Shown here piece after piece: positions 1 to 64,000 of a stretch of DNA of 64,000 nt (its first letter is position 1; every line of letters starts with the position of its first letter). The position numbers and the translations under genes are program-made. A model generated the notes under the pieces. The model was not told the origin of the DNA. It worked only from the letters and a program-made list of their open reading frames with translations, and searched no databases. This DNA is from Chloroflexia bacterium SDU3-3 (GTDB lineage: Bacteria; Chloroflexota; Chloroflexia; Chloroflexales; Roseiflexaceae), in assembly GCA_009268125.1 (NCBI GenBank), contig WBOU01000011.1:156450-220449 (forward strand), in the 5' to 3' direction.

Positions 1-1
1 C

Positions 2-469
2 TACCGCCCGGCCAACCTAGGCGTCGGCAGCGACCGCCTGGAGCATATCAAGTGGCGGGTGCTGAACGGCGAGCTGGATGGCTTCACGCCCAAGACGGTC
101 GTCATCCTGGCGGGCACCAACAACCTCGACAGCGACGACGAGCAGGAAATTGTGGACGGGATAGGCGAGATCGTGGCGATCGTGCAGGAAAAACTGCCAG
201 CGGCCAAGGTGGTGCTGCTCGGCCTGCTGCCGCGAAACCGCAGCGAGGGCGGGGTGGACTATATGCCGAAGATAGCGCGTATCAATCGGCAGCTTGGTCA
301 GCGCTACGCCAGCACGGCGGTGGCATTCCACGACCTCGGGGACAGCCTGGTCAACCTGCAGGGCGCGGTCGACGCGGCGATCATGCCCGACGGGCTGCAC
401 CTGAACGCCGCAGGCTACGCGATCATCGGGCCGAGGCTGCAGGCGATCATCGGGCAAGCATGCGACTAG
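2..469 (+). CDS. SGNH/GDSL-family hydrolase, C-terminal part
   Basis: The reading frame is open from the window edge, so the N-terminus lies outside. The visible 155 residues carry the SGNH block III Asn in VILAGTNNL and the block V catalytic Asp-His pair in MPDGLHLNAAGY. This is the arrangement of platelet-activating-factor acetylhydrolase-like and GDSL esterases. The nucleophile Ser block would lie upstream. These enzymes hydrolyse acyl or acetyl esters of lipids or sugars; the substrate cannot be told. A strong hairpin terminator follows about 100 bp downstream. Confidence 0.85.
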   Translation, partial: YRPANLGVGSDRLEHIKWRVLNGELDGFTPKTVVILAGTNNLDSDDEQEIVDGIGEIVAIVQEKLPAAKVVLLGLLPRNRSEGGVDYMPKIARINRQLGQRYASTAVAFHDLGDSLVNLQGAVDAAIMPDGLHLNAAGYAIIGPRLQAIIGQACD

Positions 470-484
470 CGCGCGGTATCTATG

Positions 485-545
485 GGCTGCGGCCCTCACA
501 TGGTATCACTTTTGGGGCTGTCTCTGCATCATTTTGGGGTCGGTC
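485..545. repeat. Fragment of dispersed intergenic repeat (family B)
   Basis: The stretch CCTCACATGGTATCACTTTT near 495 and the GGTC-rich palindromic segment near 540 recur at about 49870, 50165-50275 (other orientation) and 63887. Only the end of the family B element is present here. Confidence 0.6.
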
Positions 546-571
546 CGACCGGCTGCGGCTTCGATAGCACG

Positions 572-616
572 GGAAGCGCCCCAGCCGACGGCTGATAGGC
601 CAGCTGGGGCGCTTTC
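572..616 (+). terminator. Rho-independent-type hairpin
   Basis: AAGCGCCCCAGC (574-585) pairs perfectly with GCTGGGGCGCTT (603-614). It lies between the convergent SGNH hydrolase and HXXEE genes and could serve both. Confidence 0.7.
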
Positions 617-618
617 CA

Positions 619-1254
619 CTATGGCCGCTGCGCTTCTCTGATTGCTGGCGGCAGGCATCGCTGGGGAAAGATATAGGTGGTCTGATCATCTTTGAGCCAG
701 TCAATCAGCTTCAAGATACCAATATAGTTGAGCGCAATTCCCAGCACCACACCCACAATCCAATCAAACAACATCACCGAATGCGTTTGAGAAATGCGCT
801 GAAAGAAGAGCACCGCAATCGGTAAAAACAACATGTCTGCGGTCGCAATGCCTGGGTTGTAGAGCGTTTTCCCCTTCAGGTTAAAGAGAAAGGTATGAGC
901 GATGATATTGCCGACTGAAACAAGCATGGTTGCAATACCCAACCAAATAGCGCGCTCATTCAGCATGGCAGCCAAAAAGTAAGACAACCACCCGAGAAGG
1001 ACATTGACCACAAACGCGGTATTGGTGTTCAGCGGATAGCGGTCAGGCTGCTTGCTTGCAAATAGGGTCAGATTGACCATGCCGGGGAAATAGCCAGGAA
1101 AGCGGTATTCCTCAAATTGATGAAGAAACAAGGCAGCCAAGCTGACCCAAAGAAGGAAAGCGATGGGACTCAGCGTGGTAAAGAGTAAAAAAAGACTAAC
1201 GCCTACAGCGAGCACCAAGCCGATATCAAACCAATGCTGCCTCATAAAATGCAT
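619..1254 (-). CDS. HXXEE domain membrane protein
   Basis: A 211-residue polytopic membrane protein with about five or six hydrophobic helices. It carries HQFEEY (His45, Glu48, Glu49), the motif that names the HXXEE family. The ATG at 1254 is preferred because GGAG lies about nine bases upstream; an in-frame ATG further upstream at 1356 lacks this. Biochemical function is unknown for the family. The base composition (AT-richer, many Phe/Ile/Leu codons) differs from the GC-rich neighbours, which may mean recent acquisition. Confidence 0.75.
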   Translation of the reverse strand: MHFMRQHWFDIGLVLAVGVSLFLLFTTLSPIAFLLWVSLAALFLHQFEEYRFPGYFPGMVNLTLFASKQPDRYPLNTNTAFVVNVLLGWLSYFLAAMLNERAIWLGIATMLVSVGNIIAHTFLFNLKGKTLYNPGIATADMLFLPIAVLFFQRISQTHSVMLFDWIVGVVLGIALNYIGILKLIDWLKDDQTTYIFPQRCLPPAIREAQRP

Positions 1255-1397
1255 CAGATATTTCTCCAGCGAGCAGTTCAACGACCAACATCCGCGCGGA
1301 CGCTTGAATGGTGTATGATACCTAATAATATGAGCATACGTTATTGAACATAGCACGAGTATAAAGACCTCAAGCGCTTGAGGTCAAGAGGGTGAAC

Positions 1398-1584
1398 ATG
1401 GAACAGCGACAAATCTATCTTGGCTAGTTACACTCATCCCGTCAATAGCGACTGGCTCGCGGATGAGCTGCGCCTGAGCGACCAGGGCCATCTGCTGCAC
1501 GATATCGTCTTTGCCTCGCAGGCGCGCTGGCGGATCGAGTGCGGAGATGTCGACTACCGCTGGATGCCGTTTGAAACGCTCTAG
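1398..1584 (+). pseudogene. Fragment of an unknown gene, frameshifted
   Basis: An ATG at 1398 with an upstream purine-rich stretch starts only nine codons (MEQRQIYLG) before TAG. A neighbouring frame continues to 1584 with coding-like sequence ending YRWMPFETL. The simplest reading is a short gene remnant with a frameshift. No family is recognised. It ends 22 bp before the acetyltransferase start, so it may instead be leader sequence. Confidence 0.3.
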
Positions 1585-1606
1585 AATCACCTACCAGGGA
1601 ACCCCA

Positions 1607-2071
1607 ATGAACCTCACATACACATGGTCGCGACTGCCCGACCTCACCGCGCTAGAGCTGCACGAGATCATCAAGGCCCGCGAGGCGGTGTTTGTCGTCG
1701 AGCAGCAGTGCCCGTACCAGGAGACCGACGACATGGACCTGCACGCGTGGCACCTGCGCGTGGCGCTGGATGGCGCGCTGGCCGCCTACATCCGTGTGGT
1801 CGACCCCGGCATCAAGTACGAGCAGCCCTCGATCGGGCGCGTGCTGACGCTGCCCGCGTTCCGGCGGCTGAAGATCGGGCGCGCACTGCTGGGCGAGGGG
1901 CTCCGCTTCACCGAGCAGCAGTTCCCAGACATGGGCATCAAGATCGGCGCGCAGGTCTACCTGCGGGAGTTCTACGAGTCGTTTGGCTTCCAGTCCGTCT
2001 CCGAGGTATATGTCGAGGATGGGATACCGCACATAGATATGGTGCGCCCGTCGCAGAGCGATCAGGCATAG
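1607..2071 (+). CDS. ElaA-like GNAT acetyltransferase
   Basis: The 154-residue protein matches the ElaA branch of GNAT N-acetyltransferases. It has an early REAVFVVEQQCPYQETDDMD segment, then RVLTLPAFRRLKIGRALL (acetyl-CoA pyrophosphate-binding loop, about residues 85-105), then VYLREFYESFGF near the end. It would transfer acetyl from acetyl-CoA to an amine; the substrate is unknown. The start at 1607 has AGGGA upstream. Convergent with the lectin gene and separated from it by a terminator. Confidence 0.85.
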   Translation: MNLTYTWSRLPDLTALELHEIIKAREAVFVVEQQCPYQETDDMDLHAWHLRVALDGALAAYIRVVDPGIKYEQPSIGRVLTLPAFRRLKIGRALLGEGLRFTEQQFPDMGIKIGAQVYLREFYESFGFQSVSEVYVEDGIPHIDMVRPSQSDQA

Positions 2072-2127
2072 CGCCAGATTCTTTGGGGGCTGTGTGGCGC
2101 AGCCCTGGATCGCCGCAGGGGCGGCGC

Positions 2128-2160
2128 ACAAAAAGCGGCCAGGAGCTTACCCCTGGCCGC
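2128..2160 (-). terminator. Terminator of the lectin gene
   Basis: GCGGCCAGG (2135-2143) pairs with CCTGGCCGC (2152-2160). Read on the minus strand the hairpin is followed by a T run, so it terminates the lectin transcript. Confidence 0.75.
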
Positions 2161-2184
2161 ACAGAGACCGACGGTGCCAGCGCG

Positions 2185-2586
2185 CTACGCGGACTCGAGG
2201 ACGCCGTGGAAGCCGATCGGGCCTTCGCCCACGTAGGTGTTCGTGCCATCGAGCACGTCGCCGTCGCCGCTCACATGCAGCTCGATCACGTGCTGGTTGT
2301 CGCGCCCGCCGATCACCCAGGTGCCGCCGGGGTGCCAGGGTGCGTTCGAGCCACCCCACTGATTCTCGACATTGTAGCTGTTGCCATTCAGCAGGGTCGC
2401 GCGCAGGCCGATCGGGCCTTCGTTCGCATAGGTCATGGTGCCAAAGAACGAGTCGCCGCCATCCGATGAGCTGATGTCGATAGCCACCACAGACTGCTCG
2501 GAGCGAGCACCAAGAACCCAGGTACCGCCGGCATGCCACGGCGCATCCGGGCCACCCCACTGATTCTCGACGGCATACGTCGCCAT
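2185..2586 (-). CDS. OAA-family high-mannose-binding lectin, two tandem repeats
   Basis: The 133 residues form two homologous halves (about 4-68 and 71-133). Each has VENQWGG, then APWH.GGTW, then G.R..Q.V, then T.TY..EGPIG. This is the signature of the Oscillatoria agardhii agglutinin family, to which the Myxococcus haemagglutinin also belongs; members bind high-mannose N-glycan cores, one site per repeat. Length equals that of the two-repeat OAA. There is no signal peptide, which is normal for the family. A monocistronic gene with its own terminator. The role is unproven: recognition of mannosylated prey, phage or eukaryotic surfaces is possible. Confidence 0.92.
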   Translation of the reverse strand: MATYAVENQWGGPDAPWHAGGTWVLGARSEQSVVAIDISSSDGGDSFFGTMTYANEGPIGLRATLLNGNSYNVENQWGGSNAPWHPGGTWVIGGRDNQHVIELHVSGDGDVLDGTNTYVGEGPIGFHGVLESA

Positions 2587-2850
2587 AACGTCTACCCCTT
2601 TCGTATGTGCCTATCTGGCTTCTCAATACTATCGCAGAAATCCATATTTTCAATACAGGATTCATACAGATGTTAGGATCAATCTGGTTAAATCTCTATG
2701 AAGGGGCGGAGGAGGAGCGTTCACCACCAAGCACCTTGGGGTAGGCCAGCATTTTTGAGATGAAGCGTGGAGTCTGCGCCGCCCGCGCCAAGCTGTGCTA
2801 CCGTATAGCCCTTGCACAGACACGAAGCGACCACACACCTAGGAGCATCA

Positions 2851-3688
2851 TTGACCACAGACATCGACCTCGGCGCGCACACCAGCCCCGCCGCGCTGGC
2901 CCAGGCGCTCGACCACGCGCGGCGGCAGATCATCCAGGGCGCGGCGGGCGACCCCGATGCCCTGCTGGCGGCACTGCCCCTGCTCTGGCGCTACGCCCTG
3001 CTACGGGGGGCGCTCACGACAGCCGACGGGCAAACGATGAACGCGGCGCAGCAGGCTTGGCGTGGGATAGCAATAGCCTACGAAATCACCAAGATACTGG
3101 CCAAAGGCCACCACTACAACCAAGCGCTTGCCCTAGCACAGCGCATTCCCGACGGACACCACACATGGGCCATGCGCGGCATCGCGGCGGCAATGGCAGA
3201 GAACGGCGATGTTGAGCAGGCGGTGGATCTGGCCGACAGCATCTGCAACGAGCGGCAGCGCGCGGACGTGCAGGTGGAGATCGCCCGCGCCCTCTCCAAG
3301 GCCCAGCGCTGGGATGAGGCTGCCGCGCTCGCTCGCGCCGCCGGGCGCTATCTCGACGACATCGCGTGCGATCTGGCCGAGGCGGGGCGGCATGCTGAGG
3401 CGCTGGCCCTCCTGCGCACATCGGGCAACGGTGACGAGCACAATTGGGCGATGAGCCAGATCGCCGTCAGCCTTGCTAGGGCAGGCCGAGGCAGATGAGT
3501 GGCCCCGGCTGATCGCGCTGGCGGCCGAGACATGGGCCGCCAGCACAAACGCGCGCCACCCCGACCGCGAGTTGCGGCTGGCAGCGCACCTGATCGCCCA
3601 CCACCCCGAGCTGGGCATGGCACTGGCCGAGGCATTCCCCTGGGCCGAGGCACAACTACGCAGGCTGCTGCACACCCAAAAGTTCTAA
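2851..3688 (+). pseudogene. Helical-repeat (TPR-like) protein gene split by a frameshift
   Basis: Two coding frames join near 3473-3490. The first (2851 to a TGA at 3496-3498) encodes tandem helical pairs such as ALALAQRIPDGHHTWAMRGIAAAMAENGD and AADLARAAGRYLD-type units. The second continues the pattern (GQAEADEWPRLIALAAETW) to TAA at 3688. A one-base shift would restore a single protein of about 278 residues. The TTG start at 2851 has AGGAG six bases upstream. The cause may be mutation, sequencing error or, less likely, programmed frameshifting. Function is unknown; such repeats usually mediate protein contacts. Confidence 0.65.
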
Positions 3689-3758
3689 CCAAGGGCAAAG
3701 ACACGAAGAAGCAAGATCGCAATGAACCGCAGCAGATGGCAGCGCGCGGGCCAAACGT

Positions 3759-3785
3759 GGGCGGCGGGCGTAGTGCCCGCCGCCC
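3759..3785. terminator. Bidirectional hairpin between convergent genes
   Basis: GGGCGGCGGGC (3759-3769) pairs perfectly with GCCCGCCGCCC (3775-3785) around a five-base loop. It lies between the helical-repeat gene and the first subtilase. There is no T run. Confidence 0.55.
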
Positions 3786-3794
3786 TTGGCGTGG

Positions 3795-4913
3795 CTACAG
3801 GCCGCCGGTGTAGAGCAGGCGGTTGGCAGTGCCGGGCGGCACGTTGATCAGCACGTTATAGGTGGCGTTGGCGTTGATCCAGCTGGTGACGGTGGCGGAG
3901 GGGGCGTCGCCGTAGGTGGCCTTGTAGAGGCCCGCGATCCCGGCGGCAAAGGCCACCGACACCGAGCCGCTGAGCGTCGCCGAGCCGCCGCCGATCCAGT
4001 CGGATGTGACGCTGACGCCGGGGGCGTAGGCATCCACGCAGGTGCCGTAGTTGGAGAATGAGGCCACGTGGTCGGTCTTGTCCGACGAGGCCACGGTGTA
4101 GGCCACCGCCACATTCGCCGGAGATGAGTTGCAGGCATTCCCGCTCTCGCCGCCAGCGGGGACGGCCACAAACACCCCGGAGTTCACCAGCGCGGTGACG
4201 GCGCTGGTGAGCGCGGCGGAGGAGGCCCCGCCGATGGCCAGGGTGGCCACCGCCCTAGGCTGGTGATTGGCCGCTACCCAGTTCACCCCCGCGATGACCT
4301 GCGACACCGTGGCCGAGCCAGCGCAGTTCATCACCCGCACCGAGTAGAGCTTAGCCTGCTTCAGCACGCCGTAGGTGCTGCCGCCCACCAGCCCGGCGAT
4401 GAAGGTGCCGTGGCCGTTGCAGTCCAGCCCATCGCCGCCGGTGGCGTCGAAGGCCACCGAGGCGTTGCCGCCGAAATCGGGGTGGCTAATCTGGATGCCG
4501 GTGTCGATGATGTAGGCGTGGACGTTGGCCCCGGTGTGCTGGTAGGTGTAGCTGCCCGAGAGCGGCAGGTTGTGCTGGTCGATGCGGTCGAGGCCCCACT
4601 GGCCGCCGGAGACAGGCTGGGTGGCCTGGGCGGTGATCGGCAGGTCGGCCTCAATGGCGGCAACCTGGGGCGAGCGCTGGAGCGCGGCCAGCTGGGCGGA
4701 TGTGAGGTCGGCGGCGAAGCCGTTCAGGGCGCGGTCGAACACGGCGGCGGAGCGCAGGCCGCGCGCGGCCACCACGGCGGCGGGGCGCACCCCACCCTTC
4801 AGCGTGACGATGTAGCGACCGGCGGCGGGTGCGGCCTGGGCGGGGGCCGTGCCTGTGCCCAGCAGGGCCACGGCCAGCACCACGAGCGCGAAAGACCGAA
4901 GCGGGCGGATCAT
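3795..4913 (-). CDS. Secreted S8 subtilase paralogue with altered oxyanion and serine regions
   Basis: The 372 residues comprise a signal peptide (cleavage after about APAQA), an I9 inhibitor prodomain (about 32-95) and a proteinase-K-like S8 domain. Asp137 (IIDTG) and His168 (NGHGT) of the triad are present. The oxyanion Asn is replaced: PAGGES at 253-257 where the third paralogue has AAGNET. The serine motif GTSMASPHVAG is replaced by GSVSVAFAAG. With a one-residue gap Ser317 could still align with the nucleophile; without the gap it is Val. Activity is therefore doubtful. First of three tandem minus-strand copies, about 110 bp after the second. Confidence 0.88.
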   Translation of the reverse strand: MIRPLRSFALVVLAVALLGTGTAPAQAAPAAGRYIVTLKGGVRPAAVVAARGLRSAAVFDRALNGFAADLTSAQLAALQRSPQVAAIEADLPITAQATQPVSGGQWGLDRIDQHNLPLSGSYTYQHTGANVHAYIIDTGIQISHPDFGGNASVAFDATGGDGLDCNGHGTFIAGLVGGSTYGVLKQAKLYSVRVMNCAGSATVSQVIAGVNWVAANHQPRAVATLAIGGASSAALTSAVTALVNSGVFVAVPAGGESGNACNSSPANVAVAYTVASSDKTDHVASFSNYGTCVDAYAPGVSVTSDWIGGGSATLSGSVSVAFAAGIAGLYKATYGDAPSATVTSWINANATYNVLINVPPGTANRLLYTGGL

Positions 4914-5023
4914 TCGTACCCTCCTTCAATTAGGTGTTAGGGAGACAGCCCTAGCATACCATAGGAGCGGCGCGCTTGATCCGCCTTTACCCCACTATAT
5001 AGCCATAAACAGCGTATTACTGA

Positions 5024-6208
5024 CTACAGGCCGCCGGTATTCGCCAGTAGCTGGGTGGTGGTGAGCACCTGGTTGGTCGGGATGGCGTCGGGGGTGGCGT
5101 TGGCGAGGATCCAGGCGAAGACCACGGTGCTGGGCAGGTCGCCGTAGGTATCTTTATACATCGCGGCGATGCCCGCCACATGCGGGGCCGCGATATAGGT
5201 GTCGCTCACCAGCACAGGGGCACCGCTGTAGCTCAGGGTGCGTATGCCCGCGCCAGGGGCGAAGATATCCACGCACAGGCCACCGTTGGCGGAGGTGTAG
5301 CGCTTGTCGGCGCTGGTGGAGGCGCTGACGGTGAAGACGCTCGGCTCGCTGGGCGGCGAGCCAAGGCAGGCGTTGCTGTAGGAGTCGCCTGCTGGGGCCA
5401 CCACAAACACGCCCGAGAGGCTGAGCGCGGCCAGCGAGAGGTTCAGCGCGGGCGAGACCAGGGTGTTGAAGGAGATATCGGCCACGGCCTTGGCTTTGTG
5501 GTTGAGCGTCAGCCAGTCCACCCCGTCGATCACCTGGCTCACATAGCTCTCGTTGTAGCCGCAGCCCTGCACGCGCACCAGGTAGAGCTTCGCCTGCTTG
5601 GCCACGCCGTAGGTGCTGCTGCCGATGGTGGCGGCCACCTGGGTGCCGCGGCTACAGCCGGTGACGCCCGTGCCCACCGCGTCGTAGGCCAGCGAGGCCC
5701 GCCCGCCGAACTCAGGCAGCGCGGTGTTCAGGTCGGCGTCGAAGATGTAGACGTTGGCGCTCGCGCCGGTGGAGGTGTAGGTGTAGGAGCCCGAGAGCGG
5801 CAGGTCGCGCTGGTCGATGCGGTCGAGGCCCCACGAGTCGGCGGGGCCGAGCGGCTGGGTGGTGGCGCTGGGCGCGGCCAGAGGTGCGGGGGCCACGCGC
5901 TGATCCTGCTCGATGGCGGCCACGCCAGGCGTGGCCTGCAGCAGCCGCAGCTGGGCGGGCGTCATGTCGGCCACAAAGCCATTCAGCGCGGTGTGGAAAG
6001 TGATGTGGGCGAGCAGGCCGCGCTGGGCCAGCAGGGCGGCGGGGCGCACCCCGCTCTTCAGCGTCACGATGTAGCGGCCTGGGGCGGCCACCTCGGCGGG
6101 GGCGGCGCGCACCGGCACCAGCGGGCGGGCGGCCTGGGCGGGCGTGGCGAACAGCTGCGCTGCGGCGAGCAGCGCAAGCGCGAACAGGCAGGCTGGGCGT
6201 CTCATCAT
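5024..6208 (-). CDS. Secreted S8 pseudoprotease (triad His and Ser lost)
   Basis: The 394 residues have a signal peptide, an I9 prodomain (about 45-103) and an S8 fold. Compared with the third copy only the catalytic Asp157 (YIFDAD) remains. The His position is Arg187 (CSRGTQVAA against CNGHGTHVAG), the oxyanion Asn is Asp275 (PAGDSY) and the Ser is Tyr338 (DTYIAAPHVAG against GTSMASPHVAG). The fold-defining segments WGLDRIDQ and APHVAG are conserved and the frame is intact, so it reads as a maintained non-catalytic paralogue. The start follows AAGGAGAGGGA. It might bind substrate or the prodomain of its active neighbour. Confidence 0.88.
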   Translation of the reverse strand: MMRRPACLFALALLAAAQLFATPAQAARPLVPVRAAPAEVAAPGRYIVTLKSGVRPAALLAQRGLLAHITFHTALNGFVADMTPAQLRLLQATPGVAAIEQDQRVAPAPLAAPSATTQPLGPADSWGLDRIDQRDLPLSGSYTYTSTGASANVYIFDADLNTALPEFGGRASLAYDAVGTGVTGCSRGTQVAATIGSSTYGVAKQAKLYLVRVQGCGYNESYVSQVIDGVDWLTLNHKAKAVADISFNTLVSPALNLSLAALSLSGVFVVAPAGDSYSNACLGSPPSEPSVFTVSASTSADKRYTSANGGLCVDIFAPGAGIRTLSYSGAPVLVSDTYIAAPHVAGIAAMYKDTYGDLPSTVVFAWILANATPDAIPTNQVLTTTQLLANTGGL

Positions 6209-6290
6209 TCCCTCTCCTTCTTGCGATAGCGGCGCACGACACCCCATGGCGGCGCTGCCACGGGGTGCCAGAATGAGGTGAGATTTGTGC

Positions 6291-7451
6291 CTAGAGGCCA
6301 GCGGTATAGATCAGCTTGTTCGGCGTGCCGCTGGGGTTGCCGGAGATCACGCCGGATGTGGCGTTGTTGACGATCCAGGTCGAGACCGTGGCGGGCGCGG
6401 CGTCGCCATAGACCGACTTGTAGAGCGCACCCAGGCCAGCCACATGCGGCGAGGCCATGGATGTGCCGCTGTAGGTATCCACGCCGTTGTCGATCACGGT
6501 CGAGGTGATGTTGACGCCGGGGGCGTAGGCATCCACGCAGGTGCCGTAGTTGCTGAACGACGCGATCTTGTCGGTCTTGTCCAAGGCGGCCACGGTGAAG
6601 GCGCTGGGCGCGCTGGCCGGCGACTTGTTGCAGGCGTTGGTGGTCTCGTTGCCCGCGGCCACCGCCACGAACACGCCCGAGCTGGTCAGGCTGGCGATCG
6701 CGTTGTTCACCGCCGCCGAGTACGCGCCGCCCAGCGACATGTTGGCCACCGCGTTGGGCTTGTGGTTGGCGGCCACCCAGTTGATGCCCGCGATCACATT
6801 GGCGTTGGTGCCGCGGCCCTTGCAGTTCAGCACGCGCACAGCGTACAGGCTGACCTTCTTGGCCACGCCGTAGGTGGCGCTGCCGATGGTGCCCGCCACG
6901 TGGGTGCCGTGGCCGTTGCAGTCGATGCCATCCTTACCCATCGCATCGTAGGCCACCGAGGCGCGCCCGCCAAACTCGGGGTGCGCGATGTAGATGCCGG
7001 TGTCGATCACGTAGGCGTTCACACCCGCGCCCGTGGCGTTGTAGGTGTAGCTGCCCGAGAGCGGCAGCTGCTTCTGATCAATGCGGTCAAGGCCCCACGA
7101 GTCGCCGCTGCCGATCGTCTGCGTGGTATCGACCGACACCTCCTGATCCTGTTCGATCGCAGCCACCTCGGGCAGGCGCTGCAGCAGGCTCACCTGCGCC
7201 GGGGTCAGGTTGGCGGCGAAGCCATTGATGGCCTTGTCGAAGACGTACTGCGCCTTCAGGCCGCGCGCCGCCAGGGTGGCGGTGGGCCGCTTCCCCGACT
7301 TGAGGGTGACGATGTAGCTGCCCGGCACGGCGGTGGCCGAGTCTGCCGCGCTCACCGGCACCAGGGTGGTGGCGGCCTGCGCGGGGATGGCACCAGCGCC
7401 AAGGGTCACGGCGAGGACAGCCAGAGCGAACAGGCGGATTGGACGATGCAT
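6291..7451 (-). CDS. Secreted proteinase-K-like subtilase (S8), catalytically complete
   Basis: The 386 residues have a signal peptide ending near IPAQA, an I9 propeptide (about 45-104) and an S8A domain. The triad is Asp150 (VIDTG), His181 (NGHGTHVAG) and Ser331 (GTSMASPHVAG), with oxyanion Asn268 (AAGNE). It would be an exported, autoprocessed broad-specificity endopeptidase, fitting a degradative or predatory lifestyle. It is the first gene of the tandem array in the direction of transcription. A consensus sigma-70-type promoter lies about 240 bp upstream. The following copies start 80-110 bp apart, so co-transcription is likely. Confidence 0.95.
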   Translation of the reverse strand: MHRPIRLFALAVLAVTLGAGAIPAQAATTLVPVSAADSATAVPGSYIVTLKSGKRPTATLAARGLKAQYVFDKAINGFAANLTPAQVSLLQRLPEVAAIEQDQEVSVDTTQTIGSGDSWGLDRIDQKQLPLSGSYTYNATGAGVNAYVIDTGIYIAHPEFGGRASVAYDAMGKDGIDCNGHGTHVAGTIGSATYGVAKKVSLYAVRVLNCKGRGTNANVIAGINWVAANHKPNAVANMSLGGAYSAAVNNAIASLTSSGVFVAVAAGNETTNACNKSPASAPSAFTVAALDKTDKIASFSNYGTCVDAYAPGVNITSTVIDNGVDTYSGTSMASPHVAGLGALYKSVYGDAAPATVSTWIVNNATSGVISGNPSGTPNKLIYTAGL

Positions 7452-7695
7452 AGACCGAGCCTCCTCTATAGAAACCAGATTGGCGGACCCACAGCATCAG
7501 GCGGCATAGGGCGCGGGGGGAAACCCTACCGCCCGCAGGCAATACAGATTCATAGAGCTGTTAGGGAAATACCTACCCCAAGCCCGTATCTGCGCTGCTA
7601 TGCCTCATTACCTCTGAGATATCGCTATTAAGTGGTAGGAATATCCCTAAAGTTATCTTTTTGTCTATTCACATGCAATCTCTTGTATGCGTCGC

Positions 7696-7725
7696 ATTAT
7701 AAAAGTAACATGTAAAAATTGTCAA
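7696..7725 (-). promoter_or_regulatory. Consensus -35/-10 promoter for the subtilase array
   Basis: On the minus strand TTGACA (7720-7725) and TATAAT (7696-7701) are separated by 18 bases. Both hexamers match the consensus exactly, inside an AT-rich island (about 7640-7810) in otherwise GC-rich DNA. Transcription would start near 7688, giving a leader of about 235 bases. ACATGT occurs twice near the -35 (about 7708 and 7750) and might bind a regulator. Nothing else is seen in 7452-7880. Confidence 0.7.
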
Positions 7726-7882
7726 TAGCCTATTTAATTATGTGATAGCACATGTAATAAAAAACATCCATGATAAATTCATGCCAAGATCAAAAAGATC
7801 TAATGAGCAAATCGGAACAGGAGCGCAAGCCTGCCTGCTTCATTCGACGGGTCGATGCTAGAGCACGCCCAGACAGAGCAAG

Positions 7883-7911
7883 AAGGGCGGGGCAGTTGCT
7901 GCCCCGCCCTT
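7883..7911 (-). terminator. Perfect 13-bp hairpin after the reductase gene
   Basis: AAGGGCGGGGCAG (7883-7895) and its complement (7899-7911) flank a three-base loop just beyond the stop of the reductase gene. Confidence 0.7.
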
Positions 7912-7933
7912 CCGCCCGGCCCTCATGACCGCC

Positions 7934-8455
7934 CTAGGCAGGCCGGTAGGTCAGGCCCACCACGCCGGTGCTGGTGTGCACCACGCTATCGAGCCGGTAG
8001 CTGGCCGCGACGCCCTCGGGGAACATGCGCTTGCCCTCGCCCAGCACCACCGGGTAGACCAGCAGGCGAAGCTCATCCACCAGCTGGTGGCGCAGCAGCG
8101 TGGCTACCAGGGTAGCGCTGCCATACACCAGCATGTTGTGGCGCTCGCGCAGGCTGGCGATGCCCGCCAGCAGGTCGCCCTCGATCACGCTGGCGTTCCA
8201 GGTGGTCTCGCGCAGGGTGGTGGAGGCCACGAACTTGGGGATGCTGTTCATGTGCGGGGCGCCCTCATCCTGCGAGGTGGGCCAGGCCTGGGCGAAGGCC
8301 TCGTAGGTGACGCGGCCCAGCAGCAGGCTGTCGGTGCGCTCGGTCTCATCGCGCTTGAAGCTGGCCACCTCGTCATTCCAGTAGGGCATGGTCCACGCGG
8401 GGTTCTCCATCACCCCATCCAGCGACACGAACTCGGTCACGATGATCTGTCCCAT
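7934..8455 (-). CDS. RibD C-terminal-type (dihydrofolate reductase-like) protein
   Basis: A 173-residue stand-alone reductase-like domain starting MGQIIVTEFVSLDGVMENP, with DSLLLGRVTYEAF, LVYGSATLVATLL and LLVYPVVLGEGKRMF. This is the common pattern of the RibD_C/DHFR-like 'dihydrofolate reductase family'. Such proteins bind NADPH; the substrate is usually unknown. The start at 8455 has GAGGAG upstream. It lies downstream of a DGPF protein and an ECF sigma gene, a neighbourhood typical of ECF42-controlled loci. Confidence 0.88.
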   Translation of the reverse strand: MGQIIVTEFVSLDGVMENPAWTMPYWNDEVASFKRDETERTDSLLLGRVTYEAFAQAWPTSQDEGAPHMNSIPKFVASTTLRETTWNASVIEGDLLAGIASLRERHNMLVYGSATLVATLLRHQLVDELRLLVYPVVLGEGKRMFPEGVAASYRLDSVVHTSTGVVGLTYRPA

Positions 8456-8492
8456 GGTGTAGATTCTCCTCTCTTCTTTCACAACAAAATAG

Positions 8493-8840
8493 CTAGCCCT
8501 GGCCGATGATCGGGCGCACCTCGATCGGGCCAAAGCGGGCCTGCGGCATGGCCGAGGCGATCTGGATGGCCTCGTTGAGGTCTTTGGCCTCGATATGGAA
8601 GATGCCCATCAGCAGCTCCTTGGTCTCGATAAACGGCCCATCGGTCACGGTGGCCACGCCCGCGCGCTGGCGCACGGTGGCGGTGCTCTCCACATCGGGG
8701 GCCTCGACCGAGATCAGGTGGCCGCGCTGGCGCAGCAGCTCGTCGCCCGCCACGCACTCCTGCTCCACCAGCGCGCCCTGCTCGGGGGTCAGCTGGCTCA
8801 AGATCTGCTCATCGCCATAGGCCAGAAGGAGATACCGCAT
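8493..8840 (-). CDS. YCII-related DGPF-domain protein
   Basis: The 115-residue protein starts MRYLLLAYGDE and contains TDGPFIETKELLMGIFHIEAKDLNEA-type sequence, the DGPF hallmark of the YCII/PhnB-like family. These small alpha/beta-barrel proteins are regularly encoded next to ECF42 sigma factors and are thought to be members of their regulon; no reaction is established. It ends 37 bp before the reductase start and begins 113 bp after the sigma factor, so the three probably form one unit. Confidence 0.88.
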   Translation of the reverse strand: MRYLLLAYGDEQILSQLTPEQGALVEQECVAGDELLRQRGHLISVEAPDVESTATVRQRAGVATVTDGPFIETKELLMGIFHIEAKDLNEAIQIASAMPQARFGPIEVRPIIGQG

Positions 8841-8953
8841 CGTCTTCCTCTTTCTCTGCATGGAATCGACCCATCGTCGACTGTTCACTATCTAGTCGCT
8901 CGGGCGTGGCCGTTTTGGACATGGAAAACAGACGAGATCGGCGGCCATTTTTG

Positions 8954-10186
8954 CTAGGCGGGCAGGCCCTCGATCTGGCGGGCCAGGAAATCCCGCTCGT
9001 GGCGCTGCTGGGCCAGGGCCAGCGCGCGCTGATACGACGCGCGGGCCTGGCCCAGCAGGCCTGCCATGCGGCACAGCTCGGCGCGGGCCGCGTGGGCCAA
9101 GTGGTAGCCGCCCAGGTCGCCACGCGCGATCAGGGCATCCACCAGGTCGATACCCGCCAGCGGGCCATCGCGCATGGCCACGGCCACCGCGCGGTTCAGC
9201 TCGGCCACGGGCGAGGGCGCGACGCGCAGCAGCAGATCGTACAGGCCCACGATCTGGGGCCAGTCGGTGGCCGTGGCGCTCGGCGACTCGGCATGCACGG
9301 CGGCGATGGCGGCCTGCAGCGCGTAGGGGCCTGCGGGGCGCGCGGCCAAGGCCCGCTCGACCAGCGCCGCGCCCTCGGCGGCCATGGCGGCATCCCAGCG
9401 CGCACGGTCTTGGTCGGCCAGCAGGATGGGCTGGCCATCGGCGCTGGTGCGGGCGGGCCGCCGCGACTCGTGCAGCAGCATCAGGGCCAGCAGGCCCAGC
9501 GCCTCCGGCTCGGGCAGCAGCGCGGCCAGCAGGCGGCCCAGGCGTATGGCCTCGCCCGAGAGCTGCGGCAGCATCAGCGCGTCGCCCGACGAGGCCGCGT
9601 AGCCCTCGTTGAACACGAGGTAGACAACCTGCAGCACGCTGCCTAGGCGCTCGGCCAGCTCGTCGCGGGCGGGCACCTGGTAGGGGATGCGCTCGTCGCG
9701 GATCTTGGCCTTGGCGCGCACGATCCGCTTGGCCAGCGTGGCCGGGCTGGTCAGAAAGGCGTGGGCGATCTGCTCGGTGGTCAGGCCGCACACCTCGCGC
9801 AGGGTCAGCGCGATCCGGGCCTGCTCGGGGATGGCGGGGTGGCAGCATGTGAAGATCAGGCGCAGCCGATCGTCGGGGAACTCGTCGCCGCCCTCGGGCG
9901 CGGCGTCGCGCTCAAGCTGCTCGGCCAGCAGCGCCAGCGAGGCGTCGAAGCGGGCGCGGCGGCGCAGCGCGTCGATGGCGCGGAAGCGCCCGGCGGAGAT
10001 CAGCCAGGGCACCAGCGCGGCGGGCACGCCGTCGCGCGACCACTGCTGCAGCGCGGCCTGGAAGGCGTCGTGCAGGGCCTCCTCGGCCAGATCGAAATCG
10101 CCAAGCAGCCGGATGAGCGTGGCGAGAATGCGACTAGACTCGGCGGCGTAGAGCGCGCCGAGCATGTCGGGCATGGTCTGGGGCAT
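8954..10186 (-). CDS. ECF42-type RNA polymerase sigma factor with C-terminal TPR-like extension
   Basis: The 410 residues have an N-terminal sigma-70 region 2 and region 4 (about 8-175; CCHPAIPEQARIALTLREVCGLTTEQIAHAFL is region 4) followed by a long helical extension (about 180-410, PYALQAAIAAVHA). That architecture and the adjacent DGPF gene define ECF group 42. No anti-sigma gene is present; in this group the C-terminal extension is thought to control activity. AGGAG lies nine bases before the ATG. Confidence 0.9.
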   Translation of the reverse strand: MPQTMPDMLGALYAAESSRILATLIRLLGDFDLAEEALHDAFQAALQQWSRDGVPAALVPWLISAGRFRAIDALRRRARFDASLALLAEQLERDAAPEGGDEFPDDRLRLIFTCCHPAIPEQARIALTLREVCGLTTEQIAHAFLTSPATLAKRIVRAKAKIRDERIPYQVPARDELAERLGSVLQVVYLVFNEGYAASSGDALMLPQLSGEAIRLGRLLAALLPEPEALGLLALMLLHESRRPARTSADGQPILLADQDRARWDAAMAAEGAALVERALAARPAGPYALQAAIAAVHAESPSATATDWPQIVGLYDLLLRVAPSPVAELNRAVAVAMRDGPLAGIDLVDALIARGDLGGYHLAHAARAELCRMAGLLGQARASYQRALALAQQRHERDFLARQIEGLPA

Positions 10187-10232
10187 GGGCGGTGGCTCCT
10201 ACAATTCTCACACATGCTAACACACAAGGCAA

Positions 10233-10402
10233 CCTTTACCACGAAGGCGCGAAGGCGCGAAGGGACGAAAAAGCCGTTTACCACCAAGACACCAAGGCTC
10301 CAAGAGGACTGAAAGGGAACGAATACCACGAAGGCGCGAAGGCGCGAGGGGGACGAATAGAACCGTTTACCACCAAGACGCCAAGGCTCCAAGGGGACAA
10401 AA
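10233..10402. repeat. Dispersed repeat family A (TTACCACCAAG.C.CCAAGG / ACGAAGGCGCGAAG)
   Basis: Two alternating units, a 'CCACCAAGACACCAAGGCTCC' type and an 'ACCACGAAGGCGCGAAGGCG' type, occur twice in direct order. Similar units recur near 3690, 14090, 20276, 36655, 42670, 48410 and 61430. No coding potential is evident. Confidence 0.75.
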
Positions 10403-10428
10403 TGCATAAAAATAGCAGCAGTGCCAGC

Positions 10429-10612
10429 CCTACCCACCCGGCCCATGCGGCGAAGGTGCCGCTAAAGTCTGGATGGCCATATGCACGAACAAGAGCAGCC
10501 AGAGAGCAGCATAGGAACGCCGCAAATTGGGGGTTCGAAGGGGGCGATGCCCCCTCGCGGGGTCACTAGGGGCTGGCCCCTAGTCGCCGCCCGCGCAGGG
10601 CACGCACGCAGC
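10429..10612 (+). repeat. Dispersed repeat family B, full-length copy
   Basis: The element runs from CCCGGCCCATGCGGCGAAGG, through GGCCATATGCACGAACA and AAATTGGGGGTTCGAAGGGG, to CACTAGGGGCTGGCCCCTAG and CCGCCCGCGCAGGGC. Related copies lie at 33440, 49745 and 49972 in the same orientation, and partial or diverged ones at 485, 10866, 20437, 50254 and 63885. It can form several GC-rich hairpins. Confidence 0.8.
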
Positions 10613-10653
10613 AAACAAGAGGAGCCGTCATCATCGACGGTCGACCCGACGCG

Positions 10654-10863
10654 GTAGCACGCCGGACAACCACGGTAGCGTGCCACACGACCACGGTAGC
10701 GTGCCACACGACCACGGTAGCGTGCCACACGACCACGGTAGCGTGCCAGACAACCGCTGTAGCGTGCCACACGACCACAGTAGCGCCCCAGACGACCACG
10801 GTAGCGTGCCAAACAACCGCTGTAGCGTGCCACACGACCACGGTAGCGTGCCACACGACCGCA
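10654..10863. repeat. Ten-copy 21-bp tandem repeat
   Basis: Units begin at 10654 and recur every 21 bases to 10863. The commonest unit is GTAGCGTGCC followed by ACACGACCACG; variant units carry CAGACAACCGCT or CGCCCCAGACG changes. The first unit is the most diverged. A period of 21 leaves every frame open, giving apparent seven-residue repeats on both strands, but no start or ribosome-binding site supports translation. There are no unique spacers, so it is not a CRISPR array. Confidence 0.9.
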
Positions 10864-11124
10864 TCGGCCTCGCCCATCCGGCGAAGGTGTGACGAAAGGA
10901 GCACTGGCCATAAGCCATACCCGAATGGTAGGGGTGCGCTAGGACACTGGCTACATTTTCCCACTATTTAAGCAGAGCTAGGCATTCTACGAACAGCATG
11001 GGTTAGTATACGCGGTCTGCAAAGGCATCACTGGCATCGGCAGGGCGCAGAAATGCCACGATTCGATACATAGGGCAGATACCAGATCCGCCCCCACAGC
11101 AACACCCCACCACCCACAATAAAA

Positions 11125-13257
11125 CTAGCGCACATCGCCCGGCCCGCAGGGCAGCGTGAGTGCGAAGGCCATGCCCGCGTCGCGCGGCTCGGCGCTGAGC
11201 GTGCCGCCCAGCACCGCCAGCAGCGTGGTGTGCAGCGCCAGCCCCTGGCCGCTGCCGCCCTGGGCAGGCGCGTCGGCGGCGGCTAGGCCCACCCCGTCGT
11301 CGGCGATCAGCAGGCGCAGCAGGGGCGTGCCATCGGCGCTGCTGGCGCGCTCCAGCGCGATGGAGAGCGCCAGCGGGCGGGACCTATCGCCGCCGCGCCC
11401 GTGGCGGGCCGCGTTGCGCATCACCTCGCGGGCGGCGGCGAACAGCACCTCGGCGCTGAGCGCGGGCAGGGCGGCGGCGGCGGCCTCGGCCTCGGGGGCC
11501 ACATGCCAATCCACGCGGTCGAACATCCCGCGCAGGTCGCCCTCGGCCAGCGAGCGCAGCGCGGCCAGCAGGCCCAGGCCCGCCACATCCACCCGCGCCG
11601 TGGCGGGCAGCTCGCGCAGCAGGTCGGCGATCTGGTGGTGCACATCCACCAGCAGCGCGGTGGATTCCTGCGCGGCGGTGTCCGAGGGGGCCTGGAGCAG
11701 CAGCATGGCGGCGTGGATCTTGGGCAGCACGTCGTCGTGCAGCACCTGGCGGGTGCGGCGATCGAGGATCTGGCTCTCGGCCAGGCGCTGGCGCTGGAGC
11801 GCCACCAGGCGGCGGGTCATCGCCGCGCTGGCCTGGGTGTCCAGCAGGCGCTCGCAGGCCGCGCGGGCCAGCTCGATCTCCTCCTGGGTGTAGAGCGCGC
11901 CGTCGCGGCGCTCGCCCAGCAGCAGCGCGCCCGCCAGCCCTCGGTCGTTCCAGAGCGGGATGGCCCAGCCCGCCCCGCCGAAGCGGCGCGGGTCGATGGG
12001 CAGGCACAGGCTCGCCGTTCCAGCCAGCCACCGCGCCATATCGCCCAGCGGCGGCACCGCGCCCCCGCCGAAGGCCAGCGGCGGCCCGGCCAGCGCGGCC
12101 AGCGGCCCCAGCGGCACGAGGTAGGCGGCGCGTGTGTTCAGCAGGTCGGCGCAGAGCGCGCGGAAGGGCGCGGCGCTCACGCCCTCGGAAGGGGCTGGCA
12201 GGCCGAGCCACTGGTCGTAGAGCCGCTGGCTGGCCACGAACGGGCGGATCTGGCCGGTGCCGCGCTCGCGGGCCACGAAGGTGCGCCATGTGAAGATGGC
12301 GTACAGCACGGTGGTGAACAGCGCGGCCAGCACCACCGCATAGAGCAGCGGGAAGGGCAGATCGGTGCCTGCGCCGATGATCAGGCCGAAGCCCAGCGCG
12401 AAGGCCAGCGCGCCCCACCAGTGGCGGGCCAGCCCGCCGCGCGGCAGCGCCTTGCCCGTGAAGATCTCGTAGGCCGCGATGGCCTGGCCCAGCAGCACCA
12501 CCACCAGCGCGATCAGCGCCGAGAGCATGAGGTCGAAGGCGATCAGCGCGGCCAGCGAGCGGCTGGAGATCGCGGGGGCGTAGCCCGCGCTGGCCTGGGT
12601 GAGCAGCCAGCCGATGCCCACGGCGGAGACCAGGCTCACGCCCAGCAGCCCCAGCGACGCGCCCACCAGCCAGGGCCGCGCGCGCAGCCGCCCCAGGTCG
12701 CCCATGAACCGCTGCGAGGAGGCCGGGCGGCGCAGCGCCACCATGGCCAGCACGATGCACAGCACGCTGAACGCCGGGTAGATCAGCATGGCCGCAGGTA
12801 CGCCCAGCACCATCTGCACCGGCGTGGGCGAGCCGCGCTCGATCTCGCTGTAGCGCGGCAGCGGGTTGGCCAGCCACAGCATGGCCAGCGCCACCACACC
12901 TAGCGCGCCGCACACCGCCGCCCCAGCGCGGTGCAGCTCGCTGCCCAGCCGCCCGGCGTACCATGCCATCACCAGGTACCACAGGTAGGGCAGGATGATG
13001 AAGGGTGCCCAGCCCACCCGCCACCACACCCCCATCTGGGTGCTCACCTCCCATATGGCCTGGCCCACCACCGAGGTGTGCACCGCGAAGAAGGCCGCGC
13101 CAAACAGCATCCCCGCGCCCGCCGCCAGCGTGCCCCAGGTGCGCCGCTCGGCATTCAGGATGACGGTGAGGCCCAGCCAGCACATCGTGATCATGTTGAA
13201 GAACGACGTGCCGATCAGCACCGTATCGAGCAGATAGATCAGCACACGGCTCAGCAT
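11125..13257 (-). CDS. Membrane sensor histidine kinase (NarX/DesK-type dimerisation domain)
   Basis: About 710 residues: an N-terminal multi-helix membrane region (roughly 1-340), a GAF-like cytoplasmic domain (about 350-480), a HisKA_3-type phosphoacceptor helix (QVLHDDVLPKIHAAML) and a C-terminal ATPase with N box REVMRNAARHG and G box LLIADDGVGLA...GSGQGLALH. The ATG at 13257 overlaps the stop of the upstream response regulator gene (ATGCTGA), which points to translational coupling. It would autophosphorylate and pass phosphate to that regulator. The signal is unknown. Confidence 0.88.
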   Translation of the reverse strand: MLSRVLIYLLDTVLIGTSFFNMITMCWLGLTVILNAERRTWGTLAAGAGMLFGAAFFAVHTSVVGQAIWEVSTQMGVWWRVGWAPFIILPYLWYLVMAWYAGRLGSELHRAGAAVCGALGVVALAMLWLANPLPRYSEIERGSPTPVQMVLGVPAAMLIYPAFSVLCIVLAMVALRRPASSQRFMGDLGRLRARPWLVGASLGLLGVSLVSAVGIGWLLTQASAGYAPAISSRSLAALIAFDLMLSALIALVVVLLGQAIAAYEIFTGKALPRGGLARHWWGALAFALGFGLIIGAGTDLPFPLLYAVVLAALFTTVLYAIFTWRTFVARERGTGQIRPFVASQRLYDQWLGLPAPSEGVSAAPFRALCADLLNTRAAYLVPLGPLAALAGPPLAFGGGAVPPLGDMARWLAGTASLCLPIDPRRFGGAGWAIPLWNDRGLAGALLLGERRDGALYTQEEIELARAACERLLDTQASAAMTRRLVALQRQRLAESQILDRRTRQVLHDDVLPKIHAAMLLLQAPSDTAAQESTALLVDVHHQIADLLRELPATARVDVAGLGLLAALRSLAEGDLRGMFDRVDWHVAPEAEAAAAALPALSAEVLFAAAREVMRNAARHGRGGDRSRPLALSIALERASSADGTPLLRLLIADDGVGLAAADAPAQGGSGQGLALHTTLLAVLGGTLSAEPRDAGMAFALTLPCGPGDVR

Positions 13258-13994
13258 AGCGGCGGGAAGGGCGACCAGCACCCACGCTCATCCAGGGTCT
13301 GCGGCGTGCCGTCCTCATCCCAGGCCAGCAGCCGCCCGTGGTGCACGATGATCGCCGCCCTGGTGCGGGCCACCTTCTCATCGGTCGCGCTGTCGGCCAG
13401 GCCCCAGGCCGCGTAGATCTGGCCGTTGGTGCGGCTGATCGTGCGCTTGTCGCGGAAGCCCATGCGCGCGGCGATCTGCTCGTTGCTCATGCCCTGGGCC
13501 AGCATGCGCGCCACCGCCTGCTCGTTCGGCTCCAGCAGGGCCATGGGCGAGTTGGCATCTTTCTCGCGCACCTCCTGCACCCGCGACTCGATGTCGGGGT
13601 CGATGAAGCTGCGGCCCGCCACCGCGTCGCGCAGCAGCGGCACGATCATCTGCGGCAGCAGGTAGTTCGACTTGCGCACGTAGGCGTAGTGGCTGAGGAT
13701 CCCCGAGCTGCGGAAGGCGCGGTAGTAGTCGTCATCATCCTGGATGGAGTAGAACACCACCGGCATGCGCGGGAACTCGCGGCGGATGGCCACCGCCGCC
13801 GCGATCCCATTCATCGGCCCGGCCAGCTGCACATCCATCAGGATGGCGTCGGGCGGCGCGGCCAGGCAGCGGGCCAGGGCATCCTCGCCAGCGCTGCAGC
13901 TGTCGATCACATCCACGGCCTTGGTCGCCTCAAGCCCGGCGGCCAGCACCGGGCGCAGCCGCTCGTTATCTTCTACCAGAAGCAGGCCGATCAT
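13251..13994 (-). CDS. Response regulator with LuxR-like C-terminus
   Basis: The 247-residue protein has a receiver domain (Glu8/Asp9 in LLVEDN, phospho-acceptor Asp54 in ILMDVQL) and a C-terminal helix-turn-helix region (LLEPNEQAVARMLAQGMSNEQIAARMGF) resembling NarL/LuxR output domains. It is upstream of, and overlaps, its kinase gene. The post-helix segment is longer than in NarL. Confidence 0.87.
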   Translation of the reverse strand: MIGLLLVEDNERLRPVLAAGLEATKAVDVIDSCSAGEDALARCLAAPPDAILMDVQLAGPMNGIAAAVAIRREFPRMPVVFYSIQDDDDYYRAFRSSGILSHYAYVRKSNYLLPQMIVPLLRDAVAGRSFIDPDIESRVQEVREKDANSPMALLEPNEQAVARMLAQGMSNEQIAARMGFRDKRTISRTNGQIYAAWGLADSATDEKVARTRAAIIVHHGRLLAWDEDGTPQTLDERGCWSPFPPLC

Positions 13995-14112
13995 GGTATC
14001 TCCTCATCGCGTATCATCTGAGCAGAGCCTAACTTACCATGAAATAACAAAGAAGAAAAGCGCCAATAGCCCAGGCCAGAACGCTGTACCACGAAGGCGC
14101 GAAGAACAAGAG

Positions 14113-14517
14113 CTAGCGCCACGCCGCACTGGCATGGCCGCGCCCAAGGGCGCGCACCACCAGCCAAGCCAAGGCTATGCCCAGCAGGTCGAAGCCCAGA
14201 TCGCGAAACTCGTCGAAGCCCACCGGGCGCTGCTTGTACAACAGCTGCAGCACCTCCTGCGCTAGCCCGGCGCACAGCAGCAGCGCCGCGTAGCGCCACG
14301 GGTGGCGGCGCAGCGCAGTCCATACCCCCAGCACCAGCGCGCCCAGCGCGGCAAACATGGCCGTGTGGCCCACCGCGTGGGCGGTATCGGTGGCGAACAC
14401 TATGTCGGTCACAAAGCGCAGCGGCGGCGTGTAGAGCGACAGCCAGCCTATGGGAAAGAGGCATATGCCAAACGCCAGCGCCACCAGCGCCAGCGTGCTC
14501 ATCGGGGTTCGGGCCAT
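14113..14517 (-). CDS. VanZ-like membrane protein
   Basis: A 134-residue protein with four hydrophobic helices and the VanZ-type pattern DTAHAVGHTAMFAALG plus CAGLAQEVLQ...GFDEFRDLGFDLLGI. VanZ-like proteins are small integral membrane proteins, some linked to glycopeptide tolerance; a resistance role cannot be assumed here because no van genes are near. Confidence 0.8.
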   Translation of the reverse strand: MARTPMSTLALVALAFGICLFPIGWLSLYTPPLRFVTDIVFATDTAHAVGHTAMFAALGALVLGVWTALRRHPWRYAALLLCAGLAQEVLQLLYKQRPVGFDEFRDLGFDLLGIALAWLVVRALGRGHASAAWR

Positions 14518-14692
14518 AATCGCGCACCTCGCTCATCATCGCCAGTCGGCGCGGGTCGATCCCGCCAGCGCAGCCTAGCAGCGCAGTGCGGCGCGGGCAA
14601 GCACCTGAGTGCGCTGCGCGGCGCATCTGAGGCATGGCGTGGCTAGGCCACGCAGGCTATGCTGGGCACGACCGAACAATCAAGGAGATCCC

Positions 14693-15376
14693 ATGAACAC
14701 CCTTCGCGCCACCCACCGCTTCCTGCAGCGCCACACGTTCTACCCGCTCGCCATCTCCAGCGCGATCACCATGCTGTTCCTGATCGGGCGCATCATCCAC
14801 ACCCACTCGCCCGCCTACATCTTCCTCAGCTGGAACCTGACCCTGGCCTGGGTGCCCTATATCTTCAGCCTGCTGGCTGCGCATCTGCACCAGTGGAAGC
14901 GGGCCTACTGGTGGGCGCTGCTGCCCTACGCCGCGCTCTGGATGCTGTTCTTTCCCAATGCGCCGTATATCATGACCGATCTACTACACCTCTGGAACAT
15001 CCCGCCGGCAATCTGGTGGTACGACATCGGCATGGTCGCAGCCTTCGCGTGGTCGGGCTGCTTTCTGGCCGTGGCATCGCTGCAGATCATGCAGCAGATC
15101 GTACGCAGCTACCTGGGCCAGCTGGCCAGCTGGGCCTTTGTGCTGCTGGCGCTGGGGCTGAGCGGCCTGGGCGTGTACCTGGGGCGGGTGGTGCGCTTCA
15201 ACAGCTGGGATCTGTTTCTCAGCCCGCGCATGGTGCTGCGCACCACGGTCGAGAGCATCACCCACCCCATGAGCCAGCTGCAGGCCATAGGCATGAGCGC
15301 GATGTTCGCGGCCATCCTGCTCATGTGCTACCTCACCTTCACCGCGCACCAGCACGCGCCGCAGCGCAGCAGCTAG
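14693..15376 (+). CDS. DUF1361 membrane protein
   Basis: The 227-residue integral membrane protein has about seven helices and the DUF1361 hallmarks LPYAALWMLFFPNAPYIMTDLLHL and YLGRVVRFNSWDLF. The ATG at 14693 follows CAAGGAGATCCC, an ideal ribosome-binding site. Function is unknown for the family. It stands alone, 129 bp before kup. Confidence 0.85.
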   Translation: MNTLRATHRFLQRHTFYPLAISSAITMLFLIGRIIHTHSPAYIFLSWNLTLAWVPYIFSLLAAHLHQWKRAYWWALLPYAALWMLFFPNAPYIMTDLLHLWNIPPAIWWYDIGMVAAFAWSGCFLAVASLQIMQQIVRSYLGQLASWAFVLLALGLSGLGVYLGRVVRFNSWDLFLSPRMVLRTTVESITHPMSQLQAIGMSAMFAAILLMCYLTFTAHQHAPQRSS

Positions 15377-15504
15377 CGAAAAAGCCCCGAGCTGCAAAGG
15401 CGATCTCCACGCTGGCTGAAACTGGCACGGCTCTTGCCTCGTATTCTCTGGTATAACTATAGGGACAAAACGATCATCCGAGATACGAGGAACAAAGCAC
15501 CTTT

Positions 15505-17487
15505 ATGTCAGAAACCCCTAACGATGGCGCTGAGCAGCTGAGCGCCACCACAGCCCCCAGCGCACCGCAGATCGATGCCAGCGCCGAGAGCGACCCCGCA
15601 GAGACCGCACACAGCGCCCGCCACGCCGCGCAGCCGCTCGGCCTGATGGCGCTGGCCGCGCTGGGTGTGGTCTATGGCGACATCGGCACCTCGCCGCTCT
15701 ACGCCCTGCGCGAGTGCTTCAGCGGCCACCACGCCATCGCGGCCACGCCCGAGAACGTGCTAGGCGTGCTGTCGCTGATCTTCTGGGCGCTGATCATCGT
15801 GGTGACGATCAAGTACATCGTATTCATCCTGCGCGCCGACAACCACGGCGAGGGCGGGATCATGGCGCTGATGGCGCTGGCCACGCCCATCCGGCGTTTC
15901 CACCCCAGCAAGAAGCGCTGGGTGGTGCTGCTGGGCGTGTTCGGCGCGGCCCTGCTCTACGGCGATGGCATCATCACCCCGGCGGTGTCGGTGCTGAGCG
16001 CGGTGGAGGGCGTGAAGGTGGTGACGCCGCAGCTCGACCCGTATATCATCCCGATCACGCTGGTCATCCTGGTCGGCCTGTTTGTGCTGCAGAGCTCGGG
16101 CACCGACAAGATCGGCAAGCTGTTCGGGCCGGTGATGCTGGTGTGGTTCGGCGTGCTGGGCGTGCTGGGCCTGGTGAACCTGCTGCGCTACCCCGAGGTG
16201 CTGGCCGCGATCAACCCGATCCACGCGATCATCTTTTTCGCCGCCAACGGCTGGCACGGCTTCCTTATCCTGGGCACGGTGTTCCTGGCCGTCACCGGCG
16301 GCGAGGCGCTGTACGCCGACATGGGCCACTTTGGCCCCAAGCCCATCCGCATGGCTTGGTTTAGCCTAGTGCTGCCCACGCTGCTGCTCAACTACTTCGG
16401 GCAGGGCGCGCTGCTGCTGCACAATCCCGAGGCGGTGGAGAACTCATTCTTCCGGCTGGCCCCCACCTGGGCCACCATCCCGCTGGTGGTGCTCTCCACC
16501 ATGGCCACAATCATCGCGTCGCAGGCCCTGATCTCGGGCGCGTTCTCGATCACCATGCAGGCCGAGAACCTAGGCTTCCTGCCGCGCGTGAAGATCATCC
16601 ACACCTCGGCCAGCGCCTTCGGCCAGATCTACATTCCGGTGGTGAACTGGATGCTGATGGTGGCCTGCCTCGCGGTGGTGCTGGGCTTCCGCACATCCAG
16701 CAACCTGGCCGCCGCCTATGGCATCGCGGTCACATCCACTATGGCGATCACCACGCTGATCTTCGCGGTGGTAGCCCGCGATCGCTGGCAGTGGCCCACC
16801 CGCCGCGTAGTGCCGCTGATCGCCTTCTTCCTAATCATCGATCTGGCCTTCCTGATCGCCAACCTCGTCAAGATCCCACAGGGCGGCTGGTTCCCGCTGG
16901 TGGTCGCGGCATTTATCTTTATTGTTATGACCACTTGGAAGCGCGGCAGCCGACTGGTCTACGCCCGCGAGCGCGACTTCGAGCAGCGGCTTGACCAGCT
17001 GCTGGAGTGGCTGGGCTGCAACAAGGTTGCCCGCGTGCCCGGCTCGGCGATCTTCCTGAGCGCCGACCCCAAGGGCGCGCCCGCCGCGCTGCTGGCCAAC
17101 CTGAAGTACAACCGCGTGGTCCACGACCACATCCTGCTGGTCTCGGTGAAGATCGCCGAGGTGCCGCATATCGCACCCGAGCAGCGGATGGAGATCGAGC
17201 CGCTGGGGCAAGGTCTAGAGCGGATCACGCTGAACTTTGGCTTTATGGAGGAGTCGCACGTGCCCAAGGCGCTGCTGCCCCTGCAGGAGCTGCGGCCCGA
17301 ACTGGCGATCGACCAGGCGCCGTACTTCGTCAACCGCACCAAGGTGATCGCCAGCGAGATCCCGGGCATGGCGCTCTGGCGCGAGCAGCTCTACACCATC
17401 ATGCGCCACAACGCCACCAACGCGGTCGATTTCTTTCGGCTGCCCGCCTCGCGCGTGTTCGAGATCGGCACCAGCGTTGAATTCTAG
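15505..17487 (+). CDS. kup: Kup-family low-affinity K+ transporter
   Basis: The 660 residues have a variable Ala/Ser-rich N-tail (1-45), then GLMALAALGVVYGDIGTSPLYALRE, the start of the KUP/HAK/KT permease. About 12 transmembrane helices follow (48-470), including TGGEALYADMGHFG, and a hydrophilic C-terminal domain of about 180 residues. It would import K+ with protons. A TATAAC -10-like element lies near 15450. No riboswitch-like structure was recognised in the short leader. Confidence 0.95.
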   Translation: MSETPNDGAEQLSATTAPSAPQIDASAESDPAETAHSARHAAQPLGLMALAALGVVYGDIGTSPLYALRECFSGHHAIAATPENVLGVLSLIFWALIIVVTIKYIVFILRADNHGEGGIMALMALATPIRRFHPSKKRWVVLLGVFGAALLYGDGIITPAVSVLSAVEGVKVVTPQLDPYIIPITLVILVGLFVLQSSGTDKIGKLFGPVMLVWFGVLGVLGLVNLLRYPEVLAAINPIHAIIFFAANGWHGFLILGTVFLAVTGGEALYADMGHFGPKPIRMAWFSLVLPTLLLNYFGQGALLLHNPEAVENSFFRLAPTWATIPLVVLSTMATIIASQALISGAFSITMQAENLGFLPRVKIIHTSASAFGQIYIPVVNWMLMVACLAVVLGFRTSSNLAAAYGIAVTSTMAITTLIFAVVARDRWQWPTRRVVPLIAFFLIIDLAFLIANLVKIPQGGWFPLVVAAFIFIVMTTWKRGSRLVYARERDFEQRLDQLLEWLGCNKVARVPGSAIFLSADPKGAPAALLANLKYNRVVHDHILLVSVKIAEVPHIAPEQRMEIEPLGQGLERITLNFGFMEESHVPKALLPLQELRPELAIDQAPYFVNRTKVIASEIPGMALWREQLYTIMRHNATNAVDFFRLPASRVFEIGTSVEF

Positions 17488-17541
17488 GCGATTTCCAGTA
17501 CAATAGGCCATACACCACCGCGATCTGAAGGAGATATGCCT

Positions 17542-18123
17542 ATGCGCCGCTGGCTACTATTCGCCGCAAGTGCTCTCGCTGGCCTTATGATCTGGCGCAT
17601 ATGGCAGCGCTGGCAGCACTCGCCCGATCCATTCGGGCCGGGCGGAGGCTTCCCGCCTGCCCCGTTCCCAGGCACGCCATCGCCAGCGCTCAGCAAGACC
17701 TACGAGCAGCCCAAGGAGCGCGATCGGCGCACCACCCAGCACCGCGATGCGCGCGCCGAGCAGGCCGAGGCCGACGAGCAGCAGGAGCCAGCCCTGATCG
17801 AGCGGGCGGTGGGCGAGGCAGCCCCGCCGAGCCCGCCCGCCCCCGCCGAGCCGCCGCCCGCGCCTGCCGATGACGATGACCTCATCCTGATCGAGGGCGT
17901 CGGCCCCAAGATCTCCACCATCCTGCGGGCGGCGGGCATCACCAGCTTCGCGCAGCTGGCCGAGGCCGAGATCGGCTGGCTGGCCGATGTGCTGCGCGAC
18001 GCGGGCATCGTCACCGCCCGCCCCGAGACTTGGCCCATGCAGGCGCGGCTGGCCGCCCAGGGCGACCTCGCCGCGCTCCGCGAGCTGCAGCAGCGCATCG
18101 TCCACGGGCGGCTGCTGAGCTGA
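17542..18123 (+). CDS. Membrane-anchored protein with helix-hairpin-helix domain
   Basis: About 193 residues: one N-terminal transmembrane helix (WLLFAASALAGLMIWRIW), a Pro/Glu-rich linker (about 40-115) and a C-terminal helix-hairpin-helix domain (LILIEGVGPKISTILRAAGI, then TSFAQLAEAE...DVLRDAGI). The ATG at 17542 is preferred over that at 17536 because it stands eight bases after GGAG. Such domains bind DNA or proteins; here one would sit at the membrane. It follows kup by 54 bp and may share its transcript. Confidence 0.75.
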   Translation: MRRWLLFAASALAGLMIWRIWQRWQHSPDPFGPGGGFPPAPFPGTPSPALSKTYEQPKERDRRTTQHRDARAEQAEADEQQEPALIERAVGEAAPPSPPAPAEPPPAPADDDDLILIEGVGPKISTILRAAGITSFAQLAEAEIGWLADVLRDAGIVTARPETWPMQARLAAQGDLAALRELQQRIVHGRLLS

Positions 18124-18128
18124 CCAGG

Positions 18129-19196
18129 CTATTGCTTGAGGTAGAGGTTGGTGAAGCCCTTGCGTAGGTCGACATCGGCGGTCAGCATGCCGCGACCGCG
18201 CAGGAAATCGCTTGAGGCCTGCCAGCTGGCAATGTCGGTATAGCCCAGGCCCTCCCGCGCGGTCGCGGGGCTCTGCCAGTAGTTGATCGTCTCGGCGAGC
18301 ACTTTGCGCTGGAGCGCCTGGGTCTTGGCGTCCGCCGACTTCAGCTCGGGCACATAGTCGAGGCTGATCGTGAATGCCTCATCCGGGTTGTCGATCACAT
18401 CCTGCATGCCGTGCAGCAGCGCCTGCACAAAGTTGTGCACCAGCCCGGGATCTTTGGCCAGCAGGGTGTCGCTGGTGATCAGGCCATCGGATGCCAGCGG
18501 GGCCGAGGCCGACACCGGGATGACGTTCACCTCGATGCCCTGCTGCTGCAGCTGGATCGGCTCGTTGTTGGCGTAGCCCACCGCCACCTGCACCTTGTCC
18601 TGGCTCACCGCCGCCACCTGGTTGAAGCCGATCTCCTGGATGTTCAGATCGCTCTCGGCCAGCTTGTTGGCATCCAGCAGGGCTAACAGGCCGATGTAGC
18701 TGGCCCCAAAGCGGCCCGAGAGGCCCAGGGTCTTGCCCTTCAGATCCGCCGGGGTCTTAATGCCCTGCGAGGCCTTGCTGAACAGCACGATCGGGAAGCG
18801 CTGGCTGACCGTGGCCACCGTAATGATCGGCAGGCCCTGGGCGCGGGCTAGCAGCACCGAGTCGCCGCTGCCCTGGCCGAACTGCACGGTGCCCTGCGCG
18901 ATCCGCTGGATGATATCGGTCTCGTAGTGGTAGTCGAACGTGACCTTCAGGCCCATCTGTGCGAAGTAGCCCTTTTTCTCGGCCACATAGTAGTGGGCAA
19001 ACTGCACGCTTGGCACATAGGGCATGGCCATCGTCACCGCCTGCTCCGGCACGGGCACCACGGTGGGCGTGGCGTCGGCAGTGGCGGACGGTACCGCGCT
19101 GGCCGCTGGGGCCGCCGTGGGGGCGGGTGCCGCCGGGGCCGCGCATGCGGCCAGCGTGATCCAGGCTGCGATGGTGATTAGGATGCGATGTCTCAC
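18129..19196 (-). CDS. NMT1/THI5-like ABC-transporter substrate-binding lipoprotein
   Basis: The 355-residue lipoprotein has signal and lipobox LAAC (Cys18), an Ala/Pro/Thr linker, then MPYVPSVQFAHYYVAEKKGYFAQMGL, the pattern of NMT1/ThiY-type binding proteins for pyrimidine precursors, nitrate, taurine and related ligands. GFNQVAAVSQDKVQVAVGYANNEP matches the ligand-pocket region. No permease or ATPase gene adjoins it, so it is an orphan binding protein or works with components elsewhere. Confidence 0.85.
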   Translation of the reverse strand: MRHRILITIAAWITLAACAAPAAPAPTAAPAASAVPSATADATPTVVPVPEQAVTMAMPYVPSVQFAHYYVAEKKGYFAQMGLKVTFDYHYETDIIQRIAQGTVQFGQGSGDSVLLARAQGLPIITVATVSQRFPIVLFSKASQGIKTPADLKGKTLGLSGRFGASYIGLLALLDANKLAESDLNIQEIGFNQVAAVSQDKVQVAVGYANNEPIQLQQQGIEVNVIPVSASAPLASDGLITSDTLLAKDPGLVHNFVQALLHGMQDVIDNPDEAFTISLDYVPELKSADAKTQALQRKVLAETINYWQSPATAREGLGYTDIASWQASSDFLRGRGMLTADVDLRKGFTNLYLKQ

Positions 19197-19281
19197 AGCA
19201 ATTCCTTCATGTCTTTAAAGCCAGTTCATCTATCCGAAAACGCCGCAGCGCGCTGGCTGCGCCACGACGCTCGCCCACAAT

Positions 19282-19317
19282 AAAAAAGGCGAGGACACCA
19301 CCAGTGGCATCCTCGCC
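19282..19317 (-). terminator. Terminator of the DUF1684 gene
   Basis: GGCGAGGA (19288-19295) pairs with TCCTCGCC (19310-19317), followed on the minus strand by a run of six T. Confidence 0.75.
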
Positions 19318-19340
19318 CGCACCCACAATAGCCGAGCACG

Positions 19341-20159
19341 CTAGTGCCCATCCGGGGCAAGCTCGCCTGCCGCAACCCGCACCTGCAGCCAGTTCTGCCT
19401 CAGCGGCAGCGGGCAGGTGGCAAATGCGGTGAACGCACAGGGCGGCGAGACCGCGTAGTTGAAATCGATCTCCAGCGGCGCAGCTGGCTTTATAGGGATG
19501 GAGAGAAACCGCCCAGCGCCATAGGTCTCGTGGCCGCTGGTCGCATCGCGGAAGTTCACAAACAGCTGCTGCTGGGAGTAGCCGGTCACATCCAGCTGCA
19601 AGGCCTGGCCAGCCAGCGTGAAGTGCACCGCGCCAGGCACCTTGGTCTCGGTCACATCGCCCAGGATGTTGGTCACCGGCACCAGCTTGGGCGTCTCGTA
19701 GGGCACAAACGTGGCGGGCAGGCGGAAGGCTGGGTCGGGCGGAAACCAGCGCCGCCCGCCGAACGACCGCAGCGCCGGGTGCTGGCTATCCCACAGGCGC
19801 ACGCCCACGCGCTCGCCGCGACGGATGACCACCATGGTAATGCCGCCCAGCGTCACCCGGTCGGGCTGGCCCTGCGCGTCGGAGCGCAGCTGGGCCGACT
19901 GGCAAGCCGCACCATTCACATACAGCACCACGCCGGGGGCGGCGTCGAGCAGCACCTGGCCATCGTTCAGCGTCAGCGCGCCGCACAACGGCTGGGCGTG
20001 CGCGGGCAGCACCAGATCGCAGGCGGGGTCGCTGCCGAAGCTGGCGCGGCCCTCGGCCAGCCAGTGCAGCCCGGCCAGCGACACCCAGTCGCGGCGCACC
20101 GACTCATCGGCCTGGGCACGCCACACCGCCAGCGCCTCCTCATAGGTCTTATTGCTCAT
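19341..20159 (-). CDS. DUF1684 protein
   Basis: The 272-residue soluble protein has WVSLAGLHWLAEGRASFGSD, GERVGVRLWDSQHP, FGGRRWFPPDPAFRLPATFVPYE and DFNYAVSPPCAFTAFATCPLPLRQNWL, all landmarks of DUF1684. The family has no settled biochemical role. The ATG at 20159 follows AGGGGGAAGC. Single gene with its own terminator. Confidence 0.88.
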   Translation of the reverse strand: MSNKTYEEALAVWRAQADESVRRDWVSLAGLHWLAEGRASFGSDPACDLVLPAHAQPLCGALTLNDGQVLLDAAPGVVLYVNGAACQSAQLRSDAQGQPDRVTLGGITMVVIRRGERVGVRLWDSQHPALRSFGGRRWFPPDPAFRLPATFVPYETPKLVPVTNILGDVTETKVPGAVHFTLAGQALQLDVTGYSQQQLFVNFRDATSGHETYGAGRFLSIPIKPAAPLEIDFNYAVSPPCAFTAFATCPLPLRQNWLQVRVAAGELAPDGH

Positions 20160-20269
20160 GCTTCCCCCTAGCCCTTCCCTATGGCCCGAGGCATCTTCTT
20201 CCTTAAAGGAAGCTAGTCTACTGCCTGCCGCGTGCGGCGTCAAGTTGTGGCGTGCCTAGACCCACACGG

Positions 20270-20590
20270 AAAACCCTTTACCAGCAAGGCGCCAACACAC
20301 CAAGGGAAAACAAGCCAATGAATAGGAAGGCGCGAAGGGCAGAAGCAACCTAACCTGTCAAACCTGATCGCCGCCAAGACGCGGCAACATGGGACATCGG
20401 TCATGCCAACACATGCCGAATTGAGGGAGATCATCCCACACGGCCCATGCGGCGAAGGTGCCGCTCGTGCAAACTGGCCATATACACGACCACGAGCCGC
20501 CTGCGCACCGCACGCGAACGCCGAACATTGGGAATTCCAAGAGGGCGATGCCCTGCGCCACCGCCAAAGTCATCGAACTTCCGCCCGCAG
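20270..20590. repeat. Diverged copies of repeat families A and B
   Basis: 20270-20345 holds a family A unit (TTTACCAGCAAGGCGCC, then GGAAGGCGCGAAGGGC). 20437-20590 holds a diverged family B copy (CACGGCCCATGCGGCGAAGG, GGCCATATACACGACCACGA, ATTGGGAATTCCAAGAGGGC). Nothing coding is supported in 20160-20689. Confidence 0.6.
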
Positions 20591-20689
20591 GCCCGCCCTG
20601 CTGGTGCAGAACCTGCACTAGCCGCGCTGTCATCACGATCCACCCGCAGCCCTCCCGATGACATCGGAACCGCACAGTGAAGGAGATCG

Positions 20690-21565
20690 ATGATGTTCTA
20701 CCACGACAACAGCCTGCAGTACCCCGTGCGCGTCGAGACGCCCAACCCGATCTTCGCCCGCATGCTTCAGCAGGCGATCGGCGGGGTCGAGGGCGAGGTG
20801 CGCGTGATGCTCCAGTACCTGTTCCAGGCCTTCGGGGCGCGCGGGCCATCCCGGTACCGCGACATGATCCTGGAGACCGGCACCGAAGAGATCGGCCACG
20901 TGCAGATGCTCTGCACCGCCGTGGCGCTGAACCTTGAGGGCGCGCCGACCGAGCTGCAGGACGAGGCGGCCAAAGACCCCATGATCGCTGCCGCCATGGG
21001 CGGCATGGACCCGCGCCAGTACCTCTCGGCGGGCATGGCCGCGCTGGCCGCCGACGCCAACGGCGTGCCCTTCGATGGCTCACATGTCTACGCCAGCGGC
21101 AACCTGGCCGCCGACATGTACGCCAACGTTACCGCCGAGGCCACCGGGCGCATCCTCGCCACCCGGCTCTACCACATGACCGATGACCCGGGGATGAAGG
21201 ACATGCTGGCCTTCCTGATCGCCCGCGACACCATGCACCAGCAGCAGTGGCTGGCCGTGCTTGAGGAGCTGCGCGAGCAGGGCGGCGTGCTGCCCATCCC
21301 CAACAGCTTCCCGCAGAACCTTGAGCACCAGGATGTAAGCTACGTGTTCCTAGGCACCAACATCGACCCGGCGGCCCCCATCCCCGAGGGGCGCTGGTCG
21401 CAGGGGCCATCGCTGGATGGCCGGGCGCAGTACAGCGCGCAGCGCGCCACCCCCATGGGCCAGGAGCCGAAGCTGGCCCCGCCGCGCCCCGATGGCTTCG
21501 CCCAGGTGCAGCAGATGGCCGACGGCGAGGGGCTGATCGGCAAGATCTTGAACAAGCTGCCCTAG
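20690..21565 (+). CDS. Manganese catalase
   Basis: The 291-residue protein carries the dimanganese ligand set expected for Mn catalases at matching positions: Glu36 (GVEGEVRVML), Glu67 and His70 (EEIGHVQM), Glu150 (TAEATGR) and His183 (RDTMHQQQW). It would dismute hydrogen peroxide in the cytoplasm without haem. GAAGGAG precedes the paired ATGs. Length is normal. Followed by a strong terminator. Confidence 0.93.
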   Translation: MMFYHDNSLQYPVRVETPNPIFARMLQQAIGGVEGEVRVMLQYLFQAFGARGPSRYRDMILETGTEEIGHVQMLCTAVALNLEGAPTELQDEAAKDPMIAAAMGGMDPRQYLSAGMAALAADANGVPFDGSHVYASGNLAADMYANVTAEATGRILATRLYHMTDDPGMKDMLAFLIARDTMHQQQWLAVLEELREQGGVLPIPNSFPQNLEHQDVSYVFLGTNIDPAAPIPEGRWSQGPSLDGRAQYSAQRATPMGQEPKLAPPRPDGFAQVQQMADGEGLIGKILNKLP

Positions 21566-21581
21566 CCCTGCCGCCAGATCC

Positions 21582-21618
21582 GAGCGCGCCGGACGTACCC
21601 CGTCCTGGCGCGCTTTTT
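21582..21618 (+). terminator. Terminator after Mn catalase
   Basis: GAGCGCGCCGGACG (from 21582) pairs, with one mismatch, with CGTCCTGGCGCGC, then a run of T. Confidence 0.75.
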
Positions 21619-21667
21619 GCTTCATGCATGGGCAAAACTTGATCCGCCCGATCTATCGAGGGACGCT

Positions 21668-22327
21668 ATGCGCCTGCTGAAAAACTATGGGCTATCGATC
21701 GCCCTGATCATCCTCTTTCTCATCTGCCTGATCGGCATGGCGATCTCGGGCTACGCCGAGAGCAACCAGGAGAAGCAGCAAAAAAACGAGCCGACGGTGA
21801 GCTTTGGCCAGTATCTCACCAGCGGCGACTTCGCCGAGCCGCTGTTTGTAAACTGGGAGAGCGAGTTCCTCCAGCAGTTCGCCTATGTTGTGCTCACCAT
21901 CTTCTTGTTCCAGAAAGGCTCGTCGGAGTCGAAGAAGCTCGATGGCTCCGACCCGGTGGACGAGCGCCCGGAGCCGCACGCCCACGACCCACACGCGCCC
22001 TGGCCGGTGCGCGCGGGCGGCCTCGCGCTGCTGCTCTACCGCAACTCGCTCAGCCTGGCCTTTGCCGCCCTGTTCATCCTCTCGTTTGTGCTGCACGGCG
22101 TGGGCGGGCTGGCCGCCTACAACGAGAGCCAGGTGCGCCACGGGCAGTCAGCCGTCAGCCTGGTGCAGTTCCTCGGCACGGCGCGCTTCTGGTCACAGTC
22201 GTTCCAGAACTGGCAGAGCGAGTTCCTCTCGGTGTTCGCCATCGTCACCATGGGCATCTTCCTCCGACAGTACGGCTCGCCCGAGTCAAAACCCGTCCAT
22301 GCGCCGCATAGCGAAACAGGCCACTAG
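21668..22327 (+). CDS. DUF6766-like membrane protein with an internal duplication
   Basis: The 219-residue protein holds two copies of a two-helix unit. Each unit has a helix, then VSFGQYLTSGDF.EPLFVNWESEFLQQFAYVV or VSLVQFLGTARFWSQSFQNWQSEFLSVFAIV, then IFLFQKGSSESK or IFLRQYGSPESK. This matches proteins annotated DUF6766. Function unknown. The ATG follows GAGGGACGCT. It lies just after the catalase terminator, so it is transcribed separately. Confidence 0.75.
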   Translation: MRLLKNYGLSIALIILFLICLIGMAISGYAESNQEKQQKNEPTVSFGQYLTSGDFAEPLFVNWESEFLQQFAYVVLTIFLFQKGSSESKKLDGSDPVDERPEPHAHDPHAPWPVRAGGLALLLYRNSLSLAFAALFILSFVLHGVGGLAAYNESQVRHGQSAVSLVQFLGTARFWSQSFQNWQSEFLSVFAIVTMGIFLRQYGSPESKPVHAPHSETGH

Positions 22328-22398
22328 TACCTTGCAGGCTATCGGCTGGCTGGCCTATAATAGGAGGATAATTTCATCTACATGTAAGGATTCTTGCT

Positions 22399-22896
22399 AT
22401 GGTACCGGCCCTCTTCGACCAGCGCCGCAATCCCTTTCACGATCTGCGCGACGCCCTGACACAGGCCCGCAAAGAGCATAAGAATGTGCTCGTCACCATC
22501 GGCGGCGATTGGTGCATCTGGTGCCACCGTCTTGAGGCGTTCATCCGCGCCAACCCCGAGCTGCAGGCCCTGCGCGACCGCTATGTGCTGGTGAATGTCT
22601 TCATCAGCGAGAGCAACGCCGAGATCAACGCCGATTTCCTAACCCACGTGCCCGAGCTGGATGGTGTGCCGCACCTGGTGGTCTACAACGGACATGGCTA
22701 CCTGCTGTGCTCGCAGCCCACCGATCCGCTTGAGGACGGCGACACCTATAGCTACGAGCGCGTGCGCGATTTCTTGGAGACATGGTCGGACTGGCGGCGC
22801 TCGATCTTCGACGACCTCGACACCAGCGAGCTGAAGCAGCGCTTCGAGCAACACCTTGGGCCTGGCAAGCGCAACAAGCTCACGCTCTCGGCATAG
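22399..22896 (+). CDS. Thioredoxin-like protein with CxxC
   Basis: The 165 residues form a thioredoxin fold: NVLVTIGGDWCIWCHRLEAF with redox Cys39 and Cys42, and the cis-Pro region DGVPHLVVYNGHG. There is no signal peptide, so it acts in the cytoplasm, probably as a thiol-disulfide reductase. It precedes the deacetylase gene by 9 bp and is likely co-transcribed with it. Confidence 0.85.
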   Translation: MVPALFDQRRNPFHDLRDALTQARKEHKNVLVTIGGDWCIWCHRLEAFIRANPELQALRDRYVLVNVFISESNAEINADFLTHVPELDGVPHLVVYNGHGYLLCSQPTDPLEDGDTYSYERVRDFLETWSDWRRSIFDDLDTSELKQRFEQHLGPGKRNKLTLSA

Positions 22897-22905
22897 CGGA
22901 AACCC

Positions 22906-23943
22906 ATGGGCCACAGCTTCGCGATATCGCTCCACCCAGAGCTGGCCGCCACCTCGCGCCCGCTGCACCAGATCGCCTTCTTCGGCAGATCGCTGCCGCA
23001 CTATCAGGGCATCTGGGAAAGCCTAGCCCCGCTGGTAGCCGAGCACCCGCTCATCGCCCCAGCGATGGCCGACCTGGGCCTCTACCACACGGTTCACACC
23101 GAGCAGTACATGGCCGCGCTAGCGATGCTGGCCGAGGGCCAGCGCCCCGAGCCGCCGCCCAGGCTCAGCACCGAGTGCGCCGGGCTAGCATTTGCGCTGC
23201 CAGCCTACCAGTATGCGCTGGGCGGCATGTGCGCCGCCATCGATCAGATGCGGGTCGGCACGCTGGACTGCGCCTACTGCTGCGGCCTGGGCGGGCACCA
23301 CGCCGCCGCCGACCGCGGCCACGGCTACTGCCTGCTCAACCCGCTGGCGGCTGCCGCCCGCTACGCCCAGGGCCTGGGCTTCCGCCGGGTGCTGCTGATC
23401 GACTGGGACATCCACCACGGCGACGGCACCCAGGCGATCTTCGCCGGCGACCCCACGGTCTACCACATCAGCATCCACAGCGCGTTCGACCTGTACATGG
23501 CCACCCAGGGCGGCCTGCAGGCCGCCACCACCGCCGCCGCTGCTGCAGCGGGGCACTGCAATATCCCCGTGCGCGATGACCGCATGCCCAGCGACATCGC
23601 TGAGCGGCTGGGGCTGCCAGGCCAGATCTTCAGCGGCCAGCAGAGCATCCCAGCGCTGGCGCAGGCGCTTGAGAGACTCCCCTGGCAGCCCGACCTGATC
23701 GGCATCTTCTCGGGCTACGACGCCCACCGCGACGACTGCGGCGCGCACATCACCGGCTGGCAAAACGAGGATTTCCGCACGCTCACGCGGCTGGCGCTAG
23801 GCGCGGCGCGGCGTGCGGGCTGCCCGCTGCTCTCGGTGCACGGCGGCGGCTACGCGCCCGCCGTCACGGTGGCGGCGGCGCTCAGCCACATTGCCACCCT
23901 AGCCGAGAGCGAGGGTATCTCCTCGACGCATCATATATCGTGA
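22906..23943 (+). CDS. Histone-deacetylase-superfamily amidohydrolase
   Basis: The 345 residues have the class HDAC/AcuC fold: GLGGHHA (His131, His132), VLLIDWDIHHGDGTQAIF with zinc ligands Asp168 and His170, GYDAHRDD near 265 and HGGGYAP near the end. It would deacetylate lysine or a polyamine-type acetamide. The usual PGHH is GGHH. Nine bp after the thioredoxin-like gene. Confidence 0.88.
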   Translation: MGHSFAISLHPELAATSRPLHQIAFFGRSLPHYQGIWESLAPLVAEHPLIAPAMADLGLYHTVHTEQYMAALAMLAEGQRPEPPPRLSTECAGLAFALPAYQYALGGMCAAIDQMRVGTLDCAYCCGLGGHHAAADRGHGYCLLNPLAAAARYAQGLGFRRVLLIDWDIHHGDGTQAIFAGDPTVYHISIHSAFDLYMATQGGLQAATTAAAAAAGHCNIPVRDDRMPSDIAERLGLPGQIFSGQQSIPALAQALERLPWQPDLIGIFSGYDAHRDDCGAHITGWQNEDFRTLTRLALGAARRAGCPLLSVHGGGYAPAVTVAAALSHIATLAESEGISSTHHIS

Positions 23944-24053
23944 GTAGGCGTTGGGCATATAGAGAAAAGCACTAAGCAGCAAAGATAAAGCCTAGACGCG
24001 CATATCCATCACCTTTTTGAGAAAGAGAGCCGAAGGCGGCGTAAGAAATGGCC

Positions 24054-25001
24054 CTACGCCGCGCTCGCCGCCCGCTGTCGATACCACTCGACCGTGGCGG
24101 CGATGCCCTGCTGCAGCGGGGTGGCAGCCAGGCCCAGGGTGCGCTCGATCGCGCTCGAGTCAACGATCTGCGGCTCGGTGTACTGGTAGAACATCTCGAC
24201 AAACTCGCGCATGAAGCCGTCGCCCAGGCCCAGCAGCTGGATGAGCAGGCGCGGCGTGGCCATGAGCTTGGGCGCGATGCCAAGCTGCGCCGCCACCATG
24301 CCCGCCACCTGGCGCTGCGTGAGCGCGGGCGCAACCGGCAGCAGCCACGAGCGGCCCTGGGCCTCGTCGCGCTCGCCCAGGGCGGCCAGCCCGCGCGCCA
24401 CATCGCCGATATAGCTATAGCTATGGGGCAGATCGATGTTGCCCATCAGCTGCATGCGCCCGCCCACCAGCGCCGCCGGAAACACGCGGTCGCCCAGCAC
24501 CGAGTTTAGCACGCGCGGCCCGTAGAAATCTGCCGCGCGGCCTATCGCCACCTGCACGCGGCCCTCGCGGTGCGCCGCTAGGTAGCGCTCGACCAGCTGG
24601 GCGCGCATGCGGCCCTTGCGCGTGGTCGGTCGGTGCGGGGTCTGCTCGGTCATCGGCGCGCCGCCGGTGGGGCCATACACATATAGCGTGTCGAGAACCA
24701 CCAGCCGGGCCTGGGCGCGGGCAGCGCCTGTGGTGATGGTGGCCTGAAAGCGGGGGATGAGCTCGACCTGCTGGGGGTAGGGCACATTGGCGCAGTGGTA
24801 GACCACCGCCGCATCCTGACACACCGCATCGACCGCACCCTGGTCGAGCGCGTCGGCGGCGGCCAGCTCCACCCCGGCGGGTAGGGTGGCCCTGCCGCTG
24901 CGGTTGACACAGCGCACGCGCTTGCCTTGGGCCTGCAGCAGCTCGGCCAGGGTGGTGCCAGCGGGGCCGGTGCCGAAGATAACGTGGGTGTTGCCGGTCA
25001 T
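24054..25001 (-). CDS. NAD(P)-dependent epimerase/dehydratase-like (extended SDR)
   Basis: A 315-residue Rossmann protein with VIFGTGPAGTTLAELL (nucleotide-binding glycine motif), VVYHCANVPYP, LDTLYVYGPTGG (the Tyr region) and a sugar-epimerase-like C-terminus. The YxxxK pair is not obvious, so the reaction may differ from a true epimerase. The ATG at 25001 has AAGGAG upstream. A palindromic element shared with the tetR promoter sits 36-46 bases before the start, so the TetR protein probably represses it. Confidence 0.8.
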   Translation of the reverse strand: MTGNTHVIFGTGPAGTTLAELLQAQGKRVRCVNRSGRATLPAGVELAAADALDQGAVDAVCQDAAVVYHCANVPYPQQVELIPRFQATITTGAARAQARLVVLDTLYVYGPTGGAPMTEQTPHRPTTRKGRMRAQLVERYLAAHREGRVQVAIGRAADFYGPRVLNSVLGDRVFPAALVGGRMQLMGNIDLPHSYSYIGDVARGLAALGERDEAQGRSWLLPVAPALTQRQVAGMVAAQLGIAPKLMATPRLLIQLLGLGDGFMREFVEMFYQYTEPQIVDSSAIERTLGLAATPLQQGIAATVEWYRQRAASAA

Positions 25002-25036
25002 GGGTTTGCTCCTTCTCATTACTAAGTATTAAAATA

Positions 25037-25047
25037 GAACATTGTTC
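25037..25047. promoter_or_regulatory. Candidate TetR operator before the epimerase gene
   Basis: GAACATTGTTC lies upstream of the epimerase ATG and matches GAACGTTGTTC at 25714 in ten of eleven bases, with GAAC/GTTC arms in both. The AT-rich flank contains likely promoter sequence. Confidence 0.6.
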
Positions 25048-25057
25048 GATAATGGGT

Positions 25058-25092
25058 AAAAAAAGCCGAGGCCGCCACGCCTCGCTTTTTTA
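25058..25092 (-). terminator. Terminator at the end of tetR
   Basis: AGCCGAGGC and GCCTCGCT (25063-25085) form a hairpin flanked by A and T runs on both sides. It overlaps the tetR stop, so the epimerase needs its own promoter. Confidence 0.75.
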
Positions 25093-25692
25093 ACGATCCT
25101 GCCAGCCATCCAGCATGGCCAGCAGCGACTGATCGAGCAGAGCCTGCACGTGGTGATGGTCGCCCAGGTGGCCCGCCAGCGCCAGGCTGGCGAAGCCGTG
25201 CAGCAGGCTCCACAGCGCCTCGGTGGTGCCGAGCGGGTCGGCTAGGCTGCGCCCGTGGGCGGCGGCCCAGTCCACCAGTGCGGCCATGGCAACATCGCAG
25301 ACCGGCTGGGCGGCCTGCATCCGCGCCGCGCCATCGACCCGCGCGCCCTCAAGCCCATGCATCACCTGGTACAGATCGGGGCTGGCGTGGGCGAAGGCTA
25401 GGTAGGCCGCCCCGATGCGCCGCGCCCGCTCGCGCTGGTCGCCCTCGGTGGCGGCGGCGTGGCGCATGGCTGCGGTCAGCTCGGCGAAGCCCTGCTCCAT
25501 CAGCTCTTGCAGCATGGCCTCTTTGCTGGGAAAGTACTCGTAAACGATCGAGGGGCTATACTCGATCGCCTCGGCCACACGGCGGATGGTCAGGCCCGAC
25601 CAGCCCTGCGCCCGCACCAGCCGCCGCGCCTCGGCTAGGATGGCCTCGCGGGTGGCCTGTTTCTCGCGCTCGCGCCGCTCTTTTACGCCCAT
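25090..25692 (-). CDS. TetR/AcrR-family repressor
   Basis: The 200 residues have an N-terminal TetR helix-turn-helix (AILAEARRLVRAQGWSGLTIRRVAEAIEYSPSIVYEYFPSKEAML) and a C-terminal ligand domain of the WHG type. It probably controls itself and the epimerase gene through the two GAACNTTGTTC palindromes. The ligand is unknown. Confidence 0.92.
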   Translation of the reverse strand: MGVKERREREKQATREAILAEARRLVRAQGWSGLTIRRVAEAIEYSPSIVYEYFPSKEAMLQELMEQGFAELTAAMRHAAATEGDQRERARRIGAAYLAFAHASPDLYQVMHGLEGARVDGAARMQAAQPVCDVAMAALVDWAAAHGRSLADPLGTTEALWSLLHGFASLALAGHLGDHHHVQALLDQSLLAMLDGWQDR

Positions 25693-25713
25693 TCGGCCAC
25701 CAGTTCTCTAATC

Positions 25714-25724
25714 GAACGTTGTTC
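25714..25724. promoter_or_regulatory. Candidate TetR operator before tetR
   Basis: CGAACGTTGTTCG (25713-25725), 21 bases before the tetR ATG, has five-base inverted arms and matches the element at 25037-25047. Confidence 0.65.
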
Positions 25725-25770
25725 GAAATACAACATACCACGGCCTAGCGCACATGTCAACCCCCAGCGA

Positions 25771-26418
25771 CTATTCCTCGGCCAGCGGCAGCCAGAGCTG
25801 CAGGCAGGCCATGCCGCCCTGCTCCCCCATGGTGAGATCGCCGCCGCCAGCGCGTAGCACCTCGCGGCAGAATGCGCCGCACTCGCCCCAGGCCTGCTCA
25901 AGCGCGACCTGCGGGCCAGCATCGGCCAGCGACACACACACGCGACCATCGCGACGATGGGCAGACACATGCACCATCGGGTCGAGCATGGCCCCGCGCT
26001 GGCGGCGCAGGCTGGCCCGCAGCAGCATGGCCAGCACCCATGTGAGCCGGCTGCGGTCGGCCAGCGCCTGCACCTCATCCGAGGGCGCAAGCTGCACCGG
26101 CAGGGCCTGCACCTGAAACATGGTGCAGATATCGGCCAGCAGCGGCAGCAGCGCAAAGGGGCGGCACACATACTCGGGCGGCAGATCAGGCTGATCAATC
26201 AGATCGACCAGATCGGAAAGCATCCACAGTCCTGCGCGGAACTCGGCCACGTGGGCCTTGGCCCGATCCAGATCTTCCGCACCAGCCGCAGCCGCATGAG
26301 ATGAGTCGCCAAGGTTCAGCAGCGCCAGCGAGACCGACTGCAGATTGTTGCCGAACCGATGGACCAAATAGCGCAGCATCGGCACGGCATGCTGCATTTC
26401 CCCAGATAGACTGCTCAT
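25771..26418 (-). CDS. Histidine-kinase-like protein with degenerate ATPase
   Basis: The 215-residue soluble protein resembles the dimerisation plus ATPase half of a histidine kinase (MLRYLVHRFGNNLQSVSLALLNL; ALADRSRLTWVLAMLLRASLRRQ; VCVSLADAGPQVALEQAW). The Asn of the N box and the Gly-rich lid are not recognisable, so it may act as a phosphotransfer or binding partner rather than a kinase. Six bp downstream of a response regulator gene. Confidence 0.6.
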   Translation of the reverse strand: MSSLSGEMQHAVPMLRYLVHRFGNNLQSVSLALLNLGDSSHAAAAGAEDLDRAKAHVAEFRAGLWMLSDLVDLIDQPDLPPEYVCRPFALLPLLADICTMFQVQALPVQLAPSDEVQALADRSRLTWVLAMLLRASLRRQRGAMLDPMVHVSAHRRDGRVCVSLADAGPQVALEQAWGECGAFCREVLRAGGGDLTMGEQGGMACLQLWLPLAEE

Positions 26419-26424
26419 GCGACA

Positions 26425-27132
26425 TCATCCCTTGGTGTTGTGTAGATCCTGCACAAGGTGATAATACTGCCTTGCGCCTCGATAGAGCAAGCCCTGCTCT
26501 ACGAGCTGCAGCAGATCGCGCTGAAAGGTGCGGCGCGTCACCCCGGCGGGCTGCAGCAGGGCCGCGATCTGCTGGATCTTCATCGGCCCCTGGTGGGCGA
26601 TCAGCGCCACAATGGCCTGCATGCGCTCCTCGGGGCTGGCCACATCGGAGCTCGGCGGCCCGATCTCGGGGGCAGGCAGGTGCAGCACCAGCTCCTTGGC
26701 CTGCTTGAGCAAGATCGGGTAGAGCGCTAGGGCGCGATCTTGCCGCGACGGCGGCGGCAGCAGCAGCGCCTCCTCGATCGCCTGCAGGATGTCCCTAGTG
26801 CTGGCGGGCTTGCGCAGCAGCGGCGCGGGGCAGAGAATGTCCAGGCCGACGGCCTTCTGACGATAGGCCGAGAACAGCACGATCGAAAAATCCCAGCGGA
26901 TCTCGCGCAGCAGCACACACACGCTGGAGCCATCCAGATCGGGCAGGTGGAGGTCGAGCATGATCAGGTCGATCTCCGCCGCGCGGGCCTGGGCCACCTG
27001 CAGCCCGCGCATGCCGCTGGACGCGCCGATCACCGCCCAATCGGGGTGGTCGCCCGCCACCGCCCTTCGCACCATCTCGATGTTATCGGCATAGTCATCG
27101 ATAACGAGCAGGGTTATGGTATCGCTCGGCAT
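26425..27132 (-). CDS. Response regulator with winged-helix-like output domain
   Basis: The 235 residues have a receiver domain (LLVIDDYADN; phospho-Asp in LIMLDLHLPDLDG; Lys in LLRKPAS) and a C-terminal DeoR-like winged helix (MQAIVALIAHQGPMKIQQIAALLQPAGVTRRTFQRDLLQL). The ATG at 27132 has TAGGA upstream. Followed after 6 bp by the kinase-like gene. Confidence 0.82.
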   Translation of the reverse strand: MPSDTITLLVIDDYADNIEMVRRAVAGDHPDWAVIGASSGMRGLQVAQARAAEIDLIMLDLHLPDLDGSSVCVLLREIRWDFSIVLFSAYRQKAVGLDILCPAPLLRKPASTRDILQAIEEALLLPPPSRQDRALALYPILLKQAKELVLHLPAPEIGPPSSDVASPEERMQAIVALIAHQGPMKIQQIAALLQPAGVTRRTFQRDLLQLVEQGLLYRGARQYYHLVQDLHNTKG

Positions 27133-27202
27133 TGAATTCCTACGCAACAGACTGGTTAGGCGAAATTATACTCGAAAAAGAACCAGCGCGCGCATCCAGA
27201 AA

Positions 27203-28540
27203 TCACATGCGATCGAGCACAAGCCCCCGCAGCACCTTCTCCAGCGAATCAACCGTGTACGGGCCGGTCATCAGGAAGGCTAGCGGCAGCCGCAGGGCGA
27301 ACTCCTGATACACGCGGCTGGCCAGCACAAACAGATCCTGGGTGCTGGTGGCATGGGTCATAAAATCATCGCGGGTATGGCCCGGCCCTAGCAGGTCGCA
27401 GAACATCAGCTCCAGCTTGGGGCGGATGGACTGCAGGAAAGCCGCCGAGTCGTGATCCTGCGCCGACTTGCTCTCGTAGGGGTCGAGGATGCGAAACTCC
27501 ACTGGCAGCTTGAATGGCCGCGCGATCTGCTCCAGCGCGTGCACGGTGAGAATCGGCATGGGCTGCGACTGGGCGAGCGCAGGGGCGATGTGCGCACTAT
27601 AGTCTGGGCGGCGAGCATAGATCTGGTAGCTGCCATCGCCAAACGCCTCGATCGCCTCGACCTTAGTGGCCAGGCCATGGTCGCGCAGCAGGGCTAGGCA
27701 CGGGTCGAGCAGCGCAGGTGAGTGCACCTCGACCACAGCCTGCTGGATCCTCAGCCAGTCCTCGTCGGGCAGAGCGCTGAGGATGTCGAACTCCATGCCC
27801 TCGACATCGACCTTGAGCAGATCCACCCGTGCGATCTGGTTGCGCCGCAGCAGCGAGCGCAGCGTCATCAGCTGCACCTCGGACTGCTCGAACAGCGCCC
27901 CGCTGCGGCTCAGCTCATCGGCATAGCCATCGATCAGCTCGCGCTCGAACGCCGCGCCGCTGGGCAGGCGCTGGCGCATCTGCGCCATACGGTCTTGGCT
28001 ATCCATCACGTACTGCTGCTGGTCGCGCAGATCGTGGTAGAACCCCGAGCGCGAGGGGCTCCACTTGTTGTAGCTGAACATGCCCACGCCATCGCGCGCG
28101 CCCACCCCGGCCTCGATCACCGTCACCTGGCCCTGCTGGGCGTAGAGCAGGGTGTTGATGCGCAGCAGATCGCACGTAGTGGGGGCTGGCTCGACCGCGT
28201 AGACATGCGCCCCCGAGAGCTGCGCCATCAGCGTGAACATGCCGATATTCGCGCCGATGTCCACCACCACATCGCCCGCCCCCAGGGTGACGCCATAGCG
28301 CAGCGCGGGCTTGGTGGGCGAGAAGAACTCGTGGTACTGAATGAAGGCCTCGCGGTAGTTGGCGTGGACCACCGCCATACCATTGGGAAGCGACAAGCGC
28401 GCATGGCCCGCGATCACTGGTGCCGCAGTCACCGTGGGCACTACCGCCGCCACATAGCCCTCGCGGGTGCCATCCCAGCGAACCTCTTGCACATGCGGGG
28501 ACTGCTGAATATGCTGTTGGAGAAGCTGGATTGAATTCAT
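27203..28540 (-). CDS. FkbM-family methyltransferase fused to a carrier-protein-like domain
   Basis: The 445 residues start with a variable N-part, then an FkbM methyltransferase (about 75-300: VVVDIGANIGMFTLMAQLSGAHVYAVEP is SAM motif I; VDLLKVDVEGMEFDIL and VVEVHSP are FkbM motifs). The last 78 residues align without gaps to an NRPS peptidyl-carrier domain: KLELMFCDLLG, then RDDFM, VLASRVYQEF and RLPLAFLMTGPYTVDSL. The phosphopantetheine-site Ser of GGHSL is Thr here (ATSTQDL). It looks like the tail of an NRPS module now encoded alone. Flanked by two-component genes. Confidence 0.8.
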   Translation of the reverse strand: MNSIQLLQQHIQQSPHVQEVRWDGTREGYVAAVVPTVTAAPVIAGHARLSLPNGMAVVHANYREAFIQYHEFFSPTKPALRYGVTLGAGDVVVDIGANIGMFTLMAQLSGAHVYAVEPAPTTCDLLRINTLLYAQQGQVTVIEAGVGARDGVGMFSYNKWSPSRSGFYHDLRDQQQYVMDSQDRMAQMRQRLPSGAAFERELIDGYADELSRSGALFEQSEVQLMTLRSLLRRNQIARVDLLKVDVEGMEFDILSALPDEDWLRIQQAVVEVHSPALLDPCLALLRDHGLATKVEAIEAFGDGSYQIYARRPDYSAHIAPALAQSQPMPILTVHALEQIARPFKLPVEFRILDPYESKSAQDHDSAAFLQSIRPKLELMFCDLLGPGHTRDDFMTHATSTQDLFVLASRVYQEFALRLPLAFLMTGPYTVDSLEKVLRGLVLDRM

Positions 28541-28591
28541 CAGGTTACCTTGCCCCTGTGGGCATTGCAAAAGAAAGAAGGTTTTTAACCC

Positions 28592-29005
28592 CTAGCGGCT
28601 CCACACCGGCTGGCCAGCAAACAGATCGCGCAGCCGATCAGGCATCTCGTCGGGATCGTAGGGCTTGCCAATAATGCCATCGAAGCCCGCCTGCTGATAG
28701 CGCAGCACATCGCCCCGCATCATGCTCGCCGACATAGCGATCACCGTGGCCGAGGCGACCAGATCGCTCGATCGGATGCGCAGCAGCAGCTCAAATCCAT
28801 CAAGCACCGGCAGCATAATATCGAGCAGGATCACATCATAGGGCTTGCCCGCTTCCAAAAAGGCCTGCCCCTGGGCGTAGATATCGCAGTGCTTGGCAGG
28901 AACCCCCGCCTCCAGCACGCAGCGCCAGGCGATATAGCTGTTGTCGTCGTTATCATCGATAATCGCCACCCGCACATCGGCGGGGTCTACAGGAAAGGTC
29001 ATCAC
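28592..29005 (-). CDS. Single-domain response regulator
   Basis: A 137-residue stand-alone receiver: VAIIDDNDDN acidic pocket, phospho-Asp in VILLDIMLPVLDG, IAMSAS and the conserved Lys in IIGKPYDP. It has no output domain, so it acts through protein contacts. Six bp after the membrane histidine kinase gene. Confidence 0.9.
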   Translation of the reverse strand: MMTFPVDPADVRVAIIDDNDDNSYIAWRCVLEAGVPAKHCDIYAQGQAFLEAGKPYDVILLDIMLPVLDGFELLLRIRSSDLVASATVIAMSASMMRGDVLRYQQAGFDGIIGKPYDPDEMPDRLRDLFAGQPVWSR

Positions 29006-29011
29006 GTGCTC

Positions 29012-30379
29012 CTAGCGCACATCCATGGGCAGCAGGATGGTAAATGTCGAACCCTGCCCAACCGTGCTCTGCACACCGATACTGCCGCCATGCATCTCGG
29101 TGAGCAGCTTGCAGATAGCCAGGCCCAGGCCTGTGCCACCATACTCGCGGTCAAGCGAGCGCTGCCCCTGACGAAAGGGAAAAAAGATCGTCTTCTGCTC
29201 ATCAGCCGGAATGCCGATCCCTGTGTCCGTCACATCGATCGCCAGCATCGGCCCGCGCACCGACACGGCGACCTCCACAAAGCCCTCTTTGGTAAACTTC
29301 ACCGCGTTCGAGGCCACGTTCACCAGCACCTGGTGGATGCGCGAGGCATCGCCGTAGACCAGCGGCAGCGGCGCGGGCAGCGTGCGGCGCACCTGTAGCT
29401 GCTTCTGCGTGGCCAGCACCGCCACATCGGCCAGCACATCATCCACTACTGCGGCCAGATCGAACGGCTGCATGTCGAGCAGCATCTGGCCCGACTCGAT
29501 CTTCGAGAGGTCGAGAATATCATTGATCAACCCCAGCAGCACCGTGGCGTTGAAGAGCACCCGCTCGACATGTTTCTGCTGGATCACATTCAGCGGGCCA
29601 TCCTTGCGCACATATTTGGTCATAGCAATGATCGCGTGCAGCGGCGTGCGCAGCTCGTGGCTGGTCGCGGTGATAAACGCCGTCTTGGCCGCGTCGGCCT
29701 GCTCGGCCCTAATGCGCGCCGCTTGAGACTCAGCCAGCGCGCGATGCAGCTCCCTCGTCCGCACCGCCACATCGGTCTCAAGCTGGGCCTGATACGCGCG
29801 CATCAGCCTGCGCGACGCCTCAAGCTCGCCAACGTAGCAGTACATCACCCATGCGACCATGCCGATCACAAAGCAGATAATATAGATGTTGACCACCAGC
29901 GAGCGCGGCGGGTTCTGGGCAGTAAACCAGCCGAACTGCTCGCACACAAACACCAAAATGATGCTTGAGATGATCAACAGCGACATGCCCACTAGTCGGC
30001 GCTTCTCGCTATAAAGCCCGGTGATCAGCAGGGGAATGACCAGCGCCGTGATAATAACGCTGCCCTTGGATACGCCAAAGGGAAAGAAGGCAACCATGAT
30101 GGCAAGATAAAACGCAAAGCTGAGGATGGTGGCCGATGTGGTAACATCACCCCTCCACAAGACCAGCAAACTACCCGCAGTCAGGCCAATCGAGATAACC
30201 CCCGAGAGGATCAGCATGATATAGGTCGGGCTGAAGCCATACACCGCATTCCAAAGCGTGATCCCCATGCCGCCAAGCTCGACCAGAAGCATCACCAAGG
30301 CGATATTCCACAGCGGCAGCCGCACCGACGGTTGCCGCGATGCTAGAGCAACCATGGCCCTACTCCACAATAGCAACAT
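29012..30379 (-). CDS. Membrane histidine kinase
   Basis: The 455 residues have six or so N-terminal helices (about 20-195), a coiled coil (about 200-235), a HisKA domain (AKTAFITATSHELRTPLHAIIAMTKYV, phospho-His in SHELRTP) and an HATPase_c domain with N box VLVNVASNAVKFT, G1 VTDTGIGIP, and G2 EYGGTGLGLAICKLL. It is a complete hybrid-type core without receiver. It partners with the receiver gene immediately downstream. Confidence 0.92.
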   Translation of the reverse strand: MLLLWSRAMVALASRQPSVRLPLWNIALVMLLVELGGMGITLWNAVYGFSPTYIMLILSGVISIGLTAGSLLVLWRGDVTTSATILSFAFYLAIMVAFFPFGVSKGSVIITALVIPLLITGLYSEKRRLVGMSLLIISSIILVFVCEQFGWFTAQNPPRSLVVNIYIICFVIGMVAWVMYCYVGELEASRRLMRAYQAQLETDVAVRTRELHRALAESQAARIRAEQADAAKTAFITATSHELRTPLHAIIAMTKYVRKDGPLNVIQQKHVERVLFNATVLLGLINDILDLSKIESGQMLLDMQPFDLAAVVDDVLADVAVLATQKQLQVRRTLPAPLPLVYGDASRIHQVLVNVASNAVKFTKEGFVEVAVSVRGPMLAIDVTDTGIGIPADEQKTIFFPFRQGQRSLDREYGGTGLGLAICKLLTEMHGGSIGVQSTVGQGSTFTILLPMDVR

Positions 30380-30499
30380 TCTTTCTTCACCAAAACTATA
30401 GCGGTGGGTAGGGCGAACTTCTACACAAAAAGTGTGACATTTTGCCTGGAAAGTGCGACATGCCTTGCCGCCACCAGTGCAGCAAGGCGTGCCAGATCG

Positions 30500-31639
30500 T
30501 CAGCGGGCCAGCCGCTCCAGCGCGGGGATGATCTGCGCGGGCGCGGGCAGCGCGGCGATCTCGTCGCGCAGGGCCTGGGCGGCGCGGCGGTAGGCTGGCT
30601 CGGCCAGCACCTCGGCGGCGGCGCGGCGCACCTGCTCGGGCGTGGCGACCAGCGCATCCAGGGCCTGCGCCACCCCCAGCTCGGCGCAGCGCGCGGCGTT
30701 CAGCGGCTGATCCGCACCCATGGGCAGCAGCAGCATGGGCAGGCCGTGGGCCAGCGCGCCCACCACGCTGCCCGAGCCAGCGTGGTGGGCGACCATGGCG
30801 CAGTGGGGCAGCACCTGGGCCTGCGGCACAAAGCGCTCGACCCGCACGTGGGCGGGCTGGGGGCCTAGCTCCGCCGGGTCGATGTCGCGCCCGACGGTGA
30901 CGAGCAGGCGCACCGGCAGCTGGCGCAGGCCCGCCAGCACGCGCTGGAACAGATCGCCCGACTCGACGTTGAACACCGTGCCCAGCGTGAAGTAGACCAG
31001 CGGGCGCTCCTCCATCCCCGGCCACCACGGCGGCAGCGCGCCCGCCTGGGGCGCGGCGACGCGGAAGGGCAGCGCGCCCGCGCTCAGCACATCGCCAGCG
31101 CGGCGGTAGCTGGGCGGGAAGGGCGAGAGCACCAGGCCGCGCCGCAGCATGGCCAGCTCGGGGTCGGGCAGCAGGCCGTGGGCGGCGCGCACCGCGTCCA
31201 GCGGCGCGGCCACGTGCTCGGGGCGCACGAAGCCGCCCGCCGCGATCACCAGCACGGTGGCGGCGGGCAGGCCCAGTGCCTCGGCGGCCACCATCGCGCC
31301 GAAGTCCACCTCCTCGCACACCAGCAGGTCGGGTCGCCAGGCCGCGCATATATCCAGCACCCCCGGCGCACGCTCGCCCGCCACCCTGCCGCCGAAACCC
31401 GCGCCCACCGCGCGCAGCTCCTGCGCCATGTCGACCACCGCCAGCGGGCGGCGCACCGGCGCGAGGCCCGCGTCGCTGCCCGCCGAGAAGGCCGCGAAGC
31501 CCAGCGCCTCGGCCTTGGGCTGCATCCAGGGCCGCCCCACAAAGGCCACGTCGTGCCCGGCGGCATGGGCGGCGCGGGCCAGCGGCACCAGCGGCTCCAT
31601 GTGGCCGCTGCCGCCCGCGAAGGTGAAGAGGATGCGCAT
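30500..31639 (-). CDS. GT1-type (MGT-like) glycosyltransferase
   Basis: A 379-residue GT-B glycosyltransferase starting MRILFTFAGGSGHMEPLVPLARA. It has the donor-binding C-terminal signature of macrolide/sterol-type family 1 enzymes (ERFVPQAQVLPHCAMVAHHAGSGSVVGALAHGLPMLLLPMGADQPLNA). It would transfer a nucleotide-activated sugar to a small lipophilic acceptor. AGGAG precedes the ATG at 31639. It is divergent from the next gene. Confidence 0.92.
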   Translation of the reverse strand: MRILFTFAGGSGHMEPLVPLARAAHAAGHDVAFVGRPWMQPKAEALGFAAFSAGSDAGLAPVRRPLAVVDMAQELRAVGAGFGGRVAGERAPGVLDICAAWRPDLLVCEEVDFGAMVAAEALGLPAATVLVIAAGGFVRPEHVAAPLDAVRAAHGLLPDPELAMLRRGLVLSPFPPSYRRAGDVLSAGALPFRVAAPQAGALPPWWPGMEERPLVYFTLGTVFNVESGDLFQRVLAGLRQLPVRLLVTVGRDIDPAELGPQPAHVRVERFVPQAQVLPHCAMVAHHAGSGSVVGALAHGLPMLLLPMGADQPLNAARCAELGVAQALDALVATPEQVRRAAAEVLAEPAYRRAAQALRDEIAALPAPAQIIPALERLAR

Positions 31640-31680
31640 GCCGTGCTCCTTGTTCATCTGTATAGCCAAAATGGGGCGCT

Positions 31681-31722
31681 AGTATAGCATAGGCCCGTGT
31701 GCCCAACGAACGATGGTATAAT
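31681..31722. promoter_or_regulatory. Divergent extended -10 elements
   Basis: On the minus strand TGCTATACT (-10 TATACT, 31681-31686) serves the glycosyltransferase. On the plus strand TGGTATAAT (-10 TATAAT, 31717-31722) serves the gene at 31765. No clear -35 hexamers were seen. Confidence 0.5.
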
Positions 31723-31764
31723 CCCCGCACAGGAAGCAACGTAAGCGACAGAGGAGACCACGCC

Positions 31765-33006
31765 ATGCTCCCAAGCCTTTTCGGCATGCAGGTTGCGCGC
31801 ACCGTGCCCGACGCGGCGGTGCTGGGGATCTACACCGGTCAGTACGCGCTGCACGGCGGCGTGGTGCGCTGGGCCGCCGGAACGCCCTACGCCGGACAGA
31901 TCGTGTGCCACCTGCTGCCTGCTGGCGCGTCGGCCATGCCCGCGCTCAGCGGCGCGGGGATCGTGGCCGGGGCAGCGCTGGGCGGGCTGGCATCCGCACT
32001 ACTGCCCATCGCCGCCGCCACCGGCGTGGTCTCCGCCGTGGCCAGCACCATCGGCGCGATCAACACCGCTCGCATCCTCCAGCACACCCAGGCGATCATG
32101 GAGCTGGCCGAGCTGAACCTGGCCGTGACACAGGCCGGATTCGCCGCGCTGAACCGGCGGCTCGACCAGCTGGATGCCAAGCTGAACGAGATCAAAGGCT
32201 CGGTGCAGGCTGTGGCCGCGCTGATGGCCCTTGAGCAGCGCGGGCGCTTCCGCCGCGCCCTGGCCGACCTCGGCCAGATCGACCTACTGCGCGACCCCGC
32301 CGTGCGCACCCAGCTCCTGCTGGCCGCTGCCACCACTCTGAGCGAGATCGGCTTCTTCTACGAGGAGCGGCTGGCAAACTCAGTGAATCGGCAGGAGGCG
32401 ATGAGCTGCGAGGAGTACTTCTGCACCGCGCTGCTGGCCCAGGCCCGCTGCTACGCCGAGCTGGGCGAGTACGACCGCGCCAGGCAGATCGTCGACGACC
32501 TGCACACCACGTGGCGAAAGCACGCCCAGCGGGTTGCCAGAGACATCCTGATTGACCGCGAACCCGAGCGCCTGCTCACCAAGGACTTCGCGGGGGTGCC
32601 GATCGCCGAAATCATCGGCTGGCTGGATTTCGCCTATGGCACGGCCAAGGGCTACGGCTGGGTGGATGAGCTGCGGGATAAGATCGACCCGTGGTTTGTT
32701 GTCGGCCCTTCGCTCAGCATATCACCCTCGAAAACCGTTACGGTTTCAATCGTGATCAGCTCGACACGCAAATACCAGACGTCCTACGCAAAGCAGGACG
32801 CCATCCGCCGCCACCACGAGCTGCTGTTTCCCGGCCTGCGCAAGCTGGTGGCGCGCGGCGACGCGCTGCACACCTACACCGCCCAATACGCGCTGCTCCA
32901 GCAGAGCGGCCTGCCCCTGCGCGAGTTCGAGCAACAGGTCGGCGCGCTGGCCCAAGCCGACCTCGCCACCGAGGGCTTCCTGATACTCACCCCGCCTGCG
33001 GCCTAG
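31765..33006 (+). CDS. Unknown protein with long hydrophobic segment and coiled coil
   Basis: No family is recognised in these 413 residues. Residues about 57-100 are Gly/Ala-rich and hydrophobic (LSGAGIVAGAALGGLASALLPIAAATGVVSAV can span a membrane twice). They are followed by a predicted coiled coil (about 102-165, LNRRLDQLDAKLNEIKGSV) and helical, TPR-like sequence (ALLAQARCYAELGEYDRARQIVDDL). YTGQYAL (23-29) has an echo YTAQYAL near 372. There is no signal peptide. The helix-hairpin plus coiled-coil layout resembles alpha-helical pore-forming proteins, which is only an analogy. GAGGAG precedes the ATG. Confidence 0.75.
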   Translation: MLPSLFGMQVARTVPDAAVLGIYTGQYALHGGVVRWAAGTPYAGQIVCHLLPAGASAMPALSGAGIVAGAALGGLASALLPIAAATGVVSAVASTIGAINTARILQHTQAIMELAELNLAVTQAGFAALNRRLDQLDAKLNEIKGSVQAVAALMALEQRGRFRRALADLGQIDLLRDPAVRTQLLLAAATTLSEIGFFYEERLANSVNRQEAMSCEEYFCTALLAQARCYAELGEYDRARQIVDDLHTTWRKHAQRVARDILIDREPERLLTKDFAGVPIAEIIGWLDFAYGTAKGYGWVDELRDKIDPWFVVGPSLSISPSKTVTVSIVISSTRKYQTSYAKQDAIRRHHELLFPGLRKLVARGDALHTYTAQYALLQQSGLPLREFEQQVGALAQADLATEGFLILTPPAA

Positions 33007-33020
33007 CGACCGCGAACCAC

Positions 33021-33056
33021 AGCCCCAGGCGCGGATGTCGCGCCTGGGGCTTTTTT
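33021..33056 (+). terminator. Strong intrinsic terminator
   Basis: AGCCCCAGGCGCG (33021-33033) pairs perfectly with CGCGCCTGGGGCT (33039-33051), then TTTTT. Confidence 0.9.
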
Positions 33057-33109
33057 GTACGGATCTTTCATCACGCATCGCCCGCATCCCCGCCCCATGC
33101 CCGCGATAT

Positions 33110-33400
33110 GTTCACGCCGCCGTAGGGCGCGACCTCGTGTCCGCCCGCGCCGTAACCCAGCGCACCCATCGGAAAACACATGCGATGCACGCGATGAACG
33201 CGGCATGCGCCGCGCACGCATTGGGCGCATTGTACCCATCGCATTCGGCATCCGATGATCGCAATGATCGCAATGTGGGCGGACACCAGGTCCGCCCCTA
33301 CATCGGTGGTTGTGCATCGCCATCATCGCCATCCCGCCCGATGCCCACGATGCCCGCAATGCCCACCCCGTAGGGGCGGCCCTCGTGGCCGCCCGCGCCG
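33110..33400. repeat. Scattered 'CGTAGGGGCG...CCGCCC' palindromic repeats
   Basis: Copies near 33117 (GCCGTAGGGCGCGACCTCGT), 33278 (GTGGGCGGACACCAGGTCCG, reverse orientation) and 33370 (CCGTAGGGGCGGCCCTCGTG) match the core of the 63-bp tandem repeats at 62770-63250. CGCA/ATGC-rich simple sequence lies between them. No coding support. Confidence 0.65.
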
Positions 33401-33439
33401 CAACCCATCGCACCCATCGCCGCCGCGCCCTACCCCACC

Positions 33440-33612
33440 CACCCGGCCCATGCGGCGAAGGCGCCGCTCATGTTTTGCTGGCCATATGCACGAACACCAG
33501 CAGCCAGCGGCCAGCACGGGAACGCCTAAAATTGGGGGTTCCAAGGGGGCATCGCCCCATGGCGGGGTTGCTAGGGGCTGGCCCCTAGCCGCCGCCCGCG
33601 CAGGGCACACAC
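33440..33612 (+). repeat. Dispersed repeat family B, full copy
   Basis: Same order of landmarks as at 10429: CATGCGGCGAAGGCGCCGCT, GGCCATATGCACGAACACCA, AAAATTGGGGGTTCCAAGGG, GGCTGGCCCCTAGCCGCCGC. Confidence 0.8.
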
Positions 33613-33709
33613 CAACCGAACAACAACAACCATCATCATCGAGGCCGCACAGGACGGCCCGCCCACATCATCGCCTCACCCCGCGCGGCGCACCCTAGCC
33701 AATTTCCTC

Positions 33710-33738
33710 TTGACCCCTAACGCCAGCCGTGCTAGTAT
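33710..33738 (+). promoter_or_regulatory. Candidate sigma-70-type promoter
   Basis: TTGACC (33710-33715), a 17-base spacer and TAGTAT (33733-33738). It would drive the PPPQTDL-repeat region and the small gene at 33908. Confidence 0.55.
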
Positions 33739-33802
33739 CTTCCCGAAACGCCTAGCGGCTATGTCCCCATTCCACATCGGTACATAGCCCAAACACACAG
33801 TT

Positions 33803-33874
33803 CCACCACCGCAAACCGACCTACCACCACCGCAAACCGACCTACCACCACCGCAAACCGACCTACCACCACCA
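33803..33874 (+). repeat. 21-bp tandem repeat, 3.4 copies
   Basis: Units of CCACCACCGCAAACCGACCT plus A start at 33803, 33824 and 33845, with a partial unit from 33866. In the frame of the downstream small gene they encode PPPQTDL heptads. Confidence 0.9.
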
Positions 33875-33907
33875 AAGCTGGGCCGCTTCAAGATCACCCG
33901 CGAGCGC

Positions 33908-34120
33908 GTGGAGGAGGGCCAGGCCAAGGTCGCCGCGCTGGTCGCCGCTGTGCAGCGACAATCCAAGGAAAGCACCCAGGCCGAAAATGCGGCCAAGGCC
34001 CGCGATGCCGCGATAGACGAGCTAGACGATTGGGTGGAGGATTTTATCAAGATCGCGCGGCTGGCACTGGCCGACAACCCGCAACTCCTTGAGGCGCTGG
34101 GGGTGGCCGTGCGCTCGTAG
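33908..34120 (+). CDS. Small unknown helical protein with an uncertain start
   Basis: The frame encodes PPPQTDL heptads, then KLGRFKITRERVEEGQAKVAALVAAVQ and DELDDWVEDFIKIARLALADNPQLLEALGV, ending at 34120. The frame is open from about 33788, but no ATG, GTG or TTG occurs before the GTG at 33908, which lacks a clear ribosome-binding site. The protein may be a truncated gene whose start was lost. Helical, possibly coiled coil; no family recognised. Confidence 0.5.
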   Translation: MEEGQAKVAALVAAVQRQSKESTQAENAAKARDAAIDELDDWVEDFIKIARLALADNPQLLEALGVAVRS

Positions 34121-34178
34121 CCAATTGGGGAGCGGAGGGCGCGCGGCGCGGGGCACACCCGCGCCGCGCGTGCCGCAG

Positions 34179-35342
34179 CTAGGAGGGCGTAACCTTCAGC
34201 AGGATGGTCTGGTGCGGCTCCACGCGCTGGGGCAGCTCGGTGGTGAACTCGGCCAGGTCCTGCTGCTCCCACAGGCTGCGGGCCAGCTTGGGCGTGTCGA
34301 GCAGGCCGATGTCGCTGGCGCGCAGCGTCACGTCGCTGCCCGCGTTGCCACGGTTGATCAGGGCCACGGCCATCGAGCCATCGGCCAGCGGCTTCTTCCA
34401 GACCTCGAAGCCGCCCTGGCGGCGCACGCAGCGGCCCGGCACGCCCAGCGCATCCTGGTTCACGGCCAGCACCTCGCGGTTCAGCAGCAGCGCGGCGGTG
34501 TCCTTATCCATCTTGCGCACGTCGCAGCCGATCATCAGCGGCGAGCACGCGATCACCCACAGCGACATGTGCGTCTGGTACTCGAAGAACGACATGCCGT
34601 TGCCGTGGATCTGGCCCTTGCCCTTCAGGCCCACGATCAGCATGTCGAGGTCGTTCCAGCCGCCCGGCCCGCCGTACTCGGCGATATCGTTGGCCACATC
34701 GATCGAGTAGTCGACCCCGATGCCATAGGACTTGTACTCGGGCACCCAGATATTGACCCAGCTGTCGAACACATCGCCGGTGGCGCGCCACATGTGCCCG
34801 CCGACGCTGCGGCCCCACAGCCAGGGTGCGCGCCCGCCCCACTCGCACAGCGAGAACAGGATCTCGCGACCTGTGCCGCGTAGGGCCTCGCCCATCTTGG
34901 CGTAGCGCTCAAGCGCGGTGGGCTGGTCGAAGGGCGCGTTGCAGTAGTCGTACTTCAGGAAATCCACCCCCCACGAGGCCCACAGTGCGGCGTCCTGCTC
35001 CTCGTAGCCCAGGCTGCCGGGGTAGCTGGCGCATGTCAGCGGCGAGGCGTCGGAGTACATGCCGAACTTAAAGCCGCGGCTGTGCACGTAGTCGGCCAGG
35101 GCCTTGATGCCGCTGGGGAACTTCTCGGGGTCGGCCACCAGGTCGCCGTTGCCGTCGCGGCCCGTCTTCACCGACCAGCAGTCGTCGATCACGATATAGT
35201 TGTAGCCGCACTCCTGCAGGCCGTGCTCCACCAGCGCGTCGGCGGTCTGGCGGATGGAGTCCTCGTGAATGTTGCTGCCGAACATATTCCAGGAGTTCCA
35301 TCCCATGGGCGGGGTGGCGGCGAGGTTCGATTTGGGGGCCAT
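34179..35342 (-). CDS. GH27 alpha-galactosidase
   Basis: The 387-residue protein starts with the GH27 landmark TPPMGWNSWNMFG, then YIVIDDCWSV, nucleophile Asp132 in FLKYDYC and acid/base Asp190 in MWRATGD. The C-terminal beta domain is present. It removes terminal alpha-galactose (melibiose, raffinose, galactomannan or alpha-galactosides). There is no signal peptide, so it acts on imported oligosaccharides. No transporter gene adjoins it. Confidence 0.93.
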   Translation of the reverse strand: MAPKSNLAATPPMGWNSWNMFGSNIHEDSIRQTADALVEHGLQECGYNYIVIDDCWSVKTGRDGNGDLVADPEKFPSGIKALADYVHSRGFKFGMYSDASPLTCASYPGSLGYEEQDAALWASWGVDFLKYDYCNAPFDQPTALERYAKMGEALRGTGREILFSLCEWGGRAPWLWGRSVGGHMWRATGDVFDSWVNIWVPEYKSYGIGVDYSIDVANDIAEYGGPGGWNDLDMLIVGLKGKGQIHGNGMSFFEYQTHMSLWVIACSPLMIGCDVRKMDKDTAALLLNREVLAVNQDALGVPGRCVRRQGGFEVWKKPLADGSMAVALINRGNAGSDVTLRASDIGLLDTPKLARSLWEQQDLAEFTTELPQRVEPHQTILLKVTPS

Positions 35343-35616
35343 GATGCGGTGCTCCTTCGCAGAATAGTGACACGCGGGCGATTGTAGGGGCGCATTTGCA
35401 CGCTGTCAAATCGCTTCCATACCCGCTTTCATCGCGCGCAGCGGGCGGATCGGGCGCGCTGGTGTGGATCAGCGGCGGCGGCGTTTGGTTCGGCGCGCGG
35501 GGCTTTGGTTACGCTTGCGCAACTTGCGGTGATGGCTTCCGCACACCCTGGGCGCTGGTGCGCATCATCGTGCCGTGCCGATGGGTGGAGGTCCATGCGA
35601 ATTAAAAAGTAAACAC

Positions 35617-35651
35617 TTGACAAACAGTCTATATTCGTATAGTCTAATACG
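35617..35651 (+). promoter_or_regulatory. Promoter with overlapping inverted repeat
   Basis: TTGACA (35617-35622) with a -10-like TAGTCT 17 bases on (35640-35645). The -10 is covered by CGTAT-agtcta-ATACG (35636-35651), a likely repressor site. The region 35605-35665 is AT-rich against GC-rich flanks. Nothing else is seen in 35343-35600. Confidence 0.55.
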
Positions 35652-35735
35652 CATTGAACGAATACGGAAGAGGCCGCCTAAGAAGCGCCGATGCTGCTGC
35701 TCTGCCGCGCCCATCCCAACAAGAAGAGAACCCCT

Positions 35736-36206
35736 ATGGCTTGCTGCACCACCGTGCGCTGGATCTACAGCCCAGCCGAGCGCGTGTTCGCCGCGCTGCG
35801 CGACATCCACCTCTACCCCACCTGGTTTGCCAGCGTGCGCCAGGCCCAGTGGCAGGCCACGCCGCTGCGCGCGGTCGGCGAGCGCGGCACACTGATGTCG
35901 GGCCGCCACACGCTGGAGATGCAGATCTGCGACTACGCCGAGGGGCGGCTGATCGCCTTCGACGTGCAGGCGGTGGGAAGGCAGACCCGCGACATCCTGC
36001 AGGTCGAGCCGACCTTTGACGGCGCCCGCGTGACCTACACCAGCGAGCTGGTGACACTGCTCACCACCAACCCCCAGGTGCAGGGCCGCATGCCCTTCAG
36101 CAAAAAGCTGTTTGACGACCTGCTCTCGACCCTGAAGACTCAGCTGGATGGCGCGCCCATGCCCGCCGCCAGCCACACGCTCGACATGCGCGAGCTACAC
36201 CGCTAG
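35736..36206 (+). CDS. SRPBCC (START-like) domain protein
   Basis: The 156 residues have the SRPBCC pattern: TTVRWIYSPAERVFAALRDIHLYPTWFASVRQ at the N-terminus, a central beta sheet and a long C-terminal helix (FSKKLFDDLLSTLKTQL). Such proteins bind hydrophobic ligands. It starts a two-gene unit with the next gene (22 bp gap), driven by the promoter at 35617. Confidence 0.8.
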   Translation: MACCTTVRWIYSPAERVFAALRDIHLYPTWFASVRQAQWQATPLRAVGERGTLMSGRHTLEMQICDYAEGRLIAFDVQAVGRQTRDILQVEPTFDGARVTYTSELVTLLTTNPQVQGRMPFSKKLFDDLLSTLKTQLDGAPMPAASHTLDMRELHR

Positions 36207-36228
36207 GCACCAAGAGAGGAATAAGACC

Positions 36229-36645
36229 ATGTGCATGTCGCTCTCCATCCTGGCGCACCGTGGCGGCCAGCGCTTTGTGGCCACCTGCGAGCACGCCACC
36301 CTGCACCTGCGCTGGAACCACACCATGCTGCTCATCCACCCCGAGAGCTTCGGGCAGCTGTGCGCGCTGCTCGACCGCCGCGCCGAGTGCACCGTCGATC
36401 ACGCCATCCACACCAGCGGCATGGGGCTATACTTCCTGCCCAACGGTATGCTGCAGCTGTGGATCGCGGGCACCGGGCTGGCGCTGCAGCCCATGGAGGC
36501 CGAGCTGCTGGCCGACATGCTGGCCGAGGCCGATGCACTGCGCTTCGGCGAACCGCCCCACGCCGAGTGCGGCAGCGCGCTGGCCTACACCCGCGAGTAC
36601 CGCGCCCACGAGCTGGCCCAGCCCAGCGGCGCGAGCCTAAACTAG
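36229..36645 (+). CDS. Unknown small protein
   Basis: A 138-residue soluble protein (MCMSLSILAHRGGQRFVATCEHATLHLRWNHTMLLIHPESFGQLCALLD...) with mixed beta/alpha sequence. No family recognised. AGAGAGGA precedes the ATG. Second gene of the SRPBCC unit. Confidence 0.7.
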   Translation: MCMSLSILAHRGGQRFVATCEHATLHLRWNHTMLLIHPESFGQLCALLDRRAECTVDHAIHTSGMGLYFLPNGMLQLWIAGTGLALQPMEAELLADMLAEADALRFGEPPHAECGSALAYTREYRAHELAQPSGASLN

Positions 36646-36649
36646 GGAA

Positions 36650-36745
36650 ACCGATTCACCACCAAGGCAGCAAGGTTTAGAAAAATAGGGCGTGATAAGG
36701 TGAAAGAGCGTTTTGCGCCTTCGCGCCTTCGTGGTGTTGGTTCCC
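36650..36745. repeat. Dispersed repeat family A
   Basis: TTCACCACCAAGGCAGCAAGG is followed by the inverse unit CGCCTTCGCGCCTTCGTGGT, so the two units face each other with an AT-rich centre. Confidence 0.7.
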
Positions 36746-36875
36746 GTTGCTCCCCGCCTCCTAGGTTTGTGGTATGATAGCGCGCATCTGCCGGTGTTAG
36801 GATCTGCGCCTCGCAGCGGCGTGGGCGATACCGCCTGCGCCGCGTGGGATCGCCATACCCGAACGTAGGAGAGCC

Positions 36876-37556
36876 ATGCCTGAACGAACCACCCTCAGCG
36901 CCGACGCCGCCACCCACGACGGGGCCGCGATCTACTCGCCCGCTACGCTTAGCCTCTACGATCTAGTGGTGCTGGGCATCTCCAACCAGTGGATCTGGCA
37001 GTGCCCCTCGCCGATCATCGCCGCGTGGTACGCCGCCAACATCTCAGAGAAGCACCTCGACATCGGCGTGGGCACAGGCTACTTCCTCGACCGCGCCGTG
37101 CCCGAGCGGCTGGCCCCCGAGATCACCCTGCTCGATCTCAACCCCAGCAGCCTGGGCACCACCCGCGCGCGCATCGGGCGCTATAGCCCCGACGCGGTGC
37201 GCGCCAACGTGCTCGACGCCCTGCCGTTCGAGAGCGCATCGTTTGGCTCGATCGGCATGAACTACCTGCTCCACTGCATCCCCGGCACCTGGGCCGAGAA
37301 GGGCAGGCTGTTCGAGGAGGCCCGCCGCGTGCTGCGGCCCGGCGGCACGCTGTTCGGCAGCACCATCCTCTGCGATCAGTGCGCCGACTTCCCGCCCGCC
37401 CGCGCCCTGATGGGCTTCTACAACAGCAAGGGTGTGTTCCACAACACCGCCGACACGCTCGACGCGCTGCGGCGGGCGCTCTACCTGGCCTTCCCCGACG
37501 CACGGCTGCGCGTGCAGGGCCAGGTGGCCCTGTTCGCCGCCACGCGCCACCGCTAG
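36876..37556 (+). CDS. Class I SAM-dependent methyltransferase
   Basis: The 226 residues contain SAM motif I KHLDIGVGTGYFLDRA, the acidic strand-2 end LLDLNPSSL, a motif II/III region (FGSIGMNYLLHCIPGTW) and EEARRVLRPGGTLFGST. The substrate is unknown. An extended -10 (TGGTATGAT) lies near 36771. Confidence 0.9.
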   Translation: MPERTTLSADAATHDGAAIYSPATLSLYDLVVLGISNQWIWQCPSPIIAAWYAANISEKHLDIGVGTGYFLDRAVPERLAPEITLLDLNPSSLGTTRARIGRYSPDAVRANVLDALPFESASFGSIGMNYLLHCIPGTWAEKGRLFEEARRVLRPGGTLFGSTILCDQCADFPPARALMGFYNSKGVFHNTADTLDALRRALYLAFPDARLRVQGQVALFAATRHR

Positions 37557-37564
37557 GCGCGGCG

Positions 37565-37592
37565 TCAGCCAGGCCCGCGTGGGCCTGGCTGA
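37565..37592. terminator. Bidirectional hairpin between convergent genes
   Basis: TCAGCCAGGCCC (37565-37576) pairs perfectly with GGGCCTGGCTGA (37581-37592) between the methyltransferase and the MFS gene. Confidence 0.65.
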
Positions 37593-37597
37593 TGCCC

Positions 37598-38836
37598 CTA
37601 GGCCACCTGCGCCGCCGCCTGCCGCCCATCCTCCACCGCCCGCAGCACGGGGTGCAGCGCGATCACCACGCCCATGATCAGGCAGGCCGCGCCGCCCACC
37701 AGATACAGCGTGGAGACGCCCAGCGCGTCGGCCAGCGGCCCGCCCACCAGCAGGCCCAGCGGCGACATAGCCATACACACACTCGTCACCACCGCGAACA
37801 CGCGGCCCTGCATCTCGGGCGCGACTAGGCTCTGGAGCATGGCCATAATCGGGCCATTGGAGAACGCGTTCATACAGCCTGTCGCCAGCATAGCCCCGAT
37901 CGCCAGCGGCAGCATTCCGGCGGGCGCAAGGCCCAGCGCTAGGATGGCCACGCCCATACCCGCCACGCCCAGCGCGCCGGTGTAGATCCGCCGCCGGAAG
38001 CCGCCCCACACGCTCAGCAGCAGCCCGCCCAGCACCACGCCCACCCCGAAGGCCATGTTCAGCCAGGCCAGATCCTCGGCCCCGCCGCGCATGTGGTTGG
38101 TGACAAAGATCGGCAGCAGGCTGAAGGCCGGGGTCAGCAGCAGGTTCAGCAGCGCGCTCACCATCAGGATGCCCAGCAGCGCGGGCCAGCCCCAGATGTA
38201 GCGGAAGCCCTCGCCCAGATCGTGCAGCACGCTGGCCGCGCTCTCGGTGTGCTTGGCCACCAGGCGCGGCAGGTCCAGCACCAGCACCAGGCCAACGGCC
38301 ACGGCGGCGGTCGCCACATCCATCGCCATGATCGCCTCAAGCGGCACCAGGGTCATCAGCAGCGCGCCCAGCGGCGGTGCGGCGATCTGCATCAGGCCAT
38401 TCAGCATCTGGTTCAGGCCGCTCACCCGCGACAGCTCCTCCTGGGGCACGATCAGCGCCGTGGTGGCCTGCACGGCGGGCTGCTGGAACGCGCCCGCCAG
38501 CGAGCGGATGAACATGGCCAGCACCACCAGCCAGGGCTGAATCAGCTGGGTGAGATAGAGGATGGCCAGAGCCAGCGCCACCAGCGCGCCCACCGTGTCG
38601 GAGAGAGCGATGATCTTCTTGCGGTCCCAGCGGTCGACCAGCACCCCCGCGAACGGCCCGATCAGGATGCCCGGCAGCAGCGCGGCCAGGGTCGAGAGCG
38701 CCAGCACCGTGGCCGACTGCGTGGCCTCGGTGAGCCACCAGACCAGCGCAAACTGCGCCAGGCTGCTGCCAAATAGCGAGACGGCCTGCGCGCCCCAGAA
38801 GGCGGCAAAGCGGGCTTTCCAGTGTGCTCCGTTCAT
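37598..38836 (-). CDS. MFS exporter (EntS/MFS_3 type)
   Basis: A 412-residue, 12-helix MFS protein. It has FWGAQAVSLFGSSLAQFALVWWL, the loop 2-3 motif GVLVDRWDRKKII and SRVSGLNQMLNGLMQIAAPPLGALL, as in the EntS-like/drug-efflux MFS_3 branch. It probably exports a drug or siderophore-like compound. The ATG at 38836 follows GGGAGCGTCAG. Confidence 0.88.
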   Translation of the reverse strand: MNGAHWKARFAAFWGAQAVSLFGSSLAQFALVWWLTEATQSATVLALSTLAALLPGILIGPFAGVLVDRWDRKKIIALSDTVGALVALALAILYLTQLIQPWLVVLAMFIRSLAGAFQQPAVQATTALIVPQEELSRVSGLNQMLNGLMQIAAPPLGALLMTLVPLEAIMAMDVATAAVAVGLVLVLDLPRLVAKHTESAASVLHDLGEGFRYIWGWPALLGILMVSALLNLLLTPAFSLLPIFVTNHMRGGAEDLAWLNMAFGVGVVLGGLLLSVWGGFRRRIYTGALGVAGMGVAILALGLAPAGMLPLAIGAMLATGCMNAFSNGPIMAMLQSLVAPEMQGRVFAVVTSVCMAMSPLGLLVGGPLADALGVSTLYLVGGAACLIMGVVIALHPVLRAVEDGRQAAAQVA

Positions 38837-38997
38837 CTGACGCTCCCACATCTTCAGATAAATGCTACCATTTGTGGCGATTTATTACAACTTCACTGCG
38901 GATCATTCTAGGCCATCTACGAACTGATGTCAACATTATTGCAGTAAAATGCTACCTGAGATGTAGATTATACGCAACACAGTGCAGTCGCCCGGCA

Positions 38998-39035
38998 TAA
39001 AAAGAGCCGCCTGTGCTCGTCTGGCACAGGCGGCT
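38998..39035 (-). terminator. Intrinsic terminator of the MFS gene at 39050
   Basis: AGCCGCCTGTGC (39005-39016) pairs perfectly with GCACAGGCGGCT (39024-39035), and a T run follows on the minus strand. Confidence 0.9.
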
Positions 39036-39049
39036 GCCCAAAACCGCCG

Positions 39050-40276
39050 CTAGTAGCGCACCAGCCGCGAGAGGATAAACCACACCGCCGCAGCCAGCGC
39101 CGCGCCCACCACCACGCTGAGGATGCCCATGTCGAAGCTGCCCGTGGCCTCGGCAATGCTGCCCGGAATGAGCGAGCCAAGCACGCCGCCAAACAGAATG
39201 GTGAGGCCGTTGTACAACCCGCTGCCAGCCCCCACCTTGTCCGCGGGAAGCTGCCGCTGCACCAGCGCGAACTCCTGGGCCTGGAAGCCGGTCTGACAGA
39301 AGGTGGCCAGCGCAAACAGCGCCACCAGCGGCACCAGCGAGGTCGCCTGCGAGGCGAAGAACACCAGCACGCCTGCGGTCACACAGCCCAGGCTGGCCAT
39401 CAGCACGCGCCGGTTCAACAGGTCGCCCAGCCACGCCATCACAAACACACCCAGGATGCCAGAGCCATACACCAGTGTCAGCGGCCAGCCCAGATCCTCG
39501 AAGCTGATGCCCTTCGAGTCGTAGAAGTAGCTGGGCAGCCAGTTCAGCACGCTAAACGCGCAAAAAGTGCTGAGCGAGCCGCCCACCACCGTGAGCCAAA
39601 ACAGCGGGTTGCGCAGGTAGCTGGATGGCTGCTCGCCTGCCGCCGCCTGGTCTTCTTGCGCGGGCCGCTCGGCCTGGCTGGGCGCATCTTCCACAAAAAA
39701 CCACACCAGTGGCAGTCCGATCAGCAGCCCGGCGAGGCCCAACACCGCAAAGGTGGGACGCCAGCCCATGGAAAGCACCATAGGGATGATGATTGTGGGC
39801 GAGAAGGCCGTGGCCAGCAGGATGCCCTGGCTCCAGATCGCATTGGCCCGCGAGCGCTCGCTCTGGCGGAACCAGCGGCTCACAAGCGTGCTGTTCATGG
39901 GCACGTGCACGCCCTCGCCCACGCCCAGCAGCAGCCGGATGATGATCAGCGCCACAAAGCTCTGGCCCAGCGGCGCGATCAGCATGGTGCAGATCGAGAA
40001 GGCTGTGATCGCCAGCATGATGCCGCGCTTCGGCCCGATGCGCTCGGCCAGTGGGCTGAGCGCCATGTTCGAGATGCCCAGCGAGAAGTAGAACGCCGCC
40101 AGCAGGATCTTGCCCTGGCCCGCCAGCTGCTGGGTGTCCCAGCCGTACTCCTTGGCGATCTCGGGCAGCGCCACCGCCAGATTGTTGCGGTCGAGGAAGT
40201 GGATGAACATGGTGACCCCGAGGATGACCGGAATGCGCCATCGGGATGCGGTGGATGGAGCGAGCGCCGTTCCCAT
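39050..40276 (-). CDS. MFS transporter of the anion:cation symporter type
   Basis: A 408-residue, 12-helix protein. It starts RIPVILGVTMFIHFLDRNNLAVALPEIAKEYGW, typical of ACS-family hexuronate/glucarate/galactonate importers, with RLLLGVGEGVHVPMNSTLVSRWF. It lies 42 bp downstream of the PLP decarboxylase gene and shares its transcript, so it may move the decarboxylase substrate or product. Confidence 0.88.
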   Translation of the reverse strand: MGTALAPSTASRWRIPVILGVTMFIHFLDRNNLAVALPEIAKEYGWDTQQLAGQGKILLAAFYFSLGISNMALSPLAERIGPKRGIMLAITAFSICTMLIAPLGQSFVALIIIRLLLGVGEGVHVPMNSTLVSRWFRQSERSRANAIWSQGILLATAFSPTIIIPMVLSMGWRPTFAVLGLAGLLIGLPLVWFFVEDAPSQAERPAQEDQAAAGEQPSSYLRNPLFWLTVVGGSLSTFCAFSVLNWLPSYFYDSKGISFEDLGWPLTLVYGSGILGVFVMAWLGDLLNRRVLMASLGCVTAGVLVFFASQATSLVPLVALFALATFCQTGFQAQEFALVQRQLPADKVGAGSGLYNGLTILFGGVLGSLIPGSIAEATGSFDMGILSVVVGAALAAAVWFILSRLVRY

Positions 40277-40318
40277 TCAAATTCCTCTTCTTGGCAAAAA
40301 AGTACTACCCAACGATTT

Positions 40319-41740
40319 TTAGCTATACAGCGTATTCAGGTATTCGGTCAGCAGTAGCGCGGCCAGGTCGTCAGGCAGCGCGTCAAGCACACCGTTGATC
40401 TGGGCGTAGCCCTCGGGCATGCTGCCGGGGCGGATGCCTGCCAGCGCGGCCAGCTGCGCAAAGGTGTCGGGGCCGGGGCTGGCCAGCAGGCGGGCCACCT
40501 CGTCGTGGATCGCGGGCGCGGCGGGCCGGGCGCGCACGGCGGCAATGGCCTCGCGCAGGTCGGCCAGCAGCGCGGCGATATGCGGCACATTCGAGCGGCT
40601 GACCGTGATGTGCAGGTTGGCCGGGCCGCCGCCAGCGTGGAACTGCGGCTGCAGCGCCCAGCCCCGCCGCGTCAGCTCGTCATCCAGCGCGAACACATCC
40701 ACCACATCCGAGCTAAAGGCCACTAGGCTCATATCGGGCTGGCCCAGCACACGCAGCTCGGGGATGCCACGCAGGCCCTCCAGCAGCTGCGCCGTCGCGC
40801 CCATCACCTCGCGGGTGATCTGCTGGTAGCCATCCATGCCCAGGTGCTGCAGCGCGGCCCACGCGGCGGCAATCGGCCCGCCGGTGCGGCTCGACAGCAC
40901 CGTGGTGTTGATCACCAGATAGCCCGTGGTGGCCGCGCTGGCGAAGAGGGCATAGCGCCGCAGCGCGCGGTTGCGGTACAGCAGCACCGAGGCGTTCTTG
41001 GCCGCGTAGCCATACTTGTGCATGTCCACCGAGATCGAGGTGACGCCCGGCACCGCGAAGTCGAAGGCGGGCACCTCGTAGCCCATGGAGCGCATCACTG
41101 CCAGCTGCAGGCCGCCCACGCACGCATCCACATGGAAGGGGATGCCCCGCTCTAGCGCGATCGCGCCGATCGCGGGGATGGGGTCGACCACGCCGTGCGA
41201 GTAGCCGGGGGCCGAGGCCGCGATCAGCACGGTGTTGGGCGTGATCGCCTGAGCGATGGCCTCGGGGATGGCGCGGAAGCTCTCGGGGTCGAAGGGCGTG
41301 AGCACCGGCCGCAGGCCCAGGTACAGCGCGGCCTTGTGAAAGGCGGCGTGGGCGGTGTGCGGCAGCACGATCTCGGGCGCAGCGATCTCGGGGCGCTCGG
41401 CGCGGGCCTTGTCGCGCGCGGCCTTCAGCGCCAGCATGATGCTCTCGGTGCCGCCGCTGGTGCAGCTGCCCACCACCTCGGCGTCGCCGCCCAGCAGCGC
41501 GGCCAGGCTGGATGTCACCTCGCTCTCCAGCCGCAGCAGGCTGGGGTAGTAGTTGGGGTAGAGCGCGTTCTCGCCCAGGAACATGGTGTAGGCGGCCTTG
41601 ATCAGCGCGTCGGCCTGCTCGCCGGGGTCGTACACGCCGGCGAACAGCTTGCCCTCGCGCCAGGGGGCATCGTGCTGCTTGTAGGATTCCAACGCTCGTA
41701 GCACATCATCGGCGGGCAGGCCGTGGTCGGGGATGGGCAT
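40319..41740 (-). CDS. PLP-dependent decarboxylase/lyase (group II, S1P-lyase-like)
   Basis: The 473-residue fold-type I enzyme has GSCTSGGTESIMLALKAARDKA (PLP phosphate site), PFHVDACVGGL (Asp to the pyridine N) and SISVDMHKYGYAAKNASVLLY with the Schiff-base Lys. Closest family: sphingosine-1-phosphate lyase-like and L-tyrosine/aspartate decarboxylases. It would decarboxylate an amino acid or cleave a C-C bond; the substrate is unknown. Confidence 0.88.
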   Translation of the reverse strand: MPIPDHGLPADDVLRALESYKQHDAPWREGKLFAGVYDPGEQADALIKAAYTMFLGENALYPNYYPSLLRLESEVTSSLAALLGGDAEVVGSCTSGGTESIMLALKAARDKARAERPEIAAPEIVLPHTAHAAFHKAALYLGLRPVLTPFDPESFRAIPEAIAQAITPNTVLIAASAPGYSHGVVDPIPAIGAIALERGIPFHVDACVGGLQLAVMRSMGYEVPAFDFAVPGVTSISVDMHKYGYAAKNASVLLYRNRALRRYALFASAATTGYLVINTTVLSSRTGGPIAAAWAALQHLGMDGYQQITREVMGATAQLLEGLRGIPELRVLGQPDMSLVAFSSDVVDVFALDDELTRRGWALQPQFHAGGGPANLHITVSRSNVPHIAALLADLREAIAAVRARPAAPAIHDEVARLLASPGPDTFAQLAALAGIRPGSMPEGYAQINGVLDALPDDLAALLLTEYLNTLYS

Positions 41741-41831
41741 AGGTACCTCCTCTGGCGGCGCTTCGCTGGGCGGGGCAAACTTCTTCGTACTGGCGATATT
41801 TGCGGCCTAGTATAACATTTCTGGCAGGTGC

Positions 41832-41837
41832 TATAAT
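41832..41837 (+). promoter_or_regulatory. Consensus -10 before the gene at 41876
   Basis: TATAAT, 38 bases before the ATG, with CAGGAGG as ribosome-binding site between. No -35 of good quality was found. Confidence 0.5.
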
Positions 41838-41875
41838 TCCCCCTGGAACACACATGCGCTGTTGCAGGAGGATAT

Positions 41876-42607
41876 ATGGCCAAGCTGAATCAGATCATCG
41901 CCGTCGAGAAAGGCGTCAAGAGCCGCACCTTCCAGGAGCTGACCGAGGCCCACCACGCGCTGCAGAAGCCCGCGCTGCTGGCCGGGATCGCGCGCACCTA
42001 CCGTCCCAAAGACGACGAGGGCGAGCAGCTCCCGCCCGAGTCGACCAGGGTGCAGGTGCGCGCCGAGGAGATGATCCAGCAGACCGCGCAGATCCTCAGC
42101 CGCCTGTTCGACATCACCGCCACCAAGGACTGGACCAACTGCGTGGCCCAGGCCGATGTGGTGGTGGATGGCCAGGTGCTGCTGGCCAAGGTGCCCGTCA
42201 GCTACCTGCTGTTCCTAGAGAAGCAGCTGATCGACATCCACACCTTTGTGAAGAAGCTGCCCACGCTCGACAGCTCGGAGAGCTGGAGCTTCGACGCATC
42301 CGCCGACGCATGGGCCACCGACGCGGTGCAGACGCTGAAGACCAAGAAGATCCCACGCAACCATGTGAAGGCCGAGGCCACCGACAAGCACCCCGCCCAG
42401 GTCGAGGTCTACTACGAGGATGTGACCGTGGGCTACTGGCGCACCGTCAAATTCTCGGGCGCGCTGCCCGCCAAGCGCGTGAGCGAGCTGCTGGAGCGCG
42501 TGGAGAAGCTGCAGAACGCCGTGAAGTTCGCCCGCGAGGAGGCCAACAACACCGAGGCCACCGACCAGAAGCTGGGCGAGAAGGTGTTCCACTTCCTGTT
42601 TCAGTAG
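41876..42607 (+). CDS. Conserved unknown protein
   Basis: The 243-residue hydrophilic protein starts MAKLNQIIAVEKGVKSRTFQELTEAHHALQKPALLAGIARTY and ends EEANNTEATDQKLGEKVFHFLF. It resembles a conserved bacterial family without known function; I believe a DUF exists for it but cannot name it with certainty. Mostly alpha with a central region WTNCVAQADVVVDGQVLLAKVPVSYLLFLEKQL. AGGAGG precedes the ATG. Single gene. Confidence 0.8.
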   Translation: MAKLNQIIAVEKGVKSRTFQELTEAHHALQKPALLAGIARTYRPKDDEGEQLPPESTRVQVRAEEMIQQTAQILSRLFDITATKDWTNCVAQADVVVDGQVLLAKVPVSYLLFLEKQLIDIHTFVKKLPTLDSSESWSFDASADAWATDAVQTLKTKKIPRNHVKAEATDKHPAQVEVYYEDVTVGYWRTVKFSGALPAKRVSELLERVEKLQNAVKFAREEANNTEATDQKLGEKVFHFLFQ

Positions 42608-42608
42608 G

Positions 42609-42782
42609 GAGTAGGGAATAGGGATCAGGGAATAGGGATCAGGGATTACATCCCTGATCCTTTCGCTTTACCCTTCGCGCCTTCGTGGTGAATCGGTTCT
42701 TTTGTCTCCTTGGTGTCTTCGTGTCTTGGTGGTGAATCGATTCTTTCCCTCTTCGTGTCTTCGCGTCTTCGTGGTAAAAGAA
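42609..42782. repeat. Short tandem GGGAATAGGGATCA plus family A repeats
   Basis: 42609-42660 has GGAATAGGGATCAGG units with an inverted ATCCCTGATCC. 42665-42782 has four family A units in the GCCTTCGTGGTGAATCG / CTTGGTGTCTTCGTGTCTTGG orientation. Confidence 0.7.
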
Positions 42783-42794
42783 TTTTCGCCGCAC

Positions 42795-42823
42795 TTGCAT
42801 CTCGCGGCGCGATGCCCTATCAT
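42795..42823 (+). promoter_or_regulatory. Promoter of the permuted-tRNA unit
   Basis: TTGCAT (42795-42800), a 17-base spacer and TATCAT (42818-42823). Transcription would begin near 42830, about 45 bases before the first tRNA 3' half. Confidence 0.65.
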
Positions 42824-42875
42824 AGAGGCGTGCAGGAGCGCAAGCTGAAGCTTAGGATCAGTTTGATAGGGGCTT

Positions 42876-42948
42876 CGCCGAGGATGGAGGTTCGAATCCT
42901 CCCCCCGCCACCACGCGGCGGGGTAGCCCAACTGGCAGAGGCGCGGCG
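42876..42948 (+). tRNA. Circularly permuted tRNA-like gene 1 (3' half before 5' half)
   Basis: Order in the DNA: anticodon-stem 3' strand CGCCG (42876-42880), variable loop AGGAT, T-stem GGAGG, T-loop TTCGAAT, T-stem CCTCC, acceptor 3' strand CCCCGCC (42903-42909), A73 and CCA (42911-42913). A three-base spacer CGC follows. Then come acceptor 5' strand GGCGGGG (42917-42923), TA (positions 8-9), D-arm GCCC-AACTGGCAG-AGGC, G26 and anticodon-stem 5' strand CGGCG (42944-42948). Acceptor strands pair 7/7 and anticodon-stem strands 5/5. All arm lengths and the five-base variable loop are canonical. The anticodon loop cannot be read because its two sides are at opposite ends of the unit, so no amino acid is assigned. 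Confidence 0.75.
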
Positions 42949-43030
42949 GGCTACCGCCACCACCATCAGACTATCGCTCCAGGCTCAGCATTCACCGCCG
43001 AACGCGAGGTCAAGGGTGCACAGCTAGTAT

Positions 43031-43102
43031 CGTTGGATGCTGGTTCAATTCCAGCCTGCTCCGCCAGATTGTGGAGCGGTAGTTTAATCGCAGAACACGA
43101 CG
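43031..43102 (+). tRNA. Circularly permuted tRNA-like gene 2 (3' half before 5' half)
   Basis: Order: anticodon-stem 3' strand CGTTG (43031-43035), short variable loop GAT, T-stem GCTGG, T-loop TTCAATT, T-stem CCAGC, acceptor CTGCTCC (43056-43062), G73 and CCA (43064-43066). Six bases (GATTGT) follow. Then acceptor 5' strand GGAGCGG (43073-43079), TA, D-arm GTTT-AATCGCA-GAAC, A26 and CGACG (43098-43102). Acceptor strands pair 7/7 (one G-T) and anticodon-stem strands 5/5 (one G-T). Oddities: the D-loop lacks the GG pair and the variable loop is three bases. CTAGTAT before the 3' half and GTGTAAT after the 5' half each look like an anticodon loop, so the anticodon is unresolved. Confidence 0.7.
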
Positions 43103-43163
43103 GTGTAATGATTGACTGGCGCACTTAAACGTGCTCGTGTGTGCAATTGGGCGGTACAAATGG

Positions 43164-43190
43164 GCCTGGGGGATGGCTACTCCCCCAGGC
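43164..43190 (+). terminator. Hairpin ending the permuted-tRNA unit
   Basis: GCCTGGGGGA (43164-43173) pairs perfectly with TCCCCCAGGC (43181-43190). A pyrimidine-rich tail follows, with few consecutive T. Confidence 0.7.
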
Positions 43191-43307
43191 TCCCTTCTTG
43201 CCTGCGCGATTTATTTTATGTCAAATTGAAACAGCCACTGCCGCACGTTTTTCTCACCATATTATTTCATCACGAACCATCAGCGATCATTGATCTTTAA
43301 CCGCTGC

Positions 43308-43336
43308 TTGACAAATGAAACTGATCATGATAATTT
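43308..43336 (+). promoter_or_regulatory. Promoter of the GH87 gene
   Basis: TTGACA (43308-43313), 17 bases, TAATTT (43331-43336). The transcript would have a leader of about 325 bases before the ATG at 43672. Confidence 0.65.
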
Positions 43337-43349
43337 TGAATCGTTTCAA
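43336..43349. promoter_or_regulatory. LacI-type operator 1
   Basis: TTGAATCGTTTCAA, a near-palindrome centred on CG, directly over the expected transcription start. It matches the LacI/GalR-family operator style (TTGAAACGTTTCAA). Confidence 0.6.
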
Positions 43350-43505
43350 GATTTATGACATGGTTGGACAAGCAAGAGCGGCTCAGCCTCGCAGCTCGGC
43401 GATCTGATGAGATCGTTCCCAAGCCATGTTGATCGACAGCATCGGCTGCTCGCGGCAAAACGAGCGGTCAGTTCGCTATAGTTTGGCCATAGCGCTGCAG
43501 AAAAA

Positions 43506-43519
43506 TTGAACCGGTTCAA
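43506..43519. promoter_or_regulatory. LacI-type operator 2
   Basis: TTGAACCGGTTCAA, a perfect 14-bp palindrome centred on CG, 170 bp downstream of operator 1. The spacing would allow repression looping. Confidence 0.6.
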
Positions 43520-43671
43520 AAGCATTTTCCCGATGCTCTGCATCGTCGCAGATCGACCGCCAGCGCCTGCGCGCCAGCAAACACGAAAGGAGAGCAGCTC
43601 GCCCGCCCGACAGCCAAATATCGCCAATCATGCCCACAATGGTCTGTGGATGTATTCAAAGAGGAGTAGTC

Positions 43672-46600
43672 ATGATAGGTATCCCCTCGCGCTCGTACCG
43701 CGCAAAGCTCACCACCTGCCTCGTGCTGCTGGCCATGCTGGCCGTGCAGATCGTCGGCCTCGCCCCCACCCCCGCCGCCGCCCAGAGCCTCACCTACGTG
43801 CGGCTCAAGAACAAGTGGCAGAACACCTACCTCTACGAATCGGCTAACCAGGTCAAATACGGCACGCCCGCCGCCAGCGACACCAGCTCGCAGTGGCTGA
43901 TCGAGGACTTCGAGGGCAGCAAGCGCATCAAAAACCGCGCGACCGGCAACTACATGGCCATCGAGCACCTCTACGACTATGTCGAGAGCATCGCAGCCGA
44001 CAGCAGCTGGATGAGCGCGCGCTGGACCATCGAGGATGCGCCCGCCGCTGGCTACAAGGTCATCCGCAACGTCTGGCACAGCTGGCAGGTGCTGCACATC
44101 GAGAACCTGCGCGGCTACGCCCAGTACGGCGAGATCAACACCAGCTTCGACAGCCCGCAGTGGCTGATCGAGACGGTGGGCAGCGGTGCCACGGCCACGC
44201 CGACCAGCGCACCGACCAGCGCGCCCACGGCCACACCGACCAAGACCGCAGCGCCCACCACCGTGCCCACCAGCGGCCCGACGGCGGTGCCCACCCAGAC
44301 CGCAGCGCCCACCGCCACACCGATTCCCGGCACCAGCACCAACCTGGCGCTGAATAAGCCAATCACGGCATCCTCCTCGGTCTACACCTTCGTGGCCGCC
44401 AACGCCAACGACGGCAGCACGGCTACCTACTGGGAGGGCGGCAGCAGCCCCAGCAGCCTGACGGTCGACCTGGGCGCAAATGTCAGCGTCAGCTCGCTGG
44501 TGCTGAAGCTCAACCCCGACACGGCCTGGAGCACCCGCACCCAGACCATCCAGGTGCTGGGCCACGACCAGAACAGCACGGCGTTCAGCTCGCTGGTCGG
44601 CGCGACGAGTTACACCTTCAACCCGGCCACGGGCAACACCGTGACAATCAACCTGAGCGCCACCATCAGCGCGGTACAGCTCAACATCACCAGCAACTCC
44701 GGCGCTCCGGCGGGCCAGGTGGCCGAGCTGCAGGTGATGGGAACCATGGCCCCCAACCCCGACCTCACCATCACCGGCCTGAGCTGGACGCCCAGCGCGC
44801 CCACCGAGACCTCGGCGATCACGCTGGCGGCCACGGTGAAGAACGCGGGCGATGCCGCATCCAGCGCCACCACGGTGAGCTTCAGCGTGAATGGCACCAC
44901 GGCGGGCAGCGCAAGCGTCGGCGCGCTGGCGGCGGGCGCTTCCACCACGGTGTCGCTGAACATCGGCACGCGCGGCATGGGCAGCTACACCGTGGCCGCC
45001 ACGGTCGACCCATCCAACACCGTGGTCGAGAAAAATAACGACAACAACGCCTTCAGCGCCGCCGCCGCGCTGGCCGTGGCCCAGTCGCCCGGCCCCGACC
45101 TGCAGGTGCTGGGCGTGGCTATGACGCCCGATAGCCCCACCGCTGGCACCGCCGTGTCGTTCGTGGTCTCGGTGAACAACCGCGGCACCGCCGCCGTGGC
45201 GGCAGGAACCACCACCCGCGTGGTGGTGGGCGGCACCACCCTGAGCAGCACCAGCACGCCCGCCATCGCCGCAGGCGCGACGGTGAACGTGACCGTGGGC
45301 ACCTGGACCGCCGTCGACGGCTCGACCGCGATCACCGCCAGCGCCGACGCCAGCAACATCATCGCCGAGACCAACGAGAGCAACAACGCGCTCTCGCAGA
45401 GCGTGGCCGTTGGGCGCGGCGCGATCATGCCCTACACCCGCATCGAGGCCGAGTCGGCGTCGGTGGCCACCAACGGCACCCGCCTGACGCCCAACTTCCA
45501 GCTGGCCGACTTCGCGGGCGAGGCCTCGGGCCGATCCGCCGTGCTGCTGGACGCCACCGGCGAGTATGTCGAGTTCACCCTGCCCGCCGCCGCCAACGCC
45601 ATTGTGGTGCGCAATGCCATCCCCAACAGCGCCGATGGCGCGGGCCTGGATGCCACGCTCAGTGTCTACGCCGCAGGCAGCGACAAGGGCAACCTGACGG
45701 TCTCCTCCAAGTTCTCGTACGTCTACGCCTCGCCCAGCACGCTGGGCAACCTGGGCTACAGCAACACGCCCGGCGGCACGGCCTACTGGCTGTACGAGGA
45801 GGCCCACATGCTGCTCGACCAGGTCTACCCCGCCGGAACCAAGCTGCGCCTCCAGAAGGACGCTGGCGACGTGCAGTGGGTCTACGTCGACTTCCTGGAG
45901 ACCGAGAACGTGGCCCCGGCGGCCAGCAACCCCGACCCCGCGCGCTACGTCCAGGTCTCATCCAGCAAGTCGATCGACGCCGCGCTCCAGGAGTTCCGCG
46001 CCGACACCAACAAGCTGGGCATCTTCATCCCAGCGGGCACGTGGTCGCTGCCCAGCAAGATCTACGTGTATGGCCGCGCCACCCAGATCATCGGCGCTGG
46101 CCCCTGGCACACCCAGCTGATGGCCCCGCAGGACATGAGCAACACCGACGTGGGCTTTAACATCGCCGCCACGGCCAACGGCTCGGTGATCAAGAACTTC
46201 TCGGTGTGGGGTAACTACCGCTACCGCGTGGACGGCCCGGGCAAGTTCATCGACGGCAACGGCATGCAGAACGTGACGGTCGACAACGTGTGGGCCGAGC
46301 ACTTCATCTGCTTCTACTGGGGCGTGGCCGCGTCGAACAACACGTTCAAGAACCTGCGCATCCGCAACACCTTCGCCGACGGCATCAACATGACCAACGG
46401 CTCGAACAACAACCTGATCACCAACTCCGAGGCACGCGGCACCGGCGACGACTCGTTCGCCCTGTTCAGCGCCGTGGACGCGGGCGGCTCGTACAACACC
46501 GGCAACGTCTACTCGAACCTGACGGCCACCCTGGTGCGCCGCGCGGCGGCCTTCGCGGTCTACGGCGGGGCGGGCAACCTGTACAAGAACCTCTACGGCG

Positions 46601-47112
46601 CGGACACGCTGACCTACCCGGGCATCACCATCAGCAGCCTGAGCTTCGGCTACAACACGCTGGGCTTCGGCGACACCGACAACGTGTTCGACGGCGTGAC
46701 GCTCGACCGCACCGGCGGCGACTTCTGGGGCAGCGCTGGCAGCGACGACCACATCAACGACTACCAGAACTTCGCGGCGATCTGGTTCTTCGCTGGCGAC
46801 CGCCCGTTCCAGAATATCCTGGTGAAGAACGTGGACATCAACAACCCGGTGTACTTCGGCGTGATGTTCCAGACCAAGTACCCCGAGAAGAACGCGATGA
46901 AGAACGTGCGGCTGGAGAACGTCAACATCAACGGCGCTCCCCGCTACGGCATCAAGCTGGTGATCCGCGCCGAGGGCACCAGCGATACGCCGCCCGTGGG
47001 CAGCGTGTCGTTCACCAACGTGAAGGTAGTCAACTCCGGCATCGCGGCGTTCTACGGCGAGGGCCGCGCGCCCGAGTTCCTAGTCAACCGCGTGAGCGGC
47101 AATAACTGGTAG
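43672..47112 (+). CDS. Secreted modular GH87 alpha-1,3-glucanase (mycodextranase type)
   Basis: The 1146-residue protein has a signal peptide (1-36, PTPAAAQS), a beta-trefoil-like binding domain (about 39-166, repeats ending SQWLIE, ARWTIE, PQWLIE), a Pro/Thr linker (172-219) and an F5/8-type-C domain (219-356). These are followed by two CARDB domains (361-468, 473-583), a CBM6/35-like domain (586-740, YTRIEAESASVATNG) and a C-terminal parallel beta-helix (about 750-1146). The helix bears NTFADGINMTNGSNNNLITN and RGTGDDSFALFS, the Asp-rich signature of GH87. These enzymes cleave alpha-1,3-glucans or nigeran, found in fungal walls and bacterial biofilm. GAGGAG precedes the ATG. Two LacI-type operators suggest sugar-induced expression. 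Confidence 0.88.
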   Translation: MIGIPSRSYRAKLTTCLVLLAMLAVQIVGLAPTPAAAQSLTYVRLKNKWQNTYLYESANQVKYGTPAASDTSSQWLIEDFEGSKRIKNRATGNYMAIEHLYDYVESIAADSSWMSARWTIEDAPAAGYKVIRNVWHSWQVLHIENLRGYAQYGEINTSFDSPQWLIETVGSGATATPTSAPTSAPTATPTKTAAPTTVPTSGPTAVPTQTAAPTATPIPGTSTNLALNKPITASSSVYTFVAANANDGSTATYWEGGSSPSSLTVDLGANVSVSSLVLKLNPDTAWSTRTQTIQVLGHDQNSTAFSSLVGATSYTFNPATGNTVTINLSATISAVQLNITSNSGAPAGQVAELQVMGTMAPNPDLTITGLSWTPSAPTETSAITLAATVKNAGDAASSATTVSFSVNGTTAGSASVGALAAGASTTVSLNIGTRGMGSYTVAATVDPSNTVVEKNNDNNAFSAAAALAVAQSPGPDLQVLGVAMTPDSPTAGTAVSFVVSVNNRGTAAVAAGTTTRVVVGGTTLSSTSTPAIAAGATVNVTVGTWTAVDGSTAITASADASNIIAETNESNNALSQSVAVGRGAIMPYTRIEAESASVATNGTRLTPNFQLADFAGEASGRSAVLLDATGEYVEFTLPAAANAIVVRNAIPNSADGAGLDATLSVYAAGSDKGNLTVSSKFSYVYASPSTLGNLGYSNTPGGTAYWLYEEAHMLLDQVYPAGTKLRLQKDAGDVQWVYVDFLETENVAPAASNPDPARYVQVSSSKSIDAALQEFRADTNKLGIFIPAGTWSLPSKIYVYGRATQIIGAGPWHTQLMAPQDMSNTDVGFNIAATANGSVIKNFSVWGNYRYRVDGPGKFIDGNGMQNVTVDNVWAEHFICFYWGVAASNNTFKNLRIRNTFADGINMTNGSNNNLITNSEARGTGDDSFALFSAVDAGGSYNTGNVYSNLTATLVRRAAAFAVYGGAGNLYKNLYGADTLTYPGITISSLSFGYNTLGFGDTDNVFDGVTLDRTGGDFWGSAGSDDHINDYQNFAAIWFFAGDRPFQNILVKNVDINNPVYFGVMFQTKYPEKNAMKNVRLENVNINGAPRYGIKLVIRAEGTSDTPPVGSVSFTNVKVVNSGIAAFYGEGRAPEFLVNRVSGNNW

Positions 47113-47143
47113 GAGGAAAGGCGAGAGGCGAGGAGGGTGAGAG

Positions 47144-47175
47144 GCGGGCGGGGCGCGTGTGTGCGCCCCGCCCGC
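47144..47175. terminator. Hairpin between GH87 and propeller genes
   Basis: GCGGGCGGGGCGC (47144-47156) pairs perfectly with GCGCCCCGCCCGC (47163-47175); it serves two convergent genes. Confidence 0.75.
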
Positions 47176-47184
47176 TTCGTGCAT

Positions 47185-48210
47185 CTACGGCGTAGCAGCC
47201 GACCACGAGGGCGCGGAGTAAAACGCATCCGAATGGGTCAGCTCCTCAATATGGCTTCCATCCAGATCTGTGACCGATAGATCATAGCGGCCAGGGTTAA
47301 ATCGCACATAGATCAGCCGTTTTCCATCCGGCGACCACGAGGGAGGGTAGCCCGTATTCACCTCGGCGTTCGGCACCACCTGCGGATCAGTGCCATCGGG
47401 GTGAACAAGCACAATATGCGCTGCTTTATCGCGCCGCGCAACCACTAAAAAAGCGATCTTGCTGCCATCCGGAGACCAGACCGGATTAAAGCTGTAGTCC
47501 CTGCCTTTCGTGATCTGCTGCGCATTGCCACCATCCGCATCCGAGACCCACACCTGCATCTCATCATGATTGTTGCGCACAAAGGCGATCCGCTTTCCAT
47601 CCGGCGACCATGTGGGCGATGTGTAGTCATCTGCGCCGCTCGTGATCGGGTGAGCGTTGCTGCCATCCGCCTGCATCAGGTAGAGGTAGCCATCATTTGC
47701 GCCCACCTCGCGCGAGGCGTAGAGGATCTGCGTGCCATCCGGCGACCACACCGGGCTGCGCTCGTAGCGTTCGCCAGCAGTGAGACGCATGAGGCCGCTG
47801 CCATCGGCATTGATGCGGTAGATCTGAAACGCGCAGCGAAATTCGACATAGCCGCTCGTACAGTCATTTGGGTCTTTGCTCTCCTGAGTCGACACAAACG
47901 CGATCATCTGCCCATCAGGCGACCAATCCGGCTCGGTCTCAAGCCCTGGGAAGCTGGTTAGCTCGCGCATATTGCTGCCATCCGCATCCATCGTATACAG
48001 ATCGTAGTCCCCCGCCCCACGGTCCAGCGTACGCACATAGGCGATCCGGCCTTGCGGGCCTGTCGAGATGCGGTGCAGGATCGGTGTCGGGGTCGGCTTC
48101 GTAGTCGCGGCTTGGTTCTGTTCCCCAGCCGTAGTGCCGCACGCAGCCAAAGCTGCCGCAGCGCAAAAAACCAGCACGCCAGCCAGGGCTGACCATTGTG
48201 TGTGCTTCAT
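47185..48210 (-). CDS. Lipoprotein with TolB-like beta-propeller
   Basis: The 341 residues have a lipoprotein signal (lipobox LAAC, Cys24 or so), a short Thr/Pro linker, then a six-bladed propeller. Five blades carry WSPDG (DWSPDGQMIAFV, VWSPDGTQILYA, TWSPDGKRIAFV, VWSPDGSKIAFL, SWSPDGKRLIYV) with YTMDADGSN-type strands between. It is surface-anchored and probably binds protein or glycan; no enzymatic residues are evident. Confidence 0.88.
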   Translation of the reverse strand: MKHTQWSALAGVLVFCAAAALAACGTTAGEQNQAATTKPTPTPILHRISTGPQGRIAYVRTLDRGAGDYDLYTMDADGSNMRELTSFPGLETEPDWSPDGQMIAFVSTQESKDPNDCTSGYVEFRCAFQIYRINADGSGLMRLTAGERYERSPVWSPDGTQILYASREVGANDGYLYLMQADGSNAHPITSGADDYTSPTWSPDGKRIAFVRNNHDEMQVWVSDADGGNAQQITKGRDYSFNPVWSPDGSKIAFLVVARRDKAAHIVLVHPDGTDPQVVPNAEVNTGYPPSWSPDGKRLIYVRFNPGRYDLSVTDLDGSHIEELTHSDAFYSAPSWSAATP

Positions 48211-48405
48211 GGCCTCATTCCACATGTTGATAAGAGGATACACGCGCGCACTAGTATAGCAACTTCTCGCCACCTAGACCACATCCCAACGAGAAGCCCA
48301 AGGCCTATACATGCTGCACAAAAATGCGCTGTGCTGCTGCGTATCATTTCCCTATACGCATCCCAATCTGTAGTATCGTGGTCACGAATTGAGGCGTTCT
48401 CCCAC

Positions 48406-48436
48406 TCGCGTCTTCGCGTCTTCGTGGTAAAGAATT
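48406..48436. repeat. Dispersed repeat family A fragment
   Basis: CTCGCGTCTTCGCGTCTTCG followed by TGGTAAAGAATTC, the same unit as at 42750-42785. Confidence 0.6.
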
Positions 48437-48553
48437 CGCTGCCTACCAAGATCACACATCCCAACCACATCCCCGCCCCACGCCCGATGCCGCCGCCCGC
48501 ACGCCCCGCTACAATAGCCCGGCGGACACTCGCCCGACACAAGGAGCTCGCCC

Positions 48554-49009
48554 ATGGCCCCGCAGCCCATCGCGGCCTCGCTGCTGATCAGCGCGCCGCC
48601 GCCGCTTGTCTACGGCATCATCGCCGACTACCGCCAGGGCCACCCACAGATCCTGCCCACGCCGCCATTCGTGTCGCTGGCAGTCGAGCAGGGCGGCGTG
48701 GGCGCTGGCACGCGCTTCCTGGCCCAGATCAAGATGCTGGGCAGCACGCAGTCGTTTCGCGGCGTGGTCAGCGAGCCGCAGCCCGGCCACACCCTAGTGG
48801 AGACGACCGACAGCGGCATCGTGACCAGCTTCATCGTGGAGCCGAGGGACGATGGGCGGCAGAGCTACGTGACGATATCCTCGCAGCTGGCGGGCAGGAG
48901 CGGCCCGCTCGGCGCGCTGGAGCGCTGGGTCTACGGGCGGATGCTGCGCCCCGTATACGCCAGGGAGCTGGCGCAGCTCGCGGGTGTGGCGGCGCGACAA
49001 TCGCGCTAG
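48554..49009 (+). CDS. SRPBCC-domain protein
   Basis: A 151-residue START-like protein: IAASLLISAPPPLVYGIIADYRQGHPQILP, central beta strands (FRGVVSEPQPGHTLVETTD) and a C-terminal helix (ALERWVYGRMLRPVYARELAQL). It probably binds a hydrophobic ligand. ACAAGGAG precedes the ATG. Followed after 23 bp by the kinase-like gene. Confidence 0.82.
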   Translation: MAPQPIAASLLISAPPPLVYGIIADYRQGHPQILPTPPFVSLAVEQGGVGAGTRFLAQIKMLGSTQSFRGVVSEPQPGHTLVETTDSGIVTSFIVEPRDDGRQSYVTISSQLAGRSGPLGALERWVYGRMLRPVYARELAQLAGVAARQSR

Positions 49010-49032
49010 AAAAAGAAAAGCAGAGGAATATC

Positions 49033-49530
49033 ATGGGAACAATCTCCATCGTCTTCGGGCCGCAGGGCGCGGGGAAATCGACCTACGCCCGCCAGCTAAC
49101 CCAGGATATCGGCGGCGTGCACTTCTCGATCGATGACTGGATGGCGCGGCTCTACGGGGCCGACATGCCCAGCCCGCTCGATCTGGCCTGGGTGATGGAG
49201 CGGGTGGGCCGCTGCGAGGCTCAGATCTGGGCCACGGCGGCGGCGGTGGCCGCAAGCGGCGGGCACGCAGTGCTCGACCTGGGCTTCATGAAGGCCGCGC
49301 AGCGCAGCGCGTTTACCGCACGGGCGAGCGAGCTGGGGCTGCCCGTGTCGCTGCACTTCGTCGATGCCGCGCCCGAGCTGCGCAGGCAGCGAGTGCTGGA
49401 GCGCAACAGCGCGCGCGGTGAGACCTTCGCCTTCGAGGTGACGCCCGCCATGTTCGACTTCATGGAGGGCCAGTTCGAGCGCCCGACCGACGAGGAGCTG
49501 GCCGCCGCCACCGTGGTGCGAACGGATTAG
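49033..49530 (+). CDS. AAA/P-loop kinase-like protein
   Basis: The 165-residue P-loop protein has Walker A FGPQGAGKSTYAR (11-23) and FSIDDWMARLYG, as in zeta-toxin and nucleoside-kinase-like ATPases. It also has a lid region LRRQRVLERNSARGETFAFEVTPAMFDFMEGQFERP. The GETFAFEVT segment resembles small ATP-binding kinases of unknown substrate. AGAGGAA precedes the ATG. Confidence 0.85.
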   Translation: MGTISIVFGPQGAGKSTYARQLTQDIGGVHFSIDDWMARLYGADMPSPLDLAWVMERVGRCEAQIWATAAAVAASGGHAVLDLGFMKAAQRSAFTARASELGLPVSLHFVDAAPELRRQRVLERNSARGETFAFEVTPAMFDFMEGQFERPTDEELAAATVVRTD

Positions 49531-49744
49531 TAAGGTATTACGTCAACTCACACACTCGTTATGCACGAACACTAGCAGCGTTGGGATTCGAAGAGGTATC
49601 ATCACATCGGCAGGTATCACTTTTGTCGCGAAGTGAACAGAACGCGCAAAACGGGTATGCCTTGCGTACCAGACCCTGGGAGATCGTCACCTCATTCCCT
49701 ACGAGACTCCGAAGCATCGCTTGAAAACCATGATTGCGGCGCAC

Positions 49745-50335
49745 CATCCCACTTTTCCCATGCGGCGAAGGTGCCGCTAGGGTTTTGATGGCCATATGCA
49801 CAAACATCAGCCGCCAGGGGAAAGCATTGGAACGCTCAAAATTGGGGGTTTCGAAGGGGGCATCGCCCTCACATGGTGTCACTTTCAGGAGCGGGGCATT
49901 CGGATGCGGCACGTGACGAGATAACGCATGCCAAGCCATGCACCGCATGTAAGATCGAGACTCTCATCTACCCGGCCCATGCGGCGAAGGTGCCGCTAGG
50001 GTTTTGATGGCCATATGCACGAACATCAGCCGCCAGGGGAAAGCATTGGAACGCTCAAAATTGGGGGTTCGAAGGGGGTTACACCCCCTCGCGGGGTTCC
50101 TAGGGGCTGGCCCCTAGGCGCTGCCCGCGCAGGGCATCCACCCACCAACCACGCGGAGTCGTCATCATCGAGGCCGCAGCCGGTCGGGCCGACCGGGCAA
50201 CGCTCCAAGCATTACCTACGGTCGGCCCGACCCCAAAACAACGCGGAAACGTCCCCAAACGTGACACCATGTGAAGGCTTCGCCCCCTCGCGGGGTCACT
50301 AGGGGCAGGCCCCTCGTCGCCGCCCGCGCAGGGCT
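49745..50335 (+). repeat. Two family B copies plus a partial third
   Basis: Copies lie at 49745-49890 and 49972-50140, and share a long identical stretch around GGCCATATGCACGAACATCA, GCCGCCAGGGGAAAGCATTG and AAAATTGGGGGTT. A partial 3' end lies at 50254-50335 (CCCCTCGCGGGGTCACTAGG). 49531-49745 holds further diverged pieces. No gene is supported in 49531-50483. Confidence 0.8.
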
Positions 50336-50483
50336 GTCACCACCTAATCACATATCACCCTTCGTATGCATGGCCGAACGAAAGCGGCCACGCTCCCTTA
50401 TTCCAGAATGCTCGCCGCTGCCCATCGCAGCGCTCTCGGGCAGAACGCATAGACACTAACGCGACCCTTTAGGAAGAAGAACC

Positions 50484-51245
50484 ATGCGCGAATTTCTCAC
50501 CAGCTGCGGCGCGATCCTGCGCTACCACGACATGCCCGGCGACGGCACGCCCATCCTGTTCATCCACGGGCTAGGCTCGGCCTGCTCGCTCGACTACCCC
50601 ACCGCCGCCGCGTCGCCGCAGATCAGCGGCCACCGCAGGCTGCTGGTCGATCTGCTGGGCTTCGGCTACAGCGACCGGGCCAGCGCCGAGCAGTACGCCC
50701 TGGCCCAGCAGGCCCGCCACGTCGCCGACATGGTCCAGAGACTCGGCGTCACGCGGCTGCACATCTTCGGCCACAGCATGGGCGGCGCGGTCGCCATCGC
50801 CCTGGCCGACCTCATCCGCGACCACGTGGCGGGCATCATCGTCGCCGAGGGCAACTTAGATGGCGGCGGCGGCTCGACCAGCCGCGCCGTCGGCGCGCAG
50901 AGCGCCGAGGAGTTCCGCGCCCACGGCCACGCCCGCATGGTCGCCGCCGAGCGCGCGGCGGGCAACGCCGCCTGGGCCATGAGCCTGCACCACAGCGACC
51001 CCGACGCAGTCCATGCCGCCGCGCTCGACCTCATCCGTGGGGGCACGCCGAGCTGGCGCGAGCTGCTGTACAGCTTTCCCTTCCCCAAGGCCTATATCTT
51101 CGGCGAGCGCTCGCTGCCCGACCCCGATGTGGACGAGCTGGCCCGACACGGCGTGCGCGTGGGCATCGTGCCCTACGCCGGGCACGACATGGCCGTCGAC
51201 AACCCCGTGGGCCTCGCCGAGGCGGTCGCAGCCGCCATCTGCTAG
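50484..51245 (+). CDS. Alpha/beta hydrolase
   Basis: The 253 residues have the canonical fold: HGLGSA oxyanion loop (29-34), nucleophile in GHSMGGAV (Ser about 96) and a C-terminal His in YAGHDMAVDNP. The acid is probably an Asp in RSLPDPDVDELA. It is an esterase or C-C hydrolase of unknown substrate. AGGAAGAAG precedes the ATG. Confidence 0.9.
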   Translation: MREFLTSCGAILRYHDMPGDGTPILFIHGLGSACSLDYPTAAASPQISGHRRLLVDLLGFGYSDRASAEQYALAQQARHVADMVQRLGVTRLHIFGHSMGGAVAIALADLIRDHVAGIIVAEGNLDGGGGSTSRAVGAQSAEEFRAHGHARMVAAERAAGNAAWAMSLHHSDPDAVHAAALDLIRGGTPSWRELLYSFPFPKAYIFGERSLPDPDVDELARHGVRVGIVPYAGHDMAVDNPVGLAEAVAAAIC

Positions 51246-51249
51246 CGCA

Positions 51250-51283
51250 AAAAAGCGCACGTGGGGCATGTCCCGCGTGCGCT
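51250..51283. terminator. Terminator between hydrolase and esterase genes
   Basis: AGCGCACG (51254-51261) pairs with CGTGCGCT (51276-51283), with GGGG/CCC inside. A T run follows on the minus strand. Confidence 0.75.
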
Positions 51284-51308
51284 CTTCCCCTAACGAACCA
51301 CTATCACA

Positions 51309-52697
51309 CTAGAAGCTGCCGCACGGCGTGCCGTTGAGCGTGAAGCTGGCGGGCGCGCTGTTGCTGCCGCTGTAGCTGGCCTGGAAGCCAAAGCTGGCGC
51401 TGCCGCCCGCCGGAATGCTGGCGTTGTAGCTCATGTTCTTGGCCACCACGCTGCCGCTGGTCGGGCTGATCGTGGCGTTCCAGGCGTTGGTCACCTGCTG
51501 GTTGCCGCCGAACGTCCAGGCCAGCGACCAGCCATTGATCGCCGCGCTGCCCGTGTTCTTCACCGTCACCTCGGCGGTGAAGCCCGTGCCCCACTGGTTC
51601 AGCACATAGCGCACCTGGCAGCCCGCCCCGCTCACCGGCGTGGCGGTAGGTGCGATCGGTGTGGCGGTAGGTGCGATCGGTGTGGCGGTAGGTGCGATCG
51701 GGGTGGTGGTCGGCACGTTTGGCGTGGCTGTTGGGGCCACCGACGTGGCCGTGGGCACGTTCGGCGTGGCCGTCGGCGTGGTCGAGGTGGCATCCAGGCC
51801 GAAAAACTGGATGGCGTACGGCTCCAGCCCCCAGGGCAGGTTGTGCGGCCCGCCCGCCACGCTGATCGCCTCGACCGGGGCCTGGGTGCCGGTGCCGCCG
51901 TAGCGCGTGCGCGTCCAGCTAGCCTGCGGCGCATCGGTGTAGGCAGGCGTCTGGCCCGTGCCCAGCACATCCGTCCACTGCTTCACCGCCTCGGTGAAGT
52001 TCTGGTAGTAGAGAACATCATCATTTGTGCCGTGCCAAAGCTGCATGCGCGGGCGCGGGCCGGTGTAGCCGGGGTAGGCCGCCCGCACCAGGTCGCCCCA
52101 CTGCTGCGGCGTCTTGATGATCTTGCCAGTCGCGCAGTCGCTGTTCCACAGCGAGCCGTTGGTGGTGGCAAAGCAGCCGAACGGCACTCCGCTGAACGCC
52201 GCGCCCGCCGCAAACACATCGGGGTAGGCCCCCAGCAGCACATTGGTCATCATCGCCCCCGACGAGATGCCCGTGGCGTAGACCCGGCTGGCATCGGCGC
52301 TGTAGGTCTGGAGCACATACTTGACCATCGAGACGATGCCCAGCGAGTCGCTGCCGCCGTTGTGAGTCAGCGTCTGCGGCGAGGCCACGTCGAAGCACTG
52401 CTCGCTGCGCGTCACCGAGGGGTAGATCACGATAAAGCCATACTGCTCGGCCAGCGTGGCGTACTGCGTGTTGGTGTAGAACGCCGGGCCAGTGCCGGTG
52501 CAGTAGTGGTTGGCCACCAGCACGGCGGGGTGGGGCTTCACATTGTTGGGCACATACAGGTACATCCGCAGGCCGCTGGGGTTCGCGCCGAAGTTCGTCA
52601 CCTCCACCAGCGAGGCCGCCTGCGCGGTGCCAACCAGCACCGAGGCCGACAGGCATATGGCGACCAGAAGCAGCATCAGGGAAGCTAGCTTTCTCAT
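51309..52697 (-). CDS. Secreted CE1-type esterase with CBM2
   Basis: The 462 residues have a signal peptide (1-28), a PHB-depolymerase/feruloyl-esterase-like domain (about 30-305) with nucleophile Ser145 in GISSGAMM, and YPSVTRSEQCFDVASPQTLTHNGGSDS. A linker of repeated PTATPIA units and a C-terminal CBM2 (about 355-462, CQVRYVLNQWGTGFTAEVTVKNTG, WSLAWTF) follow. It would remove acetyl or feruloyl groups from xylan while bound to cellulose or xylan, complementing the GH10 and GH62 enzymes. Confidence 0.9.
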   Translation of the reverse strand: MRKLASLMLLLVAICLSASVLVGTAQAASLVEVTNFGANPSGLRMYLYVPNNVKPHPAVLVANHYCTGTGPAFYTNTQYATLAEQYGFIVIYPSVTRSEQCFDVASPQTLTHNGGSDSLGIVSMVKYVLQTYSADASRVYATGISSGAMMTNVLLGAYPDVFAAGAAFSGVPFGCFATTNGSLWNSDCATGKIIKTPQQWGDLVRAAYPGYTGPRPRMQLWHGTNDDVLYYQNFTEAVKQWTDVLGTGQTPAYTDAPQASWTRTRYGGTGTQAPVEAISVAGGPHNLPWGLEPYAIQFFGLDATSTTPTATPNVPTATSVAPTATPNVPTTTPIAPTATPIAPTATPIAPTATPVSGAGCQVRYVLNQWGTGFTAEVTVKNTGSAAINGWSLAWTFGGNQQVTNAWNATISPTSGSVVAKNMSYNASIPAGGSASFGFQASYSGSNSAPASFTLNGTPCGSF

Positions 52698-52931
52698 CTA
52701 TCAGCTCCTATAGCTCATGCAAAAGAGGGATCGGGCGAGCATTATGGCCAGCACCGGCGCACCCAACCCGCGTGTTCAGCACACAGGGCGAGGGTAGAGC
52801 GCTCGACAGCCCCGCCCGCTTTCCATCGGGGTTCTTCCGCTATCAATCAGCAGAGAGCGGCAGCAGTCACCTCCTTCGGTGGCATTGGGCCGTGCGTTGG
52901 CCTATAGAGATTTCTTCATTATGACAGCTGT

Positions 52932-52959
52932 AGTATAAGGCAAATGGATAAATGATCAA
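52932..52959 (-). promoter_or_regulatory. Candidate promoter of the esterase gene
   Basis: On the minus strand TTGATC (52954-52959), 16 bases, TATACT (52932-52937). The leader would be about 228 bases. The rest of 52698-53140 holds nothing recognised. Confidence 0.5.
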
Positions 52960-53149
52960 GAATATCTTTATAGTCAGCTATTTGTTGCTAGCTTGATTAA
53001 ATCGTGTATCCGTTATCACAGGGCCGCATGCGAAATAAACCGGGGCAAAAGCAACATATCTGCTTCCCTGCATCGTTCATCCGTTCGAGCAAAACAGCAA
53101 AAGCCCGCCACCACGCCACTAGGCGCGACGGCGGGCAAGGGGAATCACC

Positions 53150-53824
53150 CTACGCGACAGCCGCGCCCTCGACAGGCGGCAGGCGGCCTAGCTCGCGCTG
53201 CATGTGCGATGTTGAGCGCCAGAAGGAGATGAGCGGCAGGAACAGCATACAAAACAGCAGCGCCAACACCACAACGGTGCCAAAGATCAGCGCAGAGCCA
53301 ACCTGGATCGTCAGCCACTGCGAGGGGTTCTGAATCCAGCTCAGGTGCACCGCCAGCGCGATGATGTTCGCAGCGATACCAGCGCCAACCCACCACACCA
53401 GCACCGTGATGGCAGTCCCTTTCCAGCGGTCAGCCGAGCGCGGTAGCTGGCTATCAAGCGCAACATAGTGCATTGCAAAGCAGAAGAGAGCAGTCGCCAT
53501 CATCGAAAAGAGGCCGACTGTACTACTCAGAAACCTGTACCATGCCACCTCATCACCCACAAACACCTCAAGGATCGTCAGGCCGAATGTCGGCCACGCA
53601 CACACCAAGCTGAAAACAAACCAATCGTCGACATCGCTGCCTTTGTAGGTAGATGCCACCCGCGATACGCCAACGATCACGAGAATCATCCCAATCGTAT
53701 CGCTCAGCAGATCGATGCGATATACTACCCCTGAGAAGCCAAGCTTTATTTTAAAATCTATGATGCAGAGAAGCAGCCCCCAAAAGATCATCCGGAGCGG
53801 ATGGATAGTTGATCGCACGTTCAC
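53150..53824 (-). CDS. Unknown polytopic membrane protein
   Basis: About 224 residues with roughly six hydrophobic helices (IFWGLLLCIIDFKI, IGMILVIVGVSRVA, WFVFSLVCAWPTFGLTI, STVGLFSMMATALFCFAMHY, TAITVLVWWVGAGIAANIIAL, VVVLALLFCMLFLPLISFW). No family recognised. The start is uncertain: GTG at 53824 is taken, an ATG at 53791 and a TTG at 53881 are alternatives. The upstream stretch 53825-54100 shows no gene. Confidence 0.65.
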   Translation of the reverse strand: MNVRSTIHPLRMIFWGLLLCIIDFKIKLGFSGVVYRIDLLSDTIGMILVIVGVSRVASTYKGSDVDDWFVFSLVCAWPTFGLTILEVFVGDEVAWYRFLSSTVGLFSMMATALFCFAMHYVALDSQLPRSADRWKGTAITVLVWWVGAGIAANIIALAVHLSWIQNPSQWLTIQVGSALIFGTVVVLALLFCMLFLPLISFWRSTSHMQRELGRLPPVEGAAVA

Positions 53825-54102
53825 GCCTGTATCTCGCTCATGTCTACAGCTCACTTTACCCAAGATCGTAAGCGGCCACAAGAATAGATACGCGGATCTA
53901 GCTATAAACGTTGCTCATTTTCTTTTCCATCGAATAATCATTCCTACCCCCACACAGCCTTATCAAGCTAGCAGATTGTCGCAGCATACCCGGCCAAAAA
54001 CCTGTGTAGTATCGATCCCTCGCCCGCCCAGCACATCGATCCACGCTTCACATCCCTAGTGGCGTGCTGGTATGGGAAACAGAGCAGCGATATGAAGACA
54101 AA

Positions 54103-54133
54103 AAAAGGCGGGCAGGTTCTTCACCTGCCCGCC
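54103..54133 (-). terminator. Terminator of the xylanase operon
   Basis: GGCGGGCAGGT (54107-54117) pairs with ACCTGCCCGCC (54123-54133), followed on the minus strand by seven T. Confidence 0.9.
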
Positions 54134-54151
54134 CAAGACCGCTATGAGCGA

Positions 54152-55720
54152 CTACTGCTCGCGGAAGGTGGCGTCGGCCTGCTGCGTGCTGCCCGAGACC
54201 GCGCCCAGGATCAGCAGGTAGTTAGAGTGGCGAATATAGTTCCCTGGGTAGTTGTACGACTCGTAGGAGGACCAGCCGCCGTTGGCCAGACCAGCGCGGC
54301 GGTACCACGTCGCATCGGCCTTGAACTGCGACGTGCCGTCGCTCGCATCCAGCCAGATCTCACCATTGCGATGCCGCAGATAGTAGCCGGGGAAGTTCAC
54401 CGACTCAAACGAGACCGTCCCGCTGCCAGCTAGCCCGGCCACCACCCGGAACTGCGAGTCCTCGACCGGCGAGACGTTCTCGTCAATCCGCCCGCGGTAG
54501 CTCTGGTGGCGCACATAGCGGCTCTGGAAGTTGTACGACTGGATGCGCCGCACCGTCCCAGCGCTCGGCGTAGCTGTGGGCACGGCGGGGGTGGGCGTGG
54601 CACCCACCGGCGTCGAGGTCACCGGCGTCGCTGTGGGTACGCCACCCTGGCTGGCCAGGCGCGACTGGATGGAGTAGTAGGCGGGCTTGGCGTTGTAGTT
54701 GTTGTCGAAGATCAGCGCGTCGCCCGTGCCAGGGAAGGTGCTCGGCACCCACGAGTACTTGTCGGGGATGCCCCAGACCTGGAAGGCCTTGCACCGCGGC
54801 TGCTTGAGGCAGACATCCAGCACGCCCTGGTAGATGGTGGCCTGCTTGGCCAGGTCGCTGCTGTTGGTGGGCGTGGGCAAGCGCACGTCCATCTCGGTGA
54901 TATAGATATCCACACCGATATTGGCGAAACGCTGCATGTTCTGCGCCAGGCTGTTGTAGTCGATCCCGCCGTTCGTGAGGTGCATCTGGAAGCCCACCCC
55001 GTCGATCGGCACGCCACGATTCTTGAAGTCGGCGATCATGTTGTAGGTCGCGTTCGACTTGCTGTTGATCGCCTCGATGTTGTAGTCGTTGTAGATCAGC
55101 TTGGTCACCGGATCGGCGGCCTTGGCCCGCCGGAACGCCAGCTCGATGTACGAGTTGCCGATCACCCGCTGGAACACGCTACTGCGCCGCGTCCCGTTCT
55201 CCTCGAAGGCCTCATTCACCACATCCCAGGCGTAGATCTGGCCATCCGACCAGTGGTTCATCACCTTGTCGATGTGGTTGTACATCACGTTGGTCAGCGT
55301 GGTGCTGTTCCAGCTGCCGTTGGCTACCCAGTTGGGCAGCTGGTTGTGCCATACCAGCGTGTGGCCGTGCACCTTCTGGTTGTTCGCCTGCGCGAAGTTC
55401 ACCAGCGTGTCGGCCCCGCCAAAATTGAAGTTGTTCTGCGATGACTCGGTCGCATCCCACTTCATGGCGTTCTCGGGCGTCACAAAGTTGAACTCGGTGC
55501 GCGCCACCTCCTGAAACTGAGCGGAGTCGCTGGCCGTGTTGAAGTTGCTCATGGCCGCGTAGCCGATCAGGAAGTTGCCCGCCAGGTTGCGCAGCCGCTG
55601 CCCGGTGGGCGCATTGGCCGTGGCCGCCTGGGTGGGGGCGACGATGGCGGTGCAGAGGGCCAGCGCCATGCCAGCCTGCACGAGGCGATTTCCTCCAAGG
55701 CGTGCTATCGATGGATGCAT
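54152..55720 (-). CDS. Secreted GH10 endo-xylanase with AbfB domain
   Basis: The 522 residues have a signal peptide (1-32) and a GH10 domain (about 40-355) with acid/base Glu170 in WDVVNEAF and nucleophile Glu276 in ITEMDV, plus VTPENAMKWD and GHTLVWHNQLP. A Pro/Thr linker (360-388) and an AbfB/CBM42-like beta-trefoil (389-522) that binds arabinose side chains follow. It cleaves the xylan backbone. It is 24 bp downstream of the GH62 gene and shares its transcript. Confidence 0.94.
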   Translation of the reverse strand: MHPSIARLGGNRLVQAGMALALCTAIVAPTQAATANAPTGQRLRNLAGNFLIGYAAMSNFNTASDSAQFQEVARTEFNFVTPENAMKWDATESSQNNFNFGGADTLVNFAQANNQKVHGHTLVWHNQLPNWVANGSWNSTTLTNVMYNHIDKVMNHWSDGQIYAWDVVNEAFEENGTRRSSVFQRVIGNSYIELAFRRAKAADPVTKLIYNDYNIEAINSKSNATYNMIADFKNRGVPIDGVGFQMHLTNGGIDYNSLAQNMQRFANIGVDIYITEMDVRLPTPTNSSDLAKQATIYQGVLDVCLKQPRCKAFQVWGIPDKYSWVPSTFPGTGDALIFDNNYNAKPAYYSIQSRLASQGGVPTATPVTSTPVGATPTPAVPTATPSAGTVRRIQSYNFQSRYVRHQSYRGRIDENVSPVEDSQFRVVAGLAGSGTVSFESVNFPGYYLRHRNGEIWLDASDGTSQFKADATWYRRAGLANGGWSSYESYNYPGNYIRHSNYLLILGAVSGSTQQADATFREQ

Positions 55721-55744
55721 GGTTATTTCCTCTTTCGTTGCTGC

Positions 55745-57265
55745 CTACTGCTCGCGGAAGGTAGCGTCGGCCTGCTGCGTGCTGCCCGAGACCGCGCCCA
55801 GGATCAGCAGGTAGTTGGAGTGGCGGATGTACTGCCCGGGAATGTTGTACGACTCGTAGGAGGACCAGCCGCCATTGGCCAGGCCAGCGCGGCGGTACCA
55901 CGTCGCATCGGCCTTAAACTGCGCGCTGCCGTCGCTCGCATCCAGCCAGATCTCGTTATTGCGATGCCGCAGGTAATAGCCGGGGAAGTTCACTGACTCG
56001 AACGAGACCGTCCCGCTGCCAGCTAGCCCGGCCACCACCCGGAACTGCGAGTCCTCGACCGGCGAGACGTTCTCGTCGATCCGCCCGCGATAGCTCTGGT
56101 GGCGCACATAGCGGCTCTGGAAGTTGTACGACTGCAGGCGGCGCACCGTCGCAGTGCTCGGCGTGGCTGTAGGCGTGGTGCCGCTGGGCGTGGCTGTGGG
56201 CGTAGTGCCGCCGGGCGTGGCCGTGGGCGTGGTGCCAGCCTTATAGTTGTGAATAACGCCCAGATCCCACGGGATCTGCTGGTAGTCGCAGCACGAGAGG
56301 CGTGTGGTGCCCTGGATGAGAAAATCGACGCGGTTGATGTCGCTGATCTCAGCCCGCTCATTCACGCCCGAGCGCAGGATGTCGCCGTGCGAGACATTGT
56401 TGGTCCAGCTCGTACCGTTGTAGGAGAGGTTGCCGCGCCAGGCCCACTTCTCCGACACCTTGGTCCATGGCCCGCCCGCGCCGCTGGCTGTCCACAGCTC
56501 ATAGTAGCGGTTGTCCTTCGAGTCCTCAACCACCAGGTAGTACTTGCCATCGGCCTGCGCCTTGTACACGTTCACACCCTCGAAGGTGTCAGTCACGGAC
56601 ACCGAGGCCGCGCCCCAGCCGCCCGGGAAGCTCGACTGGCTGGTGCGGCGCACGTAGATGTTGTGCGAGCCATCGCTGGGCGTGTTGTACATGAAGCAGT
56701 TGGTGCCATCGCAGATCACATAGTAGTCCCAGCCCATGTTGCCCGAGATACCAAACGACTTCGGCCCCGACCACGAGTTCGGGTCGGCGATGTTGCTGGT
56801 GGTGGCGTAGGCCGCGCCGTGCGTGCCATCCTGGTAGACTAGGTACCACAGCTTCTGCGGCTCGTAGTAGAACACCTGCGGCGCGCAGAAGTAGCTCTCG
56901 CCGATCTTGCTCAGGTAGATGTGCTGCGCGGTGCGGAAGCCCTCAAGCGTGGTCGAGGACGAGTAGAGCATCTGCCAGCCGCCGCTGGCGTTCGCCCCAG
57001 TGTAGAACATATGGTACTTGCCGCCCGAGTAGACGATGGTCGGGTCTTTGACCGCGTAGTGATCGTATGGCTCGGCCTTGGCGCGGTAGAGGATGGGGTC
57101 ATCCACATACCACGTGGGGTTGGGGTTCGGCGCGGCGGCGGGCTGGGCCTGCACGGTCGGCGAGATCGCCGAGAGCACGGGGATGCACAGCAGCGCCACG
57201 GCCAGCGCGAGCCTGCGCAGCCATGTGGCGATCCCATGCGCCCTACGGTTGAGAAGTTCGTGCAT
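55745..57265 (-). CDS. Secreted GH62 alpha-L-arabinofuranosidase with AbfB domain
   Basis: The 506 residues have a signal peptide (1-40) and a five-bladed GH62 domain (about 50-355) with base Asp74 in AVKDPTIV and acid Glu in TDTFEGVNVYK. Typical GH62 segments YFCAPQVFYYEPQKLWYLVYQ and RAEISDINRVDFLIQG are present. A linker and an AbfB domain (about 373-506) follow. It removes arabinose from arabinoxylan. AGGAGATAGCA precedes the ATG. First gene of the GH62-GH10 operon. Confidence 0.93.
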   Translation of the reverse strand: MHELLNRRAHGIATWLRRLALAVALLCIPVLSAISPTVQAQPAAAPNPNPTWYVDDPILYRAKAEPYDHYAVKDPTIVYSGGKYHMFYTGANASGGWQMLYSSSTTLEGFRTAQHIYLSKIGESYFCAPQVFYYEPQKLWYLVYQDGTHGAAYATTSNIADPNSWSGPKSFGISGNMGWDYYVICDGTNCFMYNTPSDGSHNIYVRRTSQSSFPGGWGAASVSVTDTFEGVNVYKAQADGKYYLVVEDSKDNRYYELWTASGAGGPWTKVSEKWAWRGNLSYNGTSWTNNVSHGDILRSGVNERAEISDINRVDFLIQGTTRLSCCDYQQIPWDLGVIHNYKAGTTPTATPGGTTPTATPSGTTPTATPSTATVRRLQSYNFQSRYVRHQSYRGRIDENVSPVEDSQFRVVAGLAGSGTVSFESVNFPGYYLRHRNNEIWLDASDGSAQFKADATWYRRAGLANGGWSSYESYNIPGQYIRHSNYLLILGAVSGSTQQADATFREQ

Positions 57266-57589
57266 TGCTATCTCCTGATGAGGCTGACAGGGCAACTGCG
57301 CCATGCATCGACGTCAGCAGCGACGCGGCGCATCATCTGCACAAGGTATCGGCGCGGCAGATCGCTCCTTGCGTGCGGGCAGATGCCCATGGCGCTCGGC
57401 GCGACGCCGCGTTTTTGGCAATAGCAATGCTCGCCCTGGCGTGGCCAGAGCGCCATGGGCACGAGGCAGTATCGCGGGGAGGCCCCGAGCTAGTGCTGGG
57501 CGAGCTTACCGCGCTGTGGAGAGGGCAGGTGGTTCTGCGTAAGCCCCTCCTTTGGTGTCTTCATCAGCAGCGCACCGGCATAATGCGAT

Positions 57590-57637
57590 CTGATACGTTG
57601 TGCAGTATCAGTATAGGCCGCACCTGAGCAGCGGCAA
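57590..57637 (-). promoter_or_regulatory. Promoter and operator of the GH62-GH10 operon
   Basis: On the minus strand TTGCCG (57632-57637), 16 bases, TATACT (57610-57615). Directly over the start site lies an inverted repeat with seven-base arms CTGATAC (57590-57596) and GTATCAG (57605-57611). The leader would be about 335 bases; nothing coding is supported in 57266-57753. Confidence 0.55.
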
Positions 57638-57753
57638 GAGTAATTTTTTTGGCACAGTGTCAGCTTTTTTACCATTTTTAATAAATGGAGTAGCGCATAG
57701 GGAAGCTGTGAACCCGCTTTTTTTGTTATGACCACTGGGGCGAAACCCACACC

Positions 57754-58164
57754 TCACCCCAGCGCGGCCCACGCGGCCACGCCCGCCACATCCAGCGTGT
57801 GCCGCTCCACCTTCGCCGCATAGTCGATGCGGTAGGTCAGCGCCGCGCCATCGAACGTCTCGGGCACCACAAAGCCCTTGGTCGCCTGCGCCACCGTGGC
57901 CTCGCGCCCCATGGCTAGGTCGATCAGCACCAGGGCGGTGATCGGCCCTGCGCTGTAGTCCAGCGTCAGCCACTCCTGCACGGCCAGCAGCTGCGAGGAT
58001 GGCGACCACAGCAGCGGCTCGCCAAACATGCGCTGCCCAAAGTCGCGCCCGCCCACCGCCAGCGCGTAGTAGCTCGGCCCAAAGCGCACCTCGCCCGCCA
58101 GCACCAGCCGCGCCGCCAGCGCACCGTCGGGCGAGGCCGTTGTAATGGTGTATCGTTCACCCAT
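57754..58164 (-). CDS. Unknown small protein
   Basis: About 136 residues, beta-rich (YTITTASPDGALAARLVLAGEVRFGPSYYALAV; EPLLWSPSSQLLAVQEWLTL). The WSPSSQLLAVQEW segment resembles a single propeller blade. No family recognised. The ATG at 58164 stands ten bases after GGAGG; an ATG at 58173 is the alternative. Last gene of the minus-strand accessory cluster. Confidence 0.65.
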   Translation of the reverse strand: MGERYTITTASPDGALAARLVLAGEVRFGPSYYALAVGGRDFGQRMFGEPLLWSPSSQLLAVQEWLTLDYSAGPITALVLIDLAMGREATVAQATKGFVVPETFDGAALTYRIDYAAKVERHTLDVAGVAAWAALG

Positions 58165-58206
58165 AGCGTTCATGCCTCCCAGCGCCTCATCCGCCGCACC
58201 GCACGG

Positions 58207-59526
58207 CTACGCCAGCCGCGCCGCCAGCGCACGGGTGCGCTCGCTCGCATCGTGGCGGCACTCCGCCGCCATCATCGGTGAGACCGCTCCCATATCCGCT
58301 AGCCGCGTCACCGCGTCGGCCCGGCAGATCGAGCAGGGCTGCCGCTCGTACAGCTGCATCAGGATGGCCGACGCACTCGGCAGCGTGTGCCGCGCCATGA
58401 TCTTCTCCACCGCATAGCCGATCTGATGCACATCTTCATCATCCCGCGCGCCGTCAAGCACCGCAAGGATAAACGCATCATCCCCCGCGCGGTAGCTCTC
58501 GATCAGCAGCCGCAGCGCAAGCCACGGGCGCTCGCCTGCATCAATCATCTCGATAGCCAGATCATGCAGCGCGGGGTCGTGAAACAGACTCAGGGCATTG
58601 ACCGCGTACATCGCGACCCGCTCATCGAGATGGCGGGCCAGCCCCACCAGCGGCGCTGGCCCCAGCGGGAAGGCCACACGGTCGAAGAGACACAGATAGT
58701 GCCGCAGCACCGTCGCATCGGTCTGCGCCAGCAGATCGTTCGCCGCCGCCAGCAGATCATCCGCAGGGGCCGACTCGGCCCAGCGGGCCAGCGCACGAAG
58801 CGATAAGCCCACCTGCTCGTGGTGCAGGCGCGGCCTGAGCTTTGCGTAGGGCATCGGCGGCTTCTGCGGGCGCGGCGGTTGCTCGCTCGCGGGCGGCAGC
58901 GCGGGCCGATACACCTGCTCAAGATAGTGAGCGACCGCCTTGCTGTCCTCGGCCAGCGCCAAGATCTGCGCATCGGTCACGTGCGGGTGTTCATCGCGCA
59001 GCTGGTTGATCAGCTGGCTATCCTCGCTGAACTGTGAGTTAGTCAGCATATGCTGTCCGATCCGCTCTGCGGCAGCACGGAAGCCCGCTAGGCCATCAAG
59101 CGAGATAAGCCGCTCTGCGCCGTAGCAGTTGTAGAGCGAGAACTCGGGGCTGACATCTCGCTCGCGAATGCCGAAGGCGGCAAACTGGGTATACAACAGC
59201 TCACGCGCCCGCGCGCTGCCTGCGCGGGCGTAGTGCGCCGCAAACGCGAACAGCTGGCCAATATCCATCACATCGAACGCGGCCTCATCGAACGCAGCCA
59301 GCGCATCCAAGATGCGCTCCTCAAACCAGTCGACCTCGCCCGTCAGTTCGATCAGGCCCAGCAAATAGACCGTGCGCTCATCCTCATCCAGCCAGTTGCG
59401 CGCGGCGTTGTGCAGGCAGGCCTCCAGCAGCGCCGCGCGGTGCTGCGCGCCCCCTTCGCGCTGGATCACCAGCGCCGCACGCCCGTGCCCACGGTAGAGC
59501 AGGGCGGCTAGTTCATCATGTCCCAT
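58207..59526 (-). CDS. Unknown HEAT-like helical-repeat protein
   Basis: The 439-residue all-alpha protein has repeat-like units (LVGLARHLDERVAMYAVNALSLFHDPALHDLAIEMIDAGERPWLALRLLIES), suggestive of HEAT repeats in the second half. A Pro-rich linker (about 205-222) separates the two halves. No catalytic motif. It ends with a Cys pair CSICRADAV. Such proteins usually bind other proteins. AGGTGTGA precedes the ATG. Confidence 0.72.
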   Translation of the reverse strand: MGHDELAALLYRGHGRAALVIQREGGAQHRAALLEACLHNAARNWLDEDERTVYLLGLIELTGEVDWFEERILDALAAFDEAAFDVMDIGQLFAFAAHYARAGSARARELLYTQFAAFGIRERDVSPEFSLYNCYGAERLISLDGLAGFRAAAERIGQHMLTNSQFSEDSQLINQLRDEHPHVTDAQILALAEDSKAVAHYLEQVYRPALPPASEQPPRPQKPPMPYAKLRPRLHHEQVGLSLRALARWAESAPADDLLAAANDLLAQTDATVLRHYLCLFDRVAFPLGPAPLVGLARHLDERVAMYAVNALSLFHDPALHDLAIEMIDAGERPWLALRLLIESYRAGDDAFILAVLDGARDDEDVHQIGYAVEKIMARHTLPSASAILMQLYERQPCSICRADAVTRLADMGAVSPMMAAECRHDASERTRALAARLA

Positions 59527-59624
59527 TCACACCTGTTTTGTAGAAAAGCGGATATGCAGCAGAGTATAGCGCGGGCGCATCGTCTAGAGCTTCCGCCCAG
59601 AGGACGATGCAGCCGCGCCGACCA

Positions 59625-60740
59625 TCACGCCGCGCCGCCGCCCCGTGCGCGTGCGGCGTGGGATGCGACCCAGCGCCGCACGCTGGGGGCGGCCAGCAGT
59701 GCAGCGGCGGGCAGCCTGGCCGCGATGCCGCGCACAAACCGCGCGATCCGTTCGCTCCTGATCTCGTATTTCATCGCCCCACAGTAGCAGGGGTTGTCGG
59801 CGCGAACGCTGACGATGGCCGCCAGATCGGGCGGCAGGTCGCCCGCCCGCAGGCGTGGCGTGCCCGCATCGAACAGCCCAGCCTCGCGCGCGGCGCGGTC
59901 GAGCGCGGCGGCAAGCCCGCGCCGCAGCCCCGCAGCGTGGCTGCCGCCTCCCTCGGTCTCTTGCCCATTCATAAAGCTCCAGATCGCCAGCCCGTCGCCC
60001 ACCCGCGCCTGCACCACCACCTCGGCGGCCAGCCCATCGGTGCTGCGCCCGCCCGCGATCTGCGTGTTGCCCGCGTCCACATTCCCTGCGCCGCCCCCCG
60101 CACGATGCCGCAGCAGGCCGCGCAGGCCATCCGGGTAGCAGGACGCCACCTTCAGCCCGCTGCGCGTATCATGCAGCGCCGTGCGCAGGCCCGCGTGCAT
60201 GCCCGCCAGCACATCCAGCCGATCCACCAGCACATCCGGCGTGAACGCATCCCAGCCGGTGATAATCCCCGCATCGGGCGTGAATGTGATCCGCCGCGAC
60301 ACCGCCGCGCTCGGCCCGTGGTCGATCACCGTCGATGCCACCAGCCCCCGCGCGTACCGCTGCGAGAGCCGCCGCTGCCCCGTGTGCAGCTCCACCGCAA
60401 AGGATGAGGAGAGCGCACAAATGCAACACAGCTCAAGCATGCCATCGGCACGCCACCAACCATCGGTATTTCCTGGCCGCAGTCGCTCGAATGGATCGCG
60501 AAGAATGCTGTAGCGATGCTCGGCATCTTTCATCTCAAAATAGCCACCATCAGAGTAGACTTCCAGGCTATCGGCATGAATTGTCACCTCAATGTGCGTG
60601 CACGGCTGAGGCGCCAGTGTCGCCAGCGCCACATCGCACAGCATCAATGCCATGGAGGAAAAGGCCTGTACATCGCACGGGCCAACGTACATCCCAGGGC
60701 GGCGGCGTATCGAATCTATCAGCGCTGGCGGCTTTTCCAT
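59625..60740 (-). CDS. GyrB-derived ATPase/transducer-like protein with lost ATPase residues
   Basis: The 371 residues align over their whole length to the 43-kDa N-terminal fragment of DNA gyrase B. IRRRPGMYVG (11-20) is the GyrB start motif; HIEVTIHADSLEVYSDGG corresponds to the strand before the Mg-proximal Asp (Asp64); GGGSHAAGLRRGLAAAL (264-280) is the transducer motif; LAAIVSVRADNPCYCGAMKYEIRSE (306-330) follows as in GyrB. The general base Glu (E. coli E42) is Met33, the Mg-binding Asn (N46) is Val37 and the GGLHGVG lid is DGMLELCC. TOPRIM is absent. It cannot be a topoisomerase; it may bind gyrase or act as a decoy. Confidence 0.8.
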   Translation of the reverse strand: MEKPPALIDSIRRRPGMYVGPCDVQAFSSMALMLCDVALATLAPQPCTHIEVTIHADSLEVYSDGGYFEMKDAEHRYSILRDPFERLRPGNTDGWWRADGMLELCCICALSSSFAVELHTGQRRLSQRYARGLVASTVIDHGPSAAVSRRITFTPDAGIITGWDAFTPDVLVDRLDVLAGMHAGLRTALHDTRSGLKVASCYPDGLRGLLRHRAGGGAGNVDAGNTQIAGGRSTDGLAAEVVVQARVGDGLAIWSFMNGQETEGGGSHAAGLRRGLAAALDRAAREAGLFDAGTPRLRAGDLPPDLAAIVSVRADNPCYCGAMKYEIRSERIARFVRGIAARLPAAALLAAPSVRRWVASHAARARGGGAA

Positions 60741-60840
60741 CGGTGCAGCGCCCCTTTCATCTCGTAGCGTCGGCTGGCCTTCAGCTTTGCAAGCAAAGCC
60801 TTTCTACCACGGTTCACAAACATTCAAGACTTTATAATAC

Positions 60841-61321
60841 TTATCGCCTGGGCAGATACGGCACAAGCTGCGGCGCGCGCCTGCCCAGATCAGCACATAG
60901 CTCCGTATTCTGTGGGTAGCCAAACGGATCAAGCGCAAAACGCCGCGATGGGTAGGCCGGAATCTCTGGCCCATCGCTATAAAGCTGCTTTCGGTGGCGG
61001 TAGCTGGCCCGCATAATGTACGGCTCTTTGAGCATGTACAGCTCGCTGGCCCATAGGCCACGGTAGATCGTCGTCAGGTTTTCCCAGCGCGTGCGAAAGG
61101 CGATGTCTGGGGCATCGTACTCCAGCCCTAGGCGCGCAAACGTCAGCACGCGCGGACCACCGCGCTCGCAGTAGATCGTCAGGGTATCGTCGGTGGATGG
61201 TTCGCCCGCCAGCGCAACGTCCATGGCTATCCAGCACGCGCCCGCAGCGGCGGCAGCGCTTCTCATTTGGCTGGATAACAATGCGGCAGTATGGGCAGAA
61301 GTGTGATTCTTCAGATGTCAT
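60841..61321 (-). pseudogene. Zinc-ribbon/DPFG-family gene, frameshifted copy
   Basis: One frame encodes a zinc ribbon (FCPYCRIVIQPNEKRCRRCG) from the ATG at 61321. After a frameshift near 61225 another frame continues with DTLTIYCERGGPRVLTF, FRTRWENLTTIYRGLWASELYM and RRFALDPFGYPQNTELCADLGRRAPQLVPYLPRR. This matches the intact gene at 61759-62235 over its length. One lost or gained base explains it. Confidence 0.75.
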
Positions 61322-61427
61322 CGTTCATCTCAGGGTAGCTACAGTATATACCATGGCGGTAATAGGCTCAACGTCTGGACAGATACAGCCAGTGCCTATG
61401 CGTTCTCAACAAAGCACCAATTCTTTT

Positions 61428-61545
61428 ACCACCAAGACTCCAAGACTCCAAGAAAAAAAGGGGCAATGATCTACGAAGGCACAAAGATTTATAGAAAGGA
61501 ATGAGAAACCTTCGTGCCTTTGTGTCTTCGCGGTTAAAAATCTTC
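61428..61545. repeat. Dispersed repeat family A, facing units
   Basis: TTTTACCACCAAGACTCCAAG and TACGAAGGCACAAAGATTT are followed by the inverse CCTTCGTGCCTTTGTGTCTT, so the region can fold on itself. No coding support in 61322-61547. Confidence 0.65.
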
Positions 61546-61547
61546 GG

Positions 61548-61742
61548 TCAATGAAGAAGCATAGGCCCAAATACAGCATAAGCTGCGGCGCATGCTTGCG
61601 CAGGTCGGCGCACAATCCGTGTTGTCTGGGTAGCCAAACGGATCAAGTGCAAAACGCTGCTCGCATAGCTCGCAGCATGTGCTGTGGAAAACAGCACATA
61701 GCGGCAGCACGGGCAGCGCAAGTTTTCTGGTGTATTCATCAT
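61548..61742 (-). pseudogene. Zinc-ribbon/DPFG-family remnant
   Basis: The start encodes MNTPENLRCPCCRYVLF (half of a zinc ribbon). Then, in two further frames, come QRFALDPFGYPDNT and LCADLRKHAPQLMLYLGL, which match the C-terminus of the intact copy. The central domain is deleted and at least two frameshifts are present. Confidence 0.75.
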
Positions 61743-61758
61743 CTCGCCACGTTCTAGA

Positions 61759-62235
61759 TTAGGCCCTCGGCACGTACCGCGCAAGGTGCGGAGCGTAGCG
61801 CCGCAGGTCCGCGCACAGCTGGCGGTTCTGCGGGAACCCGAACGGGTCCAGCCGCAGCCGCCGCTCATCGTGGTGGAGGCCGGTATGCTTCCCCAGCACG
61901 CGCGAGCGGTACAGCACGCCGTCGCCCACGAGCTCGGGCACTGCCTGCATGTTCAGGTAACTGCCCAGCAGGCCTCGGTAGATCGTTATCAGGTTCGACC
62001 AGGGCGTGCGAAAGGCCATGTGCCGCGTGTCATACTCAAACCAGCTGTGCGAAAGGCACAGCAGCTGGGTGCCATCGGTGCTGTGATAGAGGTGCATGGT
62101 CTCGTCGGCCACATAGGGGTCGGCATCGGGCGCATCCTGCGCCCAGAGCGGGCCGCCGCAGCTTTTGCAGGCCCGCTCCCGTGGGCCATTGGGGAACCCG
62201 CAGTACGGGCATGGGAGCCAGTTTGGTGTGGACAT
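61759..62235 (-). CDS. Intact zinc-ribbon/DPFG-family protein
   Basis: The 158 residues have an N-terminal zinc ribbon with four Cys (CPYCGFPNGPRERACKSCG, about 9-27), a middle beta-rich part (MHLYHSTDGTQLLCLSHSWFEYDTRHMAFRTPWSNLITIYRGLLGSYLN) and a C-terminal RRLRLDPFGFPQNRQLCADLRRYAPHLARYVP. No named family is recognised. Two decayed copies lie immediately downstream. Its neighbours include an Imm51-like gene, so an immunity or regulatory role is possible. Confidence 0.75.
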   Translation of the reverse strand: MSTPNWLPCPYCGFPNGPRERACKSCGGPLWAQDAPDADPYVADETMHLYHSTDGTQLLCLSHSWFEYDTRHMAFRTPWSNLITIYRGLLGSYLNMQAVPELVGDGVLYRSRVLGKHTGLHHDERRLRLDPFGFPQNRQLCADLRRYAPHLARYVPRA

Positions 62236-62317
62236 GGTGGGTGCTACGTTGTTTCTTTCCCCGAACGGGCGGTGCGGCACAAAACACCGTGCGTGCGCCG
62301 CCACCCAGCGATCCGGC

Positions 62318-62677
62318 CTAGTCCAGCTCGGCCCGCGCCAGCACATCGCGCAGCGCGTCGTCGCTGGCCCACAGCGCGTGCAGCGCCGCGCCCAGGCGCT
62401 CCAGCGCCGCGCGCGGCCCGCTGGCCGAGAACATCCCCGCCTCGGGATCGAACGAGAAGGCGTGGGCCACATCCGCAAGCTGCTCGGCCACCACCACCTG
62501 CGCCACCGAGGCCCAGTCGTAGCCGTTGCCGCTCCAGCCCTCGCCCGCGCGCTCCGCGAAGATCGGCTCCCTGGCCCACATGTGCTCATCGGTCAGCATC
62601 AGCGAGCGGTAGCGCCCGGTATCCATCAGGATAAATGGGGCGTAGCTTGTGCGGTCGGTCGTATCGCTATCGGTCAT
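62318..62677 (-). CDS. Imm51-like immunity protein
   Basis: The 119-residue protein has the Imm51 pattern: YAPFILMDTGRYRSLMLTDE, EGWSGNGYDWASVAQVV, FSFDPEAGMFSASGP and a C-terminal VLARAELD. Imm51 proteins neutralise toxins of polymorphic or contact-dependent systems. No toxin gene is visible in the window, so it is an orphan immunity gene or protects against neighbours. GAAGGAG lies upstream of the ATG. Confidence 0.8.
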   Translation of the reverse strand: MTDSDTTDRTSYAPFILMDTGRYRSLMLTDEHMWAREPIFAERAGEGWSGNGYDWASVAQVVVAEQLADVAHAFSFDPEAGMFSASGPRAALERLGAALHALWASDDALRDVLARAELD

Positions 62678-62769
62678 CGTATCGCTCGCTCCTTCTCATG
62701 CTCGCCCAGAAAAGTACGCCATAGCAGATCTACGCATCTTAGCCCAATTCCGTTGCGTAGATAAGCGAG

Positions 62770-63250
62770 ATCGTAACATCAAATGCCCGCCCACATCGTC
62801 CCCATCGAAAACCGCGCATTCGCCCCGCCGTAGGGGCGTGCCTCGTGTCCGCCCGCAGCGAAAAGCCATGCAGACCCCGCATCCGCCCCGCCGTAGGGGC
62901 GGGCCTCGTGCCCGCCCGCATCGTCCCCATCGAAAACCGCGCATTCGCCCCGCCGTAGGGGCGGACCTCGTGTCCGCCCACATCGTCCCCATCGAGAACC
63001 GCGCATTCGCCCCGCCGTAGGGGCGGACCTCGTGTCCGCCCACATCGTCCCCATCGAGAACCGCGCATTCGCCCCGCCGTAGGGGCGGACCTTGTGTCCG
63101 CCCGCAGCGAACACCATTGCCAACCATCGCACGCACGCCCGATGCGCACCAATGGCCCCCGCTGACCACACCACGCAACCCTCGCCGCCGCGCATTGCCC
63201 CGCCGTAGGGGCGGGCCTTGTGCCCGCCCGCAGCGAACGCCATTGCCAAC
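62770..63250. repeat. 63-bp tandem repeats with internal palindrome
   Basis: CGCCCCGCCGTAGGGGCGG followed by an ACCTCGTGTCCGCCC-type arm recurs near 62818, 62881, 62944, 63007, 63070 and 63196; the middle copies are exactly 63 bases apart. Between palindromes lies CATCGTCCCCATCGAGAACC. The same core is scattered in 33110-33400. Open frames across it are repeat artefacts. Confidence 0.85.
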
Positions 63251-63305
63251 CATCGTGCATCGCTGCGATACGCCGCGTCGCGCCAGCCAGCCCGCAGCGC
63301 GGGGC

Positions 63306-63899
63306 CTACCACTTCCGCGCCCAGGCGGGCGAGATCAGCGCCTCGGGCCTGCGATCATTCAGATCGACCAGCTCGCGAAGCTCAAATGACCGCCCCGCGA
63401 CCGCCTCGCGCCCCACCAGCACCTTTCCCTCGTGCAGCACCACCAGCCGCCCTCGACGATCCCAGTTAGCCCACGCATCCGGGGGCAGCTCAAGGATGCA
63501 TGTCCCGCTCAGAGTCTCCACCGTAAACGTCTCGCGGTAGTGAAAGCCCGTGATCGAGCGCACCATCCTCAGCTGGCAGCGCCCACGGGGCTGGCGGCGG
63601 GTGCGAATATCGGGCTGCTCGGTTCGAAAGTAGATCGGGTGGCCATTCCAGCTCACCTGCCACTGCTGATCAAGCCTCCAGCCATCGCGATCAAGCCGCA
63701 TTGTGTAGATCGGCTCATTCTCGCCATGCGCCTGGGGGTTATCGATCACCCGCACCTGCTTGGGCGGCACATGCGCAGGGTGCGGTGCGGCGCTATCGGG
63801 CCGGTGGTTCAGAAAGATCGTCTGCGCATCGCGGAACAGCCCGCCGCCGTGCCACGCATCGCCCTTTGGCCAAAGGGCAAGCGCCTCACATGGTGTCAC
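63306..63899 (-). CDS. Unknown protein whose start lies in a dispersed repeat
   Basis: The 197-residue hydrophilic, beta-rich protein contains YTMRLDRDGWRLDQQWQVSWNGHPIYFRTEQPD and HYRETFTVETLSGTCILELPPDAWANWDRRGRL. No family recognised. The GTG at 63899 and the first codons (MTPCEALA) fall within the repeat motif CCTCACATGGTGTCACTTTT. The repeat may have replaced the original 5' end, so the N-terminus is suspect. Confidence 0.6.
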   Translation of the reverse strand: MTPCEALALWPKGDAWHGGGLFRDAQTIFLNHRPDSAAPHPAHVPPKQVRVIDNPQAHGENEPIYTMRLDRDGWRLDQQWQVSWNGHPIYFRTEQPDIRTRRQPRGRCQLRMVRSITGFHYRETFTVETLSGTCILELPPDAWANWDRRGRLVVLHEGKVLVGREAVAGRSFELRELVDLNDRRPEALISPAWARKW

Positions 63900-63910
63900 T
63901 TTTGGGAAGT
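63885..63910. repeat. Family B repeat fragment
   Basis: CCTCACATGGTGTCACTTTT plus GGG, shared with 493-516, 49868-49888 and, inverted, about 50258-50275. Confidence 0.65.
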
Positions 63911-64000
63911 GTCAGAAGTACACTTTCCAGCGAACGGGCATGGATAGACCGAACGCGTGCTGGCGGTTTTGCCACGCGATGGCCAGGGTGAACAAGCTGC

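What the first reader, a model, noticed from the sequence alone, without database searches (positions are those of the whole stretch)
42876..43102. Two consecutive circularly permuted tRNA-like genes in a bacterium
Seen: in both units a T-arm plus acceptor 3' strand plus encoded CCA lies upstream of an acceptor 5' strand plus D-arm. The separated strands match: GGCGGGG/CCCCGCC and CGGCG/CGCCG in the first; GGAGCGG/CTGCTCC and CGACG/CGTTG in the second. Only 3 and 6 bases separate CCA from position 1. Known: permuted tRNA genes with this order occur in red and green algae and some archaea and mature through a circular intermediate; I know of no established case in this type of bacterium. Inference: the transcript is circularised at the anticodon loop and then opened by end processing. 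An ordinary tandem tRNA array cannot explain four matched strand pairs.
Basis: partly seen in the sequence, partly recalled or inferred. Interest (0 to 1): 0.95.

Follow-up and report, generated by a model that had tools for sequence, protein, structure and literature searches.

The report
Double-headed tRNA mimic with DUF7873
Bacteria and phages carry a roughly 320-base RNA gene with two tRNA-like units written in swapped order, found together with one conserved protein of unknown function (DUF7873) in all 80 bacterial genomes compared; the pair likely forms an RNA-protein particle that would mimic tRNA, a kind not described before as far as I could search.

Summary
In detail: two consecutive units in permuted order (T-arm, acceptor 3' strand and CCA, then acceptor 5' strand and D-arm), all four strand pairs as stated. 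The interpretation, permuted tRNA genes matured through an RNA circle, is not supported: the "anticodon" stem runs on into conserved helices and no anticodon loop is conserved. The two units are parts of one structured RNA (window 42834-43156) with a pseudoknot, a promoter-like site and a terminator-like hairpin. In 41 aligned relatives 91.6% of 3226 base-pair cells pair, with changes on both sides at 62 of 79 pairs. The RNA goes with the gene upstream, DUF7873: 80 of 80 DUF7873 genomes examined hold it (74 directly downstream, 6 elsewhere), and in 400 genomes of the phylum RNA and protein occur in the same 23. Phages carry the pair too, usually near tRNA genes. No Rfam family reaches its threshold; nine paper searches found no description. 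It resembles Ro60-bound Y RNA (YrlA) and permuted tmRNA in the tRNA-like part but fails both membership tests. Best reading: a new tRNA-mimicking ribonucleoprotein, possibly nicked by tRNA-processing enzymes at both CCA junctions. Binding, nicking and function are inferred.

The parts
41876..42607 (+). DUF7873 protein gene (PF25283), 243 aa, proposed protein partner
   Evidence: Pfam E 4.7e-118; found in the same 23 of 400 genomes as the RNA
42795..42823 (+). sigma-70-like promoter TTGCAT-17-TATCAT of the RNA gene
   Evidence: sequence; pattern upstream of the RNA in 16 of 16 Chloroflexota-group sequences (six of them closely related Herpetosiphon) and in 21 of 83 overall; shuffled mean 1.8 of 83
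42834..43156 (+). the structured RNA as modelled (model R1), full-length match
   Evidence: 286.5 bits (this sequence was in the training set); covariation
42836..42840 (+). helix S1 5' strand GAGCG, pairs with 42975-42979 CGCTC
   Evidence: 4 of 5 pairs with changes on both sides, 89.8% of cells paired
42844..42853 (+). helix S2 5' strand, pairs with 42980-42989 and crosses S1 (H-type pseudoknot)
   Evidence: 7 of 10 pairs with changes on both sides, 76.3% of cells paired; 7 of the 10 pairs form in the window itself (by eye)
42876..42948 (+). first permuted tRNA-like domain (TLD1), inside the pseudoknot loop
   Evidence: acceptor 97.5%, T-stem 98.0%, D-stem 100% of cells paired; T54 T55 C56 A58 T8 A14 G18 G19 A21 and A73 in 41 of 41 aligned
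42910..42916 (+). TLD1 junction: ACCA then CGC before position 1, predicted processing site
   Evidence: A73 in 41 of 41, C74 in 30 of 41, NCCA in 14 of 41
42975..42989 (+). S1' and S2' strands
42994..43008 (+). helices P3 (42994-42999) and P4 (43003-43008), 5' strands; partners 43150-43155 and 43134-43139
   Evidence: 12 of 12 pairs with changes on both sides, 97.9% and 99.2% of cells paired
43016..43024 (+). helix P5 5' strand, partner 43116-43124
   Evidence: 9 of 9 pairs with changes on both sides, 89.1%
43031..43102 (+). second permuted tRNA-like domain (TLD2)
   Evidence: acceptor 98.6%, T-stem 99.0%, D-stem 95.1% of cells paired; 7 of 7 acceptor pairs with changes on both sides
43063..43072 (+). 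TLD2 junction: GCCA then GATTGT, predicted processing site
   Evidence: C74 in 37 of 41, NCCA in 18 of 41
43161..43193 (+). 3' terminator-like hairpin followed by CTTCTTG
   Evidence: hairpin of 9 or more pairs within 90 nt in 80 of 83 relatives, shuffled 23-31 of 83

Best explanation
The locus is a two-gene module, the protein DUF7873 and a roughly 320-nt noncoding RNA with two permuted tRNA-like units, which likely assemble into one ribonucleoprotein that would mimic tRNA. Shown by sequence comparison: the two permuted units, the pseudoknot and long helices that join them (as conserved, covarying pairs), and the co-occurrence with DUF7873. Predicted: the RNA is transcribed from its own promoter and folds with both tRNA elbows formed. 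Inferred: RNase P and the 3'-end enzymes could cut each CCA/position-1 junction, as in permuted tmRNA, giving a three-piece RNA held by base pairing with two CCA-type ends. Inferred: the particle captures or blocks proteins that handle tRNA, and in phages it serves the same task as the tRNA genes it usually sits near, such as keeping the tRNA pool usable during infection.
For: Covariation: 91.6% of 3226 cells pair, 62 of 79 pairs with changes on both sides, 0 of 500 shuffles reach any measure, sliding by 1-3 columns drops pairing to 36-42%; RNAalifold on its own finds 61 pairs, 51 with double changes. Partner: DUF7873 in 23 of 400 genomes of the phylum and full-length RNA of 60 bits or more in exactly those 23, 14 adjacent and 9 unlinked; of the 80 DUF7873 loci kept from a wider scan (the 80 nearest of 553 confirmed), 74 have the RNA downstream on the same strand and the genomes of the other 6 hold it elsewhere. 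A search independent of the model finds at least one permuted unit in 63 of the 80 loci, each just downstream on the same strand. Phages: permuted units within about 2 kb downstream of DUF7873 in 11 of 11 phage records opened, of 73; annotated tRNA genes within the opened stretch in 9 of 11; RNA above 100 bits in 16 of 20 viral contigs. tRNA mimicry: U8, A14, G19, A21, C56 invariant in both units of 41 sequences, and A73 of unit 1 although unpaired. Insertions of up to 164 nt at the junction leave the 7-bp acceptor intact (L080).
Against: No expression, binding or cleavage data. The fold is predicted from sequence, and the counted structure was partly derived from the same alignment. P1 and S2 are weak (74.9% and 76.3% of cells; two S2 pairs fail in 24 and 31 of 41), and the window itself forms only 4 of the 7 P1 pairs. 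CCA is complete in only 14 and 18 of 41 sequences. TLD1 is replaced by a hairpin in 5 of 80 loci and unrecognisable in one more, so two tRNA heads are not always needed; these six were left out of the alignment. 4 of 20 viral contigs with DUF7873 show no full-length RNA (L175, L176, L190, L191; L191 ends inside the gene, L190 has only its first half). In K480 and RHph_TM16 only one unit is recognised, by weak matches. DUF7873 is not basic (pI 6.3) and has no confident structural relative, so nothing shows that it binds RNA. Two of 11 phage records have no annotated tRNA nearby.
Confidence: 0.62

Rival explanations
1. Tandem Ro60-associated Y RNAs (YrlA): two Y RNAs that tether a Ro60/Rsr ring to a nuclease, with a permuted tRNA-like effector end.
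For: YrlA RF02553 is matched over its full length by each unit (E 0.0017 and 0.072). Published Y RNA structure 6CU1 superposes on tRNA as a circular permutation (PMC11472068, passages).
Against: 26.6 and 21.0 bits against a gathering score of 69. No Ro60 found in this genome by Pfam TROVE, by a wider Ro60 alignment or by a divergent Ro60-like protein. Of the 23 genomes with the RNA 6 have TROVE and 9 a strong Ro60-like match by the wider model (E below 1e-20, a line drawn after seeing the scores; two more, G028 and G238, have only weak vWA-domain pieces). In G356 and G135 partial model matches spanning T-arm to D-arm lie 0.5 and 2.4 kb from the Ro60-like gene and far from this RNA (sequences not inspected).
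Confidence: 0.1
2. The RNA is a 3' regulatory part of the DUF7873 mRNA, a tRNA-like element that controls processing or stability of that message.
For: Downstream on the same strand in 74 of 80 loci.
Against: Unlinked to DUF7873 in 9 of 23 genomes. Promoter-like pattern before the RNA in 16 of 16 Chloroflexota-group sequences, though in few others. In the Microcoleus phage the RNA lies 1.8 kb downstream beyond another gene, in Keelan beyond a tRNA gene.
Confidence: 0.12
3. A tmRNA relative: a permuted, many-piece transfer-messenger RNA for ribosome rescue with DUF7873 in the role of SmpB.
For: Same permuted order, pseudoknot, CCA, no anticodon arm; permuted tmRNA transcripts are cut by tRNA-processing enzymes into two pieces (PMC11915505, passages).
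Against: tmRNA_permuted 16.2 and 10.4 bits against 47; this genome has a standard tmRNA, 172.3 bits; phage Phendrix has a tmRNA as well; G3-U70 in only 3 and 5 of 41; no tag reading frame seen by eye.
Confidence: 0.08
4. Two permuted tRNA genes that mature through a circle joined at the anticodon loop.
For: Order of halves; CCA next to position 1.
Against: No conserved anticodon loop; the stem of unit 2 continues into covarying helices; TLD1 replaced by a hairpin in 5 loci; 62 tRNA-family matches elsewhere in the genome.
Confidence: 0.03

Closest known systems
Y RNA-like YrlA (Rfam RF02553), bound by Ro60/Rsr
   Same: Circularly permuted tRNA-like domain at the tip of a stem; small bacterial noncoding RNA
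   Different: Here two such domains in one RNA with a pseudoknot, DUF7873 instead of Ro60, scores far below the family threshold, and genomes without detectable Ro60
Permuted tmRNA (RF04321 and older RF01849-RF01851)
   Same: Permuted gene order with CCA just upstream of position 1; helix in place of the anticodon arm; pseudoknot
   Different: Two tRNA-like domains, no tag frame seen, G3-U70 rare, standard tmRNA present as well
GOLLD and ROOL RNAs
   Same: Structured RNAs of unknown role in phages, often near tRNA islands (PMC12286853, passages)
   Different: Those form RNA-only cages and are much longer (GOLLD often over 800 nt); no Rfam match to either here
Circularly permuted tRNA genes of algae and archaea
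   Same: Order of halves
   Different: No anticodon loop, no sign of a tRNA product, bacterial and phage hosts

Membership tests
YrlA Y RNA (RF02553) | Rfam gathering score of 69 bits | tested here: not met
   26.6 and 21.0 bits
YrlA Y RNA (RF02553) | Permuted tRNA-like domain | tested here: met
YrlA Y RNA (RF02553) | Ro60/Rsr partner in the genome | tested here: not met
   none found in this genome; 14 of 23 genomes with the RNA have no strong match by the wider model
YrlA Y RNA (RF02553) | Binds Ro60 | not testable with these tools
   needs biochemistry
Permuted tmRNA | tmRNA_permuted gathering score of 47 bits | tested here: not met
   16.2 and 10.4 bits
Permuted tmRNA | G3-U70 alanine identity pair | tested here: not met
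   absent in the window; present in 3 of 41 (unit 1) and 5 of 41 (unit 2)
Permuted tmRNA | Tag reading frame with resume and stop codon | not tested
   inspected by eye only
Permuted tmRNA | Transcript cut into pieces at the CCA junction | not testable with these tools
   no RNA data
Circularly permuted tRNA gene | Anticodon stem closed by an anticodon loop with a conserved triplet | tested here: not met
   stem of unit 2 continues into covarying helices P5, P4, P3
Circularly permuted tRNA gene | Circular RNA intermediate | not testable with these tools
   no RNA data
GOLLD / ROOL | Rfam match | tested here: not met
   none in the window or in 14 relatives that hold the RNA (L033-L040; L094, L110, L117, L153, L168, L169)
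DUF7873 (PF25283) | Pfam gathering score of 27 bits | tested here: met
   393.7 bits over 1-242
3kdq-like fold (Corynebacterium protein of unknown function) | Same fold as the DUF7873 model | tested here: inconclusive

The most novel reading that the evidence does not exclude
A new ribonucleoprotein class shared by bacteria and phages: one transcript is cut by tRNA-processing enzymes at two CCA junctions into a three-piece, double-headed tRNA mimic that DUF7873 holds together, with two chargeable ends that intervene in translation or shield the tRNA pool during phage infection.
Probability: 0.25. Interest if true: 0.95.

Novelty: categorically new. Interest (0 to 1): 0.85.

Why it matters
It would give a highly conserved protein family of unknown function (7,327 relatives scored) a concrete RNA partner, and it adds a structured RNA with two tRNA mimics to the few known. 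Its place near phage tRNA genes ties it to the open question of why phages carry so many tRNAs. Because the pair is small, self-contained and present in Herpetosiphon, Streptomyces and phages of a laboratory Gordonia strain, the idea can be tested directly. It also suggests that permuted tRNA-like modules are commoner in bacteria than the algal and archaeal tRNA literature implies.

Tried and rejected
Ordinary tandem tRNA array with deleted halves: rejected, since the acceptor strands of each permuted unit covary with each other and the RNA model, which has the permuted order, matches 74 of 80 loci.

Y RNA: considered first and given up when the RNA proved to follow DUF7873 and not Ro60. Pfam TROVE alone undercounts Ro60: it misses the Ro60-like proteins of L213 and L219, so I repeated the count with an alignment of six (70 of 400 at E 0.001, 29 strong, the rest weak pieces of vWA domains).

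tmRNA: rejected. Defence system: no PADLOC model matches DUF7873; no PHROG either. Fold clue for DUF7873: AlphaFold2 model of pLDDT 93.1 and pTM 0.70, no PDB match below E 0.1, one viral-library match at E 2.8e-4 with TM 0.2, of no use, second look inconclusive, no significant PDB sequence relative (best E 0.19). Conserved neighbours other than DUF7873: apart from shadow frames over DUF7873, the most widespread other ORF cluster is in 16 of 80 loci (top 25 clusters listed). Promoter pattern: fails in most actinobacterial sequences (21 of 83 overall). Weak full-length model hits in DUF7873-free genomes: G305 46.9, G107 39.6, G070 36.4, G033 27.9 bits; looked at and found to be Y RNA-like units (G305, G033) or tRNA genes (G107, G070). 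In one search the script mis-paired the acceptor of L096 and L156 (163 and 177 nt); the alignment gives 6 and 20, and I do not use those two values.

Papers: nine searches of an open-access library; the word DUF7873 gives 0 papers. Two YrlA papers are not held, so YrlA details come from passages of other papers or recall.

Full report
What was checked. The two permuted units lie exactly where the finding puts them and all four strand pairs hold. Neither ARAGORN nor Rfam at gathering thresholds reports anything in the window. In permissive mode the leading Rfam matches are YrlA (26.6 and 21.0 bits, threshold 69) and permuted tmRNA models.

Relatives. Of 60 genomes searched (this one included), 17 had some DNA match to 42840-43160: this one, eight near full length (G028 in two pieces), and eight with only a short match of about 30-40 bases; four of those eight were scanned and in three the match lies in an ordinary tRNA gene. 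The gene just upstream, DUF7873 (PF25283, E 4.7e-118), is present in this genome and in exactly the eight with the near-full-length RNA, in no other of the 60. A scan of GTDB genomes with DUF7873 kept the 80 nearest of 553 confirmed loci (72-81% identity) in Chloroflexota, Actinomycetota, Armatimonadota, Acidobacteria, Cyanobacteria, a Deinococcales MAG and others, as named in the records. A plain descriptor of a permuted unit, blind to any RNA model, finds one or two units on the same strand just downstream in 63 of the 80. A stricter form gives 101 hits in these loci and 1 in shuffled sequence.

One RNA, not two genes. Aligning 41 sequences (39 of 83 bacterial ones plus 2 phage ones; left out: near duplicates, those with long insertions and the six without a recognisable TLD1) shows that leader, linker and tail are conserved too. 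RNAalifold finds 61 pairs, 51 with compensatory change. With a pseudoknot and P1 added by hand, 91.6% of 3226 cells pair, 62 of 79 pairs show changes on both sides, and no shuffle of 500 comes near. Order from 5': S1, S2, P1, TLD1, S1', S2', then P3, P4, P5, TLD2 and their partners. TLD1 therefore sits in a pseudoknot loop; TLD2 caps a long rod. P1 and S2 are the weak parts (74.9% and 76.3%). In 16 of 16 Chloroflexota-group sequences a sigma-70-like pattern stands just upstream (21 of 83 overall), and a hairpin follows in 80 of 83 (shuffled 23-31).

tRNA character. In TLD1 the residues T54, T55, C56, A58, T8, A14, G18, G19, A21 are the same in 41 of 41; in TLD2 T8, A14, C56, G19, A21 are, with G18 in 27. 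The unpaired discriminator A73 of TLD1 is invariant; C74 follows in 30 of 41 and 37 of 41; full NCCA in 14 and 18 of 41, where equal base use would give below one. In this genome 31 of 35 sampled tRNA genes encode CCA, as both units here do. The stretch between the acceptor strands (CCA included) is mostly 6-10 bases but reaches 117 and 164 in L100 and L080 with the acceptor kept. These points suggest recognition by tRNA-end enzymes; they do not prove cutting.

Natural variants. In five Streptomyces loci (L121, L152, L158, L159, L166) a plain hairpin stands in place of TLD1, and in L122 TLD1 is not recognisable, while TLD2 and the rest stay (by eye). TLD1 is thus modular; in those loci at least it is not a tRNA gene under selection to make a tRNA.

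Co-occurrence. A covariance model of the whole RNA (R1) matches 74 of 80 DUF7873 loci full length, all on the DUF7873 strand; 36 of the 80 were in its training set. The six misses (L091, L092, L093, L095, L099, L109) correspond by coordinates to genomes G027, G039, G030, G042, G238 and G149, which hold the RNA elsewhere. In 400 genomes of the phylum (Chloroflexota, as inferred from named relatives such as Herpetosiphon aurantiacus; this genome included) DUF7873 occurs in 23 and full-length RNA of at least 60 bits in the same 23 and no other; 14 adjacent, 9 unlinked. The 60-bit line was drawn after seeing the scores: lowest positive 67.6, highest full-length score without DUF7873 46.9, highest partial match there 54.4. 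One search lists some match at E 0.001 in 205 of 400; most listed ones are partial matches to the tRNA-like parts, which I take to be mainly tRNA genes without having checked each. Unlinked co-occurrence in several lineages argues for a shared function.

Not Ro60. Pfam TROVE is in 17 of 400, 6 of them with the RNA. Because TROVE misses divergent Ro60-like proteins, I searched with an alignment of six: 70 of 400 match at E 0.001, 29 of them strongly (E below 1e-20), and 9 of those 29 are among the 23; this genome has no match. In G356 and G135 partial matches to permuted units lie nearer to the Ro60-like gene than this RNA does.

Phages. DUF7873 is in 73 of 50,697 phage records and 4 of 72,556 plasmid records. 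I opened 11 phage records of the 73. In 9 of 11 no CDS is annotated for at least 400 nt after DUF7873, and permuted units lie downstream in all 11: R1 full length above 85 bits in six (Racecar and Phendrix, both in the training set; NiceHouse, Keelan, Pam2, Microcoleus phage), 41.6 bits in RHph_TM21B, and unit-level matches in KpLz-2_45, FBKp24, RHph_TM16 and K480. Nine of the 11 have annotated tRNA genes in the opened stretch. Of 20 IMG/VR contigs, 16 have the RNA above 100 bits.

The protein. DUF7873 is 72-86% identical to the window copy across the bacterial phyla sampled and 45-64% in aligned viral contigs. The AlphaFold2 model is confident (pLDDT 93.1, pTM 0.70): long helices and beta strands. 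No structural or sequence relative of known function was found, and no defence or phage family model matches. No other neighbour is shared widely.

Mechanism. I hold the RNP reading likely because protein and RNA co-occur even when unlinked, and tRNA mimicry likely because elbow residues and the 12-bp acceptor/T stack are kept while the paired letters have changed. Nicking at the junctions is by analogy with permuted tmRNA, whose transcripts are cut by tRNA-processing enzymes (PMC11915505, passages; PMC3985003, passages). A decoy for a tRNA-cutting nuclease has been suggested in print for the YrlA tRNA-like domain (PMC7790460, passages) and would fit the phage setting; I have no test of it.

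Novelty. No Rfam family covers it in the window or in 14 relatives examined, and nine paper searches found no description. The library is open access only, so a description elsewhere cannot be excluded. The permuted tRNA-like domain itself is known from Y RNA (PMC11472068, passages) and permuted tmRNA; the double-headed RNA and its DUF7873 link are what is new.

Noticed in passing
L213 3010-3670, L216 (minus strand) 91-983, L218 792-1785, L219 (minus strand) 2236-2850: Clusters of three or four permuted Y RNA-like units in genomes without DUF7873; in L213 and L219 they lie beside a divergent Ro60-like vWA protein that Pfam TROVE misses (the L219 protein matches a TROVE protein with BLAST E 6e-9).
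   Followed up: partly
L121, L152, L158, L159, L166; L122: Relatives in which the first tRNA-like unit is replaced by a simple hairpin or is unrecognisable while the second is intact.
   Followed up: partly
L170 10711-11573: Rhizobium phage RHph_TM21B has DUF7873 with its RNA and, further on, another set of permuted units followed by a TROVE protein gene.
   Followed up: no
L212 6018-6097; L134, L138, L148, L149: Permuted units are misread as tRNA genes: a suppressor tRNA annotated in phage FBKp24 overlaps one, and ARAGORN calls tRNA-Phe in several Streptomyces copies.
   Followed up: no
L081 (G006) and G356: DUF7873 frame broken (one TGA and a frame change in G006; three pieces in G356) while the RNA scores full length.
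   Followed up: no
L080 minus strand 6474-6953; L100 8921-9355; L101 10767-11159: Insertions giving 91 to 164 nt between the acceptor strands, in L080 with repeat-like hairpins, leaving the acceptor stem intact.
   Followed up: no
window 42608-42790: Short imperfect repeats (agggaataggga, cttcgtgtcttcgtgg) fill the gap between DUF7873 and the promoter-like site of the RNA.
   Followed up: no
L217 5488-5719: T-box-like match (89.8 bits, threshold 93) on a Ro60-bearing contig of G033.
   Followed up: no
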